Below, piece by piece: positions 1 to 29,424 of a stretch of DNA of 29,424 nucleotides. The position numbers were made by a program, and so were the translations under genes. The stretch covers positions 1-29,424 of the IMG/VR virus record IMGVR_UViG_3300047470_000032, one strand, 5' to 3'. The DNA comes from a virus. The notes below the pieces were generated by a model. The model was not told where the DNA came from and did not search any database. It saw only the letters and a program-made list of their open reading frames with translations. Within the stretch, counting starts at the first letter, position 1. The number at the start of each line of letters is the position of its first letter.

Positions 1-93
1 GCCACCTACCTCTACGAAATCATCGAGTGGGCAGTGGCCAATGGCGTGATCGAGGAACTCATGCAGGACAAACAAGAAGATATCGCGGGCTGA
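1..93 (+). CDS. C-terminal end of an unidentified early phage protein (partial)
   Basis: The window opens inside an open frame that runs 30 codons to a TGA at 91-93; the last residues are acidic and polar (ending QEDIAG). The start lies outside the window. The next gene begins 20 bases later in the same direction, with its own GGAGG site, so both probably share an early transcript. The visible tail is too short to assign a family. A small regulatory or early protein upstream of the replication genes would fit the position, but that is inference only. Confidence 0.55.
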   Translation, partial: ATYLYEIIEWAVANGVIEELMQDKQEDIAG

Positions 94-112
94 AGCCCCT
101 TTGGAGGGCCAA

Positions 113-325
113 ATGACCGTAGAGCTGGAAAGGCTGCCTCCGCCGACTCGAAAGCGAGTGGAGGAATTGATGCGCGTAAACGGCTGGAGCTTCAGCCGTG
201 CGATCAACGAAATGACGGAAACCGCCATCGCGAGTGGGGCGCTTTCCGAGGTGGGAAGGAAGAAGGCGCCAGTCCTTCAACTGGTGACCCCAATGAGGGC
301 CTCTGGCAGGGACTCTTCGGGGTAG
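113..325 (+). CDS. Small hypothetical early protein, possibly ribbon-helix-helix-like
   Basis: This is a 70-residue protein. I chose ATG 113 because GGAGG at 103-107 sits six bases before it; an in-frame TTG at 101 is further upstream but lies before that site. Residues of about 10-40 (RKRVEELMRVNGWSFSRAIN and the following helix) look like two amphipathic helices with a basic, aromatic turn, as in small ribbon-helix-helix or helix-turn-helix regulators. The C-terminal third is basic and looks disordered. It lies in the early operon before the GIY-YIG gene. The DNA-binding role is inferred from composition and position; no diagnostic motif is present. Confidence 0.55.
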   Translation: MTVELERLPPPTRKRVEELMRVNGWSFSRAINEMTETAIASGALSEVGRKKAPVLQLVTPMRASGRDSSG

Positions 326-354
326 TCCAGAGGGCCTCTGCCAAATTCGAGACG

Positions 355-381
355 AAAAAAAGCCGGGGTAGTGACCCGGCT
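355..381 (-). terminator. Hairpin with T-run on the minus strand
   Basis: An exact 7-bp stem (AGCCGGG 361-367 with CCCGGCT 375-381, seven-base loop) is preceded on the plus strand by seven A's at 355-361. Read on the minus strand this is stem plus T7, an intrinsic terminator for leftward transcripts. On the plus strand the stem is followed by CTCTTAAAA, so rightward termination should be weak. It could block leftward antisense transcription into the early genes, or shape the leader of the gene starting at 409. Confidence 0.5.
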
Positions 382-408
382 CTCTTAAAACACGCTGTGG
401 AGCAAATC

Positions 409-1080
409 ATGCACCAATCAATCCAAACGATCAATACCCCGGCCAGTGTCGCGACACAATTTGGCAACGGTGAAAACGTGTCGCGGAAAGAAATCATTGC
501 GGAAGAAATTCACGCAATACAAGAGGGTGTCGCACCCATGACCCTGGTCTACGAATGGGCATTTACGTTCATGGGGCTTGCCAGTCAGAAAGTTGGATCG
601 ATTGACTTAGGGGATCTTGATCATATGGACCGTGATCAGGCCCGAGCAGCATTGGACGAAATCGAATCTGGTCGCGACAAGCTACGGGCAATCATCCCGC
701 TCTTTGAAAAATATCCATACATCGCCGAGGTCTTGCGATCTCACTGCGGCGCGCTGTTCTACGCCGAAGCAACCCTCATCCCATTTTACATTCAGTGCAA
801 TAAGTCATTCTTGGAGAACAAAAACTCCTCGACCAGCACCTATATCGTGCGCCACCCAACGACGAACATGATCAAAATCGGTCGCACCAACGATGTTCGG
901 GGCCGAATCAAATCCTTGCAGACTGGTGCTGGAGCCATTCTCGCCACGCTGGCGGTAATTCCCGCCGATGTTGAGCAGGAGCTCCATAAGCGATTCGCTG
1001 ACCTTCGTCGTCACGGCGAATGGTTTGAGGATGTAGACGGCGTTATTAGTGATTTCGCGAAGACACAGGAGGCTGCGTAA
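409..1080 (+). CDS. GIY-YIG/T5orf172-type domain protein (possible phage regulator)
   Basis: The protein has 223 residues from ATG 409, chosen because GGAG at 398-401 is correctly spaced; the in-frame GTG at 397 precedes that site. The C-terminal part, residues about 144-215, has the pattern of the T5orf172/Mug113 branch of the GIY-YIG superfamily: Y-I-V-R followed by MIKIGRT, then R-x-x-x-L, an ExELHKRF helix and GEWF. Members of this branch are nucleases or are found joined to phage antirepressor modules. The N-terminal 140 residues (motifs TPASVATQFG, VSRKEII, LVYEWAF) are not a family I can name; they are mostly helical. The codons for SVAT lie inside a perfect 12-bp palindrome. The stop overlaps the next start (TAATG). 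Base composition looks more AT-rich than the neighbours. A regulatory role is inference. Confidence 0.7.
   Translation: MHQSIQTINTPASVATQFGNGENVSRKEIIAEEIHAIQEGVAPMTLVYEWAFTFMGLASQKVGSIDLGDLDHMDRDQARAALDEIESGRDKLRAIIPLFEKYPYIAEVLRSHCGALFYAEATLIPFYIQCNKSFLENKNSSTSTYIVRHPTTNMIKIGRTNDVRGRIKSLQTGAGAILATLAVIPADVEQELHKRFADLRRHGEWFEDVDGVISDFAKTQEAA
443..463. promoter_or_regulatory. Operator-like palindrome inside coding sequence (copy 1)
   Basis: The perfect palindrome GTGTCGCGACAC spans 446-457. The full 21-base segment 443-463 is present as an exact reverse complement at 6253-6273. It falls near codon 15 of the GIY-YIG gene. A 21-base exact match between two distant control regions of one phage is not expected by chance, so I read it as a protein-binding site; the binder is unknown. 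Confidence 0.5.
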
Positions 1081-1886
1081 TGGCCCGTGCTCGCAATATC
1101 AAGCCTGCCCTGTTTAAAAACGAGATCCTTGGAGTTGCTGATCCAATGGCAACGCTCCTGTTTGAAGGATTGTGGCTGCTCGCTGATAAGGCTGGCCGCC
1201 TAGAAGATCGCCCTATGCGTATTAAGGGAGAGCTTTTCCCATACCGCGACGGGCTGGATGTCGAGGGGCTTTTGAGGTTCCTTGCGTCCGAAGGCTTCAT
1301 CGTTCGGTACTCAGTCGGACCGAAGCGATACATCCAAGTTGAGAACTTCGACAAACATCAGAACCCGCATCGTAATGAGCCGGAGTCAGTTATCCCTTCT
1401 GCGTCAGAGGGTTGTATCACTACCGATTTTGGCGGAAGTCCTTCTGCCATTCTCGGTAGCGCTCCGGCTGATTCTCTGATTCCTGATTCCGGATCCCTGA
1501 CTGCTGATTCCCTCACCGCGTCAACGCCTTCGGCATTGCCGACTTCGCCGAGTGATGATCTCTTCCCGAAGTTCTGGAAGATGTACCCGAACAAGAAGGG
1601 TAAGGCCGCAGCTGAAAAAGCCTGGAAGAAGCTCAAGGTCACTACTGACCTGTTCGGCCAGATTGCCGAAGGCCTGGCTGCGCAAGTCGTTTGCGAGGCA
1701 TGGGTCAAGGACGGCGGGCAGTTCATTCCCCACCCGGCGACATGGCTGAACGGCAAGCGCTGGGAAGACGAGGTGAAAGTCGCCAGCAACGTGCACCCGT
1801 TTCCGCAATCCCGTCACACCGGCTTCGCCGATCGCGATTACACCTCCGGATTGAAGCAGCGGGAGGATGGCAGCTATGCGCTCTGA
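1080..1886 (+). CDS. Phage replication initiation protein, O-like
   Basis: This 268-residue protein would recognise the phage origin and recruit the helicase loader encoded next. The N-terminal 110 residues (motifs LFKNEIL, LFEGLWLLAD, GLLRFLASEGFI, YIQVENF) form the winged-helix-like domain common in small phage replication proteins. A Ser/Pro/Thr-rich linker spans about residues 115-165. The C-terminal segment (FWKMYPNKKGKAAAEKAW, then FIPHPATWLNGKRWEDE) is the conserved tail of phage O-like proteins and of many DnaC partners. It overlaps the upstream stop (TAATG) and the downstream DnaC-like gene. The origin may lie in the repetitive linker DNA (1440-1540), where CTGATTC/GCTGATTC-type words recur, as in lambda where ori is inside gene O; that is inference. 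Confidence 0.72.
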   Translation: MARARNIKPALFKNEILGVADPMATLLFEGLWLLADKAGRLEDRPMRIKGELFPYRDGLDVEGLLRFLASEGFIVRYSVGPKRYIQVENFDKHQNPHRNEPESVIPSASEGCITTDFGGSPSAILGSAPADSLIPDSGSLTADSLTASTPSALPTSPSDDLFPKFWKMYPNKKGKAAAEKAWKKLKVTTDLFGQIAEGLAAQVVCEAWVKDGGQFIPHPATWLNGKRWEDEVKVASNVHPFPQSRHTGFADRDYTSGLKQREDGSYAL

Positions 1887-2682
1887 GCCAGTCCAAACCA
1901 CTCCAGAACTCCCGCCGGGTACTCGCATCCAGCCTGCTGAGTGCGAAACCCACGGCGCCTACGAGCAGAAGGTCTATGCCGTGCTAGGCCGGGAGCTCAG
2001 AAGCAACTGCCCCGAATGCAGCCGTATCGCCCGCGAGAAAGCCGACGCGGCCGAGAAGGCCAACAAGGCGATGGAACTGCGTATGTCCCTCGCTCGCAAG
2101 CTGGGCGATGCGCTGATCCCGAAACGGTTCACCACTCGCACCCTGGGCAACTACCAGGCCGAGAACGATGGCCAGCGCAAAGCCCTCCGGTTCTGCCAGC
2201 ACTACGTGCAGATATTTGACGAGATCCTGAAGACCGGTCGCTGCATGGTGCTGATCGGCAAGCCCGGTACCGGGAAAACGCACCTCGGCGCCGGCATGGC
2301 CAACGAGCTGCTGCACAACACGTCCCGGACGGCCGTGTACCGCACTGTCGGCGCAATCCTTCAGGCGATCCGCTCCACGTACGACAAGCACAGCGAACGC
2401 AGCGAGGCCGAGATTCTGTCGAGCCTGATCGATCCCGATCTGCTGGTGCTGGACGAGGTAGGCGTGAGCAAGGAGCAGCCGAGCGACTTCGAGCTGACGA
2501 CCCTGTTCGCAATCATCAATGGCCGGTACGAGCAGGAGCGCCCGACGGTGGTGATCTCCAACCTCGAAGCCAGCCAGTTGCCGGCCGCAATGGGCGATCG
2601 CTGCGTCGACCGCCTGCGCGAGGGCGGAATGATCGTGGTCCCGTTCGATTGGGAATCTCAGCGCGGCAAGGAGGGTTTCTGA
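1876..2682 (+). CDS. DnaC-like helicase loader (AAA+ ATPase)
   Basis: A 268-residue AAA+ ATPase. The Walker A motif GKPGTGKT is at about residues 128-135 and Walker B LLVLDEVG at about 189-196; TVVISNL is a sensor-1-like strand. The N-terminus has Cys/His pairs (C-x-x-H near 23-26, C-x-x-C near 45-48) that could bind zinc, a feature of phage DnaC/DnaI-type loaders. It would load the host DnaB helicase at the phage origin together with the O-like protein. ATG 1876 is preferred over ATG 1867 because the GGGAGG at 1861-1866 directly abuts the latter but is nine bases from the former. It overlaps the previous gene by 11 bases, suggesting coupled translation. Length is normal for the family. Confidence 0.87.
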   Translation: MRSEPVQTTPELPPGTRIQPAECETHGAYEQKVYAVLGRELRSNCPECSRIAREKADAAEKANKAMELRMSLARKLGDALIPKRFTTRTLGNYQAENDGQRKALRFCQHYVQIFDEILKTGRCMVLIGKPGTGKTHLGAGMANELLHNTSRTAVYRTVGAILQAIRSTYDKHSERSEAEILSSLIDPDLLVLDEVGVSKEQPSDFELTTLFAIINGRYEQERPTVVISNLEASQLPAAMGDRCVDRLREGGMIVVPFDWESQRGKEGF

Positions 2683-2683
2683 C

Positions 2684-3115
2684 ATGACTATCGACAAACC
2701 AAAACTCCAGAAGCTGCTGTGGGCCGAAGCCGCGTCATTCCGTGCCGACTGCGCAGACTGGAAGCGCAACACCGAGGCGCTGCAGGAGTTCCTCGGGGAG
2801 AAGACCGTGGAGGAGGTCGCGCTTGAGCTGCTGGAGGAGAACGAAGTCGCCCGCATGCGGATCAAGGAAATGGATCTGCTTTTCGGGCGATACATCCTCG
2901 CCATGCGTTCAGCGTTGATCGAGGAGGAACACGGCAAAGGGCCGGCGGCTGGCATGGAATGGATTTATAACTCGCTCGTCGGCCCGGGCCAACTGCCGCC
3001 GGAAGATGAGGTGGACAGCCAGGCCTACTTTGATCGGGAGATAGTCGCGGTCAACAACGGAATGGACGAAGTCTTCGCGTTTCACGACGCCCGGCGCAAG
3101 GCGGTGCAGCCATGA
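2684..3115 (+). CDS. Hypothetical early phage protein
   Basis: This 143-residue, mainly helical, strongly acidic protein begins at ATG 2684, preceded by AAGGAGGG. There are no cysteine clusters, membrane segments or nucleotide-binding motifs. It sits between the DnaC-like loader and ninB, overlapping ninB by ATGA. Genes in this position are usually nin-region accessory genes. I do not recognise the family and assign no function. Confidence 0.7.
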   Translation: MTIDKPKLQKLLWAEAASFRADCADWKRNTEALQEFLGEKTVEEVALELLEENEVARMRIKEMDLLFGRYILAMRSALIEEEHGKGPAAGMEWIYNSLVGPGQLPPEDEVDSQAYFDREIVAVNNGMDEVFAFHDARRKAVQP

Positions 3116-3510
3116 ACGAGTTCGCGATCCGCAGCCAGCGCGATATCAGCCGCCTAATGGGCGTCCTGCACGCCACCGACTTCACCAAGCCCAAGATCGT
3201 GGTCATCAAGGACGAGAAACGCCCTGACGTCTGCAACCGCAAGATGTGGGCGATGCTCAAGGACGTATCCGAGCAAGTGGTCTGGCACGGCAAGAAGCTG
3301 ACGAGTGAAGACTGGAAGTGCCTTTTCAGTGCCTCGCTGGAGAAACAGCGCGCTGAGCCTGGCCTCGACGGTGGCTTCGTTGTGATGGCCGTATCGACCC
3401 GCAAGCAGTCGCAGAAGTGGTTCAGCGATCTGTTCGAGCTGATGCATGCCTTCGGCGCCGAGCATGACGTTCGCTGGACTGAGCAGGACAAGTGGGGAGG
3501 GCGGTACTGA
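3112..3510 (+). CDS. ninB: NinB recombination protein (lambda Orf family)
   Basis: The 132-residue product matches NinB/Orf in length and pattern: a short N-terminal strand and helix (RSQRDISRLM), the KPKIVVIKDEKR strand, the NRKMWAMLKDVSEQVVWHGKKL segment followed by DWKCLF, and the C-terminal FSDLFELMHAFGAEHDVRW. In lambda this protein helps recombination mediators work on SSB-coated single-stranded DNA. It overlaps the upstream gene by ATGA and the downstream ninG by one base (TGATG), so the three are probably translationally coupled. The NinB-NinG pair is a classic lambdoid nin-region arrangement, which supports both calls. Confidence 0.85.
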   Translation: MNEFAIRSQRDISRLMGVLHATDFTKPKIVVIKDEKRPDVCNRKMWAMLKDVSEQVVWHGKKLTSEDWKCLFSASLEKQRAEPGLDGGFVVMAVSTRKQSQKWFSDLFELMHAFGAEHDVRWTEQDKWGGRY

Positions 3511-4118
3511 TGCGCGTAGCCATCAAGGAATCGAAGGCGCCCAAGCCGAAGAAGTGTAAGAACCCAGCTTGCGGGGACTCATTCGTCCCGCAGCGCCTCG
3601 GGCAGGCGGTATGTGGGTACAAGTGCGGTCTGGCCATCAAGGACGTCAACCAGGAGAAGGCCGGCAAGGCGTTGGCCCAGGTTGGGCGCCGCGAGATCCA
3701 GGTACGCAAGGAGAAGCTGAAGTCACGCGGCGACCACATGCGTGAGGCTCAGCAAGCATTCAACGCATACATCCGTGCGCGTGACCAGGCCGCCGGCCAT
3801 CTGTGCATCTCCAGCGGAAAGCCGTTGGACTGGAGCGGTAACGCTGTAGACGCAGGACATTACCGAAGCGTCGGTTCCGCCCCGCACTTGCGATTCGATG
3901 AGCGCAATTGCCATGCACAGAGCAAGCAGGACAACCGATTCCTATCGGGTAACGCCGTGGATTATCGGATAGGCCTGATCGCGCGCATCGGGCAAGAAGC
4001 GGTCGACGCATTGGAATCTGACCAGAGCGTGCGCAAGTACACCACCGACGATCTGAAGGCCATCAAGGCCGAATACCGGGCCAAGACCCGAGAACTGAAA
4101 AAGGGGCAGGCAGCATGA
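3510..4118 (+). CDS. ninG: NinG recombination protein
   Basis: This 202-residue protein has the NinG (Rap-like) layout. An N-terminal zinc-finger-like segment (KKCKNPAC ... VCGYKCG, four cysteines) is followed by a basic coiled stretch and then the conserved core: FNAYIRARD, CISSGKPL, DAGHYRS, LRFDERNCHAQ and the C-terminal YTTDDLKAIKAEYR. The DAGH/NCH region resembles an HNH-like metal site. Lambda Rap is a structure-specific endonuclease acting on recombination intermediates; that role is assigned by family. ATG 3510 overlaps the ninB TGA, with GGGAGG about 11 bases upstream; an earlier in-frame GTG at 3492 would add six residues and precede the ribosome site. Length is close to lambda NinG (204). 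Confidence 0.87.
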   Translation: MRVAIKESKAPKPKKCKNPACGDSFVPQRLGQAVCGYKCGLAIKDVNQEKAGKALAQVGRREIQVRKEKLKSRGDHMREAQQAFNAYIRARDQAAGHLCISSGKPLDWSGNAVDAGHYRSVGSAPHLRFDERNCHAQSKQDNRFLSGNAVDYRIGLIARIGQEAVDALESDQSVRKYTTDDLKAIKAEYRAKTRELKKGQAA

Positions 4119-4795
4119 ATTACCAGAACGTGATCTCAGCAGTAGTCCGGGCCTTGGCCGCTGAGACGATCAACAGTTCCGGCGGATGCAACGTCGAGCC
4201 CCGGGTGCAGGCCAGCAAGCTCAAGGGTGAAATATCTGGGAAGGATGCCGCGCTGTTGGCTGACTGCATCGTGCACAAGCTTCTGCACGCCCAACTCACC
4301 CCGAGGCACTGGAACGCCCTGGTGGCGAAGTACAGCACGCACCGTGGCCGCAAGATCGATTCCATCGGCCGGCTGGTCGCCGTGGTGAAAACCCCAGCAC
4401 CGCAGCGCTTCACGCAGCAGGCTGTCTTGGTGTGGGCGGTACCGCAGCAGGTGAAGGGCATTCAGCGAGCGGTAACCCAGATCAAGGCGCCGAAACACCG
4501 GGAGAACAAGGAAAAGGGGCAGTGGGATTGGCGCAACACGGCAGCAGATGCTGACGTCGCCCGGGCCAACAAGCATGCGCGTGCGGTAGCAGAGGACAAG
4601 CCCGGCGAGATGATCGTCCTGGCCGACTCGAACTACGACATGACGAACTGGGATTCCCAAGGGCTTACAGAGCGCACTTACCAGCGCTGGAACAAGGCTA
4701 TCAAGGACGGGCTGGAGTCGCTTGTGAACGAGGCTCTGGTCGAGGCACAGCACATGCTTGAAGCAGTCGGAGTGCTGGAAGGCGAGGCGGCATAA
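4115..4795 (+). CDS. Putative late antiterminator (Q-position protein)
   Basis: A 226-residue basic protein occupying the slot of lambda Q: last gene of the early operon, directly after NinG and directly before a promoter-terminator pair. It has no motif that I can match to the Q or Q21 families. The C-terminal third (LTERTYQRWNKAIKDGLESL) looks like a helix-turn-helix followed by a long helix, which fits a DNA-binding regulator. The middle is rich in Lys, Arg and Trp. It overlaps ninG by ATGA. The assignment rests on context (synteny, short leader with terminator, tandem octamer within the adjacent promoter), so it is inference; a different late regulator or a hypothetical nin-region protein remains possible. 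Confidence 0.5.
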   Translation: MNYQNVISAVVRALAAETINSSGGCNVEPRVQASKLKGEISGKDAALLADCIVHKLLHAQLTPRHWNALVAKYSTHRGRKIDSIGRLVAVVKTPAPQRFTQQAVLVWAVPQQVKGIQRAVTQIKAPKHRENKEKGQWDWRNTAADADVARANKHARAVAEDKPGEMIVLADSNYDMTNWDSQGLTERTYQRWNKAIKDGLESLVNEALVEAQHMLEAVGVLEGEAA

Positions 4796-4814
4796 AATAG
4801 TCCCTCAAAAGGGC

Positions 4815-4844
4815 TTGCAATGTCATGTCGCCATGTCGCATTAT
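4815..4844 (+). promoter_or_regulatory. Putative late promoter with tandem octamer in the spacer
   Basis: TTGCAA (4815-4820) and CATTAT (4839-4844) are 18 bases apart and each match four of six sigma70 consensus positions. The spacer holds a perfect tandem repeat, CATGTCGC twice, at 4824-4839, with a third ATGTC at 4820-4824. In lambda and phage 21, Q binds within or beside the late promoter, so a repeated motif here fits a Q-binding site. The start would be near 4850, about 40 bases before the terminator at 4891. Confidence 0.45.
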
Positions 4845-4890
4845 TCACCCATCCTGTCATTCCTGCGCGTATCGAGGAGTGACAAACGAA

Positions 4891-4915
4891 ACCCGGCCGC
4901 CGCGCCGGGTTTTTT
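4891..4915 (+). terminator. Intrinsic terminator after the putative late promoter
   Basis: A 7-bp GC-rich stem, ACCCGGC (4891-4897) with GCCGGGT (4904-4910), six-base loop, runs directly into six T's (4910-4915). It lies after the Q-like gene and shortly after the putative late promoter, the geometry of a tR'-type attenuator that Q would override. Confidence 0.85.
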
Positions 4916-5009
4916 ATTGCCTAAAAATCACCGCAGCCAGAGCGGCCTTCGGGAGGTCTGGACACTGATAAGCCGGCAAGTGCAGTGCTACGGATAAACA
5001 CCGGCAGCC

Positions 5010-5266
5010 CGCGCGCCCTGACCTCACAATGCTGCAGGGTGGCGCGAGACTGGATCAGCGAGATCGATGCAAAGGGGCGTCGACGCTGTGATAGCCTTCG
5101 GCGGACAGGAGGGGAAAGACCCTCGCATTATGCGGATGAATGCGCAGGCTGATGCGTAAAGGTAACGGGCCTTGGCCCTGTGGTAATCGGAACCACACTG
5201 TACGGTCGTGCAACTCGACCATCCCGAAAGCAGGAGATCAGCGCCTGCCATCCGCACCTATTCAGG
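5010..5266 (+). ncRNA. Candidate structured leader RNA or small RNA
   Basis: The stretch 4920-5379 has no convincing protein gene but carries a chain of local hairpins: 5010-5046 (two five-pair blocks with a bulge, CCCTG/CAGGG innermost), 5124-5144 (CGCATT/AATGCG), 5167-5178 (GGGCC/GGCCC, two-base loop), 5179-5197 (six pairs, seven-base loop), 5204-5220 (GGTCG/CGACC, seven-base loop) and 5230-5248 (GCAGG/CCTGC), then a terminator at 5267. Any transcript reaching the lysis genes would carry it. It may be an untranslated late leader, an independent phage small RNA, or remains of a lost gene. The 5' end is not defined from sequence. Confidence 0.35.
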
Positions 5267-5291
5267 GCCTCTGCATTCGCAGGGGCTTTTT
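5267..5291 (+). terminator. Intrinsic terminator before the lysis genes
   Basis: An 8-bp stem, GCCTCTGC (5267-5274) with GCAGGGGC (5279-5286) including one G-U pair, ATTC loop, is followed by five T's, a C and four more T's. It is the second barrier between the late promoter and the holin, again fitting Q-dependent antitermination. Confidence 0.75.
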
Positions 5292-5379
5292 CGTTTTCGG
5301 CTCCCCACACCCATTGCCCCAAGCTGGGAGTGCAGCGGACGCCGGATTTATCAATCTCCCCAAGGGGGAGGCAACCCGG

Positions 5380-5703
5380 ATGCCAAACATGCCTGACAAG
5401 CCAGACACATGGGCCAAGATCTGGCTGGCGTTGAGCAATCCGCTCTGGCAGGGCGCAATCATGGCCATCACCGTATCGTTGCTTCGAGTCATGTACGACG
5501 CAAAGGAAACCAGTAAGCGTCGGATCTTGTTCGAATCGCTGATCTGCGGATCGCTGAGCCTCGTTGCGTCCAGCGTGATTGAGTGGATGACCTGGCCGCC
5601 CAGCCTGTCGGTTGCCGCTGGAGGGACTATTGGGTTCCTTGGCGTGACAGCCATTCGCGAGCTGGTGACCCGCTTCCTCGGTCGCAAGGCGGATGCCGCA
5701 TGA
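5380..5703 (+). CDS. Holin, lambda S-type
   Basis: A 107-residue membrane protein that would accumulate in the inner membrane and open holes at a set time. Three hydrophobic segments are visible at about residues 22-37 (QGAIMAITVSLLRVM), 50-65 (LICGSLSLVASSVIEW) and 75-92 (LSVAAGGTIGFLGVTAI), with a basic C-terminal tail (RFLGRKADAA), the class I/phage_holin_3 pattern. ATG 5380 is eight bases after GGGGGAGG; a second ATG at 5389 gives an N-terminus MPNMPDK, so two forms three residues apart are possible, as for lambda S107/S105. It overlaps the spanin gene by ATGA. No endolysin gene is adjacent. Confidence 0.82.
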   Translation: MPNMPDKPDTWAKIWLALSNPLWQGAIMAITVSLLRVMYDAKETSKRRILFESLICGSLSLVASSVIEWMTWPPSLSVAAGGTIGFLGVTAIRELVTRFLGRKADAA

Positions 5704-6086
5704 AGGCCTTCGCTGCTGCAATCATCATCGCCCTGGTCGGCCTGCTCCTCGTTGGGATTCAGCAGTCGCGCGTTGTCGCACTTCGCGGTGAGGTGGCATT
5801 CGAAGCCAGCGAGAAGAAGAAGGCGGTTGACGCCAACCTCGAAAGCCAGGCCACGATCACCACGCTGCGCGCCGAAGCCCAGCGCAACGCCGATTACCAG
5901 AAAGACCTGAACAAGCGGTTACAGGCCAGTCAGGCCAAAGCCAAAAAGGCGGAGAAGAACTTTGAAGAACTCAAGCGCAACAGCAAGCCTGTTCGTGATT
6001 GGGCTGCTCAGCCTCTGCCTGACGGCCTGCGCGGTAAAGCCGCCACTGGTAACAAAGACAGCGGCGGTAAGAGTCGAACCCCCTGA
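5700..6086 (+). CDS. Inner-membrane spanin subunit (Rz/LysB-like)
   Basis: The 128-residue product has one N-terminal membrane anchor (FAAAIIIALVGLLLVGI, residues about 4-20) followed by a long periplasmic alpha-helical, Glu/Lys/Ala-rich coiled coil (30-105). Near the end it has VRDWAAQPLPDGLRG, the characteristic RDWA-x-x-PLP motif of LysB/Rz-like proteins. With the outer-membrane partner encoded inside it, it would bridge the envelope and fuse inner and outer membranes at the last step of lysis. The start at 5700 overlaps the holin stop (ATGA). Length is typical. Confidence 0.87.
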   Translation: MKAFAAAIIIALVGLLLVGIQQSRVVALRGEVAFEASEKKKAVDANLESQATITTLRAEAQRNADYQKDLNKRLQASQAKAKKAEKNFEELKRNSKPVRDWAAQPLPDGLRGKAATGNKDSGGKSRTP

Positions 6087-6228
6087 GCTGGTGCCTTGTG
6101 AGCGGGTAGCTGATGAAGACCTCGCCGACAACGGCCAGCTGTGGGAACTGAAGAATCAAGCCATCAACCTGCTCGACACTTGCGCGGACCAGGTGGACGC
6201 GCAGATCAAACGCAGTCAGAGCAAGTAG
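5962..6228 (+). CDS. Outer-membrane spanin lipoprotein (Rz1/LysC-like), nested in the Rz gene
   Basis: An 88-residue lipoprotein read in a different frame from, and starting within, the Rz-like gene, extending 142 bases past it; nested genes of this type are a signature of two-component spanins. The signal peptide begins MKNSS, has a hydrophobic core (LFVIGLLSLCL) and ends in the lipobox LTAC (Cys at about 23). The mature part starts AVKPP and has a second PPELVPC patch, as in other Rz1/LysC proteins. The start is TTG 5962; there is no in-frame ATG before the lipobox, and a GGAG lies about ten bases upstream. It should be anchored in the outer membrane and bind the Rz-type subunit. Confidence 0.82.
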   Translation: MKNSSATASLFVIGLLSLCLTACAVKPPLVTKTAAVRVEPPELVPCERVADEDLADNGQLWELKNQAINLLDTCADQVDAQIKRSQSK

Positions 6229-6273
6229 GTCGCGACACGTTTCGCGGGAGTACAAATTGTGTCGCGACACTGG
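6229..6273. promoter_or_regulatory. Double operator-like site before the 62-residue gene (copy 2)
   Basis: The palindrome GTGTCGCGACAC at 6259-6270 lies in a 21-base segment (6253-6273) that is an exact reverse complement of 443-463. A related site, GTCGCGACAC, lies at 6229-6238; the palindrome centres are 32 bp apart, about three helical turns. They lie between the Rz1 stop (6226-6228) and the next start (6281), where an operator would be expected. The binding protein is unknown. Confidence 0.55.
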
Positions 6274-6280
6274 AGTGAGC

Positions 6281-6469
6281 ATGACAGCAGAAATCCATGA
6301 CATCGCCGACCAGCGCCCGCACCTGATGGTTGCAGCAAGCGACGGCGCTCACGTCATTCCGCATGCCCTGATCCGATCAGTCATTGCCGGTGACAAGCCA
6401 TCCTCCATCCTGAGTGAGCCAGTAGTTCAGCGGATCATTGAAGAGTGGCTGGAACGAATAATCGAATGA
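6281..6469 (+). CDS. Small conserved phage protein (ADQRPH motif)
   Basis: A 62-residue protein starting at ATG 6281, five bases after GGAG. It has a conserved-looking core: DIADQRPH near the N-terminus, AHVIPHALIRSVIAG in the middle and a C-terminal amphipathic helix (IIEEWLERIIE). Short proteins of this pattern recur in Pseudomonas prophages, but I know of no assigned function. It follows the spanins, precedes the terminase genes, and is separated from Rz1 by 52 bases holding two operator-like palindromes, so it may be separately regulated. A small regulatory or host-takeover role is possible; nothing in the sequence proves it. Confidence 0.68.
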   Translation: MTAEIHDIADQRPHLMVAASDGAHVIPHALIRSVIAGDKPSSILSEPVVQRIIEEWLERIIE

Positions 6470-6531
6470 ACCATTGAATGACGTTCGAACGACGTTGAAT
6501 GAATCGTTCTGCGAAAACACCCCATGAATGA
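6464..6531. repeat. Clustered GAATGA repeats before the terminase genes
   Basis: GAATGA occurs four times in 68 bases (6464, 6476, 6497, 6526); two of these extend to TTGAATGA (6474-6481 and 6495-6502) and flank the palindrome CGTTCGAACG (6482-6491). The cluster lies immediately upstream of the small terminase gene, a usual place for cos or pac/terminase-binding sites. That function is inferred from position alone. Confidence 0.35.
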
Positions 6532-6540
6532 GGCAAGCCC

Positions 6541-7053
6541 ATGGCCCTATGTGGCGCTAAAACGCGCTCAGGGGAACCATGCAAGCGGCACGCTGTTCCG
6601 GGTTCCTCGCGGTGCAAGTTACACGGTGGAGCGGCGTCGAAGGCCAACAAGGCCAACAAGCACGCCGCCAAGCCTGGATCGATCTACAGCCAGTTCCTCA
6701 CCGAAGCAGAGAACGACATGCTCTCCAGCATTGAGCTTGGCCGCGTGGATGATGAGTTGCGCCTGACCCGGATACGCCTGATGCGTGCGCTGGACAGGGA
6801 GAATCAATTCGGCAACACGCTGGAACTGGATAGCGAGAAGTTCGAAGACGGCGAGAAGGCGACCACCAGCAAGGTCCGCGACTACTCAAGCATGATCGAC
6901 AGACTCACTGGCCGCATTGAAAGCCTTGAGCGAACCCGCGCAGAGCTGCTGAAAACGAACCCTGTCGAGTTGCCACCGGTAGCCAGAATCGAAATCGAGG
7001 TGGTTGGTGGAAGGTCGAACGCTGCGAATTCAAATGACGCAGCCCCAGGCTGA
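6541..7053 (+). CDS. Putative small terminase subunit (HGG-type)
   Basis: The 170-residue product would recognise the packaging start site and feed DNA to the large subunit encoded next. It begins with a compact Cys/His motif, CGAKTRSGEPC then RCKLHGG, the 'HGG' segment common to phage small terminase-like proteins of this kind. The middle (SIYSQFLTEAENDML through LMRALDREN) and C-terminal part (DYSSMIDRLTGRIESLERTRAELL) are helical and suited to oligomerisation. ATG 6541 has GAGG about seven bases upstream. It overlaps the large terminase gene by 47 bases. The functional call is strengthened by synteny; sequence evidence alone is modest. Confidence 0.65.
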   Translation: MALCGAKTRSGEPCKRHAVPGSSRCKLHGGAASKANKANKHAAKPGSIYSQFLTEAENDMLSSIELGRVDDELRLTRIRLMRALDRENQFGNTLELDSEKFEDGEKATTSKVRDYSSMIDRLTGRIESLERTRAELLKTNPVELPPVARIEIEVVGGRSNAANSNDAAPG

Positions 7054-8284
7054 CTTCTACCAACTGACTGAGAAGTATCCGGCGTTCGTCGGCGGCTTTG
7101 GTACGGGCAAGACCGAAACCCTTGCCAACTGCGCGCTGCGTGACGCTCTGTCGTCATCTAGCGCACTGATCGCCCTGTACGAGCCGACCTATGACCTTGT
7201 ACGCCTCATCCTTGCCCCGCGCATGGAAGAGAAGCTCACGGACATGGGCATCCGCTACAAGTACAACAAGCAAGAGAACATCATCTATACCAGTTCGCCC
7301 AATTGCGGCGATTTCGTGCTGCGGACGCTGGAGAATCCGGCCCGCATCATTGGTTACGAGTCATACCGGGCGCACGTCGACGAGATCGACACGCTCAAGA
7401 AGACTCAGGCGGCCATGGCCTGGCGCAAGATCATCGCGCGGAACAGGCAGCAGCCCTCGGACATTGAGCAGCCATTCAATCGTGTATCAGCCTACACCAC
7501 GCCGGAAGGCTTCCAGTTCGTCTATGACACCTGGGGCCGGAACCCGAAGCCCGGCTACGTGATGATCCAGGCCGCAACGTACACCAACCCATTTCTACCC
7601 GACGATTATGTGCAGACGCTCCGTGACAGCTATCCGGCTGCACTGATCGACGCATACATCGAGGGGCGATTCACCAACCTGACATCCGGCAGCGTTTACC
7701 CGGACTTCAGCAGGGTGCTGAATCACACAGACGAAACGCTGCAGCCAAATGAGCCCGTCCTGATTGGGATGGACTTCAACCGGCTGAAGATGAGCGCCGT
7801 GGTCTACGTGATGCGCGATGGCTGGCCTGTAGCGGTCGATGAGATCGTCGATGGCCGCGATACGCCGCAGATGGTCACGCTGTTCAACGAACGCTACAAG
7901 CTCAAAGGTCATGCCGTTCAGGTGTTCCCTGACGCATCCGGCCAGAACTCCAGCAGCAAGAACGCCAGCGAGTCGGACCTGAGCATCATTCGCCAGGCTG
8001 GACTTTCGGTGCGCGTCAACTCGACGAACCCGGCCATTGCTGACCGTGTGAACGCTGTGAATGCCCTGATCCTCAACGGTGACGGCATTCGGCGGCTCAA
8101 GGTCAACACGCATCGGTGTCCGCACCTCACGGATGGCCTGGAGCAGCAGGCCTACGACAAGAACGGCATGCCGGACAAGTCGAGCGGTGTGGATCACGTC
8201 ATTGACGCGGCCGGTTATCCGCTGGCTCACCTGTTTCCAATCATCAAGCCTATGACTCACATACCCGTTACCTTCACCTTCTGA
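7007..8284 (+). CDS. Terminase large subunit
   Basis: The packaging motor ATPase and nuclease, about 425 residues. Near the N-terminus QMTQPQADFYQL and YPAFVGGFGTGKTETL give the Q-motif-like segment and Walker A (FGTGKT); RAHVDEID is Walker B. The C-terminal nuclease domain has IGMDFN (first acidic metal ligand) and an acidic HVIDAAGY segment near the end. I chose GTG 7007, because GAGGTG at 6997-7002 is well placed and the segment RIQMT before ATG 7034 looks like part of the family N-terminus; ATG 7034 (416 residues) is the alternative, but has no ribosome site. It overlaps the small terminase gene. Confidence 0.9.
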   Translation: MEGRTLRIQMTQPQADFYQLTEKYPAFVGGFGTGKTETLANCALRDALSSSSALIALYEPTYDLVRLILAPRMEEKLTDMGIRYKYNKQENIIYTSSPNCGDFVLRTLENPARIIGYESYRAHVDEIDTLKKTQAAMAWRKIIARNRQQPSDIEQPFNRVSAYTTPEGFQFVYDTWGRNPKPGYVMIQAATYTNPFLPDDYVQTLRDSYPAALIDAYIEGRFTNLTSGSVYPDFSRVLNHTDETLQPNEPVLIGMDFNRLKMSAVVYVMRDGWPVAVDEIVDGRDTPQMVTLFNERYKLKGHAVQVFPDASGQNSSSKNASESDLSIIRQAGLSVRVNSTNPAIADRVNAVNALILNGDGIRRLKVNTHRCPHLTDGLEQQAYDKNGMPDKSSGVDHVIDAAGYPLAHLFPIIKPMTHIPVTFTF

Positions 8285-8291
8285 GGCCCAT

Positions 8292-9761
8292 ATGCCCAAC
8301 TACAGCGCCATCAGGCAAGAGTACAGCGATGCCTTGCCCGGTTGGCAGCTGGTCAAGCGTTGCGTAAAGGGGCCGAGAGAGGTCCGCAAGTATGACGAAT
8401 ATCTGCCGATGCCTGACCCGCTCAACCTGTCGGACGAGAATCGGGCGCGGTACGAGCAGCTGAAGAAGCGCGCCATGTTCTTGAACGTGGTGGGGCGCAC
8501 GCGCACAGGCCTGCTGGGCGCCGTGTTCCGCAAGACTGCGGAGATCAGCCTGCCCACGGCTATTGAATATCTCCTGGAAAACGCCAGCGGAGACGGCTCC
8601 AGCATCGAGCAGATGTGCAAGGAAGCAACCGGCGAGTGCCTCGACACTGGGCGCGGCGGGCTGCTGGTCGACTTCCCGAAGGTCCAGCTGCCAGAAGGGC
8701 AGGTCGCGCTCACCGTGGCTCAGGCGGCGAACTCACGCGCCTTCATCCACTTCTATTGCGCAGAGAGCATCATCAACTGGCGCGAGGACGTGATCGACGG
8801 CGTGCGTCGGCTGACGCTGGTGGTGCTGCACGAAAAGATCAATGAGCCAACGCCCGATGGCTTTGAGTTCACCGCCAAGGACCAATACCGGGCCCTGATG
8901 CTGCGCGATGGCAAGTATGTGCAGAGCGTGCACAGTGCCGATGACCCCGAAGGCGAAGAAACGGAGCCCAAGGACAAGGCCGGCCAGCCGTTCTATCACA
9001 TCCCGTTCCACTTCTTCGGCGCCGAGAACAACGACGCGAGCATCGACAAGGCGCCGCTGGAAGACCTGGCCGAGGTCAACATCCTCCACTATGGCAACAG
9101 CGCCACGGTGGAGCAGAGTGGTTTCATCAGCAGTCAGCCAACACTGTTCCTGACCTCTGACATGGACCCTGACACATTCGCCAAACTGAACCCCAACGGT
9201 ATGCATATTGGGTCAACCCGAGGCTATCTTCTCGGCAAGACTGGATCGGCAAAGCTTGTCCAGGCTGACGAAAGCCAGCTTGCTCTAACTCTGATGCGTG
9301 ACAAAGAGGCGCAGATGCTCATGATCGGCGCCCGCATCGTCCAGCAAGGCGGCGGCGCCGAGACGGCAGAGGCCGTGCGCATCCGCTACAGCTCCGACAA
9401 CTCGGTGCTGGGCACGATCGCTGGCAACGTGAGTGAGGCGGTTCGCCTGTCCCTGTTCGACGCCCAGCGCTTCATGGTTGGGGATGTTGACGAGGAAGGC
9501 ACTGTGTTCTGGCTCAACCAGGAGTTCTTCGACGACGTCATGGACGCCCAAGCGATCCTGGCCCAGATGCAGCTCTGGCAACAGGGCATCATCGCCAAGA
9601 GCGACTTGCGCACGAACCTGCGCCAGTCCGGCGTGCTGGATTCGGATCGCACGGACGAGGACATCGATGCAGACCGAGAGGAAGAGGCGCCGGTGGTTGG
9701 TAGCGAGCCTGTGAACGGTGAGCCGCCAACCAATCAGCCTCCAGGGGTGAACGATGAGTAG
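8292..9761 (+). CDS. Portal protein (DUF4055 family)
   Basis: A 489-residue protein with the DUF4055 pattern: N-terminal YSAIRQEYSDALPGWQLVKRCVKG, then YLPMPDP, KRAMFLNVVGRTRTGLLGAVFRK, GRGGLLVDFP, and the later IHIGSTRGYLLGK-like and EAVRIRYSSDNSVLGTIAGNVSEA segments. Proteins of this family are portals: dodecameric rings at the head vertex through which DNA is packaged and released. The acidic, Pro-rich C-terminus looks disordered. Position between the large terminase and the SPP1 gp7-type gene agrees. A ribosome site (GAGG) lies about six bases before ATG 8292, and the end overlaps the next gene by eight bases. Confidence 0.87.
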   Translation: MPNYSAIRQEYSDALPGWQLVKRCVKGPREVRKYDEYLPMPDPLNLSDENRARYEQLKKRAMFLNVVGRTRTGLLGAVFRKTAEISLPTAIEYLLENASGDGSSIEQMCKEATGECLDTGRGGLLVDFPKVQLPEGQVALTVAQAANSRAFIHFYCAESIINWREDVIDGVRRLTLVVLHEKINEPTPDGFEFTAKDQYRALMLRDGKYVQSVHSADDPEGEETEPKDKAGQPFYHIPFHFFGAENNDASIDKAPLEDLAEVNILHYGNSATVEQSGFISSQPTLFLTSDMDPDTFAKLNPNGMHIGSTRGYLLGKTGSAKLVQADESQLALTLMRDKEAQMLMIGARIVQQGGGAETAEAVRIRYSSDNSVLGTIAGNVSEAVRLSLFDAQRFMVGDVDEEGTVFWLNQEFFDDVMDAQAILAQMQLWQQGIIAKSDLRTNLRQSGVLDSDRTDEDIDADREEEAPVVGSEPVNGEPPTNQPPGVNDE

Positions 9762-10797
9762 TGAAGGCTACCTGACGGACGCCACCACCCGGCACCAGGT
9801 CTACGTCCAGCGATATGCCGGCGGCAACCTGAAGCGGGTGGCGGCCTTCATCAGCAAGGCCATCAAAACTGCTAAGGATCGGGTCTCAGGAGGCCTAAGC
9901 GATTACGGCACTCGTCGTTACACTTCGCAGATAGAAACGCTCCAGGGCGATTTGCGGGGCATCTACGACGACCTGAAGGGCCGCGCTCAGCTCGACCTTG
10001 GTGAGTTCGCCGCCTATGAGGCTGAATTCAACGGGAAGATGCTGGGCAAGGTTATCAAGGCCATCGTGCAGCTCAACGTGCCCTCAGCGGAGATGGTGAG
10101 CGCTGCGGCGCTGGCTGATCCTCTGCTGCTGGAGGCTCGAAAGGGCATTCAGCGCATCAGCATCAGCGGCGCGCTCGACCAGTTTGGCACCAAGAAGGCT
10201 GCCGAGATCATCGGTGAGATTCAGATTGGCTCAAGCCTGGGCGAGACCAGCCAGCAGATCGGCCGGCGCCTGACCAGCATCCACCAGTTGCATCAGGATC
10301 AGGCTACATCGCTGGTTCGCACCATGACCAACCACGTAGCCAGCACGGCCAGGGTTGAAACGCTCAAGGCCAACGACGACATCCTCAAGGGCATGCGGCG
10401 GATCGCCACGCTCGACTCCAGCACCACGCTGTACTGCATGGGCATCGATCAAACGATCATCCCGCTGGATGGGCCTAAGCCACCCTATCACTGGGGATGC
10501 CGCACAACGCTGGTGCCGGTCCTCAAGGATGAGTTTGCCCGCGAGATACCAGGCTCTACCCGGCCCTCAATCGGCCCCGACGGTGTTGCCATGGTGTCGA
10601 GCAAGACGAGCTATCAGGACTGGCTGTCACGCCAGCCGGCAGCCTTCCAGCGCGACATCCTTGGCCCAAACCGCTACGCGCTGTTCAGCAAGGGCGAGCT
10701 GACCCTCGACAAGTTTGTCGATGACAACGGCAAAACCCTGACCCTTCAGCAACTGAAAGACCTTGAGCCGCTGGCCTTCGAGCGAGCGGGACTATGA
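9754..10797 (+). CDS. Minor head protein, SPP1 gp7/Mu F type
   Basis: A 347-residue head morphogenesis protein. The diagnostic part is the C-terminal half: TRVET-like ARVETLKANDDILKGMRRIATLDSSTTLYCMGIDQ followed by HWGCRTTLVPVL, the Cys plus H-x-x-C-R motif of the SPP1 gp7/phage Mu gpF family. The N-terminal 150 residues are helical. Family members sit inside the procapsid in a few copies, bind the portal and affect DNA delivery. It overlaps the portal gene by eight bases (ATGAGTAG), with AGGGGTGA just upstream, so translation is probably coupled. A terminator follows directly. Confidence 0.85.
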   Translation: MSSEGYLTDATTRHQVYVQRYAGGNLKRVAAFISKAIKTAKDRVSGGLSDYGTRRYTSQIETLQGDLRGIYDDLKGRAQLDLGEFAAYEAEFNGKMLGKVIKAIVQLNVPSAEMVSAAALADPLLLEARKGIQRISISGALDQFGTKKAAEIIGEIQIGSSLGETSQQIGRRLTSIHQLHQDQATSLVRTMTNHVASTARVETLKANDDILKGMRRIATLDSSTTLYCMGIDQTIIPLDGPKPPYHWGCRTTLVPVLKDEFAREIPGSTRPSIGPDGVAMVSSKTSYQDWLSRQPAAFQRDILGPNRYALFSKGELTLDKFVDDNGKTLTLQQLKDLEPLAFERAGL

Positions 10798-10801
10798 ACA
10801 G

Positions 10802-10823
10802 CCGGCCATGAGCCGGTTTTTTT
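10802..10823 (+). terminator. Intrinsic terminator between head genes
   Basis: The stem CCGGC (10802-10806) with GCCGG (10812-10816), CATGA loop, is followed by seven T's at 10817-10823. The stem is short but the T-run is strong. It lies within the late operon, between the gp7-type gene and the scaffold gene, so it must leak or be read through by antiterminated polymerase; it would lower transcription or define an mRNA 3' end. Confidence 0.65.
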
Positions 10824-10865
10824 ACGCCCGCGGCTGAGCCAACGGCAAATCATCCGGGGGATGAC

Positions 10866-11561
10866 ATGAAATACCAGATCGACAAGGCTGCATACGACGC
10901 ACTCGAACCCTCCCTGCAAGCCTTCTACAAGGCGCAGGGCGAAGATTACGTGCTGGCCGTGGAAGGGCTGCCAACTGGCGGTGCCGACCTTGAAGGCCTG
11001 AAGCGCCAGAACCAGACGCTGCTGGATGAAGCCAAGGAGGCCAAGCGCCTGCGACGCGAGGCTGACGAGAAGCTCGAGCGCGAGAAGCTCGATGCTGCCA
11101 GGGCGAAAGGTGACTTCGAACAGCTGTATGCCAGCAGCGAGCAGGCCCTTGCGGCCGAGCGCGCCCGCCTGGCGGAGCTGACCACCAGCATCGAACGTCG
11201 CGACCTGACCTCAGCGGCCAGCAAGATCGCCACCGGCATCGCCGACGGCGAGAACGCCGAGATCCTCGCTGAGTTTGTCCAGCGCCGCCTGAAGATCGTT
11301 GAAGGCCAGGTCAAGGTCACCGACGCCTCCGGCAACCTGACCATCACAACACTCGATGACCTGGCGAAAGAATTCCAGCAAGCGCCGCGCTACGCCTCAC
11401 TGGTGCGCGGCACGCAAGCGAACGGTGGCGGGGCTGCCGGGGGTAAGGGTGGCGGGGCCACCAAAACGTGGGACCAAATGACCGGTATGGAGCGCGTAGA
11501 GCTCCGCCGAACCAACCCCGCCGAGCACGCGCGCATGAAAGCCGCTGCTGAGGCCAAGTAA
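10866..11561 (+). CDS. Putative capsid scaffolding protein
   Basis: A 231-residue protein placed just before the major capsid gene, the usual slot for the scaffold. The N-terminus (YDALEPSLQAFYKAQGEDYVL) is a pattern seen in phage scaffold proteins. Residues about 45-115 form a charged coiled coil rich in Glu, Lys, Arg and Ala. A Gly-rich linker (about 185-205) leads to the C-terminal helix-turn-helix segment (KTWDQMTGMERVELRRTNPAEHARM), typical of the coat-binding end of scaffolds. It would direct capsid subunits into a procapsid and then leave. There is no sign of a protease domain. The call combines these features with synteny. Confidence 0.75.
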   Translation: MKYQIDKAAYDALEPSLQAFYKAQGEDYVLAVEGLPTGGADLEGLKRQNQTLLDEAKEAKRLRREADEKLEREKLDAARAKGDFEQLYASSEQALAAERARLAELTTSIERRDLTSAASKIATGIADGENAEILAEFVQRRLKIVEGQVKVTDASGNLTITTLDDLAKEFQQAPRYASLVRGTQANGGGAAGGKGGGATKTWDQMTGMERVELRRTNPAEHARMKAAAEAK

Positions 11562-11575
11562 AAGGAAATTCAGCA

Positions 11576-12604
11576 ATGCCAACCATTCTCTCGGACGTGA
11601 TCTTCCGCGATGAACTGCGGGACTACATCACCGTCAACAGCGTTGAGCGTACCGCGTTCTTCCAGTCGGGCATCCTGACCACCAACAGCGACATGACCAC
11701 GCTGCTGGCCAGCCCATCCAACACCTTCACCATTCCGTGGTGGGTTGACCTGGATGCGTCCATCGAATCGAACTACTCGAACGACGTGTACACCGACATC
11801 GCGGTACCGTTGTCGGTCACCAGTGCATCCATGCAGGCGCGCGCCGCGTACCTCAACGAAGGCTGGAACTGCATGAACCTGGTGAAGAACATCACCAACC
11901 AGGACCCGCTGGAGTTCGTCGCCGGTCGACTGATCTCCTACTGGCAGCGCGTGGCCCAGCGCCGCACCATCGCTACTGCCGTGGGCATCTACAACGACAA
12001 CATCGCCTCCAACGGCGGCGACATGGTCGTGGACGCCGGCGGCATCATCGGCCCAGCTGCCGTGATTCGTGCCAAGGGCACTATGGGCGACTACAGCGGC
12101 CAGCTCGGGGGCTTGAGCGTGATCGCCATGCACTCGGCCGTGCACACCGAGCTGTCCATCCAGAACCAGATCGACTTCACCCCTATTGCCGACCAGATCC
12201 CCGAGTTCGGTCGCTTCCAGGGCATGCGAGTTGTGCTGGACGACGGCCTGCCAGTAATCGGCACCGGGCCTACAGCCAAGTACCTGTCCATCATCTTTGG
12301 CCCTGGTGCAATCGGCTTTGCCGAAGAAACCCCGCCAGGTGAAGACGGCCTGGAATACGACCGCGCGCCAGATCGTGGCAACGGTGGTGGTACTGAGACC
12401 CTGTGGACCCGCCGCAACTTCGTTGTGCACCCGCTGGGCTTCTCGTTCGACAGCGTGACCATCACCGGCACCCCGACCACCACTCGCCCAATTTCGGCGA
12501 ACTGGGCGGACCTGGCCCTGGCTACCAACTGGAGCCGCAAGTTCGCGCGTAAGCAGGTGCCAATGGCGTTCGTGACCTCGCTCGTTACTGCGCCAACGCC
12601 GTAA
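11576..12604 (+). CDS. Major capsid protein
   Basis: This 342-residue protein is read as the shell-forming coat. It lies directly after the scaffold with a strong AAGGAA site before ATG 11576. Recognisable features are an N-terminal segment ending near ERTAFFQSGIL, DVYTDIAVPLSVTSASMQARAAYLNEGW, a long spine-like helix region (EFVAGRLISYWQRVAQRRTIATAVGIYND), and a C-terminal domain with LSVIAMHSAVHTEL, MRVVLDDGLPV and RRNFVVHPLGFSF. This is the pattern of the HK97-fold coat proteins found with DUF4055 portals. There is no N-terminal delta domain, in keeping with a separate scaffold. Codon use is strongly biased to GC-ending codons, as expected for a highly expressed structural gene. Confidence 0.85.
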   Translation: MPTILSDVIFRDELRDYITVNSVERTAFFQSGILTTNSDMTTLLASPSNTFTIPWWVDLDASIESNYSNDVYTDIAVPLSVTSASMQARAAYLNEGWNCMNLVKNITNQDPLEFVAGRLISYWQRVAQRRTIATAVGIYNDNIASNGGDMVVDAGGIIGPAAVIRAKGTMGDYSGQLGGLSVIAMHSAVHTELSIQNQIDFTPIADQIPEFGRFQGMRVVLDDGLPVIGTGPTAKYLSIIFGPGAIGFAEETPPGEDGLEYDRAPDRGNGGGTETLWTRRNFVVHPLGFSFDSVTITGTPTTTRPISANWADLALATNWSRKFARKQVPMAFVTSLVTAPTP

Positions 12605-12610
12605 CCGAGC

Positions 12611-12637
12611 GCGCGGCGGGTGAGTTGTCCGCCGCGC
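12611..12637 (+). other. Perfect 9-bp hairpin after the capsid gene
   Basis: GCGCGGCGG (12611-12619) pairs exactly with CCGCCGCGC (12629-12637) around a nine-base loop, seven bases after the capsid stop. No T-run follows, so it is not a standard intrinsic terminator. It may stabilise the 3' end of the abundant capsid mRNA. Confidence 0.6.
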
Positions 12638-12659
12638 AGCACTGATCCAGGAGAAACCC

Positions 12660-13205
12660 ATGACCGTAAAAAAAGACAACCACATCGACCCGAACATTAA
12701 AGCCCGCTGGGGTTTTTCGGGTGATGAGGGTGAGATCACTGTCGGCCCGCAGACCGTCGGCGAAACCGGTGGCGTAGACCATGCGCGATCGCGCATCGCA
12801 GAAGGTGGCGGCCGTAACAGTGGCGGTGGTGCTGAACCGTCCCACGAGGCTCTGCAGCTCGACGCCGTGAACGCGCTGGCCGCCGGTCTCGAAGCGGGCG
12901 TGCTGAACCCTGTCGAGGGTGATGGTCCAGCGCTGCGCCTGTATCAGACCCTGTCCGGCATCCAGTCGAGCATGCAAGGCCTGGCAGATGCCCGCGACGC
13001 TGCGGTAAGTAAGTCTGATGAGCTGCAGAAGCAGGTCGATGACTTGCTGGCGCAGGCAGAGAAAGATCGCTTGGTCGCCGCGACCGACCCGCTCGAAGAG
13101 CTGACCGTCGCGCAGATCAAGGAACAGCTTGACGCCAAGGGCGTGGCCTACAAGGTCAACGACTCGAAGCCTGAGCTGCTCGCGCTGCTGAAGGCCAACA
13201 AGTAA
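12660..13205 (+). CDS. Structural-region protein with C-terminal HeH/SAP-like domain
   Basis: A 181-residue protein following the capsid gene. The last 40 residues (EELTVAQIKEQLDAKGVAYKVNDSKPELLALL) form the helix-extension-helix motif of the HeH/LEM/SAP group, a small fold used to bind DNA or protein. Residues about 110-140 are a coiled coil. The N-terminal third is Gly- and Asp-rich and looks flexible. Similar HeH modules occur in phage head genes, where they may act in head decoration, completion or DNA contact; the exact role is unknown. The start ATG 12660 follows GGAGAAA. A UUCG-capped hairpin follows the stop. Confidence 0.68.
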   Translation: MTVKKDNHIDPNIKARWGFSGDEGEITVGPQTVGETGGVDHARSRIAEGGGRNSGGGAEPSHEALQLDAVNALAAGLEAGVLNPVEGDGPALRLYQTLSGIQSSMQGLADARDAAVSKSDELQKQVDDLLAQAEKDRLVAATDPLEELTVAQIKEQLDAKGVAYKVNDSKPELLALLKANK

Positions 13206-13210
13206 CACTC

Positions 13211-13224
13211 GGGGCTTCGGCCCC
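13211..13224 (+). other. Hairpin with UUCG tetraloop
   Basis: GGGGC and GCCCC close a TTCG loop (C(UUCG)G, an unusually stable RNA tetraloop). It lies in the 40-base gap between two head genes; no T-run follows. It probably serves as an mRNA stabiliser or processing boundary rather than a terminator. Confidence 0.55.
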
Positions 13225-13245
13225 ACTCATTCAAGCGGAGGCCTG

Positions 13246-13635
13246 ATGGCTACCTACATCACCGTGGCGGACGTTGACGCCATCCTCGGGGCTTCGTGGG
13301 CTCCAGATGACAAGAAGGCCCGGGCGGTGTTGCAGGCGAACGCCTATATGACCTCGCTCAACCTGGTAGGCGTCGATATGGACGCCATCCCTGAAGAGGT
13401 GAAGCAGGCCGGCGCCGAGTTGGCGGTTGTCGCCTCCGAGGGCAAGCTGTACCAGCAGCAGACCGAGGGATCGCTGGAAGCCAAGACGGTGAAAGCCGGA
13501 TCGGTGACCACCAGCAAGACGTTCGCATCGATCGACACCAGCAAATCCACTGCGCTGCCCGATGGGGTCCAGTTCGCGCTGGGGCTGCTCGCGCCATGGC
13601 GTGTCAGCGGCTTCAGCTTCAACGTGTACAGGTGA
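13246..13635 (+). CDS. Head-tail connector protein (DnaT-like domain family)
   Basis: A 129-residue protein. The opening YITVADVDAILGASW, the central helices (KKARAVLQANAYMTSL, PEEVKQAGAELAVVASEGKLY) and the late LPDGVQFALGLLAPW fit the small helical connector family often labelled 'DnaT-like' in phage genomes; despite that label the family works in the neck. It would bind the portal ring and form the adaptor for tail attachment. It is preceded by CGGAGG and followed after three bases by the next neck gene. Length is typical. Confidence 0.7.
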   Translation: MATYITVADVDAILGASWAPDDKKARAVLQANAYMTSLNLVGVDMDAIPEEVKQAGAELAVVASEGKLYQQQTEGSLEAKTVKAGSVTTSKTFASIDTSKSTALPDGVQFALGLLAPWRVSGFSFNVYR

Positions 13636-13638
13636 CCC

Positions 13639-13998
13639 ATGGGCCTACGTGAAGAGATCCAAGCGGATCTGGCCGAGGCCTTCGACACTGATCTGGCGGA
13701 CGCAGTGAAGCCATTCAGCGGTGGCGTGACGCTGCCGGGAACATGGGATCCGGTCAATGAGGTGGCGGGTGACCCTGTTGTCATCGCCTACACCGGTCGG
13801 GGCGTGTTCGACGCGTTCAAGATTGCTCAGGTCGATGGCGTGAACATCCGCGCCACCGACCAGCTGCTGATCGCGCTGACCAACGAAACGATCGGCGGGG
13901 TTCCGGACATCGGCCACAAGATCAACGATTTCGACGTGGTCAACGTCCAGACTGACCCGGCTGGCGCCCATTACGAGATCCAGCTGAGGAAAGTCTGA
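13639..13998 (+). CDS. Head closure/neck protein (inferred)
   Basis: This 119-residue protein has the length and beta-rich make-up of phage head-closure proteins (gpFII-like): an N-terminal helix (LREEIQADLAEAF), a GVTLPGTWDPV strand-loop, then VVIAYTGRGVFDAF, RATDQLLIALTNE, and VVNVQTDPAGAHYEIQLRKV. Proteins of this type in Pseudomonas phages sometimes carry a 'glutamate 5-kinase' label; no kinase motif is seen here. It lies between the connector and the gp10-like gene and overlaps the latter by one base (TGATG). The role is from synteny. Confidence 0.65.
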   Translation: MGLREEIQADLAEAFDTDLADAVKPFSGGVTLPGTWDPVNEVAGDPVVIAYTGRGVFDAFKIAQVDGVNIRATDQLLIALTNETIGGVPDIGHKINDFDVVNVQTDPAGAHYEIQLRKV

Positions 13999-14573
13999 TG
14001 TCGAACAAGGCGGGCTGGAGCCATAGCCTCACGGACTTTGCCGATCAGGCTGGCGAGGACATCACCCAGATGGCGCGCGTCATCGCGACCGCCATGCTCA
14101 CGGAAGTGGTGAACCGCTCGCCGGTCGGCAACCCCGACCTATGGCAGGCCAACGTTGCGCTGCGCACAAAAAACGTGGCGCTGGCAGATGCCTATGACGC
14201 GAACGTCGACGCCCGCAACGCGGCGCGCACCGGTGGCAGGGCATTCAAGAAGCTGACCAAGCGCGAGCGCGAAGAGAACTATTTCGTCAAAGCGCAGGCA
14301 GCGGGGAAGGGCTACATCGGCGGCACGTTCCGAGGAAGTCACCTGGTATCGATCGGCGCGCCCGACATGACTGCGACCGACAGCGTCGACCCGTCCGGCC
14401 GCGAAACGATTAGCAAGGGCAGCATGCTCATCAAGGCATCAGGCCAGTTTCCCGTCATCTACATCCAAACGAACAGCCCCTACGGCGAGATGCTGGAGCT
14501 GGGGCATTCCACGCAGGCGCCCGGCGGGGTTTATGACCTCGCGTTCATCGGCGTATCCGAGGCCTACAAATGA
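13998..14573 (+). CDS. Tail completion/minor tail protein (HK97 gp10-like)
   Basis: A 191-residue protein. The segment VNRSPVGNPDLW matches the R-S-P-V-x-x-G-x-L element near the N-terminus of HK97 gp10 and lambda Z type proteins, and YGEMLELGHSTQAPGGVYDL matches their Y-A-x-x-x-E-x-G-x-S-x-Q-A-P end motif. Between them is an insertion of about 90 residues (basic, KLTKREREENYFVKAQ) longer than in the shortest members. It would help finish the neck-tail joint. One-base overlap with the gene before and ATGA overlap with the gene after imply coupled translation. Confidence 0.78.
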   Translation: MSNKAGWSHSLTDFADQAGEDITQMARVIATAMLTEVVNRSPVGNPDLWQANVALRTKNVALADAYDANVDARNAARTGGRAFKKLTKREREENYFVKAQAAGKGYIGGTFRGSHLVSIGAPDMTATDSVDPSGRETISKGSMLIKASGQFPVIYIQTNSPYGEMLELGHSTQAPGGVYDLAFIGVSEAYK

Positions 14574-14965
14574 CCTTCGAGCAGATCAGAGCGCTCATCA
14601 CCAGCCGGATGGTCGCCTTCACTGGCATTGACCAGGCGCGGATCGATTACCCGAACCAGCCGGCAGTGTTCACGCCACCGGCGGCCGGCCTCTGGTGCCG
14701 GCTGAATATCCAGTACGCCTCGGCATTCATGGCCGGCATGGCCGACCGGCCGCACACGCGCAAGCCTGGGCAGATCAGCATCCAATGCTTTGCCCGGGAG
14801 CGCACCGGCACCAAGGCCATCAACGAACTGGCCGATGCGCTCGAAGCGCACTTCGCCTACTGGATGTCCGGCGACCTGGAATGCATGGAAGCCAGCCAAG
14901 TGGTCGCCGGCGAGTTCGAGGGCTTCTACCAAATCAACGTCAACATCCGGTTTCGCGCCGGCTGA
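14570..14965 (+). CDS. Tail terminator-like protein (DUF4128 type)
   Basis: A 131-residue protein in the slot of lambda gpU. The sequence fits DUF4128: FEQIRALITSRMVAF, IDYPNQPAVFTPPAAGLWCRLNI, then RPHTRKPGQISIQCFARERTGTKAINELADALEAHF and a final YQINVNIRF strand. This is the alpha-beta fold of tail terminators, which cap the tail tube and join it to the head. It overlaps the gp10-like gene by ATGA. The following gene begins eight bases later but looks like an accessory insertion. Confidence 0.75.
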   Translation: MTFEQIRALITSRMVAFTGIDQARIDYPNQPAVFTPPAAGLWCRLNIQYASAFMAGMADRPHTRKPGQISIQCFARERTGTKAINELADALEAHFAYWMSGDLECMEASQVVAGEFEGFYQINVNIRFRAG

Positions 14966-14973
14966 GAGGAAAA

Positions 14974-15303
14974 ATGCAGAGCGCAAATTATGTTCCGGGC
15001 GTCTCCGGCTGGAAGCTCCACAAGAGCGGAAGCCTTGAATTCACATCGTCCGGCGACCCGTGCCTGTCCAGTGCAGGAAAAGAGGAGCCGCCAAAGCCGT
15101 TTATCGTCGTCGACGGCGTGACGTACATCCGTCAGGAGTCGATTGATGAGTCCAGCGCTCAGGAGGCGAAGTTGACGCCTGAATGGACCATCAAGCTTGA
15201 GTTGCTGGGCGGCAAGTATGTAGCGGCGGGCATTGGGTTGGGTTTGTCTTCCCAGCTCCTCGTCAGTGCAGATCGTTTCTCGATCACGATGCCCAGAAAG
15301 TAA
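14974..15303 (+). CDS. Small accessory protein built from tail-tip J C-terminal motifs
   Basis: A 109-residue protein from ATG 14974, preceded by AGAGGA. It carries two motifs also found at the C-terminus of the J protein in this window. NYVPGVSGWKLHKSGSLEF (residues 5-23) parallels J residues 961-979, and WTIKLE ... YVAAGIGLG ... LLVSADRFSI (71-104) parallels J 874-916 (DUF1983-like). The order is reversed relative to J. It sits between the tail terminator and the tail tube and is closed by its own terminator, which is how cargo genes usually look. It could be a small tail-tip or fibre-attached decoration, or a relic of J recombination. No function is known to me. Confidence 0.68.
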   Translation: MQSANYVPGVSGWKLHKSGSLEFTSSGDPCLSSAGKEEPPKPFIVVDGVTYIRQESIDESSAQEAKLTPEWTIKLELLGGKYVAAGIGLGLSSQLLVSADRFSITMPRK

Positions 15304-15325
15304 CCAGCCCATTGGGCCAGCCAAC

Positions 15326-15347
15326 CCCGCCTTGAGCGGGTTTTTTT
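15326..15347 (+). terminator. Intrinsic terminator before the tail tube gene
   Basis: The stem CCCGC (15326-15330) with GCGGG (15336-15340), loop CTTGA, runs into seven T's (15341-15347). A second CCCGC at 15351-15355 could pair with the same GCGGG instead, giving a possible alternative fold. Confidence 0.8.
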
Positions 15348-15370
15348 ATGCCCGCGAATAGGAGGCTCCA

Positions 15371-16531
15371 ATGAGCTCTGGCGCAAAAGTTGTAAGCCAC
15401 ATCATTGCGGAGGTGACGCCCGGCGTTACTCCCACCGGCACCTGGGACACGCTGCGCCTGACCGGCAACGCGCTGACCCCTACCGTTAACACCGAAGTCA
15501 GCGACGAAATCACCGACACCCGCCTGAGCCAAGGCTCGGTGGCCACCAGCATCGATATCGGCGGCGATCTAACCGCTGAGTTCTCGTTCGGCTCGTTCGA
15601 CCAGCTGCTGGAGGCCGCGTTTTACGGCAACTGGACTGGCAACGTGCTGAGTGTTGGCGATACACGCCACACCTTCAGCATCGCCAAGGGCTACAACGAC
15701 GTCGGCGTCTATGGCGTGTTCAAGGGCGCGCACGTCTCGACCTTCGCGCTCGACATCCCGTCTGAAGGCAAGGTGACCGCCACGTTCAACATGGCGTGCC
15801 TGGACTACACCGACGGAGACACCCCGATTGTCGTTTCGCCGAATGCGCCGACCACCACCCCGTTCCTGTCGAACAACAACGTCGGCACGATCCTTGTGAA
15901 TGGCCAGTCGCTCGAAGGCGTGGCCTGTGTCTCGGCCATGACCGTGAATCTGGACAACAGCCTGCAGACTCAGCGCTGCCTTGGCTCCGATCGTCTCGGC
16001 CCGGGCGCGCACATCGCCACCGAGGCGGCAGTTACCGGCAGCATCACGCTGGCCTGGTCGAAGCGCGCGTGGGAGATCTGGAAGAACACCTTCACCCGCG
16101 CGCCAATCGGCGTCGTGTTCCCGATCACCGACAGCCTGGGCAACAAGTACACCTTCAACTTTCCATCAGTGGAAGTGGATGGCGAGCTGCCGAATGGCGG
16201 CAAGCGCGACCTGATCGAGGTGACGCTGAACTACACCGTTGCCAAGGTCAGCCCGACCATCTCCCGCGTTCCGTTCGTGCCGGTGACCAGCGTCTCGGTG
16301 GCGCCTACGACCGCATCCATTGCGGTAGCCGCGACTCGTCAGCTCACTGCGTCGGCGTTGCCGGCCGAAGCCGCGCAAAACGTCACCTGGTCCAGTTCGG
16401 CGCCGAGCGTTGCCACTGTCAGCTCATCCGGCTTGGTCTCCGGCGTTTCCGCTGGCTCCGCGACGATTACCGCTACCAGCGTGTCGGACGTCACCAAAAC
16501 CAGCACGGCGGCGATCACCGTCACTGCATAA
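15371..16531 (+). CDS. Major tail tube protein with C-terminal Big_2 (Ig-like) domain
   Basis: A 386-residue tail tube subunit. Residues 1 to about 300 form the tube domain, with features of the lambda gpV-like/phage tail tube family (AEVTPGVTPTGTWDTLRLTG, an IDIGGDLTAEFSFGSFDQLLEAAF segment, LDIPSEGKVTATFN, and a late VFPITDSLGNKYTFNFPSVEVDGE). From about 303 a Big_2 domain follows (SVSVAPTTASIAVAATRQLTA, NVTWSSSAPSVATVSSSGLVSGVSAGSATITAT). Lambda gpV and many other tail tubes carry an Ig-like C-terminal domain on the outside of the tail, where it may touch cell-surface or mucus glycans. GGAGG lies just before ATG 15371. A hairpin follows the stop. Confidence 0.88.
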   Translation: MSSGAKVVSHIIAEVTPGVTPTGTWDTLRLTGNALTPTVNTEVSDEITDTRLSQGSVATSIDIGGDLTAEFSFGSFDQLLEAAFYGNWTGNVLSVGDTRHTFSIAKGYNDVGVYGVFKGAHVSTFALDIPSEGKVTATFNMACLDYTDGDTPIVVSPNAPTTTPFLSNNNVGTILVNGQSLEGVACVSAMTVNLDNSLQTQRCLGSDRLGPGAHIATEAAVTGSITLAWSKRAWEIWKNTFTRAPIGVVFPITDSLGNKYTFNFPSVEVDGELPNGGKRDLIEVTLNYTVAKVSPTISRVPFVPVTSVSVAPTTASIAVAATRQLTASALPAEAAQNVTWSSSAPSVATVSSSGLVSGVSAGSATITATSVSDVTKTSTAAITVTA

Positions 16532-16550
16532 ACCTGCTCGACCTTTGGCT

Positions 16551-16585
16551 GCCCCGGCATTCACGCCGGCCGGGGTGGCCCTTTT
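16551..16585 (+). terminator. Candidate terminator after the tail tube gene
   Basis: CCCCGGC (16552-16558) can pair with GCCGGGG (16569-16575), with an outer GGC/GCC extension, followed by four T's (16582-16585). The T-run is short. An inner alternative pairing (CCGGC with GCCGG at 16565-16569) is also possible. Confidence 0.45.
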
Positions 16586-16610
16586 ATTGGCGAGGCGTTG
16601 AGGAATTACC

Positions 16611-17096
16611 ATGGCTCTGCAACTGGGCAAGAAGAAACCCGCAATCACCGGCGAACGCTGGGCGAGCTTCGACAAGGACACCAAGGTGCTGCTGGCCGGC
16701 ATCGATAACCCCGAGTATCAGGTTGCGCTGGAGCGCATGCGCCGTCGTATTCAGCGCAACGATGCGCGGTTTGAAGAGGGGCAGGTAGGCGTGGTCGCCG
16801 GCGAAATGACCGAGCACCAGAACCACGCGATGCTGCTTAGCCATTTCATCGTGAAGGGCTGGGAGGGCGTGCTGGATGCCGACGGCAATCCGATCAAGTA
16901 CAGCCCGCCCGTAGCTGCTGAGCTGCTGGAAAACAACATCGAGTTCTTCATCTTCGTGCTGCGCGAAGGCGCGCTGGCTGCCAACGATGCTGCCGAAGAG
17001 CGAGCTGAGTCGGTGGGAAAGCAGTCGCCCGCTTCGAGTGGGAGCAAGAGTGGGGCGGGGAAAGCGAGAAGCGCCGGGCGGTCTACTCGCGCCTGA
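16611..17096 (+). CDS. Tail assembly chaperone gpG
   Basis: A 161-residue, mostly helical, soluble protein directly before the T frame and tape measure, the position of lambda gpG. Motifs include DKDTKVLLAGIDNPEYQVALERMRRRI, GVVAGEMTEHQNHAMLLSHFIVKGWEGV and ELLENNIEFFIFVLREGA. The last 24 residues, after the frameshift site, are low-complexity (SPASSGSKSGAGKARSAG), as often seen in the unshifted product of such genes. gpG coats the tape-measure protein and, with gpGT, brings tube subunits to it. Most ribosomes would make this form; a fraction shift at 17015-17021 to make the longer gpGT. Confidence 0.82.
   Translation: MALQLGKKKPAITGERWASFDKDTKVLLAGIDNPEYQVALERMRRRIQRNDARFEEGQVGVVAGEMTEHQNHAMLLSHFIVKGWEGVLDADGNPIKYSPPVAAELLENNIEFFIFVLREGALAANDAAEERAESVGKQSPASSGSKSGAGKARSAGRSTRA
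17015..17021 (+). promoter_or_regulatory. Programmed -1 ribosomal frameshift site GGGAAAG
   Basis: The heptamer G GGA AAG is in phase with gpG codons (GTG-GGA-AAG; Lys is codon 137). It has the X-XXY-YYZ form and is the same heptamer used for lambda G/GT. The -1 frame is open from a TGA at 17006-17008 through 17338 and encodes sensible protein before its first ATG (RFEWEQEWGG and on), so the shift joins two coding regions. Confidence 0.88.
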
Positions 17097-17098
17097 AG

Positions 17099-17338
17099 AT
17101 GGCCATCCCGGGCGAGCCCGAGAATGACCCACTCACCGCCTACCTGCTCAACCTTTACCGGAACGTGTCTCGCGGTCGCCGGTACATCGCCGGCATGGCC
17201 GGGGCGTTCCCGCTGCCGCTCTCGGCGCGGGAGATCTCAGACTGGCTGGAATCGCACACGTCACCGCTGCCGCGCGATGAGATCGACGATGTGATGTTTG
17301 CGCTGGATGCGGTGTTCTTGGCCGGTGCCGACGAGTGA
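17099..17338 (+). CDS. gpT portion of the gpGT frameshift fusion
   Basis: The open T frame encodes 79 residues from ATG 17099, but the coding sense clearly begins earlier, from about 17021, after the slippery site: AVARFEWEQEWGG precedes the ATG in the same frame. ATG 17099 has no ribosome site, so T is probably made only as gpGT: 137 residues of gpG plus 105 of T, 242 in all. The T part contains PLTAYLLNLYRNVSRGRRYIAG and LPLSAREISDWLES, with an acidic end. In lambda the T domain recruits tail tube subunits to the tape measure. Annotation as a separate short gene would hide the fusion. Confidence 0.78.
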   Translation: MAIPGEPENDPLTAYLLNLYRNVSRGRRYIAGMAGAFPLPLSAREISDWLESHTSPLPRDEIDDVMFALDAVFLAGADE

Positions 17339-17340
17339 TT

Positions 17341-17370
17341 TTGTCGAGGGCCTCGACTTGGTGCTAGATT
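17341..17370 (+). promoter_or_regulatory. Putative sigma70 promoter of the cargo cassette
   Basis: TTGTCG (17341-17346) and TAGATT (17365-17370) are 18 bases apart and each match the consensus at four of six positions; TGC precedes the -10. It sits directly after the gpT stop and before a lipoprotein gene with a strong GGGAGGGG site. A private promoter plus the terminator at 18165 would let the two cargo genes be expressed in the lysogen. Confidence 0.42.
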
Positions 17371-17396
17371 CCTCTTTCAAACAGGGAGGGGTGTCT

Positions 17397-17834
17397 TTGA
17401 AAAGACAAATAGCATTTGGGTTGGCGTTCTTACTTCTGGTGGGTTGCGAAACTACTCGCGTTTCGCCTGAGAAGGCCGCACAGGTCCCGGCAGACGATAT
17501 CTTTGCCTTTGGGAAGCCAACTTCGGCCAGTGATGCTCGCATTGTTTTCACTCAGGACGCAGGCGCTCTGAGCTGCCTCGGTGCAGGTATGCAGGTTTTT
17601 CTCAACGAAAGACTTGCAGCTGAAACGAGCAGCGGGAAATCGGTGAAGCTGTACCACAAGCCAGGCCCGGTTCAACTGAGCATCAAAAACAACGCTGCGT
17701 GCGCCGGGGGCGATCTGCGAGGAATGCTGCTGGATCTGAAGCCGGGCTACTCTTATTCAGTTCGCGGATATCGCGGAATGTGGGACAAGGCTGAGCCACT
17801 ACTCACATCCCCGGAGCCCTACAAATACAAGTAG
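17397..17834 (+). CDS. Putative phage-encoded lipoprotein (cargo gene)
   Basis: A 145-residue lipoprotein from TTG 17397, chosen because GGGAGGGG (17384-17390) is well spaced; GTG 17391 lies too near it. The signal MKRQIAFGLAFLLLVGC ends in lipobox LVGC with Cys at 17. The mature part is beta-rich (ARIVFTQDAGALSCLGAGMQVFLNE, GPVQLSIKNNAACAGGDLRG, GYSYSVRGYRGMW) with paired cysteines near the middle, perhaps a disulphide. Composition looks more AT-rich than neighbouring tail genes. Placed between gpGT and the tape measure with its own promoter and terminator, it is a typical moron. Surface exclusion or host envelope change are possible roles; no family is recognised. Confidence 0.72.
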   Translation: MKRQIAFGLAFLLLVGCETTRVSPEKAAQVPADDIFAFGKPTSASDARIVFTQDAGALSCLGAGMQVFLNERLAAETSSGKSVKLYHKPGPVQLSIKNNAACAGGDLRGMLLDLKPGYSYSVRGYRGMWDKAEPLLTSPEPYKYK

Positions 17835-17843
17835 AGAGGCAGC

Positions 17844-18149
17844 ATGAAACGATTACTCGCGGCATCGCTAGCATCGCTAGCATCGCTGTGCATAGCGCTA
17901 TCAGCCCATGCAGATGACAGTTCGTGCAAGAAAATCTCGGCGCTGGCCGGGCAGGCCATGACGGCGCGCCAGAATGGTCAGTTGCTTGAGGATTCGCTCG
18001 ACAAGATCGGTGATGGCAGCAAATTTGCCAAGAACATGATTCTTCGAGCTTACGAGCGGCCCGTTGCCATGATGGAGGCCTTGAAGCCGGAAATGGTGAG
18101 AGAGTTTCAAAATGAGGCGTTTCGCGAGTGTTTGAGCGCCAACGAGTAG
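17844..18149 (+). CDS. Putative secreted periplasmic protein (cargo gene)
   Basis: A 101-residue protein with a clear cleavable signal peptide: MKRL, a hydrophobic core of repeated Ala-Ser-Leu, and a predicted cut after AHA (residue about 23). The 78-residue mature part is helical with two cysteines (SSCKK and RECLS near the two ends) that could form a disulphide. It starts ten bases after the lipoprotein gene with GAGAGGC upstream, so both are probably one transcript, and a UUCG terminator follows. The pair may work together at the envelope, but this is inference. I do not recognise the family. Confidence 0.7.
   Translation: MKRLLAASLASLASLCIALSAHADDSSCKKISALAGQAMTARQNGQLLEDSLDKIGDGSKFAKNMILRAYERPVAMMEALKPEMVREFQNEAFRECLSANE
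17862..17887 (+). repeat. Tandem 9-bp repeat inside the signal peptide
   Basis: GCATCGCTA is repeated twice exactly (17862-17870, 17871-17879) and a third time over eight bases (17880-17887). Each unit encodes Ala-Ser-Leu, in frame, within the hydrophobic core of the signal peptide. Slippage would change the core by three residues without breaking the gene. Confidence 0.8.
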
Positions 18150-18164
18150 CAGATTGAAAATAAG

Positions 18165-18184
18165 CCCGCTTCGGCGGGTTTTTT
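18165..18184 (+). terminator. Intrinsic terminator closing the cargo cassette
   Basis: The stem CCCGC (18165-18169) with GCGGG (18174-18178) closes a TTCG loop and is followed by six T's; A-T pairs extend the stem. It ends the two-gene cassette just before the tape measure gene. Confidence 0.87.
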
Positions 18185-18202
18185 ATTGCCTGGAGAAAAG
18201 TA

Positions 18203-21121
18203 ATGGCTCAGACATCCCGCTTGGTTCTGGAGATCGACAGCCGGGACGCCGAGCAAAAGGCTGCTGATACTCGCAAGGCGCTTGAGGCGCTCGAGGGCGC
18301 CGGTCTTCGGGCCAAGCCTGTGATGGACAAGCTGGCCGACGGGATTGATAGCGTCGGCGAGTCCTCAGAGTCCACAGGCAAAAAAGTCAAAACACAGAAA
18401 GAGCAACTGGAAGAGTTGCTGGGGAGTATTGACCCTGTCACCCGAAAGCTGGGTGAGCTGGATAAGCAAGAGAAGGAACTTGCCAAAAACCGGAAGCTTG
18501 GCTTGATCGAAGCGGATACCTTTTCCGAGTACCAAGCGAAGATCAACACCACACGGGCAGATCTCGGACGCTTTAATACGGACCTTGGCAAGACCGGCAT
18601 GACGGCAAAGGCAACTGCTGCTGCGCTGCGAGGCGTTCCAGCGCAGTTCACCGATATTGCCGTATCGCTACAGGGAGGGCAGGCGCCTCTCACCGTTTTC
18701 CTGCAACAGGGCGGCCAGCTCAAAGACATGTTCGGCGGTGTTGGGCCGGCCGCGAAAGCGCTGGGCGGCTATATCCTCGGTCTGGTCAACCCGTTCACTG
18801 TGGCTGCTGCAGCGGTTGGCGTGCTCGGTCTGGCCTACTACCAAGGATCGAAAGAGCAAGATGCTTACCGCCTTTCTCTCGTCACCACTGGCAACGCAGC
18901 CGGTACCACCACGATCGCGCTGGCAGAGATGGCAAAGCGAGTCAGTGGAACCGTCGGCACCACGGCTGACGCTGCTGCGGCGCTGGCTCAACTTGCCGGT
19001 ACCGGGAAGATCGCGAGCTCAAGCTTTGAGCAAATCGCAACATCTGCAATCGCCTATGAAAAAGCCACGGGCAAAGCAGTGTCGGAGACCGTCGCTGAGT
19101 TTGCCCGGCTTGCCGACGACCCTGTGAAAGCGGTTGCGGAGCTCAACGACAAGTACAACTTTCTGACCGCGTCGGTGTACGAGCAAATCCGAGCCGCTCA
19201 GCAAATGGGTGAGAAGGAGGCAGCCGCAGCTATAGCGCAGGAAGCCTATGCCAGGGCGCTGGGCGAGCGCGCCGCAACGATGAAAGCGAACCTCGGCACG
19301 CTTGAAAAAGCATGGAATGATCTTGCTGGCGCAGCCAAGAGCGGATGGGATGCCATTCTGAATATCGGGCGGGAGTCGAACGACGGCCCCGATGTTCAAG
19401 CCATCCAGCAAAAAATCAATTATCTGAAGTCCACCCTTGATACTGGTTATGAGGACGGTAACGCAAGAGAGCGAATCGCCTCTCTTCAGGCTGAACTGGA
19501 TGCCTACAACAAAAAGTCGAAGGCCGAGCAGGACGCAGCTGATGCTGCCGCACGAAACGCCCAAATTCAGCGCGACGGTCAGGCCGCATATGAGGCTTTC
19601 GAAAAAAATAAAGAGCAATACTTCACAAAGGAGCAAAAGAGGAACAAGGCTCTTGAGGATGAGATGAAACGAATCAACGCGGCCAGGGCTGCGGGCTATA
19701 CGATCACCGCAGAACAGGAAGCCGCAGCTCTGAAGGCCATCAGGGAAAGCGATAGCTTTAAGGAAGCAGCAGAGAAAAAGCCCAAGGCATACCGCGAAGA
19801 TGCCGGCATGAAGGCGCTCGACCAAGCCCGCCAGCAATATGCCGTGCTGCAACAGCAGAACTCGCTGATTGGCGTGCAGAAAGGTGAGGTCGACAAGCTT
19901 GGCGCCGCCGGGCAGGCGCTGGTGAAGTGGGAGCAGGAACTCGCCGACATCAAGGGTAAGCAGATCCTGACGGCCGACCAGAAGGCCCTGGTTTCGAACC
20001 AGGAACTGATCACCGCCCAGCTGAAAAAGAACGCCGCGCTTGAGAAGGAAAACCAGCTCAAGAAGATATCCACGGAGGAGACGCAGAAGCTCGCGGCATT
20101 CCAGACCAATCTGGCCAGCCAATTGGCAAAGGCACAGACGGGCTTGGACAACAACCTCGCCGGCATGGGGATGGGCGACCAGCAGCGTCAGCGCTTGCAG
20201 GAACAGCTCAGCATTGAGCAGCAGTACCAGTCGCAAATGGATGCTCTGCAGCAGCAGCGCAACGAGGGGCGCATCAGCGAAAAGCTGTACAGCGAAGAGA
20301 CTGATGCGCTCCGCTCAGCCCTGCAAACCCGTCTCGCCATGCAGCAGCAATACTACACGGACGTGGACAAGGCCCAATCGGACTGGGCGCTCGGTGCATC
20401 GTCGGCGTTTCAGACCTATTCGGAGCAGGCGCGCGATGTCGCCGGCCAGACTCGCAATCTTTTCACCAACGCCTTCAGCAACATGGAAGACGGCATCATC
20501 CAGTTCGTGAAGACCGGGAAGTTGTCGTTCAAGGATCTGGCCGACGGCATCATCGCCGACCTGATCCGGATCCAGGTGCGGCAGGCGGCGGTGGGTATCT
20601 TCGGCACGATCTTCAGCGGGCTGACTGCCGGTGGCGCTGCTGCCGGCAACGGCCTCGCCGCCGGATCCGCCGGCGCGACGTCCTCCACTCTCGGAGCATC
20701 TGCAGCCGGATACAGCTCGAAGTTCGGTTTCTCTGACGGCGGCTATACCGGCGACGGCGGCAAGTTCGAGCCGAAGGGCGTGGTGCACGGCGGCGAGTTC
20801 GTGGTCCGCAAGGAAGCGGTGAGCCAGCCAGGTGCCCGTGAATTCCTCGAGCGCATGAACGCGAACTCCAAAGGGTACGCAGATGGCGGCTACGTTGGCG
20901 CTACCGCTGCGGCATCGACCTCCAATGTCGTACCGATCTCGTCGGGCTCGTCCACTGCTCCGGTCATCCAGCAGAACTTCAGCTTCCAAGGCACTCCGGA
21001 TGACGCCACCGTCAATCTGGTGAAAGAAGCTGCTATGCAGGGGGCGAAGGGCGGCTACGAGCTGGTCGTGCGCGACCTGAAAATGAACGGAACCATCCGC
21101 CAGCTGATCGCGCGGCGCTAA
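18203..21121 (+). CDS. Tail tape measure protein
   Basis: The largest but one gene, 972 residues; the length sets the tail length, roughly 0.15 nm per residue in this class, so about 145 nm. The N-terminal part (residues 1-160) has lambda-family tape-measure features (LVLEIDSRDAEQKAADTRKAL, TAAALRGVPAQFTDIAVSLQGG, PLTVFLQQGGQLKDMFGG). A hydrophobic stretch follows (about 187-215, GGYILGLVNPFTVAAAAVGVLGLAYY), which may enter the host membrane. Residues about 400-770 are long coiled coil. The C-terminal third has GGYTGDGGKFEPKGVVHGGEFVVRKEA, a common tape-measure motif, and Gly/Ala-rich segments. ATG 18203 follows GGAG by seven bases. The first half looks less GC-rich than the second. Confidence 0.92.
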   Translation: MAQTSRLVLEIDSRDAEQKAADTRKALEALEGAGLRAKPVMDKLADGIDSVGESSESTGKKVKTQKEQLEELLGSIDPVTRKLGELDKQEKELAKNRKLGLIEADTFSEYQAKINTTRADLGRFNTDLGKTGMTAKATAAALRGVPAQFTDIAVSLQGGQAPLTVFLQQGGQLKDMFGGVGPAAKALGGYILGLVNPFTVAAAAVGVLGLAYYQGSKEQDAYRLSLVTTGNAAGTTTIALAEMAKRVSGTVGTTADAAAALAQLAGTGKIASSSFEQIATSAIAYEKATGKAVSETVAEFARLADDPVKAVAELNDKYNFLTASVYEQIRAAQQMGEKEAAAAIAQEAYARALGERAATMKANLGTLEKAWNDLAGAAKSGWDAILNIGRESNDGPDVQAIQQKINYLKSTLDTGYEDGNARERIASLQAELDAYNKKSKAEQDAADAAARNAQIQRDGQAAYEAFEKNKEQYFTKEQKRNKALEDEMKRINAARAAGYTITAEQEAAALKAIRESDSFKEAAEKKPKAYREDAGMKALDQARQQYAVLQQQNSLIGVQKGEVDKLGAAGQALVKWEQELADIKGKQILTADQKALVSNQELITAQLKKNAALEKENQLKKISTEETQKLAAFQTNLASQLAKAQTGLDNNLAGMGMGDQQRQRLQEQLSIEQQYQSQMDALQQQRNEGRISEKLYSEETDALRSALQTRLAMQQQYYTDVDKAQSDWALGASSAFQTYSEQARDVAGQTRNLFTNAFSNMEDGIIQFVKTGKLSFKDLADGIIADLIRIQVRQAAVGIFGTIFSGLTAGGAAAGNGLAAGSAGATSSTLGASAAGYSSKFGFSDGGYTGDGGKFEPKGVVHGGEFVVRKEAVSQPGAREFLERMNANSKGYADGGYVGATAAASTSNVVPISSGSSTAPVIQQNFSFQGTPDDATVNLVKEAAMQGAKGGYELVVRDLKMNGTIRQLIARR

Positions 21122-21140
21122 GCAATTTAAGGAGTACTGC

Positions 21141-21725
21141 ATGGCTCTCACGTGGCCGGCTTCGCTGCGCCCGTCAGAAATGACGTGGGGTATCGTCAAC
21201 AACAGCAGGGCGTTTACCTCGACGCTCTCGAACGCCCAGCAGATCGTCGGCTACCCGGGCGCTTACTGGCAGTGCACCTTGACCTTCGGATTGCTGACCA
21301 GAGAGCAGGAGCGACAACTGTCCTCATTCCTCGGGAAGCTTGACGGAATGATGGGCACCTTCAACTTGCCGGCGTTCACGCGCCGGCGCACCAATAGCGT
21401 CGGAGCGCTCTCAGTGGTCACCGGCAACGCGCAGGCGCGATCGATGGTCATCGGCGGCGCACCGGCGAATGCCGCTGTGTTCGCTGCCGGCGACTACATC
21501 ACCATCGCGGGCGAGATGTTTGAGGTTACGGACGCGGCATCGGCGAACGCGCAGGGAAGAGTGACGGTTTCGCTCAACAAGCGGATCCGCAGGGCGCTCA
21601 CGGCCGGTACCGCCGTCGAGTACCTCAACCCGTACTCCGAAATGCGGATGACCACCGACACCTGGGCTATGTCCGTAAAGCCAGTGATCGCAAACGGCAG
21701 CTATCAATTCAGGGAGGCGTTCTGA
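21141..21725 (+). CDS. Distal/minor tail protein
   Basis: A 194-residue protein after the tape measure, in the region of lambda gpM/gpL. It opens with ALTWPASLRPSEMTWGIVNNSRAFTSTLSNAQQIVGYPGAYWQCTL-like sequence typical of a phage tail-tip ring family, followed by a hinge and a small beta domain (AAGDYITIAGEMFEVTDAA) resembling a phage baseplate hub-like insertion. It is likely to form the ring that joins the tube to the tip. GGAG lies before ATG 21141, and it overlaps the next gene by one base (TGATG). Precise naming is by position. Confidence 0.68.
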   Translation: MALTWPASLRPSEMTWGIVNNSRAFTSTLSNAQQIVGYPGAYWQCTLTFGLLTREQERQLSSFLGKLDGMMGTFNLPAFTRRRTNSVGALSVVTGNAQARSMVIGGAPANAAVFAAGDYITIAGEMFEVTDAASANAQGRVTVSLNKRIRRALTAGTAVEYLNPYSEMRMTTDTWAMSVKPVIANGSYQFREAF

Positions 21726-22327
21726 TGCCCTCAGCATTTCCGTTCAGCCAGAACGTGGTGAACATCATCGCAACCGGTCGCTTCATGCCGGTGTACGCCG
21801 TGCAGCTCGACTTCGTCGACGGGATGGTCTTCGCGCATACCGGCACCGGAGACTTGGTGGTCGATGGCATCACCTACCTGGGCGTGGGTAACTTCGGCCA
21901 GGTGAGCCAATCGCAGGAAAGCGACAACTCTGGATCACCCATGTCGGTCGAGCTGACACTCAGTGGTTTGGATGCCTACATCCTTTCCGAGACGAACATC
22001 CGGGGCTGCCGAGGGCGAATGGCAAAAGTCATATTCGTGGTGTTCGATGAGGCCGGTAACTACGCGGCGGACATCCTTTTTTCTGGCCGGATGGACGCGG
22101 CGAAGTTCTCTTTCGCCGGCAATGGAGAGGACGGCAACAGCATCACTGTCCCGGTTATCGATCGCATGGCCGAGTGGAGCCGTACCGGTACTGAGCGTTT
22201 CACCGACGAAAACCACCGCGCGCGCCACGACGGCGACCGGTTCTTCTACGCCATCGCCCAGATGTCCGAGTGGCCCATTTACTGGGGCTCGAAGAAGGAC
22301 GCACCGACATTCACCTATGGAAGCTAG
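21725..22327 (+). CDS. Minor tail/tail-tip protein
   Basis: A 200-residue beta-rich protein. It has FMPVYAVQLDFVDGMVFAHTGTGDLVVDGITYLGVGNFG near the start, MSVELTLSGLDAYIL in the middle and VPVIDRMAEWSRTGTERFTDENHRARHDGDRFF near the end. The last pattern (aromatic and acidic, D-R-F-F) recurs in phage tail proteins just before the NlpC/P60 gene in Pseudomonas siphoviruses, some related to DUF2163. It would be part of the tail-tip complex. One-base overlap with the gene before; the next start is three bases after the stop. Confidence 0.65.
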   Translation: MPSAFPFSQNVVNIIATGRFMPVYAVQLDFVDGMVFAHTGTGDLVVDGITYLGVGNFGQVSQSQESDNSGSPMSVELTLSGLDAYILSETNIRGCRGRMAKVIFVVFDEAGNYAADILFSGRMDAAKFSFAGNGEDGNSITVPVIDRMAEWSRTGTERFTDENHRARHDGDRFFYAIAQMSEWPIYWGSKKDAPTFTYGS

Positions 22328-22329
22328 CC

Positions 22330-22728
22330 ATGCGCTACCGAGACTGGACAACCCGTCTGAACGAAACGATCAAGGCCGCCCAAGGGCGGCCTTTTTCATG
22401 GGGCGAATTTGACTGCTGCCTGTTCGCCGCCGACTGCACGGCTTCGGTGTGTGGTGTCGATCCGGCGGAGAACTATCGGGGCAAGTACACGACGGAAACC
22501 GGTGCCAAACGGCAGCTGAAGAAGCAGCACGGCAGCCTTGAGGCCGCTTGGGATACCCACTTCGCCCGAGTGCCGCTGCCGTTCATTCAGCGCGGTGACG
22601 TCGTGCTGTACGACGCGCCCGGCGGCCGAAGCATGGCTGTTTTCTGGGCAGGAGATTACTGGGCTGCGACCGATGACGGCGCGGCCCGCGTTGAGTGCGT
22701 GCCATTGGCCGCGTGGAGAATTGAATGA
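22330..22728 (+). CDS. Tail-associated NlpC/P60-like peptidase (gpK-like, DUF6950 type)
   Basis: A 132-residue protein from ATG 22330. FSWGEFDCCLFAADC places a Cys in the position of the NlpC/P60 catalytic nucleophile (FDC), followed by a helix. The expected His could be in the GGRSMAVFWAG region, where the family normally has H-x-A/V; here no His is present at that site (SMAVFW), so activity may be reduced or use another residue. Lambda gpK-type proteins sit at the tail tip and are thought to cut peptidoglycan during entry or serve in tip assembly. It overlaps the J gene by ATGA. An in-frame upstream ATG at 22270 lies inside the previous gene and is unlikely. Confidence 0.72.
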   Translation: MRYRDWTTRLNETIKAAQGRPFSWGEFDCCLFAADCTASVCGVDPAENYRGKYTTETGAKRQLKKQHGSLEAAWDTHFARVPLPFIQRGDVVLYDAPGGRSMAVFWAGDYWAATDDGAARVECVPLAAWRIE

Positions 22729-25700
22729 GCGGCGGCGTTAAAAAGCTTGCTTCGGTCGTCATTGGCGCAGTGGTCGGTTTTGCCCAGGGCGGCCCATGGG
22801 GTGCCGTGGCTGGCGCGGCGCTTGCCTTTTACGCGGCCGAGCAACAGGAAAAGCTCAACACCAAGTCGCCGCTGCGCGATAACGAGCCGTCCGCTCAGAC
22901 CGTGCGCTCTTCCAAGGCGCCGGTTCGCTTCATCCTCGGCCGCGTCTCTACCGGTGGCGTGCTGGTGTGGGCGCAGGAGCAGGCAGGTGCGCAGGGTGAG
23001 GGCGAGTGGCTTCACCTGGTGTACGTGCTGTGCGAAGGTGCGGTCGATGCGCTCGAAAACATCTACCTCGGAGAGGAAGAAATCGGCTCGTTCGGTGCCT
23101 ATGCCACCTATGAGCTGGTCGTCGATCCGACTCAGGTAAACGCATTCCTCAAGGCAAACTGCCCGGACTGGAAAGACTCACAGATAGGTCGTGGGCTATC
23201 CTTTGTCCGCATTTCCCTGTTTTACAGCGCCGAGAAATTCCCGTCCGGCATCCCCGACACTCGTTTCGTCGTGCGCGGTCGCAGGGACATTTACGATCCC
23301 CGGAGTAACACTGCGGGTTACAGCGAAAACACTGCACTGCATCTGCTGTGGTACCTGCGTGCGCGTTGCGGCGTGCCTGACGATGAAATCGTTTTCGAGA
23401 CCTTCGCAAGCGCTGCCAACGTTTGCGACGAGGCCGTCACCAATGCGGACGGCTCTACCAGCCAGCGCTACCGGAGCGGTTGCGTGATCGGTGCAGACGA
23501 GCAGCGAACCGGCGTCCTGCAGAAGCTCGAAGCCGCTGCTGGTGGCCACCTGATCCGAGTTGGTGGTCGCTGGATGTTCCAGGCCGGCGCCTACTACGGG
23601 CCGTACGACTTCGAAATCACCGAAGACATGGTGATCGGCACTGTTACTGGCAGCACCGAGCCAACCAACGACTCGGCAATCAACACCGTTCGCGGTACGT
23701 TCATCGACCCGTCCCAATCGTGGACAGAGACCGATTACCCCGAGGTCAGTGTTGCCGAATGGATCGTTGAGGATGGCGGAGAGGCAGCGGAGACGCTGAC
23801 TTATTCCTATGTCACCAACCCCTATCAGGCCCAGCGGCTGGCAAACATGGAGCTACGTCGGCGCCGTGCTGGTGGAGCTATCAGCATCCCGATGAACTTT
23901 GCGGGCTACAACTGCCGGCCGGGCCGCGTGGTTCGGGTGAACCTCCCGTCTCTGAACATCCTCGGCGAGTTCATCGTCTCCGATTGGTCGATGGGCGATC
24001 GCGAGGGCTGCACGGTCCAGGTCAAGCAGTATGAGCCAGCGATCTTTGACGACGCCGTCGGCCAGCCGTACAACCCGATTGGCTTCATCAATCTGCCTTC
24101 CGGGGGACTCGGAACGCCCACCAACCTCACGTGGACTCAGGACACCACTGCGGAAGTCACCCAGGGAGTTCTGTCCTGGCTGCCGCCGAGTGGCATTGTG
24201 AAGGAATACATCGTGATCGTGCGCCAAGGCGCGACCGCGATTCAGTCGCACAACGTGCCCGCGACATCGACGGAATGCGCCATCAATGGATTGCCGTCCG
24301 GCAACTACACCATGAGCGTGGCGGCTGTCGGGCCTATGGCTCGCTCGGGCGAAGTGACGATCACCGTCAGCATCAACGGGCCACCCATTCCTGAAAGCTG
24401 TGTGGTGCAGTCCTCGATCGACAACATCGTCCTGATTCCGAGCAACTCGCAAAACGGTCTGAACGGGGGCACGTACGAGTACTTCTTCAGCACCTCACCG
24501 ACAGCCACGTCTGACGATGCTGAATATCTGGGGCAAGGGCTGTCCTTCACCCACACAGGCTTGGGGTTCTGGACGAACTACTACTACTTCATCCGCTCGT
24601 CGAACGCCTACGGAAAGAGCTCTTTCCTTTACGTTCCCGCCCAGACCTCAAATGATGTTTCGGCCTATCTGGCGGCACTTGCCGGGAAAATTACGAAGAC
24701 AGAGTTGGGTCAGGATCTTGCTGACGAGATCGACAAAATCCCGGGCCTGCAGGAGCAGATTGATGCGCTCGATGGGCTGAAAGGCTACAACCCAGAAGAC
24801 ACCTACGAAGAGTACGACTTGGTGGTGCAGGGCAAGCGGATCTATCAGGCCACCGGCCCGGTACCGGCCGGAACCCCGCCGCCGAATCCGCTCTACTGGC
24901 TCGACGTAGGGCAGACCGTGGAAACCGCCAATGGACTGGCTCAGCAGGTCGCCACCAACACCGCTGGGATCATCGAACTGGATGGAGAGGTAACCGCTCA
25001 AGCGACAGCGTTTCAAGCGCTCCGGGCGTCCTACCGTGATGATGATGGGGACGGTGACCTGGCCGACGCCATGAAAGGCTGGACCAGCACGGCGGCGATC
25101 GCGGCCGAGGAGAAGGTGCGCGCTTCGGAAAATGAAGCATCAGCTCGACGTCTCGTCACGCTCGACGCGAAGGTTGCCGAGAACTCCGCGAACGTCACGC
25201 TTCTTGAAGAAGTCGTTGTCACCAACCAGCAGGCAACTGCTCAGCAGTTGAGCCAAGTCAGCACCACTGTCGGCAATCAGCAAACCGTGATCCAGCAGAA
25301 CACGTCGATCGTCAACGACGTTAACGGGAAGCTCGCTGCAAGCTGGTCGGTGAAGATGCAATACAACTCAGGTACCGGGCAGTACATCGCTGCAGGTATC
25401 GGTCTTGGCATCGAGAATGGTCCAGCGGGATTGCAGAGCCAATTCCTGGTCAGTGCTGATCGGTTCGCCATTGTGAACACGATTGCCGGCGGCGCTATCG
25501 CGGTGCCGTTTGCGGTACAGGGTGGGCAGGTGTTCATGAACTCCGCGTTCATCCAGGACGCATCGATCGGAAACGCGAAGATCGGCTTCTTCATCCAGTC
25601 AGACAACTACATCGCTGGAGTGCAGGGGTGGCGTATCGACAAGGCTGGCAACTTCGAGTTGAACAGCCCGCTGGGCGGTGGCGCTCGTCAGACCATCAAC

Positions 25701-25769
25701 AACAACGGCGGCAAAGTGTTCGATGAGAACGGCGTTAAGCGCTATCAGTGGGGGAATCTGAACGCATGA
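22725..25769 (+). CDS. Tail-tip/central fibre protein J-like
   Basis: The host-recognition tip protein, 1014 residues. An N-terminal Gly/Ala-rich hydrophobic segment (VVIGAVVGFAQGGPWGAVAGAALAFY) is followed by the tip-J hub domain (about 45-440: SSKAPVRFILGRVSTGGVLVW, ALHLLWYLRARCGVPDD, VRGTFIDPSQSWTETDYPEV). Fibronectin-like beta segments follow at about 460-650. A carbohydrate-binding-like segment is at about 685-730 (YNPEDTYEEYDLVVQGKRIYQAT ... NPLYWLDVG). A coiled coil runs about 780-870, and a DUF1983-like C-terminus (SWSVKMQ at 873, LVSADRFAI at 908) follows. The far C-terminus (GWRIDKAGNFEL, then GGKVFDENGVKRYQWGNL) should contact the receptor. ATGA overlap with the peptidase gene before it and with the next gene. 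Confidence 0.9.
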   Translation: MSGGVKKLASVVIGAVVGFAQGGPWGAVAGAALAFYAAEQQEKLNTKSPLRDNEPSAQTVRSSKAPVRFILGRVSTGGVLVWAQEQAGAQGEGEWLHLVYVLCEGAVDALENIYLGEEEIGSFGAYATYELVVDPTQVNAFLKANCPDWKDSQIGRGLSFVRISLFYSAEKFPSGIPDTRFVVRGRRDIYDPRSNTAGYSENTALHLLWYLRARCGVPDDEIVFETFASAANVCDEAVTNADGSTSQRYRSGCVIGADEQRTGVLQKLEAAAGGHLIRVGGRWMFQAGAYYGPYDFEITEDMVIGTVTGSTEPTNDSAINTVRGTFIDPSQSWTETDYPEVSVAEWIVEDGGEAAETLTYSYVTNPYQAQRLANMELRRRRAGGAISIPMNFAGYNCRPGRVVRVNLPSLNILGEFIVSDWSMGDREGCTVQVKQYEPAIFDDAVGQPYNPIGFINLPSGGLGTPTNLTWTQDTTAEVTQGVLSWLPPSGIVKEYIVIVRQGATAIQSHNVPATSTECAINGLPSGNYTMSVAAVGPMARSGEVTITVSINGPPIPESCVVQSSIDNIVLIPSNSQNGLNGGTYEYFFSTSPTATSDDAEYLGQGLSFTHTGLGFWTNYYYFIRSSNAYGKSSFLYVPAQTSNDVSAYLAALAGKITKTELGQDLADEIDKIPGLQEQIDALDGLKGYNPEDTYEEYDLVVQGKRIYQATGPVPAGTPPPNPLYWLDVGQTVETANGLAQQVATNTAGIIELDGEVTAQATAFQALRASYRDDDGDGDLADAMKGWTSTAAIAAEEKVRASENEASARRLVTLDAKVAENSANVTLLEEVVVTNQQATAQQLSQVSTTVGNQQTVIQQNTSIVNDVNGKLAASWSVKMQYNSGTGQYIAAGIGLGIENGPAGLQSQFLVSADRFAIVNTIAGGAIAVPFAVQGGQVFMNSAFIQDASIGNAKIGFFIQSDNYIAGVQGWRIDKAGNFELNSPLGGGARQTINNNGGKVFDENGVKRYQWGNLNA

Positions 25770-26086
25770 GCTATGGAGTACGGATATGGGGCGCCGACGG
25801 GGCGCTCCAGTTGGACGAGAACTCTTTCACAATTCGAGTTGCCTTGTCGACGCTTGTCACTTTCCCGCCCGGCCCGAAAAGCAGTCAGGACTTCTCCGTC
25901 CCCGGCGTCGGTCCAGGAAACGGAACCGCTATCGTAATTCCCAACGGCACATATGACAGTAATCAGATGCAGTTCGAGACTGAAATGCTTGATGGTGTGG
26001 CGCGAGTTTATAACCACACGCGAACCTACGCGGATAGCAACGTTTCGTCCGGAACGATGCGCTTGATCGTAATGAGGTGGAGCTGA
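25766..26086 (+). CDS. Small beta-rich tail protein, single module
   Basis: A 106-residue protein from ATG 25766, overlapping the J stop (ATGA) with a GGGGGA upstream; translation is probably coupled to J. It begins MSYGVRIWGADGALQLDENSF, a motif that recurs in the next gene. The rest is beta-rich (TAIVIPNGTYDSNQMQFETEML, GTMRLIVMRW) with no cysteines. Position between J and the tail fibre suggests a virion component at the tip. I do not know a function for this family. Confidence 0.66.
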   Translation: MSYGVRIWGADGALQLDENSFTIRVALSTLVTFPPGPKSSQDFSVPGVGPGNGTAIVIPNGTYDSNQMQFETEMLDGVARVYNHTRTYADSNVSSGTMRLIVMRWS

Positions 26087-26766
26087 TGTCCTATGGTGTC
26101 CAGTTTACGAATAACAATAACGTGGTGACTCTAGATTCTGAATTCTCAAGGTTAATGGTCATCGCGTCGGGTCGGTACGCGCCGACGCAGGAACAAGGGC
26201 TCGGATCTGTTACAACCTTCGCCAGGCCTGTCACGTCCCAAGAGCCGCCTCTGGTATTTGTGCGTCCCGACACCATCAATGGGGTAGCAGGGTTGTGTCA
26301 GATGAGGCTTCTCGGCTCGGCGGGAAACTGGACTGGGTTCTATGTCCGAGCTTACGACGTAAATGCTGCCGGACTGAACGGCCGGTATTTTGTAGCGACG
26401 TTCGGTGCTCAGCCTGTCGGGCAATACGGAATGCGATTGTGGGATGGAGCTGGAAAGCTGCTGTTTGACTCCGGGACCCCTAATGCAACATTCACTCGCG
26501 CTTTCCAGAACTGGACATACGTCACCTACGACATATCTGAGCAAGGGCTTACTCGAATCTTCTACAGCGTACCGTTCAACTTTCCCGAGAACGAATTCAT
26601 GTTGCTGAACACGTTTGGGATGCCCATGACTTCGGGTAGTGGGATTCCACGTAACCTCTACTGTTGGTGGGACTTCCCCAACAGCAAGCTTTACGCCATC
26701 ACCGTTGCTGCATCGAATCCTTTCGCTTTCTTCCTGCCGGCAGTTTTTGCGAAACAAGCCGCTTAA
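26086..26766 (+). CDS. Beta-rich tail protein with two modules
   Basis: A 226-residue protein from ATG 26086, one-base overlap with the previous stop (TGATG) and GAGGTGG upstream. The N-terminal half opens MSYGVQFTNNNNVVTLDSEF, the C-terminal half reopens at 114 with YGMRLWDGAGKLLFDS. Both resemble the start of the 106-residue protein before it, so this gene looks like two units of that module in tandem. The C-terminal half is aromatic-rich (NLYCWWDF, NPFAFFLPAVF). Base composition appears more AT-rich than the structural genes to the left. It probably belongs to the tail tip or fibre region; function unknown. Confidence 0.66.
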   Translation: MSYGVQFTNNNNVVTLDSEFSRLMVIASGRYAPTQEQGLGSVTTFARPVTSQEPPLVFVRPDTINGVAGLCQMRLLGSAGNWTGFYVRAYDVNAAGLNGRYFVATFGAQPVGQYGMRLWDGAGKLLFDSGTPNATFTRAFQNWTYVTYDISEQGLTRIFYSVPFNFPENEFMLLNTFGMPMTSGSGIPRNLYCWWDFPNSKLYAITVAASNPFAFFLPAVFAKQAA

Positions 26767-26786
26767 CTTCTTTGAAGGATATTTCC

Positions 26787-27968
26787 ATGCCTTGGCACAG
26801 ATCGGGAACGGTTTCTGTTATCCAAAATTCGAACGTCGTTACCGGCGTTAATACAGCTTTTGCCGCCAATACCCGAATCGGAGACGCATTTATCGGGCCA
26901 GACGGCCGTCAATACGAGCTTGGTAACGTCGCCAGCGATACGGTGATTTCGATCATCCCGCCGTATTTGGGCGCAACCGCATCTGGCGCGGCCTATGCCA
27001 TTGCACCGATCCAAGGTTATCAAAAGGCTTTGGCTGATCAGGTTCGCGACTGGGTAAACACCTATGGCGTGAAAATGGCCGCTCTCGGTACTACTGGCAA
27101 CTATGACACCCTGCCAGTCACGAAAGGCGGCACCGGTCTGTCGACTTTATCCGCCACGATTCAAGGTCTTCTGAATGATGCGGATCCGGCGGAGGCCCGC
27201 GCTACGTTGGGCGCTGCGAAAAGCGGTGCAAACAATGACATCACCGAGCTCAATGCGTTAACCAAGGCTCTCACCGTTGCTCAGGGCGGCGTCTCGAAAG
27301 GCTACATCGAGGGGCTGAATTTTACTTGGGTATCCGGTACGCAACTCAGCATTTCACCAGGCGCCGCATACATCCCGGCGCTTGGTCGAGCGCTCGAAGT
27401 CGCAACAACGCTCAATATCAGCATTACGAGCGGGAGCTTGGCAGCGGACACGTTTTACTATCTCTACCTCTACAGCAACGCCGGAGCGCCAACTCTCGAG
27501 TTGAGCTCAACAATCGCAGACACATACAACGGCGGTACAGCGCGGCAAAAGTCAGGAGATCCAAGCAGGAGATTCCTGTTTTCGGTTCGAAGCGGCCCGG
27601 GCGGCAACATCCTGAAGACCGTGCAGAACGGCGATTTGCTGGAGTACCGGAATACCACCAACGCCTCGCCTTACCGGATCGTCGCGGGCAACGGCTCGGT
27701 CACCCCGTACACGGTGTACCTCATTTCAATCGTCCCTCCGATCGCCAAGAGCGCCTTGGTCAGTTGCCACAATGCCACGGCTGGTACGGGAGGGCCGACG
27801 CTTTGGGTCACCGATTACGAATTCCAGTACATGCTTGTCCGTGGCATTGATAGCTCGACGAGGCAGTTGCTGAGGCTGCCTTTGGTGAACCTGAGTTTCG
27901 TGTTTTTCTTCGCCGCCGCCGGTGGCAGCGCGAACTTTGACATTGTCGGCTACAGCGCGGAGCGATAA
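26787..27968 (+). CDS. Tail fibre protein
   Basis: A 393-residue fibre from ATG 26787 (GAAGGA upstream). The N-terminal 110 residues (MPWHRSGTVSVIQNSNVVTG, GDAFIGPDGRQYELGNV, GYQKALADQVRDWVNTYG) form the conserved virion-attachment part of Pseudomonas phage fibres. A short repeat-type shaft follows (VTKGGTGLSTLSATIQGLL, EARATLGAAKSGANNDITELNALTKALTVAQGG), with the common fibre words KGGTG and ARATLGAA. The C-terminal 220 residues form a beta-rich head that should bind the receptor, ending FFFAAAGGSANFDIVGYSAER. The fibre assembly protein follows five bases later. Base use in the C-terminal part is less GC-rich, as is common for exchanged receptor-binding ends. Confidence 0.85.
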   Translation: MPWHRSGTVSVIQNSNVVTGVNTAFAANTRIGDAFIGPDGRQYELGNVASDTVISIIPPYLGATASGAAYAIAPIQGYQKALADQVRDWVNTYGVKMAALGTTGNYDTLPVTKGGTGLSTLSATIQGLLNDADPAEARATLGAAKSGANNDITELNALTKALTVAQGGVSKGYIEGLNFTWVSGTQLSISPGAAYIPALGRALEVATTLNISITSGSLAADTFYYLYLYSNAGAPTLELSSTIADTYNGGTARQKSGDPSRRFLFSVRSGPGGNILKTVQNGDLLEYRNTTNASPYRIVAGNGSVTPYTVYLISIVPPIAKSALVSCHNATAGTGGPTLWVTDYEFQYMLVRGIDSSTRQLLRLPLVNLSFVFFFAAAGGSANFDIVGYSAER

Positions 27969-27973
27969 CTGAT

Positions 27974-28315
27974 ATGGAAGGCTTTGTAATTACCGAAAGT
28001 TCCTGGGCGCCTTACACCGAAGATCGCGGGGTATTGGAGGGGGAAACATTTGTTGAGGAAATCCCACAATGGCTGATCGATAACCTGACGCGCATCGAGG
28101 TAGATCGGGAGAACCGCACCATTTTGTCTGCCCGCATGGCTGATGCCGGCGTTGTGATTCAGCCGCTGCAGGACGACTTCGACATTGAAGAAATTACCGA
28201 TGAGGACTTGGCCAAGTTGAAGGTCTGGAAAAAGTACCGGAGCACCCTCGGCAAGACGCCCGAGCGCGCAGGATGGCCGGAGACCCCGGACTGGCCTGAG
28301 CTGCCGCAATCCTGA
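27974..28315 (+). CDS. Tail fibre assembly-like protein
   Basis: A 113-residue acidic protein directly after the fibre gene. The end has the typical fibre-chaperone pattern: DEDLAKLKVWKKYRSTLGKTPERAGWPETPDWPELP, i.e. a helix with W-x-x-Y-R-x-x-L then a Pro/Trp tail (PDWPELP). The N-terminal part (EGFVITESSWAPYTEDRGVL, FVEEIPQWLIDNL) is unlike the best known lambda Tfa, so the match is limited to the C-terminus. It probably helps the fibre fold or trimerise. A terminator follows. Confidence 0.72.
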   Translation: MEGFVITESSWAPYTEDRGVLEGETFVEEIPQWLIDNLTRIEVDRENRTILSARMADAGVVIQPLQDDFDIEEITDEDLAKLKVWKKYRSTLGKTPERAGWPETPDWPELPQS

Positions 28316-28318
28316 TAG

Positions 28319-28343
28319 CCCGCCACTGAGCGGGTATTTTTTT
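28319..28343 (+). terminator. Intrinsic terminator after the fibre genes
   Basis: The stem CCCGC (28319-28323) with GCGGG (28330-28334), loop CACTGA, is followed by TA and seven T's (28337-28343). The sequence just after it, TTGCCTGGAGAAAAGT then ATG, nearly repeats that after the terminator at 18165. Confidence 0.82.
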
Positions 28344-28358
28344 GCCTGGAGAAAAGTG

Positions 28359-28781
28359 ATGCCTGTAACCGAAAAAGACCGCGACATCCTCGCTCGCACT
28401 ATCTGGGGTGAGGCTCGCGGTGAAGGGACGGCCGGCCAAGTGGCCGTGGCTTGGACGATCCGCAACCGTGTGTTTGATGGAAAGGAAAAGTCTTGGTGGG
28501 GCGAGGGCTACGCCGGCGTGTGCCAGAAGCCTTACCAGTTCAGCAGCTGGAACAAGGCCGACCCGAACTATCAGTTCCTGATCGGCGTGAAGCAGATCCC
28601 GTTCCGTGAACTGGCGCAATGTCGTATCGCGGCTGACCAAGTGATCGACGGTAAGGTGCCGGATCCCACCGGCGGCGCCACTCACTATTACGCCACCAGC
28701 ATCAAGGCACCGGCCTGGGCGGCGAAGGCCAAGCAGACGCTTAAGCTCGGTCACCACGTCTTCTTCAAGGACGTGCCGTAG
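28359..28781 (+). CDS. Endolysin, SleB/CwlJ-type cell-wall hydrolase
   Basis: A 140-residue enzyme of the Hydrolase_2 (SleB/CwlJ) family: DRDILARTIWGEARGEGTAGQVAVAWTIRNRV (the conserved WGEARGE with catalytic Glu, A-W-x-I-x-N-R), YAGVCQKPYQFSSWN, and near the end GATHYYAT and PAWA. It would cleave the glycan backbone of peptidoglycan. There is no signal peptide or membrane anchor, so it depends on the holin for release. It lies 22 kb downstream of holin and spanins, as in several Pseudomonas siphoviruses. ATG 28359 has GGAG seven bases before it; the adjacent in-frame GTG at 28356 is less likely. A virion-associated role cannot be excluded. Confidence 0.87.
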   Translation: MPVTEKDRDILARTIWGEARGEGTAGQVAVAWTIRNRVFDGKEKSWWGEGYAGVCQKPYQFSSWNKADPNYQFLIGVKQIPFRELAQCRIAADQVIDGKVPDPTGGATHYYATSIKAPAWAAKAKQTLKLGHHVFFKDVP

Positions 28782-28793
28782 CCAGGATCTGCC

Positions 28794-29126
28794 TCATTCC
28801 TCCTCGTCGCGGTCGCGAATCTCCCTGAGCAGGCGCTGGTTTTCATTGAACAGATGGTTCCTGTTGTGCTCGACGTCCGCAAATCTTCGCCTTTCGCTCA
28901 GCAAGTCCCCTTCGGCGTACTGAAGCTTTGCCCTGAGAGAATTTCTCTCCTGGGTGAGCGCGTCATTGTCTCGAACCAAGCCCTCAATATTTTCAAGTGC
29001 CCGATCGAGCTTGAGGGTGAGCGTTTCGAATTCGTTTTCGTACATCCGGAGTTGATGCCGGCAGGTTTCGAGCGAAGTCGGGTTACCGAGCCAATCGTCG
29101 GTTTCTTCTATATAGAGGGGATCCAC
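28794..29126 (-). CDS. SOS-box-controlled coiled-coil protein on the minus strand
   Basis: A 110-residue acidic protein. I chose the GTG start at 29126 (minus strand) because AAGG lies seven bases before it and a LexA box lies 20 bases upstream at 29146-29161; a longer frame back to ATG 29312 would run through that box and has no ribosome site. The N-terminus is VDPLYIEETDDWLGNPTSLE; from about residue 25 to the end it is one long coiled coil (ENEFETLTLKLDRALENIEGL, NSLRAKLQYAEGDLLSERRR). It is the only minus-strand gene seen, convergent with the endolysin and beside att, so it is a lysogeny-side cargo gene turned on by DNA damage. Function unknown; no membrane segment or catalytic motif. Confidence 0.72.
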   Translation of the reverse strand: MDPLYIEETDDWLGNPTSLETCRHQLRMYENEFETLTLKLDRALENIEGLVRDNDALTQERNSLRAKLQYAEGDLLSERRRFADVEHNRNHLFNENQRLLREIRDRDEEE

Positions 29127-29145
29127 GGGAATGCCTTGCTTGATA

Positions 29146-29161
29146 CTGTTTGGATATACAG
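29146..29161 (-). promoter_or_regulatory. LexA (SOS) box
   Basis: CTG-N10-CAG at 29146-29161, extended to perfect inverted halves TACTGT and ACAGTA (29144-29163). This matches the proteobacterial LexA consensus closely. It lies 20 bases upstream of the GTG start of the minus-strand gene, a normal operator position. Confidence 0.82.
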
Positions 29162-29262
29162 TAATCGAGGTGCAGACGGTGGGCGAGGGTGAGGCGACGA
29201 GCTGTAGGGTTTTGGATTGGTTTTCAGTCGGCAGAACGCCGGATAGGGCGCCAAAAAGGCTC

Positions 29263-29283
29263 AGTGACTTTCCGAGTGACTTT
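29263..29283. repeat. Direct repeats near att, possible integrase arm sites
   Basis: AGTGACTTT occurs at 29263-29271 and 29275-29283, same orientation, 12 bp apart (about one helical turn). They lie about 90-100 bp inside the prophage from the tRNA-derived att core, where tyrosine integrases have arm-type sites. The integrase is outside the window, so this is inference. The rest of 29164-29369 shows nothing I can assign. Confidence 0.4.
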
Positions 29284-29369
29284 GTAAAACACGGTTGCGC
29301 ACAGTTGGGCATCGTTGCAGCGAGCGCCCGGCGCGAAGCCTCGGGTTTGGCGGGCTGTAGGTCAGTCCG

Positions 29370-29419
29370 CTTGCATGGGGTGCTAGGGGTCGAGTGTTCG
29401 AATCACTCCGTCCCGACCA
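29370..29419 (+). other. Attachment site: displaced 3' part of tRNA-Pro(GGG)
   Basis: The segment holds the 3' part of a tRNA: anticodon arm (CTTGC, loop ATGGGGT with anticodon GGG, GCTAG), five-base variable loop, T-arm (GAGTG-TTCGAAT-CACTC, 29392-29408), acceptor strand CGTCCCG (29409-29415), A and CCA (29417-29419). The 5' half (acceptor, D-arm) is absent upstream, so this is a fragment, not a gene. One stem pair is a T-T mismatch at 29372/29384. It fits the right junction (attR) of a phage inserted in tRNA-Pro; an intact copy is expected at the left junction. The identity is from memory of the Pseudomonas gene. Confidence 0.78.
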
Positions 29420-29424
29420 TTATT

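Follow-up and report, generated by a model that had tools for sequence, protein, structure and literature searches.

A coiled-coil gene under very probable LexA control beside the attachment site of Pseudomonas temperate phages, and its possible place in a DNA-damage accessory cassette

The window analysed here, i.e. the whole stretch of 29,424 nt of virus DNA at positions 1 to 29,424 of IMG/VR record IMGVR_UViG_3300047470_000032, stands by itself as a 29.4-kb virus record that lacks the prophage's left half; the integrase, the repressor and attL lie outside it. Near its end, a minus-strand gene for a 110-residue coiled-coil protein is preceded by a candidate LexA box, with a tRNA-Pro attachment site at a distance of about 190 bp. 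The features of this region are the following.

28356-28781, plus strand: endolysin (cell wall hydrolase, Hydrolase_2; Pfam PF07486, E 1.8e-18; phrog_15649 and phrog_938)
28794-29126, minus strand: 110-aa coiled-coil gene, from its translation (GTG at 29126-29124, stop codon at 28794-28796)
29134-29137, minus strand: AAGG Shine-Dalgarno, from the sequence, 6-7 nt ahead of the GTG
29144-29163, minus strand: candidate LexA (SOS) box TACTGTATATCCAAACAGTA, 20 bp; plus-strand letters TACTGTTTGGATATACAGTA
29164-29170, minus strand: CCTCGAT flank immediately upstream of the box, with conservation of at least 80% among 104 non-redundant relatives
29182-29204, minus strand: promoter-cassette block CAGCTCGTCGCCTCACCCTCGCC, from the conservation profile; outer boundary of the cassette
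29263-29271 and 29275-29283, unstranded: direct repeats AGTGACTTT, from a repeat search
29351-29424, plus strand: attR, the 3' part of tRNA-Pro(GGG), from ARAGORN; duplicated core at about 29377-29424

Two starts can be considered for the coiled-coil gene, namely the GTG at 29126 and an upstream one at 29312 that would give a product of 172 aa. The longer frame is open in the window, but not in relatives. In-frame stops fall between box and start in 52 of 153 relatives; a further 32 have one no more than 60 nt ahead of the box, and the spacer between box and start varies by 1-2 nt among relatives, which shifts the frame. The 172-aa reading is therefore rejected as a gene product. Comparison of the 153 relatives thus bears out the sequence-only reading, in which the short GTG start with its AAGG, giving 110 residues, had been preferred and the start at 29312 considered wrong; homologs starting further upstream, with coding sequence conserved across the box, did not emerge. 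The AAGG is retained in most close relatives, and a codon comparison with 40 close relatives demonstrates purifying selection on the gene (median dN/dS 0.116, median dS 0.62). The coiled-coil nature of the protein, also part of that earlier reading, is strongly supported by the relatives. AlphaFold2 predicts a flexible N-terminus followed by a single unbroken helix over residues 18-109 (pLDDT about 98, pTM 0.54), an outcome that suits a coiled-coil rod modelled as a single chain. An N-terminal peptide, D-T-x-D-W-L-G-x-P-T-P-L-E, is conserved: all of 82 family members share T9, W12, L13 and G14, and nearly all have P16, T17, L19 and E20.

Searches of Pfam, NCBIfam, PHROG and PADLOC gave no convincing family for this protein, only low-scoring matches of the kind expected from coiled-coil background. 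Identities as HALZ, YabA, SMC or PbeC were rejected on these grounds, all being below cut-offs (YabA, PF06156, reached 15.5 bits against a curated cut-off of 30). A profile search of the PDB retrieved coiled coils only, all above E 0.02, and a PDB fold search with the predicted model returned no match. As coiled coils match everything weakly and no fold was matched, no biochemical activity is indicated by these searches. The family itself is large: viral contigs contain 414 relatives, and 90 loci were found in named Pseudomonas genomes. At E 0.001, 90 of 199 Pseudomonas genomes match, many of the weakest matches being coiled-coil look-alikes inside long frames. No match at E 1e-6 was obtained in 273 other gammaproteobacterial genomes, the rest of the order yielded weak coiled-coil look-alikes and no clear member, and the plasmids searched gave no match. 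Among the genomes sampled, the family thus appears confined to Pseudomonas, where hundreds of related prophages have this gene, together with its switch, at their ends.

The box TACTGTTTGGATATACAGTA is the sole copy of TACTGT-N8-ACAGTA in the window, and this pattern was absent from 100 shuffles; the exact motif CTGT-N8-ACAG likewise occurs once only, at 29144-29163. The textbook consensus for a LexA box is TACTGTATATATATACAGTA, with which TACTGTATATCCAAACAGTA agrees at 17 of 20 positions. The box lies close upstream of the start, at a distance of 17 bp from the GTG on the minus strand. A near-perfect LexA box before the GTG had already been proposed from the sequence, and a homolog search now indicates that this box is real and that such boxes precede relatives elsewhere. 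Exactly one CTG-N10-CAG, located 40-110 nt before the W-L-G codons, was present in 152 of the 155 relatives with enough upstream DNA, well beyond the chance rate of about 3% per 70 nt in the same DNA. These relatives were drawn from viral contigs (52 in one search, and 80 kept of the 414 found in another), Pseudomonas genomes (80 taken of 90 found) and phages (5). Their boxes comprise 51 distinct sequences, with consensus TACTGTATATnCAAACAGTA, and this diversity, together with the median dS of the coding sequence, argues against conservation by simple recent descent. The 73 strict boxes in 1.2 Mb of Pseudomonas genome loci are without exception located ahead of the coiled-coil gene (72 were assigned by script; the remaining one, in L081, is directly before its match).

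Conservation extends beyond the box. The CCTCGAT flank may represent an extended operator or a promoter element, and flank and operator together (CTCGATTACTG) were also found ahead of umuD, a classical SOS gene, and of an unrelated gene of 241 aa described below. When viral contigs were scanned with the extended operator CTCGATTACTGTAYRYNCAWMCAG, at least 119 sites were obtained. The coiled-coil family follows 88 of the 119 matches listed, the 241-aa protein 27 and umuD 4. The comparative data on the relatives' boxes and the operator in common with umuD make LexA control a strong inference rather than a guess from a motif, and we consider it very probable on this evidence that the coiled-coil gene is under LexA control. 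UmuD-like genes were observed behind the extended operator CTCGATTACTGTATGTGCATACAGTA in IMG/VR contigs L417, L450, L453 and L465; these are possibly prophage-borne umuDC genes or host flanks. Further out, some 45 nt ahead of the box, the block CAGCTCGTCGCCTCACCCTCGCC starts. Among 50 exact copies of its 20-nt core in viral contigs, 49 have a LexA-type box within the 50 nt that follow. A sigma-70 promoter scan recognised no -35/-10 elements.

The location of the gene next to an attachment site, noted earlier from the sequence, was substantiated in several ways. ARAGORN detects a 69-nt tRNA-Pro at 29351-29419, which comparison suggests to be a duplicated 3' tRNA end and not a resident gene. In Pseudomonas khorasanensis (L068), two copies of this core, of about 50 nt each, are present: one adjoins a degenerate coiled-coil gene, and the other lies inside tRNA-Pro beside a phiPSA1-type integrase. 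The window at 29207-29420 is 77.6% identical over 214 nt to the region of phiPSA1 beside its integrase, this homology stopping at the block at 29182-29204. From the adjoining tRNA-Pro core and the homology with phiPSA1, the coiled-coil gene can be placed as the phage gene nearest to attR. The AGTGACTTT repeat pair has a 20-nt copy next to the integrase gene of phiPSA1, and these repeats are probably integrase arm-type sites of attP. Many relatives also have a conserved CGGCGT(T/C)CTGCCG hairpin that separates the attachment core from the promoter cassette (29229-29241 in the window, with equivalents elsewhere), which may be an integrase terminator or a part of attP.

The homologs adjoin attachment sites as well. 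Across 33 prophage or phage records, one end carries the gene and the other typically an integrase, which 29 of the 33 possess, as in L002 (gene at 596-925 and integrase at 46082-46606, of 46,699). Given these opposite prophage ends, gene and integrase would meet across attP in the phage. In the complete phages PseuP_222 and VW-6S the order is integrase, coiled-coil gene, SRAP in some cases, and lysis genes. Upstream of the gene, relatives carry several integrase types or host genes such as folD, and tRNA-Leu, -Ser, -Arg or -Pro genes, which indicates that the gene travels with many integration specificities. On the other side, the coiled-coil gene is transcribed against the tail-fibre/endolysin operon, in agreement with the earlier description of a gene opposed to the late operon. 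Its stop and that of the endolysin converge with a gap of 12 bp, and in most relatives a lysis or tail region likewise lies downstream on the opposite strand.

SRAP proteins (YedK/HMCES) shield abasic sites in single-stranded DNA. A SRAP gene, identified by Pfam PF02586, comes next on the same strand in 43 of 157 relatives, i.e. about a quarter. SRAP is absent from the window, so the partnership is not essential. A C-terminal CxxC-like tail (HCECCAEKGL type) is present in 24 of the 43 SRAP-linked copies versus 4 of 111 others, and the window's copy has neither this tail nor SRAP. SRAP has been described, in the part of PMC3765255 considered here, as an SOS-linked, phage-borne protein found in SPbeta-type and proteobacterial prophages, the published contexts being umuDC, imuAB-dnaE2 and dinB. 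The cassette resembles these SOS operons in its apparent link to DNA damage and in the SRAP gene that often follows. An arrangement at the attachment end of a prophage in which the first gene is LexA-controlled and encodes the coiled coil or phrog_19595 was not encountered among the contexts in that part of PMC3765255.

The second family with this upstream region consists of a 241-aa protein recognised by its own PHROG (phrog_19595, E 5e-93). Loci with the shared LexA-operator cassette are:

L257, L260, L262, L266, L273, L277, L280 and L317-L372: phrog_19595 loci with the shared LexA-operator cassette

This family shows no detectable similarity in sequence to that of the coiled coil, and yet has in common with it the promoter cassette, the box (in 51 of 52 loci), the location at prophage ends and the link to SRAP, which follows it in 24 of 52 loci. 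It carries a C-terminal double CxxC. Its predicted structure comprises helices in the N-terminal 73 residues and low-confidence strands in the middle, with a mean pLDDT of 54, a value at which a fold search is not interpretable. As block, box and SRAP thus flank an unrelated protein, the promoter behaves as a cassette with exchangeable cargo.

Taken together, these comparisons lead us to favour, tentatively and at somewhat less than even confidence, the view that the locus is a LexA-repressed DNA-damage accessory cassette (an "SOS slot") located at that end of Pseudomonas temperate phages which adjoins the attachment site, with the coiled-coil gene as its first and, in the window, only gene. 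In the lysogen, LexA bound to the box just upstream of the start would keep the gene silent. Upon DNA damage, LexA activated by RecA cleaves itself, and the gene would then be switched on directly from the prophage, independently of the phage repressor. The product would be a rod-shaped, probably dimeric coiled coil, whose N-terminal D-T-x-D-W-L-G-x-P-T-P-L-E peptide may dock on a partner. It could act as an accessory in handling damaged DNA, either of the host or of the replicating phage, with SRAP as a frequent operon partner. The recurrence of SRAP as a neighbour and the operator in common with umuD point to DNA-damage handling as the partner pathway. Three quarters of the relatives without SRAP next door speak against a role of the coiled-coil protein in DNA damage, and we regard this role as possible, short of likely. 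A broader form of the idea is more doubtful still: one LexA-operator cassette beside attP would have its cargo exchanged between the W-L-G-x-P-T-P coiled-coil family and phrog_19595, each being an alternative SRAP partner, and together these would make up an unrecognised phage-borne protection system for abasic or damaged single-stranded DNA.

A different role under the same control would be that of an SOS modulator, in the manner of DinI and GIL01 gp7, both of which modulate the SOS response. The coiled coil would then bind RecA, LexA or another SOS component and tune the strength or timing of the response. Direct LexA control through an operator common to umuD would suit such a function, as would a conserved acidic, docking-like W-L-G-x-P-T-P peptide followed by a rod. 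However, no match to DinI, RecX or any other SOS-modulator family was found in Pfam, NCBIfam or PHROG, and we judge this explanation rather unlikely.

An antirepressor, i.e. a small LexA-controlled protein inactivating the phage repressor by binding to it, as do Tum of phage 186 and GftA/GfoA of Gifsy, had been among the functions suggested by the sequence-only reading, and comparison now disfavours it. The resemblance in control logic and in placement outside the immunity region is real, since these systems too rely on a small phage protein under host LexA, and Gifsy gftA is likewise small and GUG-started (PMC3121763). Moreover, 6 of 33 prophages carry the gene without a recognisable S24 repressor. 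The coiled-coil protein differs from Tum and GftA/GfoA in lacking a family match, in lying next to SRAP rather than dinI, and in occurring beside unrelated, mostly S24-type repressors: four mutually dissimilar repressor classes accompany copies that are at least 87% identical, with no co-variation with one type. S24-type repressors are present in 27 of 33 records, many with the Ser/Lys dyad and Ala-Gly site at the spacing expected for self-cleavage, so that induction by direct cleavage is to be expected there. A repressor-specific antirepressor is disfavoured on both counts; it would also leave the SRAP linkage unexplained and fit poorly with a slot that can be occupied by an unrelated protein. 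This explanation is accordingly unlikely. Excision, suggested in the same reading, finds no support in the absence of any match of the 110-aa protein to excisionase families and in the several integrase types and attachment sites alongside the gene. The near-identical copies beside four dissimilar repressor classes lead us to prefer an accessory operon over antirepression or excision.

The gene might instead encode a host-takeover function or brake on the cell cycle, in which an SOS-induced inhibitor of replication or division, with a SulA- or YabA-like effect, would favour the phage. SOS timing is compatible with this, and some members show weak similarity to YabA-type profiles. YabA (PF06156) indeed has a coiled-coil region of similar length, but the score, given above, is far under the curated cut-off and equal to that of many coiled coils, so that the likeness is probably one of composition only; the conservation of the N-terminal peptide, furthermore, is not YabA-like. 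We consider this improbable.

Still less credible is a brake acting through antisense RNA, with the protein secondary, in which the SOS transcript would read into the convergent endolysin gene and delay lysis. No terminator-like site was found in the 12-bp gap between the stops, which makes such read-through possible in the window, and the convergent lysis or tail region in most relatives agrees with it; but strong purifying selection acts at the protein level, several hundred bases part the box from the lysis genes in SRAP-bearing relatives, and the arrangement holds with different lysis genes. That the gene is not SOS-regulated at all, the box being fortuitous or a site for a phage repressor of LexA-like specificity, would accord with the unrecognised -35/-10 elements but is very hard to reconcile with a box kept in 152 of 155 relatives, across four repressor classes, and common to umuD.

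As a LexA-controlled accessory prophage gene, the coiled-coil gene is of a kind already known from Tum and Gifsy. No description of the family, of the cassette with exchangeable cargo or of the SRAP linkage at the attachment end was found in the literature searched, which was mostly open-access. Here probable LexA control defines a large unnamed family, and two uncharacterised proteins are offered as candidate SRAP partners. The cassette also provides a ready-made reporter of DNA damage, and allows a direct test of why phages place a DNA-damage gene under the host's repressor and not their own.

Some further observations concern the rest of the window. Holin-like, Rz-like and overlapping Rz1-like frames, the last with a lipoprotein signal, were read at 5140-6228, before the terminase. 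Lysis functions thus appear split, with the endolysin at the tail-fibre end, about 22 kb from these frames. A Proteo-phage-1 RNA (Rfam; 80.8 bits, E 1.8e-13) lies at 4931-5009, just upstream of the holin-like frame (within 5140-5703). By eye, the C-terminus of the major tail protein (16200-16531) has the appearance of a bacterial Ig-like domain of BIG2 type. At 397-1080, upstream of the replication initiation gene, a protein with a GIY-YIG-related (MUG113/T5orf172) domain is encoded.
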